64,000 bases of DNA from Polynucleobacter sp. VK25 (GTDB taxonomy: Bacteria; Pseudomonadota; Gammaproteobacteria; Burkholderiales; Burkholderiaceae): the NCBI RefSeq assembly GCF_018687355.1, contig NZ_CP061288.1, positions 186,001 to 250,000 on the forward strand, read 5' to 3'. The notes beneath the pieces are model-generated. The model made no database searches. It worked only from the letters and a program-made list of their open reading frames with translations, and was not told the origin of the DNA. Of this stretch, positions 1 to 64,000 are shown piece after piece; the first letter of the stretch is position 1; each line of letters opens with the position of its first letter. A program made the translations under genes and the position numbers.

Positions 1-549
1 CGAATTGGTTGGCTTTGTGCTGCCAGTAAAGTCTTTTGCATTGAGCGATTGCAGAATATTCTTAATATTCTTTTCTTGGGAGTCGAAGTTACAAAACGCG
101 CCTTGGGCCAAAGCTGCTTGATATCGATTGGGCACATTGCTTTGAATCGCACGCCAGCTAGATAGAGGATTTTCTCGCCAAGTATTGTTCTCTAGGGTGC
201 CGTAAAGGCGCCACTGAAATGAGTCGCAGCGTACCCCTTCATATTGGCTTTGTACATTACCGTTTGGACTTGTCAGTACAACAATGTAGCGTGTGACACC
301 ATCTGCACCAATCAGGATGGAATCTGTATCAACCGCAAATTTGAAAATAGTGTGTTGAGATACATAAAAAGGCACAAGGGTTTTTGGGTTGGGCGGATTT
401 AAGGGCATAGTAGTCGTACCCTCCTTAAATACCATTGGTGCGAATGGGTCTAGACCACTTTGCAGAGGGTCTCCAGCGCAGCCAATAACAAAGCTCACAA
501 TGGTGATGCAGCTTATATAGAGGCTATATTTTCGCAAAGCATTATTCAT
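1..549 (-). CDS. CNP1-like family lipoprotein (3' end outside window)
   Basis: I translated this myself from the ATG at 549-547 to the window edge, giving 183 codons without a stop. The product starts [14 protein letters not shown] and has a hydrophobic stretch ending in VIGC at about residue 24, a plausible lipobox for an outer-membrane or periplasmic lipoprotein. The rest ([33 protein letters not shown], a Trp/Arg-rich segment, then AALAQGAFC) resembles the CNP1-like family of Burkholderiales, whose function is unknown. The start codon lies inside the last codons of rppH (8-bp overlap), so the two are probably cotranscribed and translationally coupled. The family call comes from recall of the motif pattern; the C-terminus is missing. 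Confidence 0.72.
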
Positions 550-1144
550 GTTCTTTATCCGATTTTTCAGATGATTTGTTTTGATCTTCATGGTCAGCAT
601 AAAAAGACTGGATCATATCTAGCGGTGTTCCCCAGGCCAGTTGTTGCATGCGCATACCTCGGGAAAGATAGCGAGCCAATTCGGACAAAGCCAATTGATA
701 CACTTCCCGTTTGAAGCCAATAACAGCATCTAATTGAATCCAAAAGGGCACCCAACGCCAAGCATCAAACTCGGGGTGCTCGGAGGCGCGAAGTTGAATA
801 TCGCTATCTAAGCCTACTAGGCGCAATAAAAACCAAATCTGTTTTTGTCCTCGATAGGCTGCTCGATGGACGCGTGTGGAGTTTTGACGGCGTAGGTATT
901 CCTCAGGGACGTCATAACGAAGCCAATCCCTGGTGCGTCCAATAATTTGGACATGCTCCGGCAGTAAGCCAACCTCCTCTTGCAATTCGCGGTACATCGC
1001 CTGTTCAGGGCTTTCACCATGCTGAATCCCACCCTGTGGGAACTGCCACGAATGCTGCCCAACGCGTTTTCCCCAGAAAACCTCGTTACGGCTGTTGAGG
1101 AGGACAATGCCGACATTCGGGCGATACCCTTCACGGTCAAGCAT
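542..1144 (-). CDS. rppH: RNA pyrophosphohydrolase RppH (Nudix)
   Basis: RppH removes pyrophosphate from 5'-triphosphate RNA and so opens mRNA to 5'-end-dependent decay by RNase E. The 200-residue protein starts [15 protein letters not shown], the usual RppH N-terminus. It carries a complete Nudix box at residues 38-60 (G38, E44, R52-E53, E56-E57, G59), which supplies the metal-binding glutamates. It is about 25 residues longer than the E. coli enzyme because of a polar, lysine/glutamate-rich tail. It is divergent from proS, with only 48 bp between the start codons, so both promoters must be compact. The CNP1-like gene overlaps its 3' end. Confidence 0.95.
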
Positions 1145-1192
1145 GATCGTGCCTCAAATCCTTTAAAATCAACGATTTGATTATATCCATAC

Positions 1193-2935
1193 ATGAAAGC
1201 CTCACAATCATTTCTCGCCACACTAAAAGAAGCCCCCTCCGACGCTGAGGTGGTTTCGCACAAACTCATGGTGCGTGCAGGTTTAATTCGTAAGCTCAGC
1301 GCAGGCATATACAACTATTTGCCGTTGGGTTTGAAGGTCATTCGCAAAGTGGAAAACATCATTCGCGAAGAAATGAATCGTGCTGGCGCAATTGAATTGC
1401 TCATGCCAATGATTCAGCCTGCTGAATTATGGCAAGAGACTGGCCGTTGGGAAAAGATGGGGCCTGAGTTGCTGCGTATCAAAGATCGTCATGATCGTGA
1501 TTTCTTGATTCAGCCAACCTCCGAAGAAGTCATTACTGATTTAGCGCGCAATGAGATTAAGAGTTACAAGCAATTGCCTGTGAACTTCTATCAAATTCAA
1601 ACCAAGTTCCGCGACGAGCGTCGCCCTCGTTTTGGCATCATGCGTGGTCGTGAGTTCAGCATGAAAGATGCTTACTCATTTGATCGTGATGTTGAAGGTC
1701 TCAAGAAGTCTTATCAGGTGATGTTTGATGCGTACACTCGGATCTTTAAACGTATGGGTTTAGAGTTCCGTGCAGTGACTGCTGACAATGGCGCCATTGG
1801 CGGCTCTGGTAGCCAAGAGTTCCACGTGATTGCCGATACTGGTGAAGATGCCATTGTCTATTGCCCGAGCTCTGATTACGCTGCGAACTTAGAGGCAGCA
1901 GAGTCATTGGCTTTAATTGCTAGTCGTGCTGCAGCGTCTGCGGCAATGACGAAAGTACCAACGCCCGATAAAACCAACTGCGCTGATGTAGCGAAGTTCT
2001 TAAGTATTCCACTTGAGAGCACTGTGAAGTCACTGCTGTTTGCTGCTGATCAAGAAAAAGGACCAGCAAAACTCTTTATGTTGTTGGTGCGCGGCGATCA
2101 CGAACTCAATGAAGTCAAGGCTAGCAAGATCCCTGGAATGGCAGAGTCACGTTTTGCTACTGAAGCAGAAATTAAACAAGCTTGTAATGCACCAGCTGGT
2201 TATTTGGGTCCTGTTGGTGTGAGTGCTGATGTAACTGTTGTTGCTGATCGCACCGTTGCCAATATGGCAGATTTTGTTTGTGGCGCTAATGATGCTGGTC
2301 AGCATTTAACGGGTGTGAACTGGGGTCGTGATTTACCTGAGCCATTGGTATTGGATATTCGTAATGCCGTAATTGGTGATCCTTCACCCGACGGCAAGGG
2401 TGTTGTAGACATCTGCCGTGGTATTGAAGTTGGACATGTATTTCAATTGGGCACACGTTATTCAGAGGCCATGGGCTGCACTTACTTGGATCAACAAGGT
2501 AAAGCACAGCCGATGGTGATGGGTTGCTACGGCATTGGCGTTACTCGCTTGCTTGGTGCTGCGATTGAGCAGGGTCATGACGACAAGGGCATTATTTGGC
2601 CAATCTCGATGGCGCCATTTGAAGTGGTCATTTGTCCGATGGGTTACGAGAAATCGGAAGCTGTTAAAGCGGCATGCGATCAATTGCATGATGACTTATT
2701 GGCTGCTGGCATTGACGTGATTTTGGATGACCGTAATGAACGCCCAGGTGCGATGTTTGCAGACTGGGAGTTGATTGGAGCGCCATTCCGCGTCGTCATT
2801 GGCGACCGTGGTTTGGCAGATTCTCAAGTGGAATTTAAAGGTCGTACTGATGCTGAGTCTCAGAACATCCCACTAAATGACATCAAAGCTAAGGTGATTG
2901 CTGCGGTACAAACCGCTAAACAGTCTATCGTTTAA
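1193..2935 (+). CDS. proS: Prolyl-tRNA synthetase (bacterial type, with editing domain)
   Basis: The enzyme charges tRNA(Pro) with proline in the cytoplasm. The 580-residue length is typical of bacterial-type ProRS with the INS editing domain between motifs 2 and 3. Class II features are visible: motif 1 around residues 60-75 ([16 protein letters not shown]), motif 2 as [17 protein letters not shown] at about 140-156, and motif 3 near 445 ([17 protein letters not shown]). The INS segment occupies about 225-400 and includes KSLLFAAD and [12 protein letters not shown], as expected for the Ala-Pro deacylase. The anticodon-binding domain (FEVVICPMG onward) ends the protein. It converges on ffh with 44 bp between, and no strong terminator hairpin was seen there. 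Confidence 0.97.
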
Positions 2936-2979
2936 GCAAGCCCTCGCTTCAGTTATCTCTTCAGTTTTTTTAGATTTAA

Positions 2980-4362
2980 TTATTTTTTAAAGAGCCCGCC
3001 AATTCCCTTGGCGGCTCCTTTTGCAGCCATGCTAGCCATGGTGCGCGCCATTTTCCCGCCCTTGAATTGCTTCATCATGGTTTGCATTTGCTCGAATTGA
3101 GCAAGCAGGCGGTTTACTTCTTGCACCTCAACTCCAGAACCAGCGGCGATGCGTCGTTTACGGCTGGCCTTCAGTAATTCAGGCTTTCTGCGCTCTTGAG
3201 GTGTCATGCTGTCAATAATGCCGCGCATACGCGTAGTTTGTTTATCGGCATGACTAAGGTTTGCTTTGGAGGCTGCTTGAGCAACTTGACTTGGTAACTT
3301 GTCCATCAAGCTTGCCATGCCACCCATTTTTTGCATCTGCATGAGTTGATCTCGAAAATCTTCTAGATCAAATCCACCTTTAGAAATCTTACTGGCTAAT
3401 TTTTCTGCTTTAGCAACGTCAACGTGTTGTTGAGCTTGTTCGACCAAGGCCAAAATATCGCCCATGCCCAAGATGCGGTTAGCCATACGCTCTGCATCAA
3501 ACGCTTCAAGGCCATCCATCTTCTCGGCGACACCGATAAATTTGAGAGGTACACCAGTCACTTGGCGGACAGAGAGGGCTGCGCCACCACGGGAGTCACC
3601 ATCTAACTTCGTGAGAATCACACCAGTCAATGGCAGGGCTTCGTGGAAGGCTTTAGCAGTATTGACGGCATCTTGTCCAAGCATGGCGTCAACTACGAAT
3701 AAGGTTTCGATGGGATTGAGGCTGGCATGTAAGGTTTTGATTTCTTGCATGAGCGCTTCATCGATGCCTAAACGACCTGCAGTATCTACCAAGACGACAT
3801 CAAAGTAGTGGCGGCGTGCCCAGTCAAGAGCAGCAAGTGCAATGTCATTTGGCTTTTGACTAATATCGCTTGGGAAAAATTCTGCACCAACCTGCTTGGT
3901 AACAGTCTCTAATTGCTCGATTGCTGCTGGACGATAGACGTCACAAGAAACCGTGAGAACTTTCTTCTTCTTTTTTTCTTGTAGCCATTTAGCCAGTTTG
4001 CCAACAGAAGTTGTTTTACCGGCACCCTGTAAACCGGCCATCAATATGACTGCGGGCGGTTGAGTGGCTAAATTGAGTTCGCCACTTTGATTGGTGTCGC
4101 CCATCATTACTTGGGCTAGCTCGCGCTGAACTACACCAACAAGAGCTTGACCTGGGCTTAAGCTACCAACCACTTCCTCGCCAAGGGCTTTGAATTTAAT
4201 TTGTTCAAGCAAGGACTTGACTACTGGCAGGGCTACGTCAGCCTCCAATAGGGCTAAACGGATTTCCCGCAGCATTTCTGCGGTATTGGCTTCGGTTAGG
4301 CGGGCTTGGCCCCGCATTGTTTTAACAACGCGAGATAGACGGTCGGTGAGGTTTTCTAGCAT
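2980..4362 (-). CDS. ffh: Signal recognition particle protein Ffh (SRP54)
   Basis: Ffh binds 4.5S RNA and hydrophobic signal sequences on nascent chains and delivers ribosomes to FtsY at the membrane. The 460 residues show the standard order: an N domain (1 to about 100), then the G domain with P-loop GLQGAGKT at 110-117, DVYRPAAIEQL, DTAGR and TKLDGDSRGG. A C-terminal M domain rich in methionine follows (MQMQKMGGMASLMDKLP, FEQMQTMMKQF). A run of five lysines follows WLQE at about residue 132. It is divergent from the CcsA-like gene at 4383, with 20 bp between start codons. Confidence 0.97.
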   Translation of the reverse strand: MLENLTDRLSRVVKTMRGQARLTEANTAEMLREIRLALLEADVALPVVKSLLEQIKFKALGEEVVGSLSPGQALVGVVQRELAQVMMGDTNQSGELNLATQPPAVILMAGLQGAGKTTSVGKLAKWLQEKKKKKVLTVSCDVYRPAAIEQLETVTKQVGAEFFPSDISQKPNDIALAALDWARRHYFDVVLVDTAGRLGIDEALMQEIKTLHASLNPIETLFVVDAMLGQDAVNTAKAFHEALPLTGVILTKLDGDSRGGAALSVRQVTGVPLKFIGVAEKMDGLEAFDAERMANRILGMGDILALVEQAQQHVDVAKAEKLASKISKGGFDLEDFRDQLMQMQKMGGMASLMDKLPSQVAQAASKANLSHADKQTTRMRGIIDSMTPQERRKPELLKASRKRRIAAGSGVEVQEVNRLLAQFEQMQTMMKQFKGGKMARTMASMAAKGAAKGIGGLFKK

Positions 4363-4382
4363 TTATCGATTAGACTTTCCAG

Positions 4383-5231
4383 ATGGATATTTTAGGTTAC
4401 TCAAGTTACGGATGGCTGCCTTCAGCACTTTATTTAGTGCTTTTGCTGGTTTTGAGCTTCAAAGCCAAGAGTGGCATGGAGTCTCGGCTCTCCAGCGCCC
4501 TTGTACAGGCTGCTATTTTTATGATTTTGGTGATTCATGGGGTGCAACTGCATGACTCCGTATTCACTCCCCAGGGTTTTGTATTTGGTTTTGCGCAAGA
4601 TTTGTCTTTGATTGCCTGGGTTGGCTTGGCTTTTTATTGGTTTCAGTCTTGGTTTTTGCCCATCTCTAGCTTGCGTTGGATGGCGTTAATGTTTGCGCTC
4701 ATTTGCGCATTTTTACCCGCCGTTTTTCCAGGAACCTTGCTTTCGCCTAAGGCTGTATCTGATCCCTGGTTTAAGGGCCACTTTGTAGTGGCAACGGTTG
4801 CGGTGGGCTTACTGAGTCTGGCGGCTATGCATGCCATGCTCATGAGTGTGCAAGATCGGGCTTTGCATCGTCAGTTAGCCATTGTTCCCAATGGTCGCTT
4901 AGCTCATTGGTTAGAGGATCTGCCTCCGCTAATGACGATGGAAAGTCTTTTATTCAATTTGTTATACGTTGGTTTTGCGCTGTTGAGTTTGACTGTGTTC
5001 TCAGGACTGCTCTTCTCGCAGACTTTGTTTGGCAGACCTCTCGTGTTTGATCACAAAACTATTTTCGCTTTAGTCTCGTGGTTTTTGTTTGCAGGTTTAT
5101 TGATAGCGCGCTGGCGAGTAGGCTTGCGTGGCAGAGCTGCCATTCGCTGGGTATTAAGTGCTTACACTGCTCTGTTACTTGCTTATGTTGGTAGTCGCTT
5201 TGTAGTTGAAGTTATTTTGCAGAGGACTTAA
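4383..5231 (+). CDS. CcsA/YpjD-type cytochrome c assembly membrane protein
   Basis: A 282-residue polytopic inner-membrane protein with roughly eight hydrophobic segments spread over its length (for example around residues 8-25, 35-55, 65-85, 95-115, 130-155 and 195-215). Sequence character and the neighbourhood (ffh on one side, a PP0621-type protein on the other) match the 'cytochrome c assembly family protein' found next to ffh in Burkholderiales, related to CcsA/CcmC and E. coli YpjD. A heme-handling role is family inference; I did not identify a clear tryptophan-rich WWD heme motif, so the biochemical function is open. It lies 3 bp upstream of the PP0621-AmpD fusion, and the two are likely cotranscribed. 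Confidence 0.78.
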   Translation: MDILGYSSYGWLPSALYLVLLLVLSFKAKSGMESRLSSALVQAAIFMILVIHGVQLHDSVFTPQGFVFGFAQDLSLIAWVGLAFYWFQSWFLPISSLRWMALMFALICAFLPAVFPGTLLSPKAVSDPWFKGHFVVATVAVGLLSLAAMHAMLMSVQDRALHRQLAIVPNGRLAHWLEDLPPLMTMESLLFNLLYVGFALLSLTVFSGLLFSQTLFGRPLVFDHKTIFALVSWFLFAGLLIARWRVGLRGRAAIRWVLSAYTALLLAYVGSRFVVEVILQRT

Positions 5232-5234
5232 TCC

Positions 5235-6056
5235 TTGTTTAAGTGGCTTTTATTGTTTGCTGGCGCTGGCCTTTTGTATCTTTGGATTAAGGGTAAAAAG
5301 CAGGCGGAACTGAGTGCAGGAAATGCCTCCAAACCCAATAAAAATAAGCCCGAGAGGGCGCCTACTGCGCCTGAGGTAATGGTGCAATGCCAATACTGCA
5401 AAGTACATCTTCCTAGATCAGAATCCTTCACTTGCGACGAGCGTTTTTATTGCTCAACAGAACATCTTCAAGCATTGGATTCACAGGGTTGGCTTGGTGA
5501 TGCGCAGTGGCGTATTTCTCCCAATCAAGACGTGAGACCGGAAAATGTTCAGCCTGATTTAGTAGTCATTCATCACATTAGCCTTCCGCCGGGTGCATTT
5601 AGAAATCAATCGTCTAGTCAGCACATTGTTGATTTTTTCCAAAATAAGCTGGATCCAAATAGACATCCTTATTTTGCGGAGATTGCTGGTCAGAAAGTAT
5701 CCAGCCATTTTTTAATTACGCGCTCAGGTGAGTTAATCCAGTTTGTATCGACTCAGAACAAAGCCTGGCATGCCGGTAAGTCGAATTTTCTGGGTCGAGA
5801 AAGGTGTAATGACTTTTCGATTGGTATAGAGCTTGAGGGAGATGGCGATACACCATTCGAAGCTGCGCAGTATTTAGTATTGGCAAAGCTGATTAAAAAA
5901 TTGATGAGCACATACCCACTTTTGCAATTCGCTGGGCATAGCGACATTGCACCCGATCGTAAAACTGATCCTGGAATTTCTTTTGATTGGAAAAAGTTCC
6001 AAAAAGAGACAGCCATTTCGACTGAAAAATTACCTTTTGGTCTAAGCTCTCGATAG
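5235..6056 (+). CDS. ampD: PP0621-family protein fused to AmpD (1,6-anhydro-MurNAc-L-Ala amidase)
   Basis: AmpD cleaves the amide between 1,6-anhydro-MurNAc and the stem peptide during peptidoglycan recycling in the cytoplasm. Residues 1 to about 80 are a separate module: a short membrane anchor (MFKWLLLFAGAGLLYLWI), a basic linker, then VQCQYCKVHLPRSE and FYCSTEH, whose cysteine pairs look like the zinc-ribbon-like PP0621 family. From about 100 the AmpD domain follows: LVVIHHISLPPG, DPNRHPYFAEIA, VSSHFLITRSGELIQFV, AWHAGKSNFLGRERCND, SIGIELEG and GHSDIAPDRKTDPG. The putative zinc ligands are the His of VIHHIS, the His of AGHSDIAP and the Asp of KTDPG. The TTG start at 5235 lies 3 bp after the previous stop. 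If the PP0621 part anchors the enzyme, the usual cytosolic location would change. Confidence 0.88.
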   Translation: MFKWLLLFAGAGLLYLWIKGKKQAELSAGNASKPNKNKPERAPTAPEVMVQCQYCKVHLPRSESFTCDERFYCSTEHLQALDSQGWLGDAQWRISPNQDVRPENVQPDLVVIHHISLPPGAFRNQSSSQHIVDFFQNKLDPNRHPYFAEIAGQKVSSHFLITRSGELIQFVSTQNKAWHAGKSNFLGRERCNDFSIGIELEGDGDTPFEAAQYLVLAKLIKKLMSTYPLLQFAGHSDIAPDRKTDPGISFDWKKFQKETAISTEKLPFGLSSR

Positions 6057-6070
6057 TATTGATTTTGTAT

Positions 6071-6117
6071 GTGAGCGTACGCTTACTTTTTTAGCCTTTG
6101 TCTAAAAGGGCTAAAAA
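6071..6117. repeat. Palindrome plus adjacent hairpin upstream of nrdA
   Basis: GTGAGCGTACGCTTAC at 6071-6086 contains the perfect 10-bp palindrome AGCGTACGCT, flanked by GT and AC. Directly after it, TTTTTAGCC (6088-6096) and GGCTAAAAA (6109-6117) form a 9-bp inverted repeat that can extend through TTT/AAA with one bulged G. The hairpin has its T-run on the 5' side and no T-tract after it, so it is not a standard intrinsic terminator for the upstream gene. Its role is unknown; an operator or an mRNA 3' end are both possible. Confidence 0.45.
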
Positions 6118-6190
6118 TTCCGCACCAAAATGACCCCAAAATAAGTAGAAAACTTAGTAAAAATACTAATAAATATTTGTCATAAATGGC

Positions 6191-6219
6191 TTACCAATTA
6201 TCAAATATTTCCCTATACT
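6191..6219 (+). promoter_or_regulatory. Candidate sigma-70 promoter of nrdAB
   Basis: TTACCA at 6191-6196 (4 of 6 matches to TTGACA) and TATACT at 6214-6219 (5 of 6 matches to TATAAT) are separated by 17 bp. Transcription would begin near 6226, giving a leader of about 100 nt. The -10 element lies within the upstream NrdR-type box, which fits repression by occlusion. This is a pattern match only. Confidence 0.6.
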
Positions 6220-6256
6220 TAGTGCCTAACGCGCTTTAAGACACTAGATGTAGTGT
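6210..6256 (+). promoter_or_regulatory. Tandem NrdR boxes upstream of nrdAB
   Basis: Box 2, ACACTAGATGTAGTGT (6241-6256), is a near-ideal 16-bp NrdR box (consensus roughly ACACWATATNTAGTGT). Box 1, TCCCTATACTTAGTGC (6210-6225), is a weaker match on the same register. Start-to-start spacing is 31 bp, three helical turns, the arrangement known for NrdR operators. NrdR is the zinc-finger/ATP-cone repressor of ribonucleotide reductase genes; no nrdR gene is in this window. Confidence 0.8.
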
Positions 6257-6329
6257 CTGAGTCCAGCAATACCCCATTGTTTTTTAACGATATTTTGTCC
6301 AAATAACTATATATAGACGCAGGAGCAAC

Positions 6330-9296
<2,967 letters not shown>

Positions 9297-9347
9297 GCCA
9301 TTTGCTTATTGGTCAGATATAAGAAAAGAAGAAATTAGGAGAAAGTT

Positions 9348-10532
9348 ATGTTGAATTGGGAAGAGGAAGTTGCTCCAGCACTAGCGAAAGCTGGTCTTGC
9401 ACCGCAGCCGGTTGCAGTGGAGCCACAACGCCCACAGGTAGATCAGGTTGCTCAAGTAGCCCCTCAAGTTGCTACTACTGCCCCAGCGCAAGCTGCTGCA
9501 GTTGGCGGCGCTGCCTTGCGTGTCAATGCCGCTGATAAGCGCGTGATTAATGCCAAGACTGACGTAAATCAGTTGGTTCCATTTAAATATAAGTGGGCTT
9601 GGGAGAAGTATTTAGCTGGTTGTGCAAACCACTGGATGCCGCAAGAGATCAATATGAACCGTGATATCGCGCTTTGGAAAGATCCAAATGGCCTGACAGA
9701 AGATGAGCGTCGCATCATCAAGCGCAATCTCGGTTTCTTTACCACTGCCGATTCTTTGGCAGCAAACAACATTGTTTTGGGTACTTATCGCCACATTACC
9801 GCCCCAGAATGCCGCCAATACCTATTGCGCCAGGCTTTTGAAGAGGCAATTCATACTCACGCGTACCAATATATTGTGGAGTCTTTGGGCTTAGATCAGT
9901 CCGAAATCTTCAATGCGTACAACGAGATTGAGTCAATTCGTGCCAAAGATGAGTTCTTGATTCCTTACATTGATGTACTTACCAACCCAAATTTCAAGAC
10001 TGGCACATTAGAAGCTGACCAAACATTGCTCCGTTCGCTGATTGTTTTTGCTTGCGTAATGGAAGGTTTGTTCTTTTATGTTGGTTTTACGCAAATACTT
10101 GCAATGGGTCGTCAAAACAAAATGACGGGTGCTGCTGAGCAGTATCAATACATCCTTCGCGATGAGTCAATGCACTGCAATTTCGGCATCGATTTGATTA
10201 ACCAAATCAAGCTGGAGAACCCGCAGTTATGGACTTCCGAGTTCAAAGACGAGATTAAATCTATCTTCGAAAAAGCAGTCGAATTAGAGTACCGTTATGC
10301 CGAAGATACGATGCCTCGCGGAGTGCTCGGACTGAACGCTCCGATGTTCAAAGGGTACCTAAGATACATCTGTAATCGCAGATGTTTGCAAATAGGACTT
10401 GACGCGATGTTCCCAAATGAAGAGAATCCATTTCCATGGATGTCAGAAATGATTGATCTGAAAAAAGAACGAAACTTTTTTGAGACACGCGTTATTGAGT
10501 ATCAAACTGGCGGTGCGCTAAGTTGGGAGTAG
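9348..10532 (+). CDS. nrdB: Ribonucleoside-diphosphate reductase, class Ia small subunit
   Basis: NrdB holds the di-iron centre and tyrosyl radical that start catalysis in NrdA. The iron-ligand and radical pattern is intact: D106 in NRDIALW, E166 and H169 in EEAIHTHAY with the radical Tyr at 173, and a second helix pair with [11 protein letters not shown] (E and H ligands). Tyrosine, not phenylalanine, sits at the radical position, so this is not a class Ic enzyme. The first 55 residues form an Ala/Gln/Pro/Val-rich extension before the conserved core, which accounts for the length of 394. The start is preceded by AGGAG. A strong terminator follows at 10678. Confidence 0.95.
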
Positions 10533-10863
10533 TAAGCAGTAAGTAAGCGCATAGCCGGCTAAATTGGAGATTAGACGGTTGGATAGTTTAAGAAGTCAGC
10601 AAAAACAGACTCAAATCCGAAAACCCTTGCTCAAGGGTGCCTGGGCTATTCTCTCCATTTTTTCCAGCACATTTAAGAAGCCGTTGTCCTTTGGGACCAC
10701 GGCTTTTTTTCCAGGATTCATTAGCGTGCAGCGCCTAGCATCAAGCCGCGCGCCGATGAATGGCTCGCTCGTCAGCTCCAAAAGGTTGCAAAACCAGGCG
10801 GAATTAGATGGTCGGGTCTTCTTAATGTAGTTTGTACTAATCCTCACGTGAAGGAGTATTAAT
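10533..10863 (+). other. 331-bp non-coding gap between nrdB and the H1-like gene
   Basis: This stretch holds a small perfect inverted repeat (ACCCTTG at 10623-10629, CAAGGGT at 10632-10638), the strong terminator listed separately at 10678-10710, and the leader of the H1-like gene with AAGGAG about 8 bases before its ATG. An open frame of 88 codons crosses the terminator and has no recognisable motif, so I treat it as chance. No convincing promoter hexamer pair or RNA gene was found. Confidence 0.6.
10678..10710 (+). terminator. Intrinsic terminator after nrdAB
   Basis: AAGCCGTTGTCC (10678-10689) pairs with GGACCACGGCTT (10694-10705 region) with one mismatch, around a TTTG loop, and is followed by a run of seven T residues. 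This is a strong rho-independent terminator for the nrdAB transcript. It separates nrdAB from the histone-like gene, which must have its own promoter downstream. Confidence 0.9.
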
Positions 10864-11127
10864 ATGGCAATCGCCAAGAAAAAACCTGCTGCAAAGAAAC
10901 CAGCTGCTAAGAAAAAAGTAGCCGCTAAGAAGCCTGCTGCTAAAAAAGTAGCTAAGAAGCGTCCTGCTGCTAAAAAAGCTGCTGCTAAGAAGCCTGCTGC
11001 TAAAAAAGTAGCTAAGAAGCGTCCTGCTGCTAAAAAAGCTGCTGCTAAGAAGCCTGCTGCTAAAAAAGTAGCTAAGAAGCGTCCTGCTGCTAAAAAAGCT
11101 GCTCGTAAAGTAGCAAAAAAAAAGTAA
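10864..11127 (+). CDS. Histone H1-like Lys/Ala/Pro-rich DNA-binding protein (frame breaks at A9)
   Basis: A strong AAGGAG site precedes the ATG. The 87-residue zero-frame product is almost only Lys, Ala, Pro, Val and Arg, built from AAKKPAAKKVAKKRPAAKKA repeats, like the eukaryotic H1 C-terminal tail and the H1-like/AlgP proteins of Burkholderiales. Such proteins bind DNA through charge and are thought to help compact the nucleoid. The frame ends at TAA 11125 right after nine A residues. Beyond it, the -1 frame continues the same Lys/Ala/Pro composition to 11252 and ends in NPAAAWPFPTGTRP, which I recall as the typical C-terminus of this family. The full protein would be about 129 residues. 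Either the gene carries a one-base indel (or sequence error), or it uses -1 frameshifting. Confidence 0.85.
   Translation: MAIAKKKPAAKKPAAKKKVAAKKPAAKKVAKKRPAAKKAAAKKPAAKKVAKKRPAAKKAAAKKPAAKKVAKKRPAAKKAARKVAKKK
10921..11103 (+). repeat. Three tandem 60-bp repeats inside the H1-like gene
   Basis: Bases 10921-10980, 10981-11040 and 11041-11100 are the same 60-bp unit. Copies 2 and 3 are identical and copy 1 differs only at its third base (C for T). Each unit encodes 20 residues, itself two related halves (AAKKPAAKKV and AKKRPAAKKA). Near-identity at silent positions points to recent duplication, so copy number is likely to vary between strains. Confidence 0.95.
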
Positions 11128-11252
11128 GTAAGCCTGCTGCGAAGAAAGCGGGCTCTGCTGTAAAAAAGCCCGCGGCTAAGAAAGCTGCACCAGCGACTAG
11201 TGCGTTGAATCCTGCCGCTGCTTGGCCCTTCCCAACTGGCACACGTCCTTAA
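11115..11252 (+). other. Possible -1 frameshift site and in-phase C-terminal extension of the H1-like protein
   Basis: A9 at 11115-11123 followed by G gives the heptamer A AAA AAG (11118-11124) in the correct zero-frame phase, with the TAA stop as the next codon. This is the same slippery sequence as E. coli dnaX. After a -1 slip, 42 further codons (11124-11249) run to TAA at 11250-11252 and encode a Lys/Ala/Pro tail ending WPFPTGTRP. GCGGGCT (11148-11154) and AGCCCGC (11167-11173) could form a 7-bp stem, but it lies 23 nt after the heptamer, farther than usual for a stimulator. Confidence 0.6.
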
Positions 11253-11272
11253 TTGGACGGGTGTTACTAGAA

Positions 11273-11298
11273 GGGGTCTCTCACGAGACCCCTTTTTT
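11273..11298 (+). terminator. Intrinsic terminator after the H1-like gene
   Basis: GGGGTCTC (11273-11280), loop TCAC, GAGACCCC (11285-11292), then six T residues: a perfect 8-bp GC-rich stem with a T-tract. It lies 20 bp after the -1-frame stop at 11252, but about 145 bp after the zero-frame stop, which fits the longer reading frame being the ancestral gene end. Confidence 0.93.
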
Positions 11299-11360
11299 AT
11301 TGCCTAAAATTACCTAAAGTTTGATTGACTCAGATTTGAGTCGAGGTGCACATAAAGTGC

Positions 11361-12320
11361 TTAGAAGCTAAAGCCAAATGCCGTTTTAAATTGCTCAGTG
11401 ATCTGATCTTTGCTGAGTTGGTGGTTTTGTGGGCCTTGGTGAGTAATCTTGATTGAACCCATCAAGCTAGCAAGTCGACCAGTGGTTTCCCAGTCCATGC
11501 CGCTTTCGAGGCCAAACAACAAGCCGCCGCGGAATGCATCGCCGCAACCGGTTGGATCAACCACTTTTGCGGCTGGTACTGGTGGAATGGCAATGCATTT
11601 ACCATCAAAGTAGATATCAGCACCTTCAGCACCTTTGGTAACGATGAGTGCTTTGACTCGCTCAGCCACTTTTGCCAAGCTCAAGCCCGTTCTTTGAGAA
11701 AGCATTTCACCTTCATAGTCATTGACTGCTAAGTAAGTAGCAATATCGACTAGTTCAAGCAGTTCTGGGCCATTAAACATCGGCAAGCCTTGGCCTGGAT
11801 CAAAAATAAAGGGAATGTTGGCTTCAGCTAGCTGATGGCAGTGCTCCCACATTCCTTGACGGCCATCAGGGGCAACGATTCCTAATTTAGCTGGCCCCTT
11901 AGCATTCTTGCTGCGCTCCGCGATAACTGCAGAAACTTGGTTGAGGTGAGATTCGCCCATTGCACCTGGATGAAATGCGGTAATTTGGTTATTGGCTTGA
12001 TCGGTTGTGATCATGGCCTGTGCTGTAAATGCTTTATCGATTTGACGAATATGGCTTGCATCAATCTTCAATTGCTCAAGGCGGCTCATATATGGCGCAG
12101 CATCGCCACCAACCGTGGCCATAATGATCGGGTCGCCACCTAAAAGATTCAGGTTATAGGCAATATTGCCGGCACATCCACCGAATTCACGACGCATGGT
12201 TGGTACTAAGAACGCTACGTTCAGGATGTGAATCTGCTCAGGCAGGATTTGATCGGCAAATTTGCCTTCAAAGTTCATGATGGTGTCGTAGGCGATAGAG
12301 CCACAGATCAAGCTAGCCAT
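11361..12320 (-). CDS. PfkB-family carbohydrate/nucleoside kinase
   Basis: A 319-residue cytoplasmic kinase of the ribokinase/PfkB superfamily. It has the N-terminal GSIAYDTIMNFEG substrate-side segment, the glycine motif FGGCAGNIAYNLNLLGG at about 46-62, and the signature VDPTGCGDAFRGGLLFGLE at about 254-272. That signature contains the catalytic Asp and the anion-hole glycines. The sequence leans toward the adenosine kinase-like branch often annotated as 'carbohydrate kinase' in Burkholderiales; the real substrate (adenosine, ribose or other) cannot be told from sequence alone. It lies 53 bp downstream of the prmA fusion's stop-side boundary on the same strand, so it may be the last gene of the aroQ-acc-prmA unit or have its own promoter. 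Confidence 0.85.
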   Translation of the reverse strand: MASLICGSIAYDTIMNFEGKFADQILPEQIHILNVAFLVPTMRREFGGCAGNIAYNLNLLGGDPIIMATVGGDAAPYMSRLEQLKIDASHIRQIDKAFTAQAMITTDQANNQITAFHPGAMGESHLNQVSAVIAERSKNAKGPAKLGIVAPDGRQGMWEHCHQLAEANIPFIFDPGQGLPMFNGPELLELVDIATYLAVNDYEGEMLSQRTGLSLAKVAERVKALIVTKGAEGADIYFDGKCIAIPPVPAAKVVDPTGCGDAFRGGLLFGLESGMDWETTGRLASLMGSIKITHQGPQNHQLSKDQITEQFKTAFGFSF

Positions 12321-12373
12321 AAATTACTTTCTTTCAAAAAATAAGGGGGTAAATGTGGTCGTAATAAATCAAT

Positions 12374-13903
12374 TTAGGGGTAAAGCACTCTTACGCGATA
12401 GCCTGCGGCATTCAGTGGCAGGGCAATAGGAAGATCAAGCTGCAGCATTTCGCCAGAAGCGATTCCTTTTTTTAAAAAATCAGGATGAGCCTCTTGCCAA
12501 TTTTTGGGTAACCACTCCTGTGGACTGAATTGCAGTGATTTGATTTCAGATTCCTCTGCATCAGTCAAAGAAATTTCTAAATTTGGTGGCAAAACTGCAA
12601 TAGCTAGACGATTTTGTATCTCAACTTGCAATACAGATTGATTTGCAGCGTTTTTAAGCCCCTCTCGCGCGTTTTCTGTCGATAGTGCGGCTGAAGTTAT
12701 TTTCCAAGCAGCAAAATCGCTTACAGCGCGATCTAGACATCCTAGTGCACGACAAAGTTTTGCATCAATGCGTTGTAAAACATGAAATGCATTCACCGAA
12801 ATTGCATTGGATGTTCCATCAACACGCGGCGCTAATGTGGGAAGTAATGAATTCCTCGAAAGATGCTCACCAAAAACAAGTAAGAGCAACATTAAGACTG
12901 CGTATAGAGCTAACTTAAGACTTTTTTTTTGAGCAGGTGCAGCAAAAGTGTTGTCAGTGCCACTTTGATTGCTCTTATTTAGGGTGCCGTGTAGGCAAAC
13001 CCAACCTTCACTCTCTTGCCAAACAGAAAGCTTTAGCCATTGGCTATAAGTCTCCATCACCTCTTCTGCTTGGCGGGCAAGTACACCGGACAACACAATG
13101 CGTCCGCCTACTTTCATCTTATTGACCAACGCAGGAGCGAGAACTTGGAGCGGATTAGCCAGGATATTGGCCATCACGATGTCATATTTAGTTTCTGCTG
13201 CAAGCTCTGCAGCGCCCTCATTCGGAAGAACAAAGCGAATGGTGGTGTTGTTGATTTCTGCATTACTGCGCGCCGCAACCATGGCTTGCGGGTCAATATC
13301 AGTGCCGATTACTGGATTGCAGCCCAGTTTTGCTGCGGCGATTGCCAAAATTCCTGATCCGCAACCGTAATCGAGCAGACTTTGATTCTGTAAATGATTT
13401 TGTTGTTCAAGCCAAAGCAGGCATAAATGCGTGGTGGGGTGACTTCCAGTCCCAAATGCTAGGCCAGGATCAACGGCAAGACAAATTGCATTTGGATCAC
13501 TCGGTGCATCGTGCCAAGAAGGAACGACCCAAATACGCTCACCAATCTGAATGGGCGCAAATTGACTTTGGGTTAAACGAACCCAATCTTGCTCTTCAAC
13601 GGTTTTTTCTTGAGGTGGACTTAGATGAAAGCCTGCCTCTTTGAGGGATGCCAGCAGTTCTGGAATAAATGTTGCGCTACCAGATGCATCAATTCCAGGA
13701 TTAAAGAGCGCAGTTACTGCTGATCGGTCCCATGCTTGTACTTCTGGGTGAAGCCCAGGCTCGCCATAGAGTGGGTTTTCATCGTAGCCGCCTGCAGCGT
13801 CATCTTCAACAGTGACGGATAAGGCGCCTAACTCCAAAAGCGCATCACCTAAAGGCTCAGCAGTTTCGGCGGCTACCGTGAATATCAGTTCACGATAAGA
13901 CAT
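12374..13903 (-). CDS. prmA: Ribosomal protein L11 methyltransferase PrmA fused to a DUF3426-like membrane domain
   Basis: Residues 1 to about 305 are PrmA, which trimethylates ribosomal protein L11. Motifs are MSYRELIFTVAAETAEPLGD at the start, LAFGTGSHPTT at about 148-158, the SAM-binding LLDYGCGSGILAIAAAKLG at about 176-194, and MANILANPLQVLAP near 247. From about 330 a transmembrane helix (LKLALYAVLMLLLLVFG) begins a second domain of about 180 residues resembling DUF3426 proteins. DUF3426 is usually encoded by a separate gene just after prmA, with an N-terminal zinc ribbon. Here that ribbon is absent and the frames are joined. The junction lies next to an A9 run (minus strand, 12930-12922). 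The gene starts 16 bp after accC. Confidence 0.88.
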   Translation of the reverse strand: MSYRELIFTVAAETAEPLGDALLELGALSVTVEDDAAGGYDENPLYGEPGLHPEVQAWDRSAVTALFNPGIDASGSATFIPELLASLKEAGFHLSPPQEKTVEEQDWVRLTQSQFAPIQIGERIWVVPSWHDAPSDPNAICLAVDPGLAFGTGSHPTTHLCLLWLEQQNHLQNQSLLDYGCGSGILAIAAAKLGCNPVIGTDIDPQAMVAARSNAEINNTTIRFVLPNEGAAELAAETKYDIVMANILANPLQVLAPALVNKMKVGGRIVLSGVLARQAEEVMETYSQWLKLSVWQESEGWVCLHGTLNKSNQSGTDNTFAAPAQKKSLKLALYAVLMLLLLVFGEHLSRNSLLPTLAPRVDGTSNAISVNAFHVLQRIDAKLCRALGCLDRAVSDFAAWKITSAALSTENAREGLKNAANQSVLQVEIQNRLAIAVLPPNLEISLTDAEESEIKSLQFSPQEWLPKNWQEAHPDFLKKGIASGEMLQLDLPIALPLNAAGYRVRVLYP

Positions 13904-13919
13904 GAGGCGCTCCCATCAC

Positions 13920-15284
13920 TTAGGCTTTACCGCGACTTGCAGCTTGCTCTTCTAAGCGATGCTCTAAGTAGTGAATGCTGGTGCCGCCCTCAATAAAGTT
14001 CGGATCCAGCATCAACTCACGATGAAGTGGGACATTGGTTGTGATCCCGTCAATCACCATCTCAGAGAGTGCAATTTGCATGCGACGAATGGCTTGCTCA
14101 CGGGTATTGCCGTAAGAAATCAACTTGCCAATCATGGAGTCATAGTTTGATGGAACTACATAGCCACTATAGGCATGGGAATCAACGCGAATACCAGGAC
14201 CGCCTGGCATGTGGAAAGAACCAATTTTTCCTGGGCTTGGAGTGAACTTGAACGGGTCTTCAGCATTTAACCGGCACTCAATTGCGTGTCCACGGAAAAC
14301 AATGTCTTTCTGGCGATAACTTAACTTCAGGCCAGCGGCAATACGAATTTGCTCTTGAACAATGTCTACTCCAGTAATCATTTCGGTAACTGGATGCTCA
14401 ACCTGCACGCGGGTATTCATCTCGATAAAGAAGAATTCGCCATCTTCGTAGAGGAATTCAAAGGTGCCTGCACCACGATAACCAATTTTGCGACAAGCTT
14501 CTGCGCAGCGCTCGCCAATTTTGGCGATGAGGCGACGATCAATGCCAGGTGCCGGAGCTTCTTCAATTACTTTTTGGTGACGACGCTGCATTGAGCAATC
14601 GCGCTCACCCAACCAAATGGCATTACCGTGGGTATCAGCCAAAATCTGAATCTCAACGTGACGAGGTTTTTCTAAAAACTTCTCCATATAGACTTCTGGA
14701 TTGCCAAAGGCTCGGCCAGCTTCTTCACGCGTCATATTGACCGCATTAATGAGGGCTGCCTCAGTATGGACAACGCGCATACCGCGACCACCGCCTCCAC
14801 CAGCCGCCTTAATGATGACTGGGTACCCAACTTTTTTCGCGGTAGTAATAATTTCTTTTGGATTATCAGGAAGTGCACCTTCTGATCCTGGTACGCAAGG
14901 CACACCAGCTTTAATCATGGCGCGTTTTGCGGAAACCTTATCACCCATTAAGCGAATCGATGCTGCAGTGGGGCCGATAAATGCGAAACCAGATTTCTCA
15001 ACACGCTCTGCAAAGTCGGCGTTCTCAGAAAGAAAGCCATAACCAGGGTGGATTGCCTCTGCGTCAGTCACTTCCGCCGCAGAAATAATTGCTGGCATAT
15101 TGAGGTAGCTGAGTGGAGATGGGGCTGGTCCGATGCAGACTGCCTCATCAGCTAGCTTTACATATTTCGCTTCTTTGTCTGCAGTGGAGTACACCACGAC
15201 AGTTTTAATTCCCAACTCGCGGCATGCGCGTTGGATACGGAGAGCAATTTCTCCCCGATTGGCAATCAGAATCTTATCGAACAT
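13920..15284 (-). CDS. accC: Acetyl-CoA carboxylase, biotin carboxylase subunit
   Basis: AccC carboxylates the biotin on AccB using ATP and bicarbonate, the first half-reaction of malonyl-CoA synthesis. The 454-residue length and start ([20 protein letters not shown]) are standard. ATP-grasp features are visible: the glycine loop [14 protein letters not shown] at about 159-172, [36 protein letters not shown] and the metal/bicarbonate segment [16 protein letters not shown]. It follows accB after 52 bp and precedes the PrmA fusion by 16 bp. The transcription unit is aroQ-accB-accC-prmA. Confidence 0.97.
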
Positions 15285-15336
15285 GTCGGCTCTGAGTTAA
15301 GTAACGGTGAATTGGAGTAAATCTAAAAGCAATGAA

Positions 15337-15804
15337 TTAGGCGATGATGAAGAGCGGCTGATCAAATTCAACGCCTTGACCGTTTTCACACAAAATTTCT
15401 TTGATCACGCCAGCATGTTCAGATTCGATTTCGTTAAGTAACTTCATCGCCTCAATGATGCAAAGGGTTTGACCTACTTTTACGGTATCACCAATATTGA
15501 CGAAATTTGGAGACTCTGGATTTGGGGCGCGATAAAAAGTGCCAACCATTGGAGACTTTGCAATAAAGCCAGTTTCAACAGCGGGTGCTTCAATAGCAGC
15601 TGCGGCTGGGGCAATAGCGTTGGCTGCGGGCGCTACTTGCATCGCTTGTACTGGCGCTGGATTTGCGTAGACCACCTGACCTGCTGGAGCAGCAGATCCT
15701 GCATTAACGATGCGAACGCGATCTTCACCTTCGTTTACTTCTAACTCCGAAATGCCTGATTCAGAGACTAAATCGATCAAGGTTTTGAGTTTTCTCAGAT
15801 CCAT
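15337..15804 (-). CDS. accB: Acetyl-CoA carboxylase biotin carboxyl carrier protein
   Basis: BCCP carries the biotin that shuttles CO2 from AccC to the carboxyltransferase. The 155 residues comprise an N-terminal AccC-binding region ([18 protein letters not shown]), an Ala/Pro/Val-rich flexible linker at about 36-78, and a C-terminal biotinyl domain. The biotinylated lysine is K121 in [11 protein letters not shown]; the usual EAMKxMNE has Leu instead of the second Met here. Spacing of 36 bp to aroQ upstream and 52 bp to accC downstream supports one operon. Confidence 0.97.
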
Positions 15805-15840
15805 ACGAGTGCTTCCTCTCTTGTAATTCTTTAAGTAGTT

Positions 15841-16290
15841 TTATTTCTGTAAACGTGCAATGGCTGCTTGCAGCGCTAATTCATAGCCAATAGCGCCAAG
15901 ACCACAAATCACCCCAGTCGCAATATCGGAGAGGTAAGAATGTTTGCGGAACTCTTCACGCTGATGAATATTGGATAAATGAACTTCGGTAAACGGGATA
16001 GCTACTCCCGCTAGGGCGTCGCGCAAGGCAACGCTGGTATGGGTGAAAGCGCCTGGATTGATGATGATGAAATCAACCCCATCTTGTTTGGCTTTTTGAA
16101 TGCGGTCAATTAACTCGCCTTCATGATTGCTTTGGTAAGTGCCCAGATCAACTGATTTTGCTTTTGCCAGCTCACCGAGCTTTTGATGGATGTCTTCTAG
16201 GGTTGTTTTGCCGTAAACCTCAGGTTCACGGGTGCCTAATAGGTTTAGGTTTGGGCCCTGAATTACGAGAATTGAAGCTTTTTTCGACAT
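15841..16290 (-). CDS. aroQ: 3-dehydroquinate dehydratase, type II
   Basis: AroQ dehydrates 3-dehydroquinate to 3-dehydroshikimate in the shikimate pathway. The 149-residue dodecamer-type enzyme has [17 protein letters not shown] near the start (with the catalytic Tyr and the mobile-loop Arg), the anion-binding [16 protein letters not shown] at about 78-93 and [16 protein letters not shown] with the catalytic His. It is the first gene of the aroQ-accB-accC-prmA unit. On the minus strand a TATACT element at 16367-16362 is a candidate -10, but no good -35 was seen. Confidence 0.97.
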
Positions 16291-16518
16291 AGATCCCTGT
16301 TTTTAGAGGCAGTTAAGCGTAGATTACTAAACAACTTCATGCTCTATTGCTTGTTAGAGAAAGTATACCTTTTTAAAGCTGGGAAAAGCTTAAAAAATGC
16401 TTCAAAAGCAGGTTTTTCACGAACTTTTCAGTGTAGATGTTGAAAAATACGGTACTTACTGCTTAATATTTAGGCGAATACTAAGGTTGGGGTAGGAGTT
16501 AAATCTGATTAAAAATAC

Positions 16519-17046
16519 TTATAAAGCAGATTTAATGGCACTTCTAACGTCATCTTCGCTTATCTTTCCTAATTTGCTATAGCTTGCCTTACCCTTGGCA
16601 TTAATAATGATGGTGTAAGGAAGGGCACCTTGGGAGTTTCCCAGCTGCTTAGAAAGATTGCTGCCCTCAAGACCGCCAATGACGATGGGATAGCCAACAG
16701 GGGTCTTTGAGAGAAATTCACGAATGTTAGATGGGGAATCGATGCCAATACCGACAAATAAGACATTTTGCTGCAAAAACTCTTGTTGAAGCTTGTCTAA
16801 AGTGGGCATTTCTTCAACGCAAGGGGGGCACCAAGATGCCCAAAAGTTCACCACCAGGACTTTTCCCTGCCATTTTTGGGTATCGACGGTTTTCCCGTCT
16901 GGCGTTTGCCAAGAGTTAGCAAAAAATGCTTTTACAGCCGGGTCACTGGCTAAGCCAGTTTTATAAATCCATTGCGAAGTGAATACCCCAGCAAGCAGTG
17001 CCAAAAGACTCATTGCGACGATGATGATCCATTGTCTGCGGTTCAT
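16519..17046 (-). CDS. TlpA-family membrane-anchored thioredoxin
   Basis: A 175-residue periplasmic thiol-disulfide protein. An N-terminal membrane anchor (WIIIVAMSLLALLAGVFTS, about 6-24) precedes a thioredoxin-fold domain with VVNFWASWCPPCVEEMP; the redox cysteines are C73 and C76. YTIIINAKGKASYSKLG in the C-terminal half carries the late strand of the fold, preceded by the expected Pro region (GALPYT). TlpA/ResA-type proteins usually reduce apo-cytochrome c or related substrates; the client here is unknown. It is divergent from mpl with 26 bp between starts. Confidence 0.88.
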   Translation of the reverse strand: MNRRQWIIIVAMSLLALLAGVFTSQWIYKTGLASDPAVKAFFANSWQTPDGKTVDTQKWQGKVLVVNFWASWCPPCVEEMPTLDKLQQEFLQQNVLFVGIGIDSPSNIREFLSKTPVGYPIVIGGLEGSNLSKQLGNSQGALPYTIIINAKGKASYSKLGKISEDDVRSAIKSAL

Positions 17047-17072
17047 TGCAACTCCTTCGCTAAAATTCGCTA

Positions 17073-18473
17073 ATGCATATACATATCTTGGGCATTTGCG
17101 GTACTTTCATGGGCGGCATTGCCGCAATCGCGAGGCAGGCTGGACACCGCGTTACAGGCTGCGATGCCAACGTGTATCCACCAATGAGTACGCAACTTGA
17201 AGCTCAAGGCATTGAACTCATTGAGGGGTTCTCGCCCGATCAATTATCTCAGTTTGAGACCATGCCTGATTTATTTGTAATCGGTAATGTGGTTTCTCGT
17301 GGCAATCCATTGATGGAGGCAATTCTCAATCAAGGGCTACCCTATATTTCTGGACCGCAGTGGTTGGGCGAACAAGTTTTATATGGACGGCATGTTTTGG
17401 CTGTTGCTGGCACGCATGGCAAGACAACTACGTCAGCCATGCTGACTTGGATTTTGGAATTTAACGGATACAAGCCTGGTTATCTCATTGGTGGTGTGCC
17501 TCTGAATTTCACAGTGTCAGCACGTTTGGGTGAGAGCAAATATTTTGTGATCGAGGCCGATGAATATGACACGGCTTTTTTTGATAAGCGCAGTAAGTTT
17601 GTTCACTATCGACCACGCACTGCTTTGTTAAATAATTTGGAGTTTGATCACGCAGATATTTTTGCTGATCTTGCTGCAATCGAAACCCAATTTCATCATT
17701 TGGTTAGGACAGTTCCAGGCGAAGGTTTATTGGTGGTCAATGGCGAAGAGCCGGCTTTAGCAAATGTCATTACACGTGGTGCATGGGCACCTGTAGAGCG
17801 TTTTGGCCAAGAGGGAGGTCATGAATGGTCATTGATTTCTCAAGAGGCCGATGGCTTCATTGTGCGTAAGTCTGGCAATGAAGTGGCAACGGTGAAGTGG
17901 GCGCCTGACTCAGGTGTGATGGGTCGACATAACCAGCTCAATGCACTAGCGGCAATTGCATCAGCTAATCACATTGGAATCTCTCCAGCGGATTCTGCAC
18001 GCGCTTTGGCAGAGTTTAAAAATGTAAAGCGTCGTTTAGAAACCATTGGTGTTGCAAATAACATCACTGTTTATGACGATTTCGCGCATCATCCAACGGC
18101 AATCACGACCACTGTTGATGGTCTGCGTCGTCGCGTTGGTAAAGCGCGTATCTTGGCAGTATTGGAGCCACGCTCCAATACGATGAAGCTCGGTGTCATG
18201 AAGGCTCAGCTTCCTGGAAGTTTAGAAGCTGCCGACAAAGTATTTGCTTATGGCGCTAATGCCGGCAAAGAATCTTTAGGTTGGGACTTGGCGGAGGTTT
18301 TATCTCCACTCAATCAGCTAGAGCGGGATAAAGCGCACGCATTTGATGATCTCGAGGCCTTAGTGAAAGCGGTTGCACAAGAAGCCGCGCCTGGTGATCA
18401 CATTTTAGTCATGAGCAATGGCGGATTTGGTGGCGTGCATCAAAAAATATTACAAGCTATTTCGGCAAAGTAA
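17073..18473 (+). CDS. mpl: UDP-MurNAc:L-alanyl-gamma-D-glutamyl-meso-DAP ligase Mpl
   Basis: Mpl re-attaches recycled tripeptide to UDP-MurNAc, the step after AmpD in peptidoglycan recycling. The 466-residue length fits Mpl. The Mur-ligase order is visible: N-terminal Rossmann ([20 protein letters not shown]), SRGNP, the P-loop [11 protein letters not shown] with GTHGKTT at 113-119, [31 protein letters not shown], and the C-terminal [12 protein letters not shown] and [17 protein letters not shown] and the GTFMGG N-terminus separate Mpl from MurC. Together with the AmpD fusion at 5235 it shows a working recycling route. The FabG-type gene follows after 19 bp. Confidence 0.95.
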
Positions 18474-18492
18474 AAAATACAGAAAGCAAAAA

Positions 18493-19227
18493 ATGGGCGA
18501 TAGATTAAAAGACAAAGTAGCCATCATTACCGGTGCCGCAAAGGGTATTGGCTTTGCTACAGCTCAGCGTTTTGCACAAGAGGGCGCAAAGGTCATCATT
18601 ACTGATATTAATCAGGAAGCGGTCAATGGCGCAGCGTCACAAACTCCTAATGCCGAAGGGTATGCCATGAATGTGACTGATCGAGCCAGCATTCAGTCGG
18701 TGGTTGATCAGGTAATGCAAAAGCATGGACGTATTGATATCTTGATTAATAACGCCGGCATTACGCAAGATGCGCGCTTAATTAAGATGACCGAATTACA
18801 GTTTGATACGGTGATTGATGTCAATTTGAAAGGTGTATTTAATTGCACCCAACTGATCGTACCGCATATGCTTGAGGCTGGTTCTGGTGCGGTTGTGAAC
18901 GCTTCCAGTGTAGTAGGTCTATATGGCAATTTTGGTCAAACCAATTACTCAGCCACTAAATTTGGCGTGATTGGCTTTACAAAAACATGGGCACGCGAGC
19001 TAGGACCCAAGGGAATTCGAGTGAATGCGGTATGCCCGGGCTTCATTGCGACAGAGATGGTCAAGGCGATGCCAGAAAATATTTTGCAAGACATTGAAAA
19101 GCGCAGCTGGCTTGGACGCTTAGGTACTCCAACAGAAATGGCCAACGTGTATTTATTCTTGGCGAGCGATGAAGCGAGCTATATCAATGGAGTGGCATTA
19201 GAAGCCAGCGGCGGGATCTCGCTCTAA
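18493..19227 (+). CDS. fabG: FabG-type 3-oxoacyl-ACP reductase (SDR)
   Basis: A 244-residue classical short-chain dehydrogenase. Cofactor motif TGAAKGIG is at 13-20, NNAG at 86-89, the catalytic Ser at 138-139 and YxxxK as Y152-K156. Spacing and overall sequence ([21 protein letters not shown] ending) match FabG, which reduces 3-oxoacyl-ACP with NADPH. This locus is not the fatty-acid synthesis cluster, so it could be a second FabG acting on another substrate. The frame is open back to 18418 inside mpl, but ATG 18493, 19 bp after the mpl stop, gives the normal FabG N-terminus and is chosen. Confidence 0.82.
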
Positions 19228-19229
19228 GT

Positions 19230-21254
19230 ATGAATCTTTTATATGAAGAGGGTGGCGATATTAAGCTCGCCACAGTCCAGTCTGCATCGGGCACGGGGGA
19301 TGCGGAGTCTTGGCAGGCAACAAGTCTGTCCGGGAAAAAGATCAAACTCAAAGCTAAGGAAGTGTGGCTGCGCTTTGAAAAGCCAGAAGCCCAAACGGCA
19401 ATAGATGAGGCGAACACGCTCACAGCAGATATTGATTTGCAATTTTTATGGGATTGCGCACCAGATGAAGAGTTTGGTTTGGTTGATGTGGCGCATGAGT
19501 ACTTTGGATCGCAGGCAAGCATTCCGCAACAAGTTGCTCTGGCAATTGCTTTACAGGGGGCGCCTGTTTTCTTTCGTCGTAAAGGACGTGGTCGCTTTCA
19601 GAGGGCGCCGCTAGAGCAGTTGCAAGCTGGATTGGCTGCTTTAGAGCGCAAGCAAAAAGAGCTAGAACAACAATCAGCCTGGCAGCAAGAATTAGTTGCG
19701 GGTAATTTTCCTGAGGCACTGAAGTCTTCAGCCAAGCAATTACTTTTTTCTCCCGATAAAAATACTTCGGCTTACAAGGCATTTATTGCGGCCTGCACTG
19801 AGACTGGCGAATCTCCCGCCCAACTGATGATTCGTTGTGGCGCAATTGATTCACCTTTGGCTTATCACCAAGGAATGTTTCTAAAGGCGCATTTTCCGAA
19901 TGGTGCGGATCACAACCCAGCTGTTGGGGTTGATCAAGCAGCATATGCATCCGCTATTGCTGAGCTGCCGCTTGCTCAGGCCCAGGCATTCTCGATTGAT
20001 GATTCAGGCACTACAGAGATTGATGACGCCCTATCCGTTACGGTTATCGAGGGTGGGCATCGGGTAGGTATTCATATTGCCGCTCCAGGCTTGGCAATTG
20101 CGAAAGATGATCCCTTGGATCAAGTCGCGCGTAATCGTATGTCTACAGCGTACTTCCCTGGCGACAAAATTACGATGCTGCCAGATTCAGTGATTAAGCA
20201 ATTTTCATTGGATGCCGGTATGCCAAGACCAGCCCTATCGATTTATGTAGATATTGATGCAGATGGTGTAGCGAATCGAGCTAGCTTGCAGATGCGTGCT
20301 GAGATGGTGCCTATGGCAGCGAATTTACGCTTAGAGGATATCGAGCACCTTGTAAGTCAAGAGAGTTTGCTGGATGGGGCTGCCAATTATCCCTATCGCA
20401 AAGAGCTAGCCACTTTGTGGCAGGCTGCCAAACTGCTTCATGCGGGTCGTCAAGAAAAGCGTGTGGCAAATGGTTTGCGCGCTGAGCAGTTAGGCCTTGT
20501 TGATCCAAATGCCTTGGCGAGAGATTTTCATTTTCAGATCCAGGATGTTGACGGAGTAAAGCGTGTGGAAATTACTCCACGTCAACGCGGCTCCATTTTG
20601 GACGCCATCGTTGCGGAATGGATGATCTTCTGTAATAGCGCTTCAGGTCAGCTTCTAGCAGACCATGGCCTACCAGGATTATTCAGAACCCAAAAGGGTT
20701 GGGGTCCGTTGCGTACTCGTATGCAAACAACTCCTGGGCCTCATGAAGGCCTGGGATTGGACTACTACGCCTGGTGCACTTCCCCTTTACGTCGGTACTC
20801 CGATTTAGTGAATCAATGGCAATTAATTGCTCTTGCAAAGCACGGCGTAACTGCCAAGATGGTTGCTCCTTTCCCGCCGCGTGATGCAGCGCTAATGGGT
20901 ATCGCCGCTGATTTTGAATCTTGCTATCAAGCGTATGGTGAATTCCAAGATCGACTAGAGAAGTATTGGTGCTTACGTTGGATTACTCAAGATAGCGACT
21001 CTAAGACAGTTCATGTTCGTCATTTAAAAGAAGGCATGTCTAGAGTAGAGCTAGTCCCCCTGCATTTACCTATTCCTGAATTAGCAACCCATCCACGCAT
21101 GACTCGCGCTGAGGTTGTCATATCGGATGTGGATTTATTACAGCTCAGTGCTGGAGTTCGAGTGCTGGAGATTGAAGCTAAGGTAGAGGCTCCTCAAAAG
21201 GCTGTAGAGCAGGAGCCATCAGAAAATTCCGAAGAAGATGCTAGCCCAGATTAA
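19230..21254 (+). CDS. RNB-domain exoribonuclease (RNase II/R family)
   Basis: A 674-residue hydrolytic 3'-5' exoribonuclease candidate. The RNB catalytic segment is clear at about 250-275 (FSIDDSGTTEIDDALSV), carrying the clustered aspartates that bind the two Mg ions. RVGIHIAAPGLAI, then RMSTAYFPGDKITMLP and the late YYAWCTSPLRRYSDLVNQWQ follow. The N-terminal 200 residues lack obvious cold-shock-domain repeats, unlike standard RNase R; this shorter form is found near aroE/mtgA in Burkholderiales. It starts 2 bp after the reductase stop, and its last 17 bp overlap the TonB-like gene, so it belongs to the mpl-mtgA run. Confidence 0.88.
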   Translation: MNLLYEEGGDIKLATVQSASGTGDAESWQATSLSGKKIKLKAKEVWLRFEKPEAQTAIDEANTLTADIDLQFLWDCAPDEEFGLVDVAHEYFGSQASIPQQVALAIALQGAPVFFRRKGRGRFQRAPLEQLQAGLAALERKQKELEQQSAWQQELVAGNFPEALKSSAKQLLFSPDKNTSAYKAFIAACTETGESPAQLMIRCGAIDSPLAYHQGMFLKAHFPNGADHNPAVGVDQAAYASAIAELPLAQAQAFSIDDSGTTEIDDALSVTVIEGGHRVGIHIAAPGLAIAKDDPLDQVARNRMSTAYFPGDKITMLPDSVIKQFSLDAGMPRPALSIYVDIDADGVANRASLQMRAEMVPMAANLRLEDIEHLVSQESLLDGAANYPYRKELATLWQAAKLLHAGRQEKRVANGLRAEQLGLVDPNALARDFHFQIQDVDGVKRVEITPRQRGSILDAIVAEWMIFCNSASGQLLADHGLPGLFRTQKGWGPLRTRMQTTPGPHEGLGLDYYAWCTSPLRRYSDLVNQWQLIALAKHGVTAKMVAPFPPRDAALMGIAADFESCYQAYGEFQDRLEKYWCLRWITQDSDSKTVHVRHLKEGMSRVELVPLHLPIPELATHPRMTRAEVVISDVDLLQLSAGVRVLEIEAKVEAPQKAVEQEPSENSEEDASPD

Positions 21255-22125
21255 ATCGCTGGAATTTCCATGTCCTGAAAGGCTCGCTAGAGTCTTTCGT
21301 TATCTACATGACTCTTGGAGCCGTTATCCATTTCGATTTGCTTTGTGTGCTTCGATACTGATTCACATTGTTTTTTTATCATTTCGTTGGGGTGTTGGAG
21401 AGACTCAGAATCGCAGACTGAATACTCCATTGAGTGTGGTTTTAGTCAATGCCAGCAATAAAACACCTCCACAAAAAGCGAACAAGTTGGCACAAGCTGA
21501 TTTACAGGGTGGTGGAAAAACAGAGACTCAAGAAGCTACAGCAATGCATCGCGCAAGGTTAGGTGCGGAGGCTCGACTAGAAGTTTTAGAAAAGCAGCAG
21601 AAACAAATGCTCACTAAGCTGGACGAGCAGCGCAGTCGATCGGGTGGCCGAAAGAGTGGCGACGAGCAGAAAGTCACACCGCAATTAAATTCTCTCGAGG
21701 CTGAGTTAGCCAAACGGCTTCAGGCTGATGGTAGAGAGCCCAGACGTAAAGTATTGACTGGTGCCAACACCAAGGCCGTCACCTTTGCACATTATTACGA
21801 TGCGATGCGACAAAAGATTGAGGCGTATGGAAGTGCGTTTTTCCCAAGGGCGAACGGGCGCGCTCTATACGGTAGCTTGGTGATCGTAGTCAGCGTTGAC
21901 AACCAAGGCAGAATCACCACAAATGCCCAAGGTAAAGACGGACTCTCGATTGGACGTAGCTCTGGCAACCCTGAATTAGATAGGCAGGCCCTAGCAATTG
22001 TGAGAGCTTCAGCCCCATTTGGTGCTTTCCCTTCAGAAATGCGCAACCAAATCGACGTTTTAGATTGGGTCTCTACTTTTGAGTTCACTCGCGATGGCGT
22101 GGATCGTCTAGAGCTGCGTCATTAA
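21238..22125 (+). CDS. TonB/TolA-like energy-transducer family protein
   Basis: A 295-residue single-pass protein. One transmembrane segment (FALCASILIHIVFLSF, about 34-49) is followed by a polar, Lys/Gln/Glu-rich, probably helical periplasmic stretch. A C-terminal TonB-like domain then runs to the end (YGSLVIVVSVDNQGRITTNA, ELDRQALAIVRASAPFGAFP, IDVLDWVSTFEF). Such proteins use the proton-motive force via ExbB/ExbD to drive outer-membrane receptors, or act as TolA-like envelope linkers; no exbBD or receptor is adjacent. The ATG at 21238 lies within the end of the ribonuclease gene (17-bp overlap), indicating translational coupling. Confidence 0.8.
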   Translation: MLAQIKSLEFPCPERLARVFRYLHDSWSRYPFRFALCASILIHIVFLSFRWGVGETQNRRLNTPLSVVLVNASNKTPPQKANKLAQADLQGGGKTETQEATAMHRARLGAEARLEVLEKQQKQMLTKLDEQRSRSGGRKSGDEQKVTPQLNSLEAELAKRLQADGREPRRKVLTGANTKAVTFAHYYDAMRQKIEAYGSAFFPRANGRALYGSLVIVVSVDNQGRITTNAQGKDGLSIGRSSGNPELDRQALAIVRASAPFGAFPSEMRNQIDVLDWVSTFEFTRDGVDRLELRH

Positions 22126-22166
22126 AGCAATTTAACTAACTTCATAAATTCGCTTATTCTGTAGTC

Positions 22167-23075
22167 ATGATGAGTTCCGCCGACACCAACACCTTGCATA
22201 CTAACCCCAGCCTTTTTGCTGGTGTTGACGTTTATGCCGTCGCTGGTAATCCGATCTCTCACAGCAAATCTCCCGCAATTCATCAACGGTTTACAGAGCA
22301 ATCAAACCAGCGGATGCACTATGGTCGTCTTCAGCCTGAATTAGATTCATTTGCTCAAGCGGCTAAAGCATTTTTTGCTGCAGGCGGTAAAGGTATGAAT
22401 GTCACCGTGCCATTCAAGCTCGATGCGCAAAATTTAGCTGATGTATTAACACCGCGCGCCCAATTAGCGGGTGCTGTTAATACCTTATGGGAGACGGAAG
22501 GCAAAATCTTTGGTGACAATACCGACGGCGCTGGCCTTGTGCGTGATTTGCTTGCACAGGGAATTGCGCTCCATAACGCTCGCATACTCTTAATTGGTGC
22601 TGGCGGTGCCGCACGTGGTGTGCTTGGCCCTTTACTCGAGCAATCCCCTAAATCACTCATTATTGCCAATCGTTCCAATGCAAAAGCGGATCAGTTGGTA
22701 AAGCTATTCGCAGATTTGGCTGGGTCTAAAGAGGTTGCACTAGAGTCGCGGACTTTAGCTGATTTAGAGGATGTTGCTAAAACTCAATATCCATTTGATT
22801 TGGTTATCAATGCTACCGCTGCAGGTTTGACTAATGAATCTCCGTTGACATCAAAGGCCGTGGGTAATATTTTTGTGCCCAGCTCTTTCGCTTATGACAT
22901 GGTCTACGGCAAAACCACTGCCTTCATGCAGCAAGCCTTGCAAAGAGGCGCACGTGTCAGTGATGGCCTAGGCATGCTAGTTGAGCAAGCGGCGGATGCC
23001 TTCTTGCTATGGCGAGGTGCGCAACTGGCGAACATGATTCAGCCTCGCGCAGTCTTGGCGGAGTTACGTAGTTAA
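22167..23075 (+). CDS. aroE: Shikimate dehydrogenase
   Basis: AroE reduces 3-dehydroshikimate to shikimate with NADPH. The 302-residue protein shows the substrate-binding GNPISHSKSPAIHQRF near 26-41, the catalytic-lysine segment NVTVPFKLDA, the NADP-binding LIGAGGAARGVLGPLLE at about 139-155, NRSNAKAD, and the C-terminal DGLGMLVEQAADAF. Two ATG codons in tandem (22167 and 22170) could each be the start; the first is given. With aroQ at 15841 the window supplies two shikimate-pathway steps. mtgA follows after 9 bp. Confidence 0.96.
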   Translation: MMSSADTNTLHTNPSLFAGVDVYAVAGNPISHSKSPAIHQRFTEQSNQRMHYGRLQPELDSFAQAAKAFFAAGGKGMNVTVPFKLDAQNLADVLTPRAQLAGAVNTLWETEGKIFGDNTDGAGLVRDLLAQGIALHNARILLIGAGGAARGVLGPLLEQSPKSLIIANRSNAKADQLVKLFADLAGSKEVALESRTLADLEDVAKTQYPFDLVINATAAGLTNESPLTSKAVGNIFVPSSFAYDMVYGKTTAFMQQALQRGARVSDGLGMLVEQAADAFLLWRGAQLANMIQPRAVLAELRS

Positions 23076-23084
23076 CTTGCTCTG

Positions 23085-23816
23085 ATGCGCTGGCTTCTTT
23101 ATCCAGTGAAGTGCTTGCTAGCGGGATTTATCGCGATGCAAATCTTTTTTGCCCTACAAATTACTTTGTGGGTTAGTTTGGATCCGAGCAGCACTGCATT
23201 TCAGAGGGCAGAGCGTTGGCGTTTATGTACCTGGCATTGGACTTGTTCAGTGAAATCGCATTGGACGCCTTATGACAAGATATCGAACAATCTCAAGCGT
23301 GCTGTTTTAGTCAGTGAAGACGATATCTTCTTTCAGCACAAAGGTGTGCGAGTCGAAGATATGCAAAAAGCATGGCAGAAAAATCAACAGAAAACTCAAG
23401 CAGGGGGTAAATCCAAAACCGTCCTCCGTGGAGGTTCAACCATTACCCAGCAGTTGGCTAAGAATTTATTTCTATCTTCAGAGCAAAACTATTTGCGTAA
23501 GGGCCAGGAACTCATCATTACTGGGCTCTTAGAGTTAATACTCTCTAAGCAGAGGCTGTACGAGATTTATCTCAATTCAGTAGAGTGGGGTGAGGGTATT
23601 TTTGGAGTTGGTGCCGCGTCTCAGCATTATTACGCTACCAGTCCAGCAGCGCTGGATCGAGAGCAAGCCGCAGCTCTCGCTTCAGCCCTGCCTGCACCCA
23701 AGTGTTTTGATAAGCAAGAGTATTGCCGTCGAGGAAGTATTAATTACTCTGCTCGCCAAGACTTTATCTTGGAAGGTATGGATCGGGTGGCATTAGCGCC
23801 CTACCCAAAGAAGTAA
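23085..23816 (+). CDS. mtgA: Monofunctional peptidoglycan transglycosylase
   Basis: MtgA polymerises lipid II into glycan strands without a transpeptidase domain. The 243 residues begin with a membrane anchor (CLLAGFIAMQIFFALQITLW, about 9-28) followed by a GT51 domain. GT51 motifs are SEDDIFFQHKGV (catalytic Glu), RGGSTITQQLAKNLFLSSEQ and KQRLYEIYLNSVEWGEGIFG. The ending at QDFILEGMDRVALAPYPKK is typical. It closes the mpl-to-mtgA plus-strand run and converges on pyrF with 22 bp between. Confidence 0.96.
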   Translation: MRWLLYPVKCLLAGFIAMQIFFALQITLWVSLDPSSTAFQRAERWRLCTWHWTCSVKSHWTPYDKISNNLKRAVLVSEDDIFFQHKGVRVEDMQKAWQKNQQKTQAGGKSKTVLRGGSTITQQLAKNLFLSSEQNYLRKGQELIITGLLELILSKQRLYEIYLNSVEWGEGIFGVGAASQHYYATSPAALDREQAAALASALPAPKCFDKQEYCRRGSINYSARQDFILEGMDRVALAPYPKK

Positions 23817-23838
23817 GAGTCTCTACTTGCCTACCGAA

Positions 23839-24684
23839 TTACTTGCTTGCAGCAGCGCGAAGCGCATCACGCGTGCTGATGGCAACCGTTCTAGCTGCCT
23901 GGGCAAAATCAGAGTCTGAGCTGGCGTACAGAATGGCTCTGGAAGAATTGATGATCATTCCTGTGCCCGGCTTGCCAATGATTTTCCCCGCGCTCACAGT
24001 GGCATCAATATCCCCACCTTGAGCACCAATTCCTGGAATCAATAAGGGCATATCACCCACAATGGCGCGCACTTTGGCAATTTCTTCTGGGAAGGTTGCG
24101 CCGACTACTAAGCTAATTTGACTGGTGCTATTCCATTGTTGCGCAGCTAGTTTGGCTACATGTAGATACAGGGGCTCACCATTGGGGGCTACGTTCAAAA
24201 ACTGTAAATCAGATCCACCGGGATTTGATGTACGGCACAAGACAATGACCCCTTTGCCCGTGTGTTTGAGATAGGGCTCAATCGTGTCAAATCCCATATA
24301 GGGGTTCACGGTTACCGCATCGGCACCATAGCGATCAAAGGCCTCAAGAGCGTAATGGTCGGCGGTGCTACCAATATCCCCGCGCTTGGAATCTAAGATG
24401 ACTGGGATATGGGGATACTTATCTTTGAGGTGCTTAATCAACTTTTCTAGTTGAGCCTCTGCTCTTTGGGAGGCAAAGTAAGCAAATTGGGGCTTGAAGG
24501 CGCAGACCAAATCCGCAGTGGCATCAGCGATTTCTCGACAGAATTCATAGATACCGTCGGGTTTCCCTTGTAGGCTAAGGGGTAAGCGCTTTGGGTCTGG
24601 GTCAAAACCAACGCACAGCATGCTGCCTTGGGAAGCCCATGCGGACTGGAGTTGCTGGTTAAAGGTATTTGAGCGAGAGTTCAT
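23839..24684 (-). CDS. pyrF: Orotidine 5'-phosphate decarboxylase (type 2)
   Basis: PyrF converts OMP to UMP, the last step of de novo UMP synthesis. The 281-residue length and motifs ([52 protein letters not shown]) mark the longer type 2 family, not the roughly 230-residue E. coli type. [11 protein letters not shown] carries the catalytic Asp-Lys-Asp network, and [10 protein letters not shown] is the phosphate-binding loop. It stands alone on the minus strand between mtgA and corA; pyrR-pyrB lie at 50673. Confidence 0.96.
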
Positions 24685-24757
24685 TGGATTTGGCTTATTT
24701 TAGTGAAACTGTCATGTTCTATAGGATAAACTAGCGCACATTCCTTAGGAGTTCACC

Positions 24758-25723
24758 ATGATCAACTTGTTCGTCCTGCAAAATGGCCGCCTCTCTCAAG
24801 AGCAAGTGGAAGATCGCAATGAATTGTTGCAGTATGCCAATCCTATCTGGATTGACGTGGTTGATCCAGAAGAAGAGGAATTAATCTGGATTAAAGAGGC
24901 ATTTGGCGTACTCTTGCCTGAGTTGGATGACTTGGGTGACTTGGAAGCATCTGCGCGTTACTTTGAAGCAGATGATGGCCACCTCCATATCCGTACCGAT
25001 TTCTTATTGGATGAAGAAGAAACTTCTCGTAACGTTCGAGTAGCTTTCGTTCTCACCAAGCAAGTGCTGTTCTCTATTCATGATGAAGATTTGCCGGTGT
25101 TCCGCTTGGTTCGCTTGCGTGCGCGTTTGCGTCCTGGATCAGTGAGCAATGCAAAAGACGTATTGCTGGATTTGTACTCAACTGATGCCGAATATTCTGC
25201 GGATGCTTTGGAAGAGGTTTATGAAAACCTGGAGCAAGCCGGTAAGCGAGTACTTTCTGACAGTATTAATGATGCTGATGCTGCAGAGGTTTTAGAGACT
25301 ATTGCCAAGGAAGAGGATACAAACGGACGTATTCGTCGCAATGTGATGGATACCCGTAGAGCCTTGTCTTTCCTAATGCGCAGCAAGCTGCTGTCTGATG
25401 AGCAGCAAGAAGAAGCACGTCAAATTTTGCGTGATATTGACTCTTTGGAAAACCATACGGCATTCTTATTCGACAAGATCAACTTCTTGATGGATGCGAC
25501 CGTCGGTTTCATTAACTTGAACCAGTCCAAGATTATTAAGATCTTCTCGGTGGTATCTGTAGCCTTAATGCCGCCAACATTGCTTGCAAGTATCTGGGGT
25601 ATGAACTACAAACATATGCCTGAGTTAGACGCCACTTGGGGTTATCCAATGGCGATAGGCGCAATGGTAGTTTCTGCAATCATCCCGCTTGGGTACTTCC
25701 ACAGCAAAGGCTGGATGAAATAA
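24758..25723 (+). CDS. corA: Magnesium/cobalt transporter CorA
   Basis: CorA is a pentameric Mg2+ channel of the inner membrane. The 321-residue protein has a large cytoplasmic N-terminal domain, a long helical stalk (about 170-260) and two C-terminal membrane helices. The family signature YGMN appears here as WGMNYKHMPELD, a conservative W for Y change before GMN, at about 291-302. The second helix ends AMVVSAIIPLGYFHSKGWMK, with the usual basic C-terminus. The start is preceded by TTAGGAG. It converges on the CinA-type gene with 20 bp between. Confidence 0.95.
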   Translation: MINLFVLQNGRLSQEQVEDRNELLQYANPIWIDVVDPEEEELIWIKEAFGVLLPELDDLGDLEASARYFEADDGHLHIRTDFLLDEEETSRNVRVAFVLTKQVLFSIHDEDLPVFRLVRLRARLRPGSVSNAKDVLLDLYSTDAEYSADALEEVYENLEQAGKRVLSDSINDADAAEVLETIAKEEDTNGRIRRNVMDTRRALSFLMRSKLLSDEQQEEARQILRDIDSLENHTAFLFDKINFLMDATVGFINLNQSKIIKIFSVVSVALMPPTLLASIWGMNYKHMPELDATWGYPMAIGAMVVSAIIPLGYFHSKGWMK

Positions 25724-25743
25724 TAGGTAGTTGGATTTTTGGT

Positions 25744-26223
25744 TTAACTTCTGAGTAGCGCTATTAACTCAGTAAGTGCGAATTCAGCTGCTTGTTGTCG
25801 AACCCTTTGACGATCTCCGTCAAAGCGCATGGTTTTAGTTAAGACTTGATTCTCGGTAGACCATCCAAAGCTCACAGTGCCAACGGGCTTTTCCTCTGAT
25901 CCTCCAGTGGGCCCCGCAATACCGGTAATAGAAATAGCCACATTACTCCCTGAATGGATGCGGGCACCTTCGGCCATGGCCTTAGCTACCTGCTCACTGA
26001 CAGCTCCATGAGCCTCAATCAGCTCGGCTGGGACGCCGAGACACTCTGTCTTTGCCTCATTGCTATAAGTAACGTAACCACGCTCAAACCACTCGCTAGA
26101 GCCCGCTAATTCGGTGAGTGTGGCGCAGACAAGGCCACCAGTACAAGACTCCGCTAAAGATACTGTCCAATTTCTGGAAAGCAAAATCTGAGCTAAGGTT
26201 TTGGTGAGGTCAGTTGCATTCAT
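25744..26223 (-). CDS. pncC: CinA-family nicotinamide-nucleotide amidohydrolase
   Basis: The 159-residue protein is the stand-alone CinA C-terminal domain, which deamidates NMN to NaMN in the pyridine nucleotide salvage cycle. The signature LAESCTGGLVCATLTELAGS (about 24-43) includes the catalytic Ser in ESCTGG. YVTYSNEAKTECLGVP, GAVSEQVAKAMAEGA and ISITGIAGPTGGSEEKPVGT follow in the usual order. The molybdopterin-like N-terminal domain of full CinA is absent. It lies 9 bp after pgpA, within the thiL-pgpA-pncC unit common in beta- and gammaproteobacteria. Confidence 0.94.
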   Translation of the reverse strand: MNATDLTKTLAQILLSRNWTVSLAESCTGGLVCATLTELAGSSEWFERGYVTYSNEAKTECLGVPAELIEAHGAVSEQVAKAMAEGARIHSGSNVAISITGIAGPTGGSEEKPVGTVSFGWSTENQVLTKTMRFDGDRQRVRQQAAEFALTELIALLRS

Positions 26224-26232
26224 TTGTGCTCA

Positions 26233-26793
26233 TTATTTCATTAAGAACTGCAATAAGGCCATTGCAAGAAGCGTACAAAAAGCAGCAGCTAGATCGTCGA
26301 CCACAATACCAAATCCACGCCAAATAATTTGCAAGTAAGTTGATTGTTCAGCACCATCGCATGAAGTGTTTTTAAAGTGACGATCAATCATTCCAATAGG
26401 GCCTGGTTTCATGGCATCAAAAAAGCGGAAGAGTGCAAAAGCAATTATTTGCATCCAAATGTTAGTTGGCATGATGAAGATGAGTACTAGCCAGAATGCG
26501 ATTATTTCATCCCAAACAATTCCACCAAAATCTTTTTTACCAAGCTCTTCACTAACGTGACCACAGATCCAGCAGCCCAGCAAAATACCACCACCAATAA
26601 TCCAAAGAAAGTCTTCCGTACTAAGAAAGTATTCACCCACCAGAAAGGCCGCCCAAGCCCAAAGGGTGCCTACAGTGCCTGGAGCTACCGGGCTTAGTCC
26701 ACTACCAAAGCCAAAGGCAATAGTGCGACTAGCAGTTTGAAAAACCCATTTGAAGTTTGGTTGTACTTGTGCAGAAGGCTGAATATTAGTCAT
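26233..26793 (-). CDS. pgpA: Phosphatidylglycerophosphatase A
   Basis: PgpA dephosphorylates phosphatidylglycerol phosphate at the inner membrane. The 186 residues include FGFGSGLSPVAPGTVGTLWA (about 32-51), FGGIVWDEIIAFWLVL, FALFRFFDAMKPGPIGMIDR and GFGIVVDDLAAAFCTLLAM, the standard PgpA motifs with their conserved Asp and Glu residues, and several hydrophobic helices. The start ATG overlaps the thiL stop by 4 bp (ATGA), so translation is coupled to thiL. Confidence 0.95.
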   Translation of the reverse strand: MTNIQPSAQVQPNFKWVFQTASRTIAFGFGSGLSPVAPGTVGTLWAWAAFLVGEYFLSTEDFLWIIGGGILLGCWICGHVSEELGKKDFGGIVWDEIIAFWLVLIFIMPTNIWMQIIAFALFRFFDAMKPGPIGMIDRHFKNTSCDGAEQSTYLQIIWRGFGIVVDDLAAAFCTLLAMALLQFLMK

Positions 26794-27815
26794 GATGCAA
26801 AGTGATCAAATGAGTTAAGAAAGGGCGCCGCCTCTGCATTGCTCAGTTCTGAGCCAGAAGCATCTAGCAAATGTACTTTTGCTTGTGTATCTTTTTTCGG
26901 AAGTATTTTTCCAATTAAGGTCAAAGGCAAATGAAGTGATTTACTAATCTCTTGAATCTTTTCGCGTTGATTTTGATCGGCCGTGAAGCAAAGTTCGTAA
27001 TCATCGCCGCCACACGCAGCAAATTGATTTTGAATGCGCAACTCTTGTTTTTTTAGGATGCTCGACTTTGGTAGTTGATCTAACTGAATTTGTGCATCAA
27101 CTTGTGATTGCCGCAAGATATGGCGTAAGTCGCCTAGCAAGCCATCGGATACATCTAACGCTGCAGTAGCTACACCTCTTAATCGAGAGCCCAATTCAAT
27201 TCGCGGTGTTGGTTGATGCATGCGATGTTCGATTTGCTGTAAATCTTCAGTAGATAGATTTATTTCATGACGCAGTGCAGCAAGAACAAGTCTTGCATCA
27301 CCAACAGCACCCGATACCCAAATATCGTCATCTACTTTTGCCCCTGATCTGCGGATGGCTTTATTGACGGGGGTACTGCCAAAGGCGGTAATAGAGATGG
27401 TGAGCGGGCCTGCAGTGGTGTCTCCACCTATCAGTGGGCAAGAATATTCTTTAGCGATGGCAAAAAGGCCTTCAGAAAAAGCTTTTAGCCAAGCCTCATC
27501 TACCGCAGGCAGGGCGATTGCCAGAGTAAATCCCAGCGGTCTTGCACCCATGGCGGCTAGGTCTGAAAGGTTGACTGCTAGGGCTTTGCGGGCCAATAGC
27601 CCAGGATTGGCACCTGCAAAAAAGTGCCTACCTTCAACCAGCATATCGCTGGTGATGGCGATTTCTTCATCTGCCTGAGGGTGGATGAGGGCACAGTCAT
27701 CGCCAATGCCTAGGGTGATTGCTTGATCTGAGTCGGTACGCAAGGAATCCGCACCCGTTTTGAAGAAACGTTCGATTAGGTCAAATTCACCGAGGGGGGT
27801 GGAGCGAGAAGACAT
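26790..27815 (-). CDS. thiL: Thiamine-monophosphate kinase
   Basis: ThiL phosphorylates thiamine monophosphate to the active pyrophosphate. The chosen start, ATG at 27815-27813, gives MSSRSTPLGEFDLIERFF and 341 residues; GEFDLI at the N-terminus is typical of the family. The frame is open upstream to 27887 but that part lacks conservation. Motifs include LGIGDDCALI and SDMLVEGRHFF (Mg/ATP aspartates), NLSDLAAMGA, GGDTTAGPLTIS, ALDVSDGLLGDLRHI and CGGDDYELCFTA. It is divergent from maeB; the 105-bp gap between them contains the GTCTTA repeats. Confidence 0.95.
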   Translation of the reverse strand: MSSRSTPLGEFDLIERFFKTGADSLRTDSDQAITLGIGDDCALIHPQADEEIAITSDMLVEGRHFFAGANPGLLARKALAVNLSDLAAMGARPLGFTLAIALPAVDEAWLKAFSEGLFAIAKEYSCPLIGGDTTAGPLTISITAFGSTPVNKAIRRSGAKVDDDIWVSGAVGDARLVLAALRHEINLSTEDLQQIEHRMHQPTPRIELGSRLRGVATAALDVSDGLLGDLRHILRQSQVDAQIQLDQLPKSSILKKQELRIQNQFAACGGDDYELCFTADQNQREKIQEISKSLHLPLTLIGKILPKKDTQAKVHLLDASGSELSNAEAAPFLNSFDHFAS

Positions 27816-27867
27816 GCCCCATTTTATGGCGGTTATGAGGTCAATGCCCGAGAGGAATAGAATTGAA

Positions 27868-27900
27868 GTCTTACAAGTCTTAGACAAATGAAGATAAGAC
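27868..27900 (+). promoter_or_regulatory. GTCTTA repeat cluster upstream of maeB
   Basis: GTCTTA occurs at 27868-27873 and 27877-27882 as a direct repeat (AAGTCTTA twice, 9-bp period), and inverted as TAAGAC at 27895-27900. The set sits 21 bp before the maeB ATG. GTCTTA/TAAGAC half-sites resemble operators of GntR-family regulators of central metabolism in betaproteobacteria; that link is from recall and no regulator gene is adjacent. Confidence 0.4.
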
Positions 27901-27920
27901 AGAATTTAGCGAGTTAGTGA

Positions 27921-30242
27921 ATGAGCAAAGAAAACAGTAAAGAGCAACAAATTGCAGCCTTAAGAGAGGCGGCCCTTCAGTATCACGAGTTTCCGACTCC
28001 GGGCAAAATTGAAATTGCCCCAACCAAGCAATTGACCAATCAACGAGACTTAGCGCTGGCATATACGCCTGGTGTTGCAGCTCCTTGCGAAGAAATTGTT
28101 AAAGATCCAGCGAATGCTTTCAAGTACACAGCGCGCGGAAATTTAGTTGGCGTCATTACAAACGGCACAGCCGTTTTAGGCTTAGGAAATATCGGACCAC
28201 TGGCAAGTAAGCCAGTGATGGAAGGTAAAGCAGTTCTATTTAAGAAGTTTGCTGGTATAGATGTTTTCGATATCGAGGTCAATGAAAATGATCCTGATAA
28301 GTTAGTTGAAATCATTGCGGCACTAGAGCCAACGTTTGGCGGTATTAATTTAGAAGACATTAAAGCGCCTGATTGTTTTGTGGTCGAGCGTAAGTTGCAA
28401 GCACGTATGAAGATTCCGGTCTTCCACGATGATCAACACGGTACAGCGATTGTGGTTGCAGCCGCTATCCTCAATGGTTTGAAGGTGGTTGGTAAAAAAG
28501 TAGAAGAAGTAAAGCTCGTTACTTCTGGAGCGGGTGCTGCTGCCTTAGCCTGTTTAGATCTATTGGTTGATTTAGGTATTCAGCGTAAAAATATTTGGGT
28601 TACGGACTTAGCTGGCGTTGCTTACAAAGGCCGTAAAGAATTAATGGACCCTGAGAAGGAGCCATTCTGCCAAGACACTGATTTGCGTACATTGGATCAA
28701 GCGATTGAAGGTGCGGATATTTTCTTAGGTCTTTCTGCTGGTGGTGTATTGAAGCAAGACATGGTGAAGAAGATGGCGCCTAAGCCATTGGTCTATGCCT
28801 TAGCAAATCCAACCCCAGAAATCTTGCCGGAAGAGGTGAAAGCAGTTCGTCCAGATGCAGTGATGGCAACTGGCCGTACTGACTATCCAAACCAAGTGAA
28901 TAACGTTTTGTGTTTCCCATTCATCTTCCGTGGTGCTTTGGATGTGGGTGCAACAACTATTACTCGTGGCATGGAAGTCGCAGCGGTTAAGGCTGTGGCC
29001 GAGTTGGCTCAAGCGGAGCAGAGTGAAGTGGTTGCCTCTGTATACGGCATAGAGAACCTCTCTTTTGGTCCAGAGTATTTAATTCCAAAACCATTTGATC
29101 CGCGTTTGATTACGGTGATTGCCCCAGCAGTTGCTAAAGCAGCGATGGATGATGGCGTGGCTTTACGTCCGATTAAAGATTTCGATGCATATCGCAATCA
29201 ATTGCAACAATTCGTGTACCACTCCGGTACTTTGATGAAACCGCTCTTTAGTATTGCTAAGCGTGTTCCAGCCAATCAAAAACGTATTGTGTTTGCCGAG
29301 GGTGAAGACGAGCGTGTATTGCGCGCAGTTCAGATCATCATTGATGAGCATCTTGCTACGCCGATTCTGATTGGTCGACCAGCTGTTATCGAGCATCGCC
29401 TCGAGAAGTTTGGCTTGCGCATGAAGGCGGGTGACGACTTTGAGATTGTGAATCCGGAGAATGATTCTCGCTTCCGCGATTTCTGGCAAACCTACCTGGC
29501 CCTTACTGAGCGTAAGGGCGTTACACAGTCCTTTGCCAAGTTGGAAGTACGCCGCCGCAATAGTTTGATTGGCAGTCTGTTGATTCAAAAAGGCATGGCA
29601 GACGGCATGATCTCGGGCACGGTAGGCAACATAGCCACTCACTTGAAGTATGTCGATGAAGTGATTGGGCATGAGCCTGGCGCGAATGTTTATGGCGCAA
29701 TGTCTGGTTTGATTTTGCCGGGCCGACAAGTATTCTTAGTGGATACCCATATCAATCTTGACCCTACTGCCGAGCAGTTAGCGGATCTCACTCTCATGGC
29801 CGCAAGTGAAATGAGAAAGCTAGGACTAGCTCCTAAAGTGGCATTGCTCTCCCATTCCAATTTTGGTTCAAGCAATGCGCCATCTGCAGTCAAAATGCGC
29901 GAAGTGTTGGCATTGCTTCAGAAAGCAGATCCAACTTTAGAAGTTGATGGAGAAATGCATGGCGACAGTGCTCTGGATGCAAGCATTCGTGAAGGTGCGG
30001 TATCTTCATCATCACTAAAGGGCGATGCTAATTTGCTGGTATTGCCAAATATCGATGCAGCAAACATTTCCTACAACTTGCTAAAAACAGCAGCTGGTAA
30101 TGGCATTGCAATTGGTCCATTGTTATTGGGTGTCGCTAAGCCAATTCATATTCTCACTCCGGCCGCAACCGTCCGCCGTATTGTGAATGTGACAACTTTG
30201 GCAGTGGTTGAGGCTGCAAGCAACGCTAGAGGCATTACCTAG
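27921..30242 (+). CDS. maeB: NADP-dependent malic enzyme with phosphotransacetylase-like domain
   Basis: MaeB oxidatively decarboxylates malate to pyruvate, giving NADPH. The 773 residues have the MaeB two-part plan. The malic domain (about 20-160) includes [28 protein letters not shown], the metal-binding [11 protein letters not shown] and [12 protein letters not shown]. The NAD(P)-binding domain carries [17 protein letters not shown]-terminal phosphate acetyltransferase-like domain runs from about 440 ([37 protein letters not shown]), which in this family is regulatory rather than catalytic. A perfect 17-bp inverted repeat follows the stop. Confidence 0.96.
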
Positions 30243-30248
30243 GCACTT

Positions 30249-30286
30249 ATATTTTATGTTAGTTAGTAATAACTAACATAAAATAT
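30249..30286. repeat. Perfect 17-bp AT-rich inverted repeat after maeB
   Basis: ATATTTTATGTTAGTTA (30249-30265) and TAACTAACATAAAATAT (30270-30286) are exact reverse complements around a 4-nt GTAA spacer, beginning 7 bp after the maeB stop. As RNA this would form a long but AU-rich hairpin. No T-tract follows (TTCT only), so it is an atypical terminator; it could also be an operator for the barstar-like gene downstream or a remnant of a mobile repeat. Confidence 0.9.
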
Positions 30287-30370
30287 TTCTATATGAATCA
30301 GTGCTTTACATAAAATGCACTGTATTTGGGCTTGATTTGATGGCGTGTTACGGGTAACCTAGCACCCATC

Positions 30371-30991
30371 ATGAATAATCGCTCTGAAAACAGCAATACA
30401 GCCAGCTTCGATGAACATAGCCGCGCTGAAAGTTGGGATAGCAATGATCGACTTGAAACTGAGTCATCCGCTGCCAACATTTATGCTGAAGGCGGTTTAT
30501 CTCGTTTACAAACCTATGCAGCAAATCAAGTTTCGGGGAAAAAAGTGACAGCTTCTTGGCGTGCCGCTTTGGCCGTTCGCGATGCCGGACCGCCGGCAAT
30601 GTTGCGCAGTGTGCGCCCTAATATCGTGCAATCTATTCGTGCTTTCCGTACTCCTGACTTGCAGGAAGCGGCAACTGAATTAGGTCAACACTTCATTTAT
30701 GCCAATTGTGCAAATGCAATGACTAAAGGTGAGGTTTTGGAGTCCATTGCGATTGCTTACTCATTTACTAAGCAACAGGCAAAAAACTACGATCCATTGT
30801 TGGATGCCTTAACCACTACAGTGGATAAGTCTGGCCCACAACCTGGTTTTGTTGTGGTGCTTGAAGGTTTGCCATGCACTCAGAAGTTTGACAAAGAAGC
30901 TCGCGAAACATTGTTAGATGTTTTCCGTGATGCTGTTGATTTCTGGGCTGAGCGCCGTACACCGTATCGCGTCTTCTACTCCTTCGCTTAA
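30371..30991 (+). CDS. Barstar-family protein with N-terminal extension
   Basis: Residues from about 75 to 206 resemble barstar, the intracellular inhibitor of barnase-type ribonucleases: SIRAFRTPDLQEAATELGQH, FIYANCANAMTKGEVLESIA, NYDPLLDALTTTVDK, GFVVVLEGLPC and VFRDAVDFWAERRTPYRVF. The first 70 residues are polar, Ser/Asn/Glu-rich and probably disordered, with EGGLSRLQTYAANQ before the domain. Barstar proper has about 90 residues, so this is a longer version. No barnase/RNase N1-like gene is adjacent: maeB lies upstream and rsmE downstream. It could inhibit an RNase encoded elsewhere or have taken another role. The start ATG 30371 has no strong Shine-Dalgarno site. Confidence 0.8.
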   Translation: MNNRSENSNTASFDEHSRAESWDSNDRLETESSAANIYAEGGLSRLQTYAANQVSGKKVTASWRAALAVRDAGPPAMLRSVRPNIVQSIRAFRTPDLQEAATELGQHFIYANCANAMTKGEVLESIAIAYSFTKQQAKNYDPLLDALTTTVDKSGPQPGFVVVLEGLPCTQKFDKEARETLLDVFRDAVDFWAERRTPYRVFYSFA

Positions 30992-31015
30992 TCGCTTAGG
31001 TCCTAGAAGTTCAAC

Positions 31016-31041
31016 AAATCGCCTCTACTTGAGGCGATTTT
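31016..31041. terminator. Bidirectional terminator between barstar-like gene and rsmE
   Basis: AAATCGCCTC (31016-31025) and GAGGCGATTT (31031-31040) form a perfect 10-bp stem around TACTT, with T-rich sequence after it on the plus strand and A-rich sequence before it (T-rich on the minus strand). It lies between convergent genes. The loop contains the rsmE stop codon (CTA at 31025-31027 on the plus strand). Confidence 0.82.
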
Positions 31042-31786
31042 GCATTTCAGCATTCCACACACTGTGCACGGCTGTAATGGCCACTACGCCTGCGGTTTCA
31101 GTTCTTAGAACCCGCTCACCCAGAGAGACTAATTGATAGCCTGCAGCCTCTGCTTGAGCCTCTTCTTCGGGAGAGTGGCCACCTTCTGGCCCAATCATTA
31201 AGACGATATCTTGAGGAGCATTTTCTAGAAGTACTGAATACATGCTTTTTGTTGCATCAGGGCTAAGAAGTAGCTTGAGGGCGGGTTTTGGAGTTGCCTT
31301 TAAGTAAGCTTCGAATGTTTGAATGGGTTCTAGGTTGGCAAGGACGGTACGATCGCATTGTTCGCAAGCTGCCTGAATAATGCCTTCCCAGTGAGCAAGG
31401 CGTTTTTGGGCGCGTTCTAGATCGCTAGAACGAGTGAGTTTCAAAATAGAGCGCTCACACTGCATCGGAGCAATATTTTGTGCGCCAGTCTCAACGGCTT
31501 TTTCGACAATCCAATCCATTTTGTCGCCGCCAGCCAGTCCCTGAGCCAAAGTAATCGCATATGGGGTTTCGCGATGGGTGTCGGTGCGGATGTCCGTTAA
31601 CTGAACCTGACCTGTTTTTCCGCTTAAAGAGAGGAGTTCCCCCTTGGCAACTTGGCCTTTTCCGTCAAAAACTGGGAAGAATTCCCCAGCTTGGACGCGC
31701 CTTACGCGCAAATGGTGGGCAACCTCGGGAGTGAGGGCGGTTGGCTTTTGGGATTCCCATGGTCCGGGAAGATAAAATTGAGGCAT
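31025..31786 (-). CDS. rsmE: 16S rRNA (uracil1498-N3)-methyltransferase
   Basis: RsmE methylates U1498 of 16S rRNA. The chosen ATG at 31786-31784 gives MPQFYLPGPWE and 253 residues, the usual RsmE N-terminus; 12 extra open codons upstream look non-conserved. SPOUT-family motifs are LAQGLAGGDKMDWIVEKAVE, LGVQNIAPMQCERS-type substrate segment (ETGAQNIAPMQCERSILKL), GPEGGHSPEEEAQAEAAG and SLGERVLRTETAGVVAITA, which build the knotted SAM pocket. It is divergent from tkt with 43 bp between starts. Confidence 0.95.
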   Translation of the reverse strand: MPQFYLPGPWESQKPTALTPEVAHHLRVRRVQAGEFFPVFDGKGQVAKGELLSLSGKTGQVQLTDIRTDTHRETPYAITLAQGLAGGDKMDWIVEKAVETGAQNIAPMQCERSILKLTRSSDLERAQKRLAHWEGIIQAACEQCDRTVLANLEPIQTFEAYLKATPKPALKLLLSPDATKSMYSVLLENAPQDIVLMIGPEGGHSPEEEAQAEAAGYQLVSLGERVLRTETAGVVAITAVHSVWNAEMQNRLK

Positions 31787-31829
31787 TACTGAAATATAGC
31801 CAATTAATTTTCCAGAGACCACTTTTACG

Positions 31830-33830
31830 ATGTCAAACCTTCAAATTCGCATGGCCAATGCCATTCGCGCTTTATCCATGGATGCAGTTCAGCAGGCAAA
31901 TTCAGGACACCCTGGTATGCCAATGGGCATGGCAGATATTGCTGTCGGTCTTTGGAATGAACATTTAAAACATAACCCAACAGATCCACATTGGATGGAT
32001 CGCGATCGTTTTGTTTTATCCAATGGTCACGGCTCCATGTTGTTGTATTCACTCTTGCATCTTTCTGGCTACGACTTGCCAATTGAAGAGTTAAAAAATT
32101 TCCGCCAATTACACAGCAAAACTCCAGGACATCCTGAGTACGGAATTACGCCTGGTGTAGAAACAACCACTGGTCCACTAGGGCAAGGAATTTCGAATGC
32201 AGTTGGTATGGCATTGGCCGAAAAATTACTGGCAGAAGAATTTAACCGTCCTGGTCACAATATCGTTGATCACTACACCTATGTATTTTTAGGTGATGGT
32301 TGCTTGATGGAAGGTATCAGCCATGAAGTGTGTTCATTGGCTGGCACATTAAAACTGAATAAGCTGATTGCATTGTGGGATGACAACGGCATCTCGATTG
32401 ATGGCAAAGTAGTTTCTTGGTTTAACGAAGATACGCCGAAGCGCTTTGAAGCCTATGGCTGGAATGTCATTTGTGCTGTAGACGGGCATGATGCAGAAGC
32501 TGTATCTGCTGCGATTGCTAAGGCGAAAAAGAGCGATAAGCCAACCCTGATTTGCTGTAAGACTGCGATTGGCCAAGGCTCGCCGAACATGGCGGGTAGC
32601 GATAAAGTACACGGTTCACCATTAGGTGCCGCTGAGATTGCAGCTACACGTGTAGCCTTGAATTGGCCTTATGTGCCATTTGAAATTCCAAAAGATATTT
32701 ATGCAGCTTGGGATTTTAAAAAGCGTGGTCAAGCCGTAGAACACGAGTGGAATAAAGAGTTTCAGAAATATAAAAACAAATTTCCAGAACTCGCCTCTGA
32801 ATTGCAGCGTCGTATGGCGGGTGATTTATCCAAAGATTTTTCATCGACACTCAATGCATATTTAAAAACTTGCCAAACTAAAGCAGAGACCATTGCTACG
32901 CGTAAAGCAAGTCAAAATGCGATTGAAGCTTTAGCACCCGCTTTGCCAGAATTTATGGGCGGCTCTGCTGACCTCACTGGATCTAACTTAACCAATTGGT
33001 CTTCATGCAAAGCAGTACGTGCTGATCAATGGGGCAACCATATCAATTACGGCGTTCGTGAATTTGGCATGAGTGCCATCATGAATGGCATTGCCTTACA
33101 TGGCGGATATATTCCATTTGGCGGTACGTTCTTAACTTTCTCAGACTACAGCCGTAATGCCTTACGTATGGCTGCGTTGATGAAGCTACGCAGCATCTTT
33201 GTCTTTACCCATGATTCCATTGGTTTGGGTGAAGATGGCCCAACCCACCAGTCTGTAGAGCATGTAGCCAGTCTGCGCCTGATCCCGAACTTGATGGTTT
33301 GGCGTCCTTGCGACACCACGGAGAGCGCTGTAGCCTGGGGCTCAGCGATTGAGCGTAAAAATGGCCCTAGCGCCCTGATATTTAGTCGTCAGAACTGCCC
33401 ATTCGTATCTCGTTCAGCAGCGCAAATTAAAGATATCGCACGCGGTGGTTATGTCTTGCGTGATCCATCTGGCAAGATTGATGCGGTCATTATTGCGACT
33501 GGCTCTGAAATTGCCCTTGCATTGCAAACTGCAGAGCGTTTAGAAAAAGACAGCGCAGGAAAAATCGGCATTCGTGTTGTGTCCATTCCTTCGACCACCG
33601 TCTTTGATCAACAAGATGCCGCATACAAAGCAAAAGTATTGCCAGCTAATATTCCGCGCATTGCGGTTGAAGCAGGTGTGAGTGATTTCTGGTGGAAATA
33701 TGGTTGTGCAGCAGTGCATGGTGTTGATACCTTTGGTGAGTCTGCACCGGCACCTGTGTTGTATGAATATTTTGGCTTAACAGTCGATCAGATTGCAAAG
33801 ACAGTACAGGAATGCATCGCAAAGAAATAA
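31830..33830 (+). CDS. tkt: Transketolase
   Basis: Transketolase transfers two-carbon units in the pentose phosphate pathway using thiamine diphosphate. The 666 residues include [19 protein letters not shown] near the start (with the catalytic His), [20 protein letters not shown], the ThDP/Mg motif [18 protein letters not shown] through [27 protein letters not shown] with the catalytic Glu, and [19 protein letters not shown]. gap follows after 55 bp; the pair joins pentose phosphate and glycolytic/gluconeogenic flux. ThiL, which makes the cofactor, is at 26790. Confidence 0.97.
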
Positions 33831-33885
33831 AGCGAACCAAATAAAAATACATCGAAATAAATTCAATATTAGTAAGGGGAAATAA

Positions 33886-34914
33886 ATGACAATTCGCGTC
33901 GCAATTAATGGTTATGGACGTATCGGTCGCATGGTATTGCGTGCTTTGTATGAGGATCAAGTAAACGGCAAGCCACGTCGTGATATCAAGATCGTTGCAA
34001 TTAATGCGATGGGCGATATTGCTATCAATGCCCACCTAACTCAATATGATTCAGCGCATGGCCGCTTCCCAGCCGAGGTTTCAGTCGATGGTGATTGCAT
34101 GGTGGTCAATGGCGATCGCATCAAAATATTCTGCACACGTAATCCTGCAGAAACCCCATGGGGTGAATTGGGTGTCGATCTAGTTTTGGAGTGCACCGGC
34201 AAGTTCACTTCAAAAGAAAAAGCCATGATTCATATTCAGCAGGGCGCGAAGAAAGTATTGATTTCTGCTCCTGGTGAAAAAGATGTGGACGCAACGATTG
34301 TGTATGGCGTAAATCAACAAGTATTAAAGCCAAGCGATGTTGTTGTATCAAATGCTAGCTGTACAACAAACTGTTTAGCTCCATTGGTTAAGCCGCTCCT
34401 AGAAAAGATTGGCATTGAATCAGGTTTGATGACGACGATTCATGCGTTCACAAATGATCAAGTGCTGACTGACGTTTATCACAAGGATATGCGCCGTGCG
34501 CGTTCTGCTGTTACCAGCATGATCCCAACAAAAACTGGCGCAGCTAAAGCGGTTGGTTTAGTGTTGCCAGCATTGGCAGGTCGCTTTGATGGTTTCGCGA
34601 TGCGTGTGCCAGTGATCAACGTTTCCGTAGTGGATCTGACTTTTGCTGCAAGCCGTGCTACTAGCGTGGATGAAGTGAACTCCATTCTTAAGGCTGCCAG
34701 CGAGGGTGAGCTCAAAGGTATTTTGGGCTTCAATACGCTGCCGTTGGTATCCATCGACTTTAACCATGATCCACGCCCAAGTATTTATGACGCTTCTCAG
34801 ACTCGCGTTTCTGCAGATGGCAAGTTGGTAAAGGTATTAGCTTGGTATGACAACGAGTGGGGTTATTCAGTTCAAATGCTCAATGCTGCAGAGGCATTGA
34901 TGGCTGTAAAGTAA
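33886..34914 (+). CDS. gap: Glyceraldehyde-3-phosphate dehydrogenase, type I
   Basis: GapA interconverts glyceraldehyde-3-phosphate and 1,3-bisphosphoglycerate. The 342-residue enzyme starts [20 protein letters not shown] (NAD Rossmann motif). It has the catalytic cysteine in [13 protein letters not shown] at about 158-170, the catalytic His region [31 protein letters not shown], and a C-terminal [14 protein letters not shown] good AGGGG Shine-Dalgarno site precedes the ATG. A bidirectional terminator follows at 34986-35013. Confidence 0.97.
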
Positions 34915-34985
34915 GGAAAAGTACTTAAGAGTGTCTAAAAGTTGTTAAAAAACGCTTAAATCTTCTTTTTAGGCTTAATTTTGTG

Positions 34986-35013
34986 AAAAAGACCTCAATT
35001 TGAGGTCTTTTTT
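34986..35013. terminator. Bidirectional intrinsic terminator between gap and fur
   Basis: AAAAAGACCTCA (34986-34997) and TGAGGTCTTTTT (35001-35012) are perfect inverted repeats around ATT, with a T-run downstream on the plus strand and an A-run upstream that serves as the T-tract for the minus strand. It can end both gap (plus) and fur (minus) transcripts. Confidence 0.92.
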
Positions 35014-35036
35014 GCGTCTGGAGTAGTAAAAACTGC

Positions 35037-35489
35037 CTATTTAGCTTGTTTGTTGCGGCAATTTTTCTTCAAACAATGACCATACATCGCTAAGGCGTGT
35101 TCCTGGAGCTTAAAACCCAGATTTTTGGCTATATCCCGCTGCCTTTTTTCAATGGCTTCATCCACAAACTCCTCAACATGGCCGCAGTCAATACAGACTA
35201 AGTGGTCATGGTGCTGACCCTCATTCAGTTCGTAGATGGCTCTGCTATCGCCCTTGCTGGATTCAAAATGGCTACGGAGAAGCAGGCCAGCTCGCTCAAA
35301 CTGGGTAAGAACCCGGTAAACCGTTGCTAGGCCGATCTCTTTGTCCTCTTTAGCTAAAGCCATAAAAACATCTTCAGCACTGAAGTGAGTGCCACCGTTT
35401 TGATGGAAAAAATCCAGAATTTTCAGCCGCGGACCAGTTGCTTTTAGGCCGATATCGCGTAAATCTTCAGGGGTAGGGATTTGGGTCAT
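35037..35489 (-). CDS. fur: Ferric uptake regulator Fur
   Basis: Fur is the Fe2+-dependent repressor of iron uptake genes. The chosen ATG at 35489-35487 gives [21 protein letters not shown] and 150 residues, the normal Fur size. The frame is open 58 codons farther upstream, but that stretch is antisense to bamE and unlike Fur. The winged-helix domain includes [18 protein letters not shown] and [18 protein letters not shown]. The metal-binding dimer domain shows [18 protein letters not shown], with the His cluster and CxxC, and a C-terminal HCLKKNC. It is divergent from bamE with a 49-bp gap, an arrangement common in Burkholderiales. Confidence 0.96.
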
Positions 35490-35538
35490 ATTTATGGCAT
35501 TGGGAGCTAAAATCAATGTCTTAATGATACGGCCAGCC

Positions 35539-36258
35539 ATGCAAAATTGCCTTGAACTTTTTACCCGCTTTTTAAACCCGGTTTTGAGGGGTGCCTCTTC
35601 CCCTGTTCGGTTGGGGATTGTGTCTTTAGCTCTACTGGGATTGCTTGGGGTGACAGGCTGCACTTCTGCAGTTGATGAAACCCAACGCGCTTGGATGAAT
35701 AAGATTTTTAGACCTTACGTGCCTGATGTCGTACAAGGTAACTTCATCTCTAGCGAGCAATATTCCAAATTGCAACTAGGTATGACGCGTGAACAAGTGC
35801 GCCAAATTATGGGCACGCCATTATTGGCTAGCTATTTCCACGCCAATCGGTGGGATTACATTTTTGAATTCAAGCGTGCTGGTCAGCCGATTAGCAAAGA
35901 ACGTCATGTCACCATCTTTTTTGATGGTGAGAAAGTGGTGAAATTTGAGGGCGATGCATTGCCAACTGAAGTGGAGATGGTTGCTGAGATTGATAACTAT
36001 GCCAAGACAAAGCGTTCATTCTGGGAAGTGATTACTGGGGCCAATAAGCCGCCTGTTACACCACCACTGCAGCAACCAGAACTTTTGGTGACAAGCAAGA
36101 CCGATAATTTGCCAGTAGGTGCGGCTATACCTGCGGCTAATACTAGTAGCTCATTCTGGGACTTTTTTAGCTTTTCAAATAAGCAGCCAGATGCGCAGTC
36201 TCCACAGTTAGGGCCGGGCACTTTAAATGATGTGCCTAAGGCAACTGATTCTAAGTAA
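35539..36258 (+). CDS. bamE: Outer membrane assembly lipoprotein BamE (SmpA/OmlA)
   Basis: BamE is a lipoprotein of the BAM complex that folds outer-membrane beta-barrels. From ATG 35539 the protein has 239 residues: an N-terminal segment with a hydrophobic run and lipobox LLGVTGC at about 36-42, then the SmpA/OmlA domain ([60 protein letters not shown]). A low-complexity Pro/Ser/Gln-rich tail of about 85 residues follows. Alternative starts at 35494 or 35524 are open in frame; 35539 gives a more compact signal peptide but the choice is uncertain. E. coli BamE has only 113 residues. Confidence 0.92.
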
Positions 36259-36327
36259 TAGAAAACACTTTTGTATCGATGCCAGGATTAACGTTTTGGC
36301 TCACTTGAATAAGAAGCGAAGAAACAC

Positions 36328-37131
36328 ATGATGAAGATTGCAATTGCAGGTGCTACAGGTCGTATGGGCAAGATGCTGATTGAGGCTGTTCTCAATACGG
36401 CAGATGCTCAATTGGTTGGTGCGCTCGAACACACCACTTGCCCACAATTAGGTGAGGATGCTGGTGCGTTCTTGGGTAAAAAGACGGGCGTATTGATTTC
36501 TGCTGATGTTGCTCAAGTATTGGCGAATGCCGAGTTCTTAATTGACTTCACTAGACCTGAGGGCACGATGGCACATTTAGCTGTTGCCGAAAAGACCGGT
36601 ACCAAAATGATTATTGGTACTACAGGCCTGACAACTGATCAAATTACTAGCCTGAAAAATGCTTCTGCAAAATTAGCGATTGTGTTTGCTCCAAATATGA
36701 GTGTGGGTGTTAACGCCACCTTCAAGCTATTGGAGATCGCTGCCAAGATGCTTAACCAAGGTTATGACATTGAGATTATTGAAGCGCATCATAAGTATAA
36801 AGTCGATGCTCCTTCTGGCACCGCACTCAAGATGGGTGAAGTGATTGCGGATGCTCTGGGTGAAAAGCTAGATGACGTAGCTGTCTATGCGCGCGAGGGT
36901 CATACCGGCGAGCGCAAGGAAGGCTCGATTGGTTTCGCAACTATTCGTGGTGGCGATATCGTAGGTGACCACACTGTTTTGTTTGCTGGCGATGGTGAGC
37001 GTATTGAAATTAGTCATAAGTCCTCAAGCCGTCAGTCCTATGCTCAAGGTTCATTGCGCGCCGCACGTTTCTTGCAAAACCAAGGTAATGGTTTATTTGA
37101 TATGCAAGATGTCCTTGGCTTACGTAAGTAA
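36328..37131 (+). CDS. dapB: 4-hydroxy-tetrahydrodipicolinate reductase
   Basis: DapB makes tetrahydrodipicolinate for lysine and meso-DAP synthesis. The 267 residues start [21 protein letters not shown] with the nucleotide-binding GATGRMGK. They include [40 protein letters not shown], the catalytic [20 protein letters not shown] (His and Lys) and the C-terminal [20 protein letters not shown]. Two ATGs (36328 and 36331) are possible starts. It lies 69 bp after bamE and 43 bp before leuS, all in the same direction. Confidence 0.96.
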
Positions 37132-37147
37132 TCTGTCAATTAATTAA

Positions 37148-39847
<2,700 letters not shown>

Positions 39848-39859
39848 CTAGAAGAAGAT

Positions 39860-40387
39860 ATGAGCGTAAATTCCCTGCGTCGCGCAATGCTAGGCTTAAT
39901 TGCCACTGCTCCGTTAAGTGGATTGATCGCTTGCGGCTATCGTCTGCGAGGTATGGTGGATTTGCCATTTAAAGTGATTGCGATTACAGGCAATCCATCT
40001 CCGCCCCTCAGGGCAGATCTGCAGACAGCTATTCTGACGGGTACTGATGCGAAGGTTGCCATCAACCCGAAAGACGCAGATCTCATCTTGGAAATTACCA
40101 ACGACATTAATGGTCGTGAGATTTTGGCTTACAACTCTAATGGCCAAGTCTCAGCTTATCGCCTCAATATTCGGGTTGGCTTTAGAGCTTACGATTTGGC
40201 TGGGGCCGAGATTATTCCTGAGGCAGAGATCTACATGACTCGCGATATGGACTTTACGGTTTCTACTGTATTGGCTACCGATGTTCAGATTCAGCAGTTC
40301 TTAACCCTGATGCGTAAAGATTTAGCTATTCAGATCTTGCGTCGCGTTGCTGCTGCTGCAAGAGCGCCGCAAGCAAGAGCATTCTAA
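39860..40387 (+). CDS. lptE: LPS-assembly lipoprotein LptE
   Basis: LptE plugs the LptD barrel and helps insert lipopolysaccharide into the outer leaflet. The 175-residue precursor has a signal peptide with lipobox SGLIAC at about 20-25, then GYRLRGMVDLPFKVIAITG. VSAYRLNIRVGFRAYDLAG and an ending with VQIQQFLTLMRKDLAIQILRRVAAAA follow, matching LptE in Burkholderiales. Identification rests on this pattern plus the conserved position between leuS and holA, since the family is poorly conserved in sequence. Confidence 0.9.
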   Translation: MSVNSLRRAMLGLIATAPLSGLIACGYRLRGMVDLPFKVIAITGNPSPPLRADLQTAILTGTDAKVAINPKDADLILEITNDINGREILAYNSNGQVSAYRLNIRVGFRAYDLAGAEIIPEAEIYMTRDMDFTVSTVLATDVQIQQFLTLMRKDLAIQILRRVAAAARAPQARAF

Positions 40388-40400
40388 GGGTAGATAAGGC

Positions 40401-41462
40401 ATGGTGAAAGTAGATGCCTTGCAAGTGCACCTCAAGTCTTTGAGTTCTGGCGGTGCAATGTTGCCACTCTATATCTTTAGTGGTGATGAGCCGCTGCTAA
40501 TGATGGAAGCAATGGATCAATTGCGAGCTGCTGCGAAGAAACAAAACTTCACTGAACGAGAAGTTTTATTGCAAGAGCGTGGATTTGATTGGAGCGCTCT
40601 CTTAAATGCAGGCCAGACCATGTCGTTGTTTGGTGATAAACGTTGGGTAGAGTTGCGCATTCCAACGGGCAAGCCCGGACGGGATGGAGCTGACGCCTTA
40701 AAGCAATTTGCCGCTCAAATTGCTACGCAAGCTGTTGGATCTGATGGTCCAGATACGGTTGTTTGTATTGTGTTGCCGCGCTTGGATGGTAAGACTAAGA
40801 CATCTGCCTGGTTTAGCGCGCTAGATGAAGCCGGTATGGCAATTCAGATTGATTCATTAGATCGCAGTCATTTACCGCAGTGGATTTCTGGGCGACTGAA
40901 GCGCCAGGATCAAGAAGTCGAAGCAGGGCCACAAGGTCAGCGCGCACTCGAGTTTATTGCCGATCAAGTAGAAGGCAATTTGATTGCCGCTCATCAAGAG
41001 ATTTTGAAGTTAGGCTTGTTGTATCCCACTGGAAAATTAAGCGAAGAGCAAATTCGCTCCTCCATTCTGAAAGTGGCGCGTTACAACGTCTTTGAATTAA
41101 CAGAGGCAATGCTTGCTGGCGATCTTGCGAGACTAAATCGTATGCTAGATGGCTTAAAAGGTGAGGGTGAGCCACTGGTATTGATTCTGTGGAGCGTAAC
41201 CGAAGAGCTTCGGATACTATCTAAATTAAAGGCGGCTAGCGATGCAGGTGAGTCTGTACAAAACCTCATGCGTGCAAACCGGATTTGGGGCAACAAAGAA
41301 CGTTTGTACCCAGCAGCATTAAGAAGGGTTCAGCCTTTGAAGTTGCGAAGAGCAATGCAGGTGGCTGCAGGCTTGGATCGTCAGGTTAAAGGATTGTATG
41401 CAGCCGAATTGCCAGCGGATCCTTGGGATGGGCTGCGTTTGGTTGGAAATTTATTACGCTAA
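40401..41462 (+). CDS. holA: DNA polymerase III subunit delta
   Basis: HolA is the clamp-loader subunit that opens the beta clamp. The 353 residues include LPLYIFSGDEPLLMMEAMDQ near the start (the family signature, lacking a working P-loop), ERGFDWSALLNAGQTMSLFGDKRWVEL, IADQVEGNLIAAHQEILKLGLL, ARYNVFELTEAMLAGDLARL and the C-terminal LRRAMQVAAGLDRQVKGLYA. It lies 13 bp after lptE and 35 bp before proA. Confidence 0.96.
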   Translation: MVKVDALQVHLKSLSSGGAMLPLYIFSGDEPLLMMEAMDQLRAAAKKQNFTEREVLLQERGFDWSALLNAGQTMSLFGDKRWVELRIPTGKPGRDGADALKQFAAQIATQAVGSDGPDTVVCIVLPRLDGKTKTSAWFSALDEAGMAIQIDSLDRSHLPQWISGRLKRQDQEVEAGPQGQRALEFIADQVEGNLIAAHQEILKLGLLYPTGKLSEEQIRSSILKVARYNVFELTEAMLAGDLARLNRMLDGLKGEGEPLVLILWSVTEELRILSKLKAASDAGESVQNLMRANRIWGNKERLYPAALRRVQPLKLRRAMQVAAGLDRQVKGLYAAELPADPWDGLRLVGNLLR

Positions 41463-41497
41463 ATATGAAGAAGTAACGGGAAATAAGAGATTAAGAA

Positions 41498-42775
41498 ATG
41501 AGTTCAGCGATTAAAGAAATGATGCAAGACATTGGGATGCGAGCGCGCGCTGCATCGCGGGCCATGGCACGTGCATCTAGCGAGCAAAAAAATCAGGCTT
41601 TATTGCATATAGCAAAAGTTGTTCGTCAAAAGTCAGAAGAGATCCAGAAGATTAATCAGGTGGATGTTGAGCGTGCCAAAGCCAATGGCCAAGACGCGGC
41701 CTTTGTTGATCGCTTAACCATGACGCCTAAAACCATTGAAACCATGGCATTGGGTTTGGAGCAGATCGTTTCCTTAGAGGATCCGATTGGAAAAATATCT
41801 GCTTTGCAAAAGCAAGCATCGGGAATTGAGCTGGGTCAGATGCGTGTGCCGCTAGGTGTGATTGGCATCATTTATGAATCCCGTCCGAACGTCACTATTG
41901 ATGCTGCTGCTTTGTGCTTAAAGTCAGGCAATGCGGTGATTCTACGTGGCGGTTCCGAGGCAATTGATTCTAATACCTTGTTAGCTCAAATTATTCAGGA
42001 TGGGCTGGCTGCTGCAGGCCTGCCTAAGGATGCAGTCCAAGTCGTGATAACTACGGATCGTAGCGCTGTAGGCGAGATGATCACGATGACTCAATATATT
42101 GATGTGATCGTGCCACGCGGCGGCAAGAGTTTGATAGCACGTCTCATGGCTGAAGCACGCGTGCCTATGATTAAGCACTTAGATGGCATTTGTCATACCT
42201 ATATCGACGCCGACGCTGATGTAGCGATGGCTGTGAAGGTGTGTGATAACGCTAAAACTCAACGCTATGCGCCTTGTAATGCGATGGAGACTTTGTTGGT
42301 CAATCAAGAGATCGCACAGAAAGTATTGCCAACCCTCTGCAAGATTTATCAAGATAAAGGTGTAGAGCTGCGGGTTGACAGTTTGACTCGCAAGACCCTT
42401 GAGGCAAATGGTTTTCAGAACTTAGTGGATGCCAGGGAAGAAGATTGGCAGACCGAATATTTGGCACCAATTTTGTCGATTAAGACTGTGGCAAATATCG
42501 ATGAGGCCATGAATCATATTGAGCAATACGGTAGCAAACATACTGATGCCATCATCACCAACAACAAAGCGCAGGCCGATCGCTTCTTGCGTGAAGTAGA
42601 TAGTGCTAGCGTCATGGTCAACGCTAGTACCCGCTTTGCAGATGGCTTTGAATATGGCCTTGGTGCTGAAATCGGTATTTCAAATGACAAGCTACATGCT
42701 CGCGGTCCAGTTGGTTTAGACGGTTTGACTTCATTGAAATACGTAGTGATGGGTCACGGCGAGATTCGCACCTAA
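41498..42775 (+). CDS. proA: Gamma-glutamyl phosphate reductase
   Basis: ProA reduces gamma-glutamyl phosphate to glutamate semialdehyde for proline synthesis. The 425 residues fit the family; motifs are [19 protein letters not shown] (about 110-128), [52 protein letters not shown], and the catalytic cysteine segment [15 protein letters not shown] at about 256-270. [27 protein letters not shown] closes the catalytic core. hemJ follows after 29 bp. Confidence 0.97.
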
Positions 42776-42804
42776 AGTTAATAGTTATATAGAGCACACT
42801 ACAT

Positions 42805-43230
42805 ATGAGCAATTCCTACCTCTGGGTGAAAACCTTTCACATCGTATTTATTACCTCGTGGTTTGCGGGTTTGTTTTACTTGCCTAGAATTTTTGTGAAT
42901 CTAGCAGAAGAGAAAAACACCGAAGCGTATGCCCGCCTTTTAGGTATGGCTGATCGCCTCTTTCGATTTATGACGATCTTGGCTGTGCCAGCTGTATTGC
43001 TAGGTCTGACCCTATGGCTTTATTTTGGCATTGGTGCTGGAGATGTGTGGATGCATGCCAAATTGTTTTTTGTGATTCTGGTGATTGGTTATCACCATGC
43101 CTGCTTTAGCTTGCTCAAGAAATTTCGTGCTGGCGTGAATAAGCGTTCCAGTGTTTGGTTTCGTTGGTTTAACGAAGTGCCAGTGATCTTGCTAATCATC
43201 ATTGTGGCTTTGGTGCTCTTCAAGCCATAA
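42805..43230 (+). CDS. hemJ: HemJ-type protoporphyrinogen IX oxidase (CopD-like)
   Basis: A 141-residue inner-membrane protein with four hydrophobic helices (about 8-28, 50-75, 78-100 and 118-138). The start YLWVKTFHIVFITSWFAGLF with its conserved His, YLPRIFVNL, DVWMHAKLFFVILVIGYHH and the final VPVILLIIIVALVLFKP match HemJ/UPF0093, which oxidises protoporphyrinogen IX in bacteria lacking HemG and HemY. hemL lies 1.7 kb downstream in the same direction, which supports a heme role. Confidence 0.88.
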   Translation: MSNSYLWVKTFHIVFITSWFAGLFYLPRIFVNLAEEKNTEAYARLLGMADRLFRFMTILAVPAVLLGLTLWLYFGIGAGDVWMHAKLFFVILVIGYHHACFSLLKKFRAGVNKRSSVWFRWFNEVPVILLIIIVALVLFKP

Positions 43231-43273
43231 AGCACAACCTATTTTTTTAATATCTTTTTAGACTGTTAGCCCC

Positions 43274-44710
43274 ATGAGATTTTTTGTTGTTTGCCCAGGT
43301 GGCTTAGAAGTACCGCTTGCCCAGGAGCTTGCAGAGATTGCTGGGCGCCCAGAATGTAAGGCCTTAGGAGCGTGGGTGATCGACCCAACCCCCACTAGCC
43401 CTACTGGCGGTGTTGGTCTTGCTGCGCCGCTATCTGCTGCTATGGCGCTGAACTTGCATTCGCGTATTGCGAGTCGAGTCTTGTTACAAATGGCGCAAGC
43501 ACCTTATAGACAAGAAGATGACTTATATAAATTAGCTAGCGGCTTGGCATGGGAGGAGTGGTTCACCTCTAAACAAACTTTACGAGTGGATGTCACAGCC
43601 CATCGCTCACCATTAAAGAGTTTAAATTTTGCGACTCTCAAAATTAAAGATGCCATCGTCGATCGCTTGCGCGATGTGACTGGTGATCGTCCGAGTATTG
43701 ATACTGCCTTTCCGGATGTACGAGTCCAGGCGCATTTGACAGCAACCCAAGTCACTATCTATTTAGATACTTCAGGCGAAGCATTGTTCAAGCGTGGCTG
43801 GCGTGACGAAAAGGGTGATGCGCCCCTAAAAGAAAATTTAGCTGCTGGTATTTTGTCTTTCACGGCTTGGAAGCCTGGCCAAGCCCTATTTGATCCTATG
43901 TGCGGTAGCGGTACCTTTTTAATTGAAGCAGCGCAGATGGCCTTAGCAATTCCACCGGGTGCTATTCGTGCTGGGATGTATGGCGATGATGCCAAGCCAA
44001 GCAGATTGGCCTATCGGCCTTTAGTGACTTCAGCCCATGGCTTTGGATTTCAGAGGCTTAAGCCATTCAATGAAGCTGCTGAGCAAAAGCGTTGGGTCGA
44101 TTTAAAAGAGGCAGCGCTTGCGTTGATGCTAGAGAAGCGTAAGCAGCTTCCTAGTGTGGACTCGTTAAAAATCAGTGGTGGCGATATTAATGAGAAATTG
44201 GTATCGATGTTTAAAGGCAATTGGCAAAGAGCCCAATTGCCAGATCAACCAGTAGTTCGTCAGATTGATGCTTTAGCCGCTAAACCTCCAGGCAATATGA
44301 ATGAAGGCGTCATGTTGTTGAATCCTCCATACGGCGAGCGCTTGGTGATTAAGGGTGGCCGTGGGCAGGATCGCGTATCCGCTGAAGACGCCAATTACGA
44401 TGAAGAACCTGAAAATCGTTTTGAGATGAACCTAGAGACGGGCCGCCAAAGTGCAAAACGATCTAGTCGTGAATCCTTGAAAAAGCTGCAGGCTCAGGAA
44501 GAACAAGATCCAAAGTTTGTCGAGTTTTTGCGTCAGTTTGGCCAACATCTCAAAGATGACTTTGGTGGCTGGAACATATTTGTCTTGACGGCAGATATGG
44601 CTCTGCCAGGTCAGTTGCGTATCAAAGAATCCAAGCGTACCCCGATGTTTAATGGCCCGCTTGAATGTCGTTTATTTAAGTTTGAGATGCATGCTAAGCG
44701 ACCAACTTAA
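43274..44710 (+). CDS. THUMP-domain class I RNA methyltransferase (RlmL-like)
   Basis: A 478-residue SAM-dependent methyltransferase, probably for 23S rRNA guanosine (RlmL/RlmKL N-terminal half type). The N-terminus MRFFVVCPGGLEVPLAQELA leads into a THUMP RNA-binding region (to about 165, including VRVQAHLTATQVTIYLDTSG). The Rossmann methyltransferase domain has LFDPMCGSGTFLIEAAQMAL at about 197-216 and the catalytic VMLLNPPYGERLV near 347. Between that motif and the C-terminal FGGWNIFVLTADMALPGQL lies a charged insert of about 55 residues with no known fold. The RlmK half is absent. Confidence 0.88.
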   Translation: MRFFVVCPGGLEVPLAQELAEIAGRPECKALGAWVIDPTPTSPTGGVGLAAPLSAAMALNLHSRIASRVLLQMAQAPYRQEDDLYKLASGLAWEEWFTSKQTLRVDVTAHRSPLKSLNFATLKIKDAIVDRLRDVTGDRPSIDTAFPDVRVQAHLTATQVTIYLDTSGEALFKRGWRDEKGDAPLKENLAAGILSFTAWKPGQALFDPMCGSGTFLIEAAQMALAIPPGAIRAGMYGDDAKPSRLAYRPLVTSAHGFGFQRLKPFNEAAEQKRWVDLKEAALALMLEKRKQLPSVDSLKISGGDINEKLVSMFKGNWQRAQLPDQPVVRQIDALAAKPPGNMNEGVMLLNPPYGERLVIKGGRGQDRVSAEDANYDEEPENRFEMNLETGRQSAKRSSRESLKKLQAQEEQDPKFVEFLRQFGQHLKDDFGGWNIFVLTADMALPGQLRIKESKRTPMFNGPLECRLFKFEMHAKRPT

Positions 44711-44777
44711 TGTGGTTAAAGACCTTAAAATAAAAGAAGAAGCTTAAAGAAACTAAGGATAGGCGGAGAGCAAGGTA

Positions 44778-44948
44778 ATGGAATTTAAAACGTATATGTG
44801 TTTGATCTGTGGCTGGGTGTATGACGAAGCTGCTGGTTTGCCTGATGAAGGTATTGCACCGGGAACTCTATGGAAAGATGTCCCAATGAATTGGACTTGT
44901 CCAGAGTGCGGTGCTCGCAAAGAAGATTTTGAAATGATGGCGATTTAA
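44778..44948 (+). CDS. Rubredoxin
   Basis: This 56-residue gene is short and I translated it myself: it starts [18 protein letters not shown] and ends DFEMMAI. Two CxxCG knuckles (CLICG at about 8-12 and CPECG at about 41-45) bind one iron in the Fe(Cys)4 site; the aromatic WVYDEAAG and [13 protein letters not shown] are rubredoxin hallmarks. Rubredoxins carry single electrons, and the partner here is unknown. The ATG at 44778 has AAGG just upstream. hemL begins within about 20 bp after the stop, a linkage common in Burkholderiales. Confidence 0.95.
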
Positions 44949-44967
44949 TTTATTGAATTCGAAAGCA

Positions 44968-46272
44968 ATGATGTCAACAGTAGATCAAAACGCAGTTTTA
45001 TTTGAGCGTGCGCAAAAAACTATTCCAGGGGGCGTGAATTCACCGGTGCGAGCCTTTCGTCAGGTGGGTGGTATCCCCCGTTTTGTTACTAAAGCTCAAG
45101 GCCCGTACTTCTGGGATGCAAACGATCAGCGTTACATCGATTTAATTATGTCTTGGGGCCCAATGATTGTGGGTCATGCAAATCCTGAGGTAGTGGCGGC
45201 CGTACAAAAAGCTGCTGAGACCAGTTTTAGTTATGGTGCACCCACTGAGGGTGAGATTGAATTAGCCGAGCGTATTTGCGCTCTGATGCCAAGCGTTGAA
45301 CAAGTGCGCATGGTTTCTAGTGGGACTGAAGCAACAATGAGTGCTTTACGACTGGCTCGCGGCTTCACTGGTCGTGACTTAATTATTAAGTTTGAGGGCT
45401 GCTATCACGGACATGCGGATAGCTTGTTAGTTAAAGCGGGTTCAGGTTTGCTGACTTTTGCCGACTCCACCCAGAATGCGCCATCTTCTGGTGGTGTTCC
45501 GCAAGATTTAGTGAAGCATACCTTGGTGCTGCCGTATAACGATGTGGCTGCAATTGAAGAAGTCTTCAAGAAGCAGGGCGATCAAGTTGCCGCTGTGATC
45601 CTGGAACCAATTGCCGGCAATATGAATCTCATTCAGCCATCAAAAGAATTTTTGTCTACCATCCGCAATCTCACTAGCAAGCATGGCAGTGTCTTGATTT
45701 ATGACGAGGTCATGACTGGTTTTAGAGTCGCCTTGGGTGGCGCACAGTCTTTGCAAGGCATCACACCTGATCTCACATGCCTGGGTAAGGTGATGGGCGG
45801 TGGTATGCCCATGGCAGCATTTGGTGGCAAGAAAGAGATTATGAATAAGCTTGCCCCTTTAGGTAATGTTTATCAGGCGGGGACTTTATCCGGAAATCCT
45901 GTGGCGGTTGCTGCAGGCTTAAAGACCTTGGAGATTATTTCTCGCGAAGGTTTTTATGAATGCTTAACAGGCCAAACTGAAAAGCTCATGGCTGGTCTAA
46001 AGATGGCGGCTGATAAAGCCAATGTTCCTTTTGCTGTTGATAGTGTTGGCGGTATGTTCGGTTTTTACTTTACCGATCACGTTCCCACCTCCTTTGAAGC
46101 AGTGACAAAATCCAATATTGATGCCTTTAAGAAATTCTTTCATCTCATGTTGGATCAGGGCGTCTATTTAGCGCCTTCAGCGTATGAGGCTGGCTTCACT
46201 TCAATTGCTCATGACAATGTTGTGATTGATGCCATTATTACTGCTGCTGAGAATTCATTTAAAAAACTTTAA
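44968..46272 (+). CDS. hemL: Glutamate-1-semialdehyde 2,1-aminomutase
   Basis: HemL makes 5-aminolevulinate from glutamate-1-semialdehyde with PLP. The frame is open from a TTG at 44953, but ATG 44968 (or the next ATG, 44971) gives a normal N-terminus before [20 protein letters not shown]. It has 434 residues. Motifs are [71 protein letters not shown] and the PLP lysine in [18 protein letters not shown], near residue 270. Confidence 0.96.
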
Positions 46273-46299
46273 GTAAACGTTTTTTATTCCAGCAAGTCA

Positions 46300-47139
46300 T
46301 TACATTCGGAGTGGGTGGTCATAACCATTCGCCTGAATAAGCTCCAGATGTTTAGAGTCTTTATTTGTATTGGAGATTTCTAGGGCAGAGAGCTTGCCAC
46401 CCCAAACGCAGCCAGTATCTAGACCAATCACATTGTGTTGGCGAAGTAAGCCTAGCGTGGACCAGTGGCCAAAGTAGGTCAGAACATCCTGGGTTTTTCT
46501 GCTAGGTACCGTGAACCACGGAATATAACCTTTGGGGCCTTGCTCCAAACCCTCTTTACTCTCAAATTCCATTTGGCCAGTTGGTGTGCAAAAGCGCATC
46601 CGCGTGAGTGCATTGGTAATAATGCGAAGGCGCTCGTAACCTTTGAGTGAATTACTCCACTTATTCGGGGTGTTGCCATACATATTTGCCAGAAAGTCTT
46701 TGTATGACTTACTCCGCAAGGTTCTTTCAACCTCTTGAGCGCACTCAATCGTTTGCTGTAAATCCCATTGCGGTAAGACCCCTGCATGAACCGTTAATAC
46801 ATTGCCATTGCTCAATGCCATGGGACGATTGCGAATCCAATCAATCAGTTCCTTACGATCTGGCGCCGCGAGTATCGGTTGGATGGTATCCAAGCCCTTG
46901 GGTTTGCGAAGACCGGCATCAATCGCTAGAAGATGGAGATCATGATTACCTAAGATACATTCAGCGCGACCAGATTCCTGTAAGACTTTAAGTTGGCGCA
47001 ATGCACCTAAAGAATCTGGCCCACGGTTAACAAGGTCTCCCAAAAAAATCATCTTGGATTTTTTAGGAAGTTTCTTGACTAAGGCTTTTAACGAAGGTGC
47101 GCAGCCTTGCACATCACCTACGGCATAGATCTTGCTCAT
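46300..47139 (-). CDS. apaH: Symmetrical diadenosine tetraphosphatase
   Basis: ApaH hydrolyses Ap4A to two ADP and can remove Np4 caps from RNA. The 279-residue metallophosphatase has the calcineurin-like motifs in order: YAVGDVQGCAPSLKAL, FLGDLVNRGPDSLGALRQL, ILGNHDLHLLAI and LTVHAGVLPQWD, then GHWSTLGLLRQHNVIGLDTG. The C-terminus holds the ApaH-specific segment GGKLSALEI. It stands convergent to hemL (27-bp gap) and follows phrB on the minus strand after 57 bp. Confidence 0.96.
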   Translation of the reverse strand: MSKIYAVGDVQGCAPSLKALVKKLPKKSKMIFLGDLVNRGPDSLGALRQLKVLQESGRAECILGNHDLHLLAIDAGLRKPKGLDTIQPILAAPDRKELIDWIRNRPMALSNGNVLTVHAGVLPQWDLQQTIECAQEVERTLRSKSYKDFLANMYGNTPNKWSNSLKGYERLRIITNALTRMRFCTPTGQMEFESKEGLEQGPKGYIPWFTVPSRKTQDVLTYFGHWSTLGLLRQHNVIGLDTGCVWGGKLSALEISNTNKDSKHLELIQANGYDHPLRM

Positions 47140-47196
47140 ACCTAATCTTAAAGCGGAACTGTGAATAGATCTGAATTTAAGTGGAATAAGACCGGA

Positions 47197-48669
47197 TTAG
47201 GCAACTTTTTTGACTACGCTGTAACGCACTAGAGTGCTCTTACGCGCCTCATCATGGTCCACTACTGGCAGCGGATAATCGCGTCCAAGCACTAGCCCTG
47301 CAGCCTCTAACTCAATATGCCCGGCTTTCCAAGGGGCGTGGATGGATTTCTTGGAGAGTTTTTCCAGTCGAGGCAGGTAGCGTTTGATGAACTTACCTTC
47401 GGGATCAAACTTCTCTGATTGGGTAATGGGGTTGAAGATGCGGAAGTAGGGTTGGGCATCACATCCGGATGATGAAGCCCACTGCCATCCGCCATTGTTT
47501 GAGGAAAGCTCAAAGTCATTGAGATGTTCTGCAAAGTAGGCCTCACCCCAGCGCCAATCTATACCTAAGTCTTTGGTCAGAAAGCTGGCCACCACCATGC
47601 GTAAGCGGTTGTGCATATAACCACTTTGGTTGAGTTGATGCATTGCTGCATCGACAAGGGGATAACCTGTTTTACCTTCGCACCAAGCGGAAAATAGTTT
47701 CTTTGCTTTAGCACCAGACTCCCAAACAATATTGTCGTAGTCTGGTTTAAAAGATGCACCTGATGCAAGGCGTGGATGATTGGCTAGGATCATGAAATAA
47801 AAATCACGCCAAATCAATTCGCTTAACCAAATAGTTGCACCCATGCTACCGGCTAGCATGCGACGGTGAGCTTCGCGTACCAACCCTCTAATAGAAAGCA
47901 TGCCAAAGCGAAGGTGAGTTGAGAGATAGCTGACTCCCTTAATTGCGGGGAAGTCCCTGCCAATTTGGTATTGGTCAATCCGCGGCAGGAAGTCTTCTAA
48001 AAAGGCTTGGCCCCCTTCGGAGCCAGGCGGTAGATAGCTTTCAATGCCAGTGGGGCAAAAGCCCATCGACTCAAGAGAGGGAAATACTTGACTTAACTTT
48101 TTCGGAATGGGTGCAAATTGCCCAGGTTTTGGATTGCATTCATAGGCAGCAAGATCTTTTTCTTGGAGAGTCTTGAGCCAGTTATTTTTATAAGGCGTAA
48201 AGATTGAAAAAACGGTATTAGAGTTGGTCAGGATTTCCTTCTTCTCAAAAATTACTTGATCCTTATAGGTCTCAAATCTAATATCTTGCTTCTCTAATTG
48301 AGCTTTAACCGTTTCATCGCGTTCAATGGCCGATGGTTCATAGTCATGATTAGTGAAGACTGCCTCAACACCCAATTCTTTTGCAATTTCGGGAATGCAT
48401 TCTGTTGGCCGACCAAATCGAACAATGAGTCCGCCACCTTGCTTGCGAAGTGCATCATCAATTTGCTTTATACCTTGCCAGATGAAATCCACGCGGCGGT
48501 CATGCTTGAGGCCATTAGCATCTAAATCACCCTTCAATAAGGGTTTGAGAATAGTGGTATCGAAAATGAAAGCCAGCCAAACTTGGCCGCTTTCTTTCAG
48601 GGCGTGGTGAAGCGCGGCATTGTCATAGAGGCGGAGGTCACGGCGGAGCCAAACGAGAGCTTTTTGCAT
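47197..48669 (-). CDS. phrB: Deoxyribodipyrimidine photolyase (class I CPD type)
   Basis: The photolyase repairs UV-induced cyclobutane pyrimidine dimers using FAD and blue light. The 490 residues begin MQKALVWLRRDLRLYDNAAL, the antenna-binding domain. The FAD-binding domain includes FPAIKGVSYLSTHLRFGMLS, TIWLSELIWRDFYFMIL, GYPLVDAAMHQLNQSGYMHNR-type signature segments, DWRWGEAYFAEHLNDFELSS and NNGGWQWASSSGCDAQPYFR with the conserved Trp residues. Photolyase fits an organism of sunlit surface water. It is divergent from the ElyC-like gene; an imperfect repeat (AGCCC 48670-48674, GGGCT 48683-48687) flanks an AT core at its start. Confidence 0.95.
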   Translation of the reverse strand: MQKALVWLRRDLRLYDNAALHHALKESGQVWLAFIFDTTILKPLLKGDLDANGLKHDRRVDFIWQGIKQIDDALRKQGGGLIVRFGRPTECIPEIAKELGVEAVFTNHDYEPSAIERDETVKAQLEKQDIRFETYKDQVIFEKKEILTNSNTVFSIFTPYKNNWLKTLQEKDLAAYECNPKPGQFAPIPKKLSQVFPSLESMGFCPTGIESYLPPGSEGGQAFLEDFLPRIDQYQIGRDFPAIKGVSYLSTHLRFGMLSIRGLVREAHRRMLAGSMGATIWLSELIWRDFYFMILANHPRLASGASFKPDYDNIVWESGAKAKKLFSAWCEGKTGYPLVDAAMHQLNQSGYMHNRLRMVVASFLTKDLGIDWRWGEAYFAEHLNDFELSSNNGGWQWASSSGCDAQPYFRIFNPITQSEKFDPEGKFIKRYLPRLEKLSKKSIHAPWKAGHIELEAAGLVLGRDYPLPVVDHDEARKSTLVRYSVVKKVA

Positions 48670-48745
48670 AGCCCCTATATTAGGGCTTATTTAGAGTAAA
48701 TGCAGGCGGCTAGTTGGGGTAATCAGGTTAAGATCCTAAGGAATT

Positions 48746-49555
48746 ATGGATACGATCTTTTTTATTCTGTCGAAGGTAGTGCAATTTTGTATAGAGCCCT
48801 TAAATTGGGTGCCTATATTGATTTTCTTGGCCTTACTTTTTCTGTCTTTACGAAAACCACACCTCTGTAAAAGATTCTTAATACTGGCCTTGTTGGATTT
48901 GGCTCTAGTGGGCTGGCTTCCTGCATCTGAAGTCTTTCTAAGTGCGCTTGAAAATACCGTCACGAAAACAGAGATTGCAAAATTAGCAAACAATGACGTA
49001 GGTGGCATCATTATTTTGGGTGGCGCTATTGAGGATGGGGAAATTATTGGGGATCGCGGCGAGGTTTCTCTGCGATCATCCGCTGAGCGAGTGACTAAAG
49101 CATTTGAGTTGATCCGCAAGAATCCAAATATACCGTTCATCTTCAGTGGTTATTCAGGTCGAATTACCCCCAGGGGTGTTTCAGAGGCAGACGCATTTAA
49201 GCAATTGATTCAAGAACAGGGCTTAAGTGAGCAGAATGCGCATTACGAAAATCAGTCTCGTAATACCTATGAAAATGCGCTTCATAAGAAGCCAGTGATC
49301 GAAGAATTCGGATTAAAAACGGATGCTGGCCAATTAAAACCATGGCTTTTAATTACCTCTGCCAGTCATATGTACCGTTCCACCAAGATTTTCGAAAAAC
49401 AAGGCTTGGATGTAATTCCGATCTTAGTGGATTATCAAACGGCTAATAGCCTTCAGTGGACGATGTTTGACTTAGTGGATGGCGCTCACAACTGGAACAT
49501 CCTGGTCCACGAAATAGTGGGACTTTTTGCTTACTGGATTACCGGAAAAATCTAG
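48746..49555 (+). CDS. ElyC/SanA/YdcF (DUF218) family membrane protein
   Basis: A 269-residue protein with two N-terminal membrane helices (about 3-25 including WVPILIFLALLFLSL, and 35-55) followed by a DUF218 Rossmann-like domain. GGIIILGGAIEDGEIIGDRG, IPFIFSGYSGRI, ENQSRNTYENALHKKPVIEE and LLITSASHMYRSTKIFEKQG are the family motifs with conserved Gly, Asn and His. E. coli ElyC affects envelope and undecaprenyl-carrier-linked steps at low temperature; a role in peptidoglycan or ECA-type lipid metabolism is inferred. It lies 21 bp before yqgE. Confidence 0.87.
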   Translation: MDTIFFILSKVVQFCIEPLNWVPILIFLALLFLSLRKPHLCKRFLILALLDLALVGWLPASEVFLSALENTVTKTEIAKLANNDVGGIIILGGAIEDGEIIGDRGEVSLRSSAERVTKAFELIRKNPNIPFIFSGYSGRITPRGVSEADAFKQLIQEQGLSEQNAHYENQSRNTYENALHKKPVIEEFGLKTDAGQLKPWLLITSASHMYRSTKIFEKQGLDVIPILVDYQTANSLQWTMFDLVDGAHNWNILVHEIVGLFAYWITGKI

Positions 49556-49576
49556 ATATTCTGTAAAATACAACCC

Positions 49577-50221
49577 ATGACTTCTGCTAAAAAAGCACCT
49601 CCTGCTTCAGAACGAGCTTCTGTATCAGAGTCATCAATTTCTTTTTCTGCAGACCATCTTGCCAATCAGTTCTTAATTGCCATGCCTGGCATGGTGGATC
49701 CTAATTTTGCTGGTTCCGTAATTTACCTTTTTGAGCATACCGAGAGGGGCGCAATGGGTCTGGTGATCAATCGTCCCACTGAGGTCGATTTAGGAACTCT
49801 CTTTGACAAGATTGAGTTGAAATTAGAGATCGCCCCTTTAGTAAAGCAACCGGTCTATTTTGGTGGTCCCGTGCAGATAGAGCGCGGCTTTGTATTGCAT
49901 GAATCCGATTCGCTATCTCCTTATAGTTCTTCCTTGATTATTCCTGGTGGACTGACAATGACCACTTCTAAAGATGTTCTCGAAGCGGTTGCTGTAGGCA
50001 AGGGCCCGCAACATTTTTTGATGACCCTGGGTTACGCCGGATGGGGTGCTGGTCAGCTTGAAGAAGAAATCACGCTCAATGGCTGGATGAATGTGCCACT
50101 AGCGCGAGAGCAAATGATTGAGATTATTTTTAATACCCCCTCAAGTCAGCGATACGAAAAGGCTGTGAGTCATCTAGGTTTTGATTTGTCTCATTTGTCT
50201 GGAGAGGCCGGACATGCCTAA
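49577..50221 (+). CDS. YqgE/AlgH family protein
   Basis: The 214-residue UPF0301 protein has a polar Ser/Ala-rich N-terminal extension of about 28 residues before the core. The core shows ADHLANQFLIAMPGMVDPNF, GSVIYLFEHTERGAMGLVIN, VYFGGPVQIERGFVLHE and FLMTLGYAGWGAGQLEEEI. Its biochemical role is unknown; the name AlgH comes from an alginate regulator in Pseudomonas. It overlaps ruvX by 8 bp, the usual yqgE-ruvX pair. Confidence 0.94.
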   Translation: MTSAKKAPPASERASVSESSISFSADHLANQFLIAMPGMVDPNFAGSVIYLFEHTERGAMGLVINRPTEVDLGTLFDKIELKLEIAPLVKQPVYFGGPVQIERGFVLHESDSLSPYSSSLIIPGGLTMTTSKDVLEAVAVGKGPQHFLMTLGYAGWGAGQLEEEITLNGWMNVPLAREQMIEIIFNTPSSQRYEKAVSHLGFDLSHLSGEAGHA

Positions 50222-50621
50222 GGCATTGACGATGATGGCATTTGACTACGGCACTCGCAGAGTGGGTGTGGCAGTCGGTAACACCATGACAAAGGCTGGC
50301 CAAGCATTAAAGACTATCAAGGCGCCAAGTAGCGATGCGCTTTTTCAGGAAATTGAGCATCTCTTGAAGGAGTGGCAGCCTGATCAAATCGTGGTTGGTA
50401 GGCCAGTACACCCAGATGGTGCCTCCCATGAGATGACCAGTAAGGCAGTTCGCTTTGGCAATCAATTGCAGGGACGCTTTCATTTACCGGTTCACTGGGT
50501 AGATGAGCGTTATACCTCCGCAGTTTTGGAGGGAGACCCGAAGATGCACGACAATCTAGATGCGCACTCTGCAGCACTCATTTTGGAGCAGTATTTTGCA
50601 GAACAAAGCATGCAGTCTTGA
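50214..50621 (+). CDS. ruvX: RuvX/YqgF Holliday junction resolvase-like protein
   Basis: A 135-residue RNase H-fold protein, implicated in 16S rRNA 5' processing and possibly recombination. The ATG at 50214 (MPKALTMMAFDYGTRRVGVA) overlaps yqgE by 8 bp and is preferred over an upstream ATG at 50181 that only adds residues read from yqgE in another frame. Motifs are FDYGTRRVGVAVGN (catalytic Asp), QIVVGRPVHPDGA, WVDERYTSA (catalytic Glu) and the final HDNLDAHSAALILEQYF with the last acidic residue. Confidence 0.94.
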   Translation: MPKALTMMAFDYGTRRVGVAVGNTMTKAGQALKTIKAPSSDALFQEIEHLLKEWQPDQIVVGRPVHPDGASHEMTSKAVRFGNQLQGRFHLPVHWVDERYTSAVLEGDPKMHDNLDAHSAALILEQYFAEQSMQS

Positions 50622-50672
50622 AGTTAAATACCAGATTAAGAAATAGACCTTATATAGAGCCCGGATCAAAGA

Positions 50673-51173
50673 ATGAACGCTGAACAGTTATACGGAAAAT
50701 TATTAGAGGCATTGCGCAAGAGGGCACAAAAGGGCTCTTTTGAACTTGCTGGGCTTGCTATGGGTGGGGCATGGATTGCAGAGCGTCTCGCTCAAGATTT
50801 AGGGCTTCCGCACTTTGGTGTCATTAATGTTGCCTTCCATCGAGATGATTATGCCGAGAAGGGTATGACTGCTTTACGTACCGCTAGTACTATGTCCACG
50901 CATTTGCCTTTTGATGTCAATGGCGCCAATGTGATCTTGATTGATGATGTGTTGCTCACAGGTAGGACTGTTCGAGCAGCTCTAAATGAGTTATTTGATT
51001 TTGGTCGACCTGCTCAAGTGGAGCTTATGGTCCTCGCCGATCGAGGAAATCGAGAATTGCCAGTAGCTGCTAATTTTGTGGGTGAGCAGTTACAGGTTCC
51101 AGAGAATCAAATTCTGGTTTTAGAAAAAGATACTGCTGGCAAGTTCAGCTTTCAGCTTGAGGAGCGTGAGTAA
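50673..51173 (+). CDS. pyrR: PyrR-type phosphoribosyltransferase family protein
   Basis: A 166-residue type I phosphoribosyltransferase. The PRPP-binding motif is [20 protein letters not shown] at about 89-108; [20 protein letters not shown] is the PyrR-like upstream segment. In Bacillus PyrR regulates the pyr operon by RNA binding and has uracil phosphoribosyltransferase activity; in betaproteobacteria its regulatory role is unproved and I see no attenuator hairpin in the 51-bp leader. Its stop overlaps the pyrB ATG (TAATG), so the pair is translationally coupled. Confidence 0.92.
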
Positions 51174-52132
51174 TGAGTCAGCTAGTCAATCAATTTAATG
51201 CGGCTGGAGAGTTAACGCATGTCCTGACTCTAGAGGGCCTTCCAAAAGAGCAAATTCTGCACATATTAGATACTGCGCAACAGTTTGTGAGCGTGACAGA
51301 TCCTGCTCGTGAAGTAAAGAAGGTGCCTTTGCTACGAGGCAAGAGTGTATTTAATCTGTTCTTTGAAAACTCTACTCGCACGAGAACCACTTTTGAAATC
51401 GCTGCTAAACGTTTATCAGCAGATGTTATTAATTTAGATATTTCCACATCCTCTACCGCCAAAGGCGAGAGCTTGCTAGATACGATTGATAATTTGGTGG
51501 CGATGCAGGCTGATATTTTTGTTGTGCGTCATAGCGTCTCTAAGGCGCCCATTGAAATTGCAAATCACGTACCAGCCCATGTGCACGTCGTCAATGCAGG
51601 AGATGGCAGTCATCAACATCCAACCCAAGGTTTGTTGGATATGTATACCATGCGGCACTTTAAGCAACACTTCAAAGGCCTGAAGGTGGCGATTGTGGGT
51701 GACATTGTTCATAGTCGCGTCGCTAAATCTAATATTCATGCACTGACCACTTTAGGTTGTGAAGATATCCGTGCAATTGGACCTGAGAGTTTGCTGCCAA
51801 GCGATTTAGATATGCTGGGCGTCAAGGTCTTCCACAACATGGAAGAAGGTTTAAAGGATGTTGACGTCGTGATGACGTTGCGCATTCAGAAAGAACGCAT
51901 GGAAGCTGGCCAGGTGCCCGAGGGAGATGCTTTCTTTAATCAGTATGGTTTAACACCTGCTCGTTTAGCCTTGGCTAAATCGGATGCCATTGTGATGCAT
52001 CCAGGCCCTATGAATCGTGGAGTAGAAATTGATTCAGTGGTGGCAGATGGACCTCAGTCAGTCATTTTGAATCAGGTTACCTTTGGCATTGCTGTGCGTA
52101 TGGCAGTAATGTCAATTGTGGCTGGCAATTAA
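51173..52132 (+). CDS. pyrB: Aspartate carbamoyltransferase catalytic subunit
   Basis: PyrB condenses carbamoyl phosphate and aspartate, the committed step of pyrimidine synthesis. The 319 residues contain the carbamoyl-phosphate motif [18 protein letters not shown] at about 63-80, [58 protein letters not shown] and [14 protein letters not shown]. In many Burkholderiales pyrC follows pyrB; here the next gene is an opposite-strand transferase overlapping the last 21 bp, so gene order breaks at this point. Confidence 0.96.
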
Positions 52133-53035
52133 TTCTGTAATAGCTGTTGCGATGTGTTGATCAAAGTTGACGTGGCTATCCAGTATTAGTTCATCTTGTG
52201 CTGCAGCGCTGGAGTGTTCTAAGTTGTTGCTGATGACGACATTGAATCGACATAGCTTGGATAGACCAAACATTTGAGCCCACGAATTATTCCTATGCGG
52301 ATTAATTTCTAAAACGCTTACCTCGTTATTGAGAAACAGCAAATTAAACACACCAGCTCCAACCATATAGACAAAGGTCTTGGCGCTCGCTAATGTCTCA
52401 AGATAGTCTTTAAAGCTGAGTTTTGATAAAAAGACTTGCTCAATGCCATTGGATTTTAAAAATTCTTGATCAATATTCAGTAAATTTTTACGACTCAGCT
52501 CGTTTCTGCCATAAATCAAGTTTTTGGTTCGCGCTTCAGAAATATCATGCTTTGCAAAGCAGATTGCTTTAATTTCTCGGCAAATTTCTGGATAGTCTGG
52601 ATAGACCTGTAAATCTCTGCCTTCTGGGGCAACAATCAATTCTGAAAAAGCATAAGGAGTCTCGTAATCCAAAAAGATTAAATCATGAGCATCAAGCACT
52701 GATTCTAAAAATTCTCTTTGAAATGAATTTCCTTTGATAGAAACGCAGACACGCTTTTTATTTTTTCTCCACTCATAGTAGAAGGGAAAAAAGACATCAT
52801 GAAAAAAGTGCGCAATATTATCTGTGTGAATAATCAGTAAATAGAAGACTTCGCCTTCCAAGCTTTGTGCTTTGGTATCGAAGGGAAGTAGTGACCAGCG
52901 CTTGATAAATTGAACGCGATCATTTTTTACCAAAACTGGCTTTTTGGTAAAGAGACGATCTTTGCAGAGAATATAGTTCGATCTTCCGGCTAATGAAAAT
53001 AGCAATTTCTGGAAGAGATCTTTAATTTTGGACAT
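52112..53035 (-). CDS. GT61-like (DUF563) glycosyltransferase
   Basis: A 307-residue protein with the pattern of GT61-type transferases: [17 protein letters not shown] at about 72-88 (the His/Asp-rich motif of the N-terminal half), [31 protein letters not shown], and [20 protein letters not shown] near 235-254, matching the GAGxxNLLF signature. The donor and acceptor are unknown (the family includes xylosyl- and GlcNAc-transferases). It converges with pyrB and overlaps it by 21 bp on the opposite strand. It is the left edge of the glycosyltransferase island, and its sequence is visibly more AT-rich than pyrB. Confidence 0.75.
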
Positions 53036-53121
53036 GCACGTTTAATATTCGATATGTGGTGGGAAGCCTACTATAATTCTAGCTACTATTGTGATTTTAA
53101 GTGGTGATATAAGGGTGCTGA

Positions 53122-54477
53122 TTGAAGTCTAAATCTATTACGCAACAGAAAAATTGGCTCCTGCTTTCTCATGCATTCAATATGGATGGCAGAGCGGCCA
53201 GTTTAACCATTACGGATAAGATCCCATATTTTCTAGAGGCTGGCATCCATCCAACAGTTTTTAGCGCCATCACCGGTCTAAAAGATGAACGTTTCCCGCA
53301 CAAGCAATTTTTAGCTTGGGGTCCAGCCGCATTTAGATTTGATTTTCGCCACTGGATTGCCAATAAGTATGGGCGTGGCTTCATTTATAAAATCACTACA
53401 AGAACAGTTTCGATTCTGCTAGCGCCATTGATTGCAATCGAAAAGTTACTGCTTGGTTACTCCAGTCAATGGTCGTGGGCGCTCCCTGCGTTTGTACGTG
53501 GCTATTTCTTGATTCGCAGCGGTAAAGTCGATGTGATTTATTCCATTGGCAGCGCTTGGTCTGCACACCTGGCGGGTGTTTGGTTAAAGCGTGCTACTGG
53601 TTTACCGTTGATATCTGAGGTGCATGATCCACTGGTGATTCGTAAAGGCCCTAATGATCAGGGTTTTGAGAAGCCTAAAAATCGTGATGCGCGCTTTCGT
53701 CATCACTTAGAGAGTTTGCTGTGCAGATATTCAGATTATGTATGGTGGTTTACGGATGGCGCACTTCACTATGCAAAAGTCAGAAATCCCAATTTAAATA
53801 CCAAGGGTAATGCCACTGGTTTTGTGGTGATGCCGGGTGCAAACCCCCCAGGTGAAATGCGCGGGGAATCTCAGCATCAATATGGTGAGCATTTAAATTT
53901 ATGTCACTTTGGCTCTTTAGCAAATGACAGGTCGCTCTCGATTATTTTGAAAGCGGCTAAAGTCCTCTTTGCAAAGTATCCTGAGGCCAGAAAACATCTT
54001 CGGGTACATGCCTATGGAGCGCCTTTGGATTCTTTGTCCTTAGAGGCAATCAATCAATACGATTTTTCGGACGTCTTGTTGGCCCACGGCCGCTTAGAGC
54101 ATGATCCAGTTACGAAAAAATCTGGACGCGAGAGAGTCGCACAAAAAATGCAAGAAGCAGATGTTCTGATTTTGTTGCATGGGAATGATGAGTGGTGCGC
54201 GGAATATATCCCGTCAAAATTTTATGACTACCTCTGGTCTGGCAGACCTATTTGGGGTATCACCCACCGCAATCCCCAGTTAGATGAAATGCTCTTGGAT
54301 AGAAAATCGTATTTAAGTGCCGATGGAGATGATGAGGGTATTGCCATGGCGCTCGAGAGAATCTGGTTGGATTGGCAGGAAAAGCAGTTACTAAAGCCTG
54401 TTTGGCAGCCGATTGGCGTAGATCAGGCGGTTAGCAGTATTCTTTCGCATATTGCTCAAGAAAAGGCTGCATCTTGA
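53122..54477 (+). CDS. GT4-like glycosyltransferase
   Basis: A 451-residue GT-B-fold transferase. The start is a TTG at 53122 with AAGGG about 6 bases upstream; the next in-frame ATG (MDGRAAS) would remove the first 20 residues, including WLLLSHAFNMDGRAA, so TTG is preferred. The N-terminal domain has GKVDVIYSIGSAWSAHLAGV and LPLISEVHDPLVIRKG. The C-terminal half has LNLCHFGSLANDRSLSIILK and the GT4 donor-site pattern YIPSKFYDYLWSGRPIWGI near 370-388. It is the first gene of a three-gene run with 4-bp and 1-bp overlaps. Donor sugar unknown. Confidence 0.78.
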   Translation: MKSKSITQQKNWLLLSHAFNMDGRAASLTITDKIPYFLEAGIHPTVFSAITGLKDERFPHKQFLAWGPAAFRFDFRHWIANKYGRGFIYKITTRTVSILLAPLIAIEKLLLGYSSQWSWALPAFVRGYFLIRSGKVDVIYSIGSAWSAHLAGVWLKRATGLPLISEVHDPLVIRKGPNDQGFEKPKNRDARFRHHLESLLCRYSDYVWWFTDGALHYAKVRNPNLNTKGNATGFVVMPGANPPGEMRGESQHQYGEHLNLCHFGSLANDRSLSIILKAAKVLFAKYPEARKHLRVHAYGAPLDSLSLEAINQYDFSDVLLAHGRLEHDPVTKKSGRERVAQKMQEADVLILLHGNDEWCAEYIPSKFYDYLWSGRPIWGITHRNPQLDEMLLDRKSYLSADGDDEGIAMALERIWLDWQEKQLLKPVWQPIGVDQAVSSILSHIAQEKAAS

Positions 54478-55373
54478 AGGACATCGTTCTTTACTGTAAA
54501 TCGTATCGTAAAGATTTTTTGCGATTAAAGCGCCTATTACAGTCCATCTCTGAACATAATGCGGATCACATTCCGTTTTATATTTCTACGCCACAGGCTG
54601 ATCATGATTTGTTAGTGGAATTGGTTGGCAAAGAGGGATATGAATGGATCTCAGATGAATCCATTCTGCAAGCCAATACAAATGCGCCTAGTGGTATTGA
54701 GAAAAATAAATCTGGTAGCTTGACCCAACAAATTATTAAGTCTGAATTTTGGCGCTTAGATTTATGTGAGAATTATGTTTGCCTAGACTCGGATTGTATT
54801 TTCATTAAGAATTTTAATAAGTCTGATTTTTTAGCAGACGATGGCAATCCCTACACAGTCATTTATCAAAATAAAGAATATTTTCAACTCGCAATTGATC
54901 GTGGGTTTGCTAAAGCTCCGCTTCAACTAATCGCTGAAGGTGATAGGGTTAAGCGTTTATTTGGGCGCAAGGGACCTAACTACTATTGCCCTTGCCCTCC
55001 ATTTATTTGGTCAGCAAAGGTATGGCGATCCCTGGAGGAGTCATACCTCAAGCCTAAGGGTCTGACTTTCTGGGATGTTTGCACTCCAGAGCATCCGGAA
55101 ACTCTCTTGTACCTAGAGGCTTTATTGAATTTCAAAGCAATTCCTTTGCACCCGATTGAGCAGTTATTCCGGATTTATTACTACGATTGGCACTACTACC
55201 TGCTACGTAGAATGGGAGAGACTCCAGCGAAGATGAAAGAGCAATATCTTGGCGTCATATATCAGTCGAGTTGGGATCTGGGTCTTGACTATGGCACAAG
55301 CCAAAAATCGATTTTTTCTAGAGCCCTGAAAAAAATGAAACGATTTGGGCGTTACTTGCAGAGCTTTATCTAA
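54474..55373 (+). CDS. DUF6492-like protein, putative GT-A glycosyltransferase
   Basis: A 299-residue protein starting MKDIVLYCKSYRKDFLRLKR. Its DxD-like motif NYVCLDSDCIFIKNF lies at about 101-115, after TQQIIKSEFWRLDLCE, a layout typical of GT-A glycosyltransferases and of DUF6492 proteins found in polysaccharide clusters. PNYYCPCPPFIWSAKVWRSL is a conserved-looking aromatic segment. The TTG start at 54474 overlaps the preceding stop (TTGA), which indicates coupled translation. I cannot name the sugar; the family assignment is by resemblance. Confidence 0.65.
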   Translation: MKDIVLYCKSYRKDFLRLKRLLQSISEHNADHIPFYISTPQADHDLLVELVGKEGYEWISDESILQANTNAPSGIEKNKSGSLTQQIIKSEFWRLDLCENYVCLDSDCIFIKNFNKSDFLADDGNPYTVIYQNKEYFQLAIDRGFAKAPLQLIAEGDRVKRLFGRKGPNYYCPCPPFIWSAKVWRSLEESYLKPKGLTFWDVCTPEHPETLLYLEALLNFKAIPLHPIEQLFRIYYYDWHYYLLRRMGETPAKMKEQYLGVIYQSSWDLGLDYGTSQKSIFSRALKKMKRFGRYLQSFI

Positions 55374-56290
55374 TGACTACACAGCCGCTAATTAGCGTGC
55401 TCATGCCTGCCTATAACTCTGAGCTTTATATAGCTGAAGCAATCGAGAGCATTCTCAATCAAAGCTACCAAAATATTGAGCTCATCATTTTTGATGATGG
55501 ATCTACTGACGGCACTCGAAAAGTAATCCAAAGTTTTAATGATCCTCGCATTGTGAAGATGCTGTCAGATCAGAATTATGGTGTTGTGAGAGCTCGCAAT
55601 GACATGATTGATAAAGCCGCCGGCGAATATATTGCGCTGATGGATGCCGACGATATTGCCGATCCTAGCCGTCTAGAAAAGCAGCTACGTAGCCTGCAGG
55701 CTGGCGAATGTGATTTATCGGGAAGTGCCCAATGGGTTCTGGACGAAGCTACTGGCAAGATAAAAAAGTCAAAAGATAAATTTACTGACCCCGATTTACG
55801 CGCATTGCTGTCTGTGTATTGCGGCCTTTGTAACTCTGCAATGATGGGTAAAGCAGCAATATTCAAGCACTTTAAATACGACACCACAATCTTGACCTCT
55901 GAAGATTATTACTTGTGGGTACAGATGGCTGCCGCAGGTTACCGCTTCTTAAATCTCCAGGAGCGATTAATTACTTATCGCCGCTATCCTGCCCAAACAA
56001 GTTCTGTTCACTTGGATAAATTTAGGGTGACAACGATTGAGGTGCAGAAAAAATATCTTGAGCAATTAGGAATTTCTGCGGAACTCTATCCACATCAGTT
56101 GCCGTGGCCTGAGAGAATGACGTTGGGGTCCAGATTATTGCTAGCCCTAAATAAAAAATTTCCAGGGGTTTCTTTGCGTGCTAATGCAGAGATTTATGCA
56201 CGGTTTCAGTATCGAAAAAATGGCTTGTGGACCCCATTCACGCGGCTCGAGCGCTTATTGATTGCGCTTTGGGCAAGCTTCTTGGTTTAG
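55373..56290 (+). CDS. GT2 family glycosyltransferase
   Basis: A 305-residue GT-A enzyme of the GT2 family. ISVLMPAYNSELYIAEAIES at the start, LIIFDDGSTDGTRKVI at about 39-54 and the metal-binding YIALMDADDIADPSRLEKQL (DAD near residue 90) are clear. TSEDYYLWVQMAAAGYRF carries the later acidic (ED) motif. The ATG overlaps the previous stop by one base (TAATG). The gene ends 3 bp before the end of the convergent gene at 56294. It probably adds one sugar to the repeat unit of a surface polysaccharide. Confidence 0.88.
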   Translation: MTTQPLISVLMPAYNSELYIAEAIESILNQSYQNIELIIFDDGSTDGTRKVIQSFNDPRIVKMLSDQNYGVVRARNDMIDKAAGEYIALMDADDIADPSRLEKQLRSLQAGECDLSGSAQWVLDEATGKIKKSKDKFTDPDLRALLSVYCGLCNSAMMGKAAIFKHFKYDTTILTSEDYYLWVQMAAAGYRFLNLQERLITYRRYPAQTSSVHLDKFRVTTIEVQKKYLEQLGISAELYPHQLPWPERMTLGSRLLLALNKKFPGVSLRANAEIYARFQYRKNGLWTPFTRLERLLIALWASFLV

Positions 56291-56293
56291 TGC

Positions 56294-57319
56294 CTAAAGC
56301 AGTTTCTGAAGATGACGAACAACTTCATCTTCTTTCAGCTCCGACTGCAAACTCGACACCTCTAGTAATTGATTAGCGCCTCGGTAGGAGTGCCACATTT
56401 TGGGCATGATTTTGGTTTGCTGGTTCAGAACACCTGCCAAATGGCTCATGCCGCTCTTAGAGCCAATGAGTAGATCAGCATGGAGCAGGTGGTGGAATGC
56501 GCTCATGAAATCGCTATCGATGTGCTCATGGACTTCATGAGGAGTATTTTGAAAATAGGCTTTCCATGAAAATGGCAAACCACTTTCAGAGTGATATACC
56601 CCATCTCTACCTTCGCTAAAAATATGAATAGCCAAGTTTTTGCGTGTGTTGCGCGAAATCATATTGAGAATTTCTAAATACCAGGCGTCCGGCAGCATTC
56701 TGGAAGAAAGGTCTGAGAATTGTCGGCCAGGCAACAGATCGCCCCTACGAATATGTACTGCAATATTCAGTTTGTTGGCGTCTAGGGATAGCGGAATAGG
56801 GTATTGCTCGCGTGCTTTGGAGTATGCATTTAGAAACCATGCTCTGGTTGAGGCATATTCATAATCCCCAAAGCGATTGTTGCTGATCTTGAATGCGATA
56901 TTGGGTCCAGGATGACTTTGAATGAATTCATCCACCTTGCGATAGATGTCATCGTCATTTTGTTCATTCGAAGGGATATGAATCTCAAAGGGTGGTAATT
57001 CGATGAGCTGAATTTCACCACGCTGAATGCGCTTCTCAATCTCCTCGCGACTGGGAAGCAGTCCTATCGGATTTAGCATGTCATTGAGATCATTGCCAAT
57101 ATTGTGTGTCTCGTTCGCCTTGCGACCTCTGAGTCTACGAAGAGACTGCTTGAGGCGCCACTTGAAGGATTGATGGTGAGACTTAGCTAATTGGCTTTCG
57201 GAATAAGCAAATTGCAGTTGATTACGGTCTGCAATTTTCAATGCTCTATTGATAATGCCCATCGAATGTCCGATGCCGGCATCGGGATTATCGTAATCAA
57301 GTATAAAGCGATTAGCCAT
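56294..57319 (-). CDS. Fucosyltransferase-like protein (H-x-R-R-G-D motif)
   Basis: A 341-residue protein with IAVHIRRGDLLPGRQF; HIRRGD occupies 189-194. The HxRRxD motif binds GDP-fucose in the GT11/GT23/GT65/GT68 fucosyltransferase superfamily. An N-terminal DNPDAGIGHSMGIINRAL resembles the early GGLGNQ-like glycine segment of that group, and ADLLIGSKSGMSHLAGVLNQ near 288-307 resembles the late conserved block. The linkage (alpha-1,2 or alpha-1,6) cannot be read from sequence. Its start overlaps the stop of the GT10 gene by 8 bp, and the pair is inverted relative to its neighbours. Confidence 0.68.
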   Translation of the reverse strand: MANRFILDYDNPDAGIGHSMGIINRALKIADRNQLQFAYSESQLAKSHHQSFKWRLKQSLRRLRGRKANETHNIGNDLNDMLNPIGLLPSREEIEKRIQRGEIQLIELPPFEIHIPSNEQNDDDIYRKVDEFIQSHPGPNIAFKISNNRFGDYEYASTRAWFLNAYSKAREQYPIPLSLDANKLNIAVHIRRGDLLPGRQFSDLSSRMLPDAWYLEILNMISRNTRKNLAIHIFSEGRDGVYHSESGLPFSWKAYFQNTPHEVHEHIDSDFMSAFHHLLHADLLIGSKSGMSHLAGVLNQQTKIMPKMWHSYRGANQLLEVSSLQSELKEDEVVRHLQKLL

Positions 57320-58328
57320 TATTTATGCCTTTGAGAATGGCATTGATAATCGTTGATACATAAGTGCTGGTATCAAATTCTCTTGCTTTGGAGCTTGCGA
57401 GAAATTGACTAATATTCTCCTGATACTTAGTGTATTCAGGCTCGCCAATGCTGAGAAGATAGCGATGTACATCTCCAGTGCTCTTGAAATCTCTTCTATC
57501 GATAAAGCAAGAGCTGGGAATGTGTTTCGCAATCGTATGTGAGCCCCAATACACGGGAACGCAGCCCCCAAAAAAACAATCAAATATTTTTTCGCTAATG
57601 TAGTCTGGAAGATTGGCTACATTTTCATAGCAGTAAGCAAACTTTGTTTTTCGGTAGATGGATTCTTTGTCTTCTACTTCTCCCGCATAACTAGGGAAGG
57701 GTTTATAGCCAAAGAGTTGTGTAGCTAAACGCTTCATGCGCCTAACGGCTTTTTCAGTGGCATTAAATGCCGGTTCCGGCTTACTCCAGCCTAAACCATA
57801 TAAAGAGAAGTGGTCGGCAGCGTGTTTCTCATACCAGCGAATTACTTCAAGGCGCTCTCTATACAGATCGTTTTCAAGGCCTCTTGGAAATGCTTTATTG
57901 GCATTAATGATGCAGGAGAAAATCGGCCTCTCAAAAAAAGAGGGTGTAGATTGATTTCGAATTTGATTGGGAATAAAAACGTGACTGACATTGGGCAAGC
58001 TTGAAAAGTCCGTATTCCATGTGAATACCCCATCGAACTTGTTTAAGTACGCTTTATCTTTGTTGGGTGGACAGATATAGGGGTTTTCTGTGGCAATAAG
58101 GTACTTTGGACCAGAAATTTGATCTAAAGGTTGGCCGTCATGCAAAATACTAAAAGCAATGTCGCGCCCTTGGTTGACGTCCGGATTATTTAACTCAATA
58201 CCGTGCTTCAGAAACTCTGATCTTAGTAATCTATTGGTAAAGGTTGGGTTGTAGGTATGATGTCTATCGATTTCCTCAAAAGAGGCATTTTTTACCCTAT
58301 CAGGTTGATAGTAATTGGCAAATAACAT
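57312..58328 (-). CDS. GT10 family alpha-1,3/4-fucosyltransferase-like protein
   Basis: A 338-residue protein with the clear GT10 core FAYCYENVANLPDYISEKIF and DCFFGGCVPVYWGS at about 230-264, which binds GDP-fucose in FucT enzymes. PKYLIATENPYICPPNK and FIPNQIRNQ are the earlier acceptor-side segments. Bacterial GT10 enzymes place fucose on GlcNAc/Glc residues of O-antigens, mimicking Lewis structures in Helicobacter. No GDP-fucose synthesis genes (gmd, fcl) are in the window, so the donor must come from elsewhere or differ. The start ATG is only 6 bp from the divergent start at 58335, and no clear Shine-Dalgarno site is present. Confidence 0.85.
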   Translation of the reverse strand: MLFANYYQPDRVKNASFEEIDRHHTYNPTFTNRLLRSEFLKHGIELNNPDVNQGRDIAFSILHDGQPLDQISGPKYLIATENPYICPPNKDKAYLNKFDGVFTWNTDFSSLPNVSHVFIPNQIRNQSTPSFFERPIFSCIINANKAFPRGLENDLYRERLEVIRWYEKHAADHFSLYGLGWSKPEPAFNATEKAVRRMKRLATQLFGYKPFPSYAGEVEDKESIYRKTKFAYCYENVANLPDYISEKIFDCFFGGCVPVYWGSHTIAKHIPSSCFIDRRDFKSTGDVHRYLLSIGEPEYTKYQENISQFLASSKAREFDTSTYVSTIINAILKGINNG

Positions 58329-58334
58329 TTTTAT

Positions 58335-59276
58335 ATGACTCTAATTAAGTTTCGAAAACCTGCTCGTAAGGCGATTGTTGATTCCAAAATTTTACTGGCT
58401 GGTCCCGTCAGGAATGTTGCGCATACTATTCAAAATGAGATTGAAACCTTAGTTTCCAGTCTTGGTAACTTCAAGGAAATTTATTGCTTTGTCGTTGAGA
58501 GTGATTCTAGTGATGATACCGCGAAAAAATTAGAAGAACTACAAGGAGTCATTAAAAACTTCTCTTATGTCAGTGTTGGTAATTTAAGTAGTAAATACCC
58601 AAGACGCACTGACCGAATCGCTTTGTGTAGAAACCTGATTATTGACGCAGTAGCCTCAAGACCAGAATATGCGGATATTGATTACATCGCCATGGCAGAT
58701 ATGGATGGCATGAATGCGCTGGTTACCCCAGAAAAAGTTGCCCAATGCTGGGAAGTGGATGAGCCTTGGGATGTGATTACTGCAAATCAGTTGGGTGAGT
58801 ACTACGATATCTGGGGTCTGAGTCATCCCTATTGGAACCCCATCGATTGCTGGGAGCAAAAGCAGCGCTTAGAAAATATTTTGGGTAATGAAATGGCTCA
58901 GAATATTGCTGTTGCCTCCAAGCAGTCGCCGATTGATCCTAGAGCAGATCTAATAGAAGTGGATTCAGCTTTTGGTGGTTTGGGTATCTATACGCGTGAA
59001 TCCTTTTTGGCTGGCAGATATGCTGGGACTGATGACGAGGCGCAGGGCATAGACGTGGCCGATCACATTCCTTTTCATCGTGACTTACGAAGAAAAGGTT
59101 ATCGTATTTTCATTAATCCTGCCTTAATTAATTGCGATAAGACACCTGGTGGCGCAGTTGAGGAAATCCCCCTTCCAAAACCAAGAGGTGGTCTAAAATT
59201 GGTGCAGAAATTGGGTATCTTCTTATTCGGTAAAAAACGTTTTAATAAGTACCTTCAAATGATGCAAACGCCATAA
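58335..59276 (+). CDS. GT-A type glycosyltransferase (CAP59/GT69-like)
   Basis: A 313-residue protein. KILLAGPVRNVAHTIQNEIE, YCFVVESDSSDDTAKKLEEL, RIALCRNLIIDAV and IAMADMDGMNALVTPEKVAQ (DxD-like metal site near 119-125) resemble the cryptococcal-capsule CAP59/GT69-like family seen in bacterial polysaccharide clusters. LIEVDSAFGGLGIYTRESFL and CDKTPGG are further conserved-looking blocks. Donor and acceptor are unknown. It lies 37 bp before rfbB and marks the right edge of the transferase island. Confidence 0.7.
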   Translation: MTLIKFRKPARKAIVDSKILLAGPVRNVAHTIQNEIETLVSSLGNFKEIYCFVVESDSSDDTAKKLEELQGVIKNFSYVSVGNLSSKYPRRTDRIALCRNLIIDAVASRPEYADIDYIAMADMDGMNALVTPEKVAQCWEVDEPWDVITANQLGEYYDIWGLSHPYWNPIDCWEQKQRLENILGNEMAQNIAVASKQSPIDPRADLIEVDSAFGGLGIYTRESFLAGRYAGTDDEAQGIDVADHIPFHRDLRRKGYRIFINPALINCDKTPGGAVEEIPLPKPRGGLKLVQKLGIFLFGKKRFNKYLQMMQTP

Positions 59277-59313
59277 ACCTTGGCGCTCAATAAACAGTCT
59301 TGATAGATAAAAA

Positions 59314-60372
59314 ATGATATTAGTTACTGGCGGCGCGGGTTTTATTGGTGGCAACTTTGTTCTTGATTGGTTAAAAGTTCCAAGCAATGAGGGTGTTATT
59401 AACTTAGACAAGTTAACTTATGCCGGCAACCTTGCTACCCTGGAGCCATTAAAAGATGATCCACGACATATTTTTGTTCATGGTGATATCGGTGATAAAG
59501 AGCTGGTTACAAAGCTAATAAAAGAGTATCAACCTCGAGCCATTGTGAACTTTGCTGCTGAGAGCCATGTAGATCGATCCATTCATGGGCCAGCAGAGTT
59601 TGTTACGACCAATATCGTGGGTACATTTCATTTGCTGGAATGCGCACGCGAGTATTGGAATGCGCTTGAAGGAAATGCAAAAGAGGCTTTTCGCTTTCAT
59701 CATGTATCAACTGATGAGGTATATGGATCTTTGTCTTTGACTGATCCAGCTTTTACTGAAACGAATTCTTATGAGCCGAACAGCCCTTATTCTGCATCCA
59801 AGGCTGCGTCTGATCATTTGGTACGCGCATGGTTTCATACCTATGGCTTCCCTGTAGTGACCACCAATTGCTCTAATAACTATGGCCCTTATCACTTCCC
59901 TGAGAAGTTGATTCCGCTAGTGATCCTAAATGCCTTAAACAGCAAGCCTTTACCTATCTATGGTGATGGTCAGCAAATTCGTGATTGGTTGTATGTGGGC
60001 GATCATTGTTCAGCAATTCGCGAGGTATTGGCTAAAGGCAAATTGGGTGAGACCTACAATATTGGAGGCTGGAATGAAAAAGCCAACATCGATGTGGTCA
60101 AAACAATCTGTCGGATTTTGGATGAGCTCAAGCCTCGCGCTGATGGTAAATCGTATGTTGAGCAAATCACATTCGTAAAAGATCGTCCTGGACATGATCG
60201 TCGTTACGCCATTGATGCTAGCAAGGTCGAGCGTGAGCTTGGCTGGCGCCCCGCGGAGACCTTTGATACTGGCATTCGTAAAACGGTGCAATGGTATTTG
60301 GATAATCCAGTGTGGATCGAGGGTGTGGTGAGCGGGTCTTATCGCGACTGGCTGCAAAAGCAATACAACTAG
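59314..60372 (+). CDS. rfbB: dTDP-glucose 4,6-dehydratase
   Basis: RfbB makes dTDP-4-keto-6-deoxyglucose, the second step toward dTDP-L-rhamnose. The 352-residue SDR protein starts [20 protein letters not shown] with the NAD-binding GxxGxxG. It has [28 protein letters not shown] (catalytic Thr-Asp-Glu), [15 protein letters not shown] with the YxxxK pair, and [19 protein letters not shown]. rfbD follows after 20 bp, and the order here is B-D-A-C. Confidence 0.97.
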
Positions 60373-60392
60373 CACGCACAATTAGAGCTTAC

Positions 60393-61367
60393 GTGAATAT
60401 TTTAGTTTTCGGAAAAGATGGGCAGTTAGGGAAAGCCTTTAAAGCCCTTTTCAGTTCTGCATCCAGCACTCAAAATGTCAGCGTGCAATACGTGGGGCGC
60501 TCCGAGTGTGACTTAAGTGACACTGCTGCACTAAACAATCTCTTGGTTAAAGCGAAACCAAACCTCATTATTAATGCATCTGCCTATACTGCGGTCGATA
60601 AAGCAGAGGCGGATATTGAGATGGCTTATGCCATCAATGCGCATGCGCCAGAGTTGATGGCTAAATATGCCGCTGAGCATGGTGCTGCCTTCCTGCATTA
60701 CTCAACAGACTATGTATTTGATGGTAGCAAAGAGGGTTGGTATGTTGAAGATGATGAACGTAATCCCTTAAGTGCTTATGGCAAGAGCAAAGCTGCTGGT
60801 GAGATTGCTATAGAAAAAGTTTTCAGTAATTCAGCTAAAGGACAATTTGCTATTTTCCGAACCAGCTGGGTTTATGGTGATGGCGGTAATTTCATTCGCA
60901 CCATGTTACGTTTGGCAAAAGAACGTGATGAGTTAAAAGTTGTTCATGACCAACAGGGGGCTCCCACCAGCGCAGATTGGCTTGCGAAAGTAAGTCTGAG
61001 CCTGGCGCTAGATATAGATTTCCACATCAGACAATTTGCGTCTGGTATTTATCACGTAGTGCCTGCGGGCGAAACAACATGGCATGGATTAGCCTGTTTA
61101 GCGATTCAGAGTGCCCTCGATGTTGGTGTGGTTCTGAAGGCCAAGCCAGAGTCAATCAAGCCCATCCTAGCCGTTGAATACCCCTTACCAGCCCCGCGCC
61201 CCATGAATTCTCGTATGGATAGCGCTAAATTGCGCACTGCCCTACAAGGCGCTCTTTTAGACGCTTCAAACTCTTATAATGAACCCCAAAATGTGCCAAA
61301 TTTCCCGTCTTGGGATGGTATGGTTCAAGAATATGTATCTAAGCTTGCTGCGGACGGTGTGATTTAA
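60393..61367 (+). CDS. rfbD: dTDP-4-dehydrorhamnose reductase
   Basis: RfbD reduces dTDP-4-keto-L-rhamnose to dTDP-L-rhamnose with NAD(P)H. The start is a GTG at 60393, giving [24 protein letters not shown] residues and 324 amino acids; the frame runs back into rfbB to 60312 but that part is not RfbD-like. Motifs are the dinucleotide-binding [60 protein letters not shown] (YxxxK) and [17 protein letters not shown]. It is about 25 residues longer than E. coli RfbD. Confidence 0.95.
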
Positions 61368-61410
61368 AAACTGGTTCGTGTTGCCTGGGGTACTTCAAAG
61401 GGGTAATTGC

Positions 61411-62340
61411 ATGGCTGTAAATCGTAAGGGCATTATTTTGGCAGGCGGGTCTGGCACTCGTCTCTATCCGGTAACTCAAGCCGTTTCCAAACAGCTGATG
61501 CCGGTTTATGACAAGCCAATGGTTTACTACCCCTTGAGCACTTTGATGTTGGCTGGTATTCGCGATATCTTGCTCATCTCAACACCACATGACACTCCTC
61601 GTTTCACTGAGCTATTGGGCGATGGCTCACAGTGGGGTCTCAACATTGAATATTGCGTTCAACCTTCTCCGGATGGTTTGGCACAAGCATTCACGCTAGG
61701 TAAAAACTTCGTTGGCAATAATCCAAGTGCTTTAGTACTTGGCGACAATATTTTCTACGGCCACGAACTTGTGGGGCAATTAGATAGCGCAAACGATCGT
61801 AGTACTGGTGCAACAGTGTTTGCCTATCACGTCAATGATCCAGAGCGCTATGGTGTCGTGGAGTTTGATAAAGATTACAAAGCACTCTCAATTGAAGAGA
61901 AGCCATTAAAGCCAAGAAGTAGTTACGCAGTTACTGGCTTGTATTTCTACGACAACCAAGTGTGCGATATTGCGGCATCCATCAAACCTAGCGCGCGTGG
62001 CGAGCTTGAAATTACAGATGTCAATCGTGTCTATCTTGAGAAGAATGAACTCAGTGTGGAGATTATGGGTCGTGGTTTTGCTTGGCTCGATACCGGTACG
62101 CATGATTCGCTGCTTGATGCTGCTGGCTTTATTGCCACACTGCAAAAGCGTCAAGGTTTAATGGTGGCATGCCCCGAAGAGATTGCCTATCGTCAGGGCT
62201 GGATCACTGCAGAAGCAGTGCAGAAGGTGGTAGCCCGGCTAAGTAAGAATAGCTATGGCCAATATCTTGGCAAGATTTTGAATGAGCTCAACAGTTCAGC
62301 ACAACCCATTTCTCTTTCGGCAAAGAAGACTGGCAAATGA
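61411..62340 (+). CDS. rfbA: Glucose-1-phosphate thymidylyltransferase
   Basis: RfbA makes dTDP-glucose, the first step of the rhamnose route. ATG 61411 follows an AAGGGG site by about 8 bases and gives [20 protein letters not shown] and 309 residues; a TTG frame from 61378 is open but unlikely. Motifs are [20 protein letters not shown], the substrate-binding [29 protein letters not shown] (metal Asp), and [19 protein letters not shown]. It overlaps rfbC by 4 bp (ATGA). Confidence 0.97.
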
Positions 62341-62903
62341 CTGCCCCATCTAAGTTGAAGATAACGCCAACGGCTATTCATGATGTCTTTATTGTGGAGC
62401 CGAAGGTATTTGGTGATGAGCGTGGTTGGTTTACAGAATCATTTAATGCGGAAGACTTCTCAAAATTAACAGGACTTGATGTTGAGTTTGTACAAGACAA
62501 CCATTCTTTTTCACGTCAATGGACTTTGCGTGGCTTGCACTATCAACTAGAGAAGACCCAGGGCAAGTTGGTACGGGTAGTAGCCGGCAGTGTTTTTGAT
62601 GTTGTAGTCGATATTCGTAAAGACTCGCCTACCTATGGAAAGTGGGTGGGTATTGAGTTGAGCGCGCAAAATCATAAGCAACTTTGGATTCCAGCAAAAC
62701 TGGCGCATGGATTTTTAGTGCTTTCAGAAAGTGCAGAGTTTTTATACAAAACTACGGATTACTATCACCCACAAAGCGAGGCTTGCCTCGCATGGAATGA
62801 TCCAACGCTTGCGATTGAATGGCCTTTGCCTGCTGGCCTCCAGCCCAATATGAATGCCAAGGATGCTTCTGGCCTCTTATGGGACGCCGCGCCTAAGTTT
62901 TAA
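62337..62903 (+). CDS. rfbC: dTDP-4-dehydrorhamnose 3,5-epimerase
   Basis: RfbC epimerises C3 and C5 of dTDP-4-keto-6-deoxyglucose. The 188-residue cupin-fold enzyme has [40 protein letters not shown] (with the catalytic His of RGLHYQ), [40 protein letters not shown] and the active-site Tyr in TDYYHPQSE. The start is coupled to the rfbA stop by a 4-bp overlap. The heptosyltransferase gene follows after 40 bp. Confidence 0.97.
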
Positions 62904-62943
62904 TGCTCAGTAGTCTCATTGGAAAAGATAAGATAATGCTCAT

Positions 62944-64000
62944 ATGAGCGCTGTATCTTCTACCCCCGTATTAAATCCTTCCGCTAATCCCAAGATTTTG
63001 TTGGTGAAGCTATCGTCATTGGGGGATGTACTTCACAACCTGCCGATTATTTGGGATTTACGGGCACGCTTGCCTAATGCTCAAATTGACTGGGTAGTTG
63101 AGGAGGGCTATGTTCATTTGCTCAAACCTCTTTTGAGTCGTGATGGATTTAAAGGTATTGATCGCATTATTCCTTTTGGCCTGCGTCGCTGGAAAAAGAA
63201 TCTACTGAAGCTGTCAACCTGGAAGCAATTTTTTGGCTTTAAAGCAGAACTTCAAGAGGTGGCCTATGACATCATCATTGAAACTCAGGGTCTTCTGAAA
63301 TCAGCCATTGTTTGCTCTCTGGCCAGGAAGTCTTCAGGCGCAGTGATTGCAGGCTTAGCTAATGCAACTGAGTTTTCTGGTTATGAGCCTATCGCAAGAT
63401 CTTTTTACAACCAATCAGTGCAAGTGCCAAAGCAATGCCATGCAGTCGATCGTTCGCGTTGGGTGATGTGTTCCGCTTTGGATTGGCCACTGCTAGAGCG
63501 TTCACAAGCTCCTCAGTTTTATCCTGATGAATATATTCAATCTTTGAGCGTGACTGGTAAGCCTATCGCTCATCAGCTAGTAGCTCCTTATGTTCTTTGT
63601 TTTCATTCAACTGCGAGAGAGGCTAAACGTTGGCCTAACAACCATTGGATTGAATTGGGCAAAGCATTCGCCAGTCGCGGGTATCAAGTAGTTTTTCCTT
63701 GGGGCAACTTGGCCGAGCAGGCAATAAGTAAAGAGATAGCATCGCAAATTCCGAATGCCTTAGTGCCACCTGCTTTTTCAATTGAGGAGGCATTCTCTGT
63801 AATTGCGAGTGCGGCATTAACTGTGGGTGTTGATACTGGCCTGACGCATTTAGCGGCAGTACTCAATAAGCCAACGGTTGAGATTTATTGTGACTCACCA
63901 TTGTGGAAGACCGAGGGATATTGGTCTAACCAGATTCGTAACGTTGGTGATATTCATCATCCGCCAACAGTAGCGGCAGTGCTTCAGGCAGCTAACGAGT
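62944..64000 (+). CDS. waaC: Lipopolysaccharide heptosyltransferase I (3' end outside window)
   Basis: I translated this from ATG 62944 to the window edge (352 codons, no stop). It is a GT9 enzyme that adds the first L-glycero-D-manno-heptose to Kdo of the LPS inner core. PKILLVKLSSLGDVLHNLPI near the start (family signature), DWVVEEGYVHLL, the substrate-site block LCFHSTAREAKRWPNNHWIE, VGVDTGLTHLAAVLNKPTVE and YCDSPLWKTEGYW support heptosyltransferase I over II. Most of the protein is present; only the last residues are missing. It links the rhamnose and transferase genes to LPS core assembly. Confidence 0.93.
   Translation, partial: MSAVSSTPVLNPSANPKILLVKLSSLGDVLHNLPIIWDLRARLPNAQIDWVVEEGYVHLLKPLLSRDGFKGIDRIIPFGLRRWKKNLLKLSTWKQFFGFKAELQEVAYDIIIETQGLLKSAIVCSLARKSSGAVIAGLANATEFSGYEPIARSFYNQSVQVPKQCHAVDRSRWVMCSALDWPLLERSQAPQFYPDEYIQSLSVTGKPIAHQLVAPYVLCFHSTAREAKRWPNNHWIELGKAFASRGYQVVFPWGNLAEQAISKEIASQIPNALVPPAFSIEEAFSVIASAALTVGVDTGLTHLAAVLNKPTVEIYCDSPLWKTEGYWSNQIRNVGDIHHPPTVAAVLQAANE

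Follow-up and report, generated by a model that had tools for sequence, protein, structure and literature searches.

An H1-like gene in a genome of the freshwater genus Polynucleobacter ends directly behind a run of nine adenines, and the C-terminus typical of its family lies open in the -1 frame; is one protein made from this gene or two, and what would change the frame? The gene lies in the window, by which we mean the whole stretch of 64,000 nucleotides analysed here (bases 186001-250000 of the 2.0-Mb single-contig genome). A preliminary description of the window had put forward three answers: two H1-like proteins of 87 and 129 residues, possibly by ribosomal frameshifting of the dnaX type; a phase-variable homopolymer; or an A lost in sequencing. 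From comparison with relatives we argue that the gene carries a conserved recoding site, probably giving the 87- and the 129-residue protein and most likely doing so through slippage of RNA polymerase, a reading for which we put the probability at about 0.64.

The H1-like gene and its site

In the window, the zero frame reads GCA AAA AAA AAG TAA at positions 11113-11127, and the -1-frame extension (11124-11249) ends NPAAAWPFPTGTRP, followed by TAA (11250-11252). The features of the locus are listed in Table 1. The preliminary description had been exact to the base in all its coordinates for the stop directly after in-phase A_AAA_AAG, and its further observations were found again: the family C-terminus of 42 codons in the -1 frame with TAA at 11250; the 7-bp stem at 11148-11173, which our scan lists on the minus strand; and the strong terminator after the gene, a GC-rich inverted repeat followed by Ts that is visible by eye and absent from the list of a simple scan. 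Overlooked at that stage were hairpin A, the third-frame TAA, the genus-wide conservation of the site and a second A9 run on the minus strand.

Table 1 Features of the H1-like locus and of the neighbouring fusion gene (positions of the window).
Feature	Position	Strand	Basis
Shine-Dalgarno-like AAGGAG of the H1-like gene	10851..10856	+	direct reading
H1-like gene, zero frame; 87-aa Lys/Ala/Pro repeat protein (short product)	10864..11127	+	ORF list
Nine-A run, proposed slippage site	11115..11123	+	direct reading; kept across relatives
A_AAA_AAG heptamer in zero-frame phase; site for the rival ribosomal shift	11118..11124	+	phase from ORF start 10864
Extension in the -1 frame, 42 codons and stop; C-terminus of the proposed 129-residue long product	11124..11252	+	open in 126/126
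Zero-frame stop TAA, end of the product of unslipped A9 mRNA	11125..11127	+	126/126, partly via row selection
Third-frame TAA (A8 or A11 mRNA)	11129..11131	+	stop here in 126/126
Possible hairpin A (11131-11138 / 11147-11154), 6 nt past the heptamer	11131..11154	+	weak: 8/38 gap-free rows fully paired
Possible hairpin B (11148-11153 / 11168-11173), arm shared with A	11148..11173	+	34/38 gap-free rows fully paired
WPFPTGTRP motif, family-conserved	11223..11249	+	DNA pattern in 170/186 genus genomes
Terminator-like GC-rich inverted repeat and T run 3' of the H1-like gene	~11273..11299	+	direct reading
PrmA-DUF3426 fusion ORF, 509 aa	12374..13903	-	PrmA residues 3-307, DUF3426 335-506
Second A9 run, CAA AAA AAA AGT in the fusion linker, proposed slippage site	12922..12930	-	A9 in 55/61 fused loci

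The gene is flanked upstream by what we take to be nrdB and by a convergent, presumably pfkB-type kinase gene (names read from the sequences); among 170 loci, one of them from the outgroup, the same neighbours stand near the H1-like gene in 149 (nrdB) and 167 (kinase). The best NCBIfam match of the short product is NF038053 hist_H1_lk_Burk, at 31.6 bits against a curated cut-off of 80; Pfam HC2 gives 33.9 bits (cut-off 40). The read-through product spans the end of NF038053, being aligned to its last position (195/195), yet with 70.9 bits it also stays below 80, a cut-off reached by one of six open relatives tested (L008, 80.3 bits). The C-terminus of this profile, ..NPAAAWPFPTGxRP, is present in the -1 frame of the window. 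The H1-like product is a low-complexity repeat; a protein database search with it returned 52 proteins, mostly of other Lys/Ala-rich families, and was left unused.

Codon use differs between the two parts of the gene. GCG makes up 26% of Ala codons, CCC 27% of Pro codons and GTG 17% of Val codons in the extension (11124-11252), against 0.5%, 0 and 0, respectively, in the repeat part; many of those in the extension fall within the possible hairpin arms.

Conservation in Polynucleobacter

The genus set comprised 186 Polynucleobacter genomes, of which 178 were matched by protein search and 170 by the WPFPTG DNA pattern. The H1-like locus was taken from 168 genomes, giving 169 loci, as G180 contributed two; the remaining 18 genomes were left out, either being without a match or having coordinates absent from the listing. 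The C-terminus is in the -1 frame in 128 loci, in a single open frame with the repeat part in 24 and in the +1 frame in two; 13 more are without a start under the rule used and two without the exact motif. The alignment across related genomes that the preliminary description had called for found AAA AAA AAG followed by TAA in 126 of the 128 complete -1-frame genes. These 126 rows, on which the counts below are based, were filtered for AAA AAA AAG before TAA; the two removed are G054, in which the zero frame stops elsewhere, and G057, with A10 plus a separate AAA-AAG-TAG. Among the 13 start-less loci, ten have the same kind of site, two have A10 and one has no run. G125, without the exact motif, has the site and a tail WPFPTV; in G033 the run is broken to A6, and the in-phase heptamer is kept together with a -1 extension carrying WPSPTG.

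Run length in the 126 genes is A9 in 118, A8 after a T in seven and A10 in one; in the T+A8 variants, found in eight genomes, A_AAA_AAG is still in phase. The short form ranges from 49 to 122 residues. The exact context GTNGCA9GTAAGNAAGCC occurs in 80 of the 186 genomes. A slightly looser pattern matched 76 stretches in the named genome collection, which overlaps the 80-genome set: 55 from Polynucleobacter, 20 from records named uncultured beta proteobacterium, Betaproteobacteria or Burkholderiaceae, and one from a Saprospiraceae MAG (L347), for which contamination or chance are possible sources.

In a family sample of 299 genomes, the longer motif pattern was found in 270, including all 40 members of the genus. 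At 15 of 15 outgroup loci from other genera, chosen by the motif, the C-terminus lies in one open frame; nine have no run of at least seven A in the gene and six have in-frame runs of 7-9. Since the outgroup loci have one intact open frame, the split arrangement most likely arose within the genus Polynucleobacter, as far as this sampling of sequences indicates. One of these six outgroup genes, from a genome of small size (G251), contains an in-frame A9 at another place; such runs can therefore arise without the split arrangement, and we count this against our reading.

Selection on the extension and on the run

All 126 genes have an open -1 extension; these extensions comprise 98 different DNA sequences, which encode 63 different peptides. 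Its pN/pS is 0.30 overall and 0.34 without the six WPFPTG columns, whose invariance among these rows is built in, the rows having been found by that pattern. In the ten non-motif columns of the last 16 the ratio is 0.06 and in the part before it is 0.45; a value of 0.04 for the last 16 columns with the motif included is biased in the same way. By this pattern of substitution the extension is a real protein end under purifying selection. The corrected ratios leave the odds between polymerase and ribosome unchanged.

Re-initiation inside the extension was considered and rejected, since no start codon is conserved there (25 of the 126 extensions are without any ATG, GTG or TTG); the extension would be reached by a change of frame. 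In the third frame a stop follows at the same place in all 126 genes, and without the T of this stop that frame would run for 5-19 codons (125 of the 126 genes shown).

AAA AAA AAG stands at the site in 126/126 genes, for which the rows had been filtered, against 0/402 other Lys-Lys-Lys stretches of the same genes, and elsewhere in these genes AAG makes up 2137 of 4463 Lys codons. The base before the Lys codons is A in 119/126 at the site and in 283/1985 before other Lys-Lys pairs. The preceding codon is GCA (102), GTA (16), GAA (1) or GCT (7), and GCA is the informative part of this count, because GTA is the usual Val codon anyway. This wobble A lengthens the run from eight to nine and lies outside A_AAA_AAG. 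Silent changes had time to occur, since third positions of the flanking genes differ by a median of 0.38 (maximum 0.63) between these species. The species are non-independent in these counts, which show, at the level of codon choice, that the nine-A run is under selection. Conservation thus gives strong support to the earlier suggestion that one gene may yield H1-like proteins of 87 and 129 residues.

Changes of the default frame between lineages

At the site, A10 or A11 is kept in 12 complete open genes, 11 of them in one lineage (including G133, A11) and the other in G053; in truncated copies of G144 and G180 the run is likewise in frame. The A10 context is GCA AAA AAA AAA GTA GTT AAR (ATA for GTA in G133). 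Loss of one A there leads to TAG and gain of one to AGT AGT TAA, so that stops are present in both other frames. In a third lineage, of nine genomes, a long run is missing and the frame is open (no start was found in G019). Among the A9 species the frame is open again in G034 (A7), G182 (A9 with an extra preceding base), and G031 and G119 (run gone); in G018 and G051 the run is A8 and the extension lies in the +1 frame.

A tree built from nrdB and the kinase gene implies at least eight changes between the open and the short state (seven without G054), most of which we read as losses of the run; among the changed states, the run is still nine or longer in the A10 lineage, G053 and G182. A single group of all -1 genomes, set against 22 chosen open genomes, was rejected (p-AU 0.00113). 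An earlier one-clade test (p-AU 1.3e-08) was set aside, being confounded by nested losses. Clade I has a support of 37 and holds G053, G119 and, in one rooting, the outgroup; no direction of the changes is claimed. The run can stay while the default product of the template changes.

The preliminary description had held that recoding would be refuted by related genomes in which the frame is unbroken and a slippery site is missing. A minority has just this arrangement (the nine-genome lineage, G031 and G119); it does not refute recoding elsewhere, because the long frame of these genomes is open. That the long frame is open wherever the site was lost or is in frame (the nine-genome lineage, G031, G034, G119, G182) was counted for recoding.

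Two genomes stand apart in their structure. Locus L091 of G031 is without the site, and its repeat array passes directly into the C-terminus (169 residues open), which looks like recombination between repeats. G033, of 1.55 Mb, has both runs altered (loci L184 and L381; the H1 run broken, A8 in prmA with a PrmA stop at 333) and looks like a reduced or decaying genome.

A second A9 run in a PrmA-DUF3426 fusion gene

Only eight A9 runs occur on both strands of the 2.0-Mb genome: at the H1 site, in the linker of a PrmA-DUF3426 fusion gene 1.8 kb away, three outside long ORFs and three in other ORFs. For prmA, 76 loci with both halves were counted, one exact duplicate having been removed and 13 partial loci left uncounted; species may overlap among them. 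Sixty-one are fused, with A9 in 55, A10 in one (G121) and no long run in five (G117, G126, G001, G055, G057); a narrower, alignment-based count gave A9 in 47 of 55 named loci, against 55/61 for the whole linker. Among the 15 unfused loci, L279 and L296 have A9 and by appearance reflect a misplaced start and a contig end; in G023, G111 and G030, likewise with A9, PrmA stops at 304 and DUF3426 can be read in the -1 frame across the run; G033 has A8; and nine have neither fusion nor long run. G121, a relative of G023, G111 and G030, has A10 and one open frame through PrmA and DUF3426.

The A9 runs of the 55 fused loci fall into the three codon phases 50, 4 and 1 times. In the 50 rows of phase 1, the codon after CAA AAA AAA is AGT (33), ACT (5), ACA (4), AGC (3), AGA (3) or ACG (2); with AGN and ACN as next codons, the ninth A is kept while the residue changes, though A_AAA_AAA needs no such A. 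The linker is otherwise very variable by eye (53 rows, one genome twice). Upstream in the fusion ORFs, Gln is CAA in 626/760 and Lys is AAA in 309/448 cases, and given this codon use CAA AAA AAA alone is not rare; its constancy is the point. Both other frames meet a stop within 16 codons in 51 of the 53 rows.

Behind the run, the window's fusion protein and many relatives have a hydrophobic stretch, and slipping would, by inference from these sequences, free PrmA from a likely membrane-bound partner. The case suggests that a gene fusion can keep a separate product by slipping, with no second gene needed. In G001, G055 and G126 (L028, L007, L009; L368-L370) both the H1 run and the prmA run are absent and the fusion is kept; slippage could have lost its use there.

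Mechanism

On the nine-A run, RNA polymerase would sometimes add an A (or drop two), giving a mixed mRNA pool. Unslipped A9 mRNA would be translated as far as the TAA that adjoins the run and yield the 87-residue DNA-binding repeat protein; A10 (or A7) mRNA would be read on as V-S-K-P... to the family C-terminus and yield a protein of ~129 residues; A8 or A11 mRNA would end at the next TAA. The site would set the ratio of H1-like protein without the WPFPTGTRP tail to that with it, and the PrmA-DUF3426 gene would work likewise, its default being the long form. We infer that both H1-like proteins are made, and that RNA polymerase and not the ribosome slips; by analogy, the repeat part would bind DNA as other bacterial H1-like proteins do, and the tail may be an element that docks the protein to a partner.

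The same two proteins would result from a dnaX-type -1 ribosomal frameshift on A_AAA_AAG, with tRNA-Lys(UUU) in both sites and perhaps aided by the following stop codon and the hairpin 6 nt downstream. This mechanism, raised in the preliminary description, is the main rival and in our view the less probable of the two, the A-run length, and not just the heptamer, being kept across codon phases and in two genes. The heptamer is in zero-frame phase in 126/126 genes and was kept in G033 after loss of the run. The sole tRNA-Lys among the genome's 37 tRNAs has the UUU anticodon, with no CUU competitor, and a single tRNA-Lys(UUU) is the condition that makes A_AAA_AAG highly shift-prone in E. coli. 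Combined with stimulators, A_AAA_AAG belongs to the most efficient -1 motifs of E. coli according to a section of one study (PMC4066793).

The evidence for such stimulators is divided, and hairpins are counted for neither mechanism beyond the points given here. In the window and in several relatives, hairpin A follows the heptamer after a 6-nt spacer, and local structure is somewhat stabler than in synonymous-codon shuffles (mean z -1.1 to -1.75, two groups); but of 38 rows only eight pair hairpin A completely, and it has no covariation. Pairing and covariation of hairpin B were no better than in shuffles of the 38 gap-free rows. Compensatory-looking changes in hairpin B (G098, G040, G025) were discarded, the number of double changes being matched by 693 of 1000 shuffles of these 38 rows; G040 and G025 carry indels and lie outside that test. 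An upstream Shine-Dalgarno-like stimulator, missing from the window as described earlier, is missing throughout: AGGA, GGAG, GAGG or anything longer occurs within 25 nt upstream in 0/126 genes. Nor does A_AAA_AAG need the wobble A, or A_AAA_AAA the ninth A of prmA; the third-frame stop has no role in this model, and the A8 genomes G018 and G051 would require a +1 shift.

Slippage by RNA polymerase is favoured because the run length is common to two genes and several codon phases, because A10 or A11 is kept in the open lineage, and because stops end the other frames too. Two marks of transcriptional slippage are seen at the H1 site, a homopolymer of about 8-9 or more kept at a frame junction and a shifted frame under purifying selection. 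Several points were counted against it. The device is dispensable, as the five fused prmA loci and the nine-genome H1 lineage without a run indicate; the T+A8 variants and G033 keep A_AAA_AAG in phase; G018 and G051 have A8 with a +1-frame extension; and the wobble-A count leaves room for the ribosome, because the first heptamer, A_AAA_AAA, needs the wobble A too. Slipping of E. coli RNA polymerase, as stated in a portion of PMC6260861, needs at least seven T and even more A, poly(T) being preferred, which also weighs against slippage at A9.

We give even odds to the wider proposition that in Polynucleobacter A9 slippage is a standing two-protein device in at least two unrelated genes, with selection holding the run and nearby off-frame stops and the template default drifting between species. 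If true, the H1-like protein would be made with its tail on or off, and PrmA free or joined to DUF3426 via a hydrophobic segment.

The other explanations dispense with recoding. A decaying or truncated gene, with only the short protein functional and the extension a relic, might be suspected since ordinary decoding does not reach the extension in the -1-phase species and the short form varies so much in length among the 126 genes; this is very improbable, as the extension is open in every one of them with a pN/pS of 0.34, or 0.06 near its end (motif columns out), the long frame is open in genomes that lost the run, and all the motif-chosen outgroup loci have the C-terminus in one frame. Phase variation, with replication slippage toggling the C-terminus, would suit an A9 run as a possible slip site and the A7, A8, A9 and A10 alleles across species; many ON alleles would be expected, yet in this between-species comparison the 130 complete standard-site genes comprise 126 in the -1 phase, two in frame and two in +1, and we give this idea, too, hardly any credence. 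An A missing through sequencing error from a single 129-codon frame has a negligible probability: homopolymers are error-prone on some platforms, but the same loss would have to recur in more than 100 genomes, the exact A9 context being found in 80/186 and the frame break in 126 complete genes.

Comparison with known systems

Recoding is not known to us from any gene for an H1-like nucleoid protein and, in our judgement, deeply conserved, genus-wide recoding of an ordinary cellular gene is uncommon. In the open-access literature, subscription papers being outside its scope, nothing was found on slippage or frameshifting of the Polynucleobacter H1-like gene or on prmA-DUF3426; a paper there on frameshifting in Polynucleobacter concerns, in the portion seen, chlD (PMC9227772), and the main text of the GeneTack survey, as far as it was accessible, has no mention of histone or Polynucleobacter (PMC3711429). 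Automatic annotation would likely call the 87-residue protein and miss the conserved tail. With run lengths from A7 to A11, three codon phases, a long or short default and lost sites, the two sites offer a natural series for testing the rules of polymerase versus ribosome slippage.

Frameshifted poly(A) genes of Blochmannia were reportedly treated by Wernegreen in 2010. For this AT-rich endosymbiont, excerpts give 114-153 coding polyA tracts of at least nine; the Polynucleobacter genome has eight A9 runs in 2.0 Mb on both strands.

Escherichia coli dnaX has an upstream Shine-Dalgarno-like element and a stem at 5-6 nt, and its shift leads to the shorter product. The H1 site is without an upstream Shine-Dalgarno-like element or a well-conserved stem at that distance, and a shift in the H1 gene leads to the longer product. 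Shared by the two are the same in-phase heptamer and, from a part of PMC5009743, a single tRNA-Lys.

In tssM1 of Citrobacter rodentium, slippage on A11 gives ~20% +1 frameshifting, and both forms and their ratio are needed, as stated in sections of PMC4256274. As in the H1 gene, the default is short and a C-terminal domain is reached by added As; by those sections, tssM1 has A11 and a stop 28 nt away, whereas in the H1 gene, a different gene, the stop follows at once and the site is conserved genus-wide.

In dnaX of Thermus thermophilus, slippage on A9 gives slipped and unslipped mRNAs and from these a short and a long protein, and an avoidance of 9-A runs is reported as well (excerpts of PMC1088944). 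Thermus has two tRNA-Lys according to a part of PMC5009743, and the Polynucleobacter genome one. Judged by those excerpts, the likeness lies in the nine coding-strand As and in a short and a long protein, in the H1 gene by proposal; the gene is a different one, and the template frame encodes the long product in Thermus and the short product in the H1 gene.
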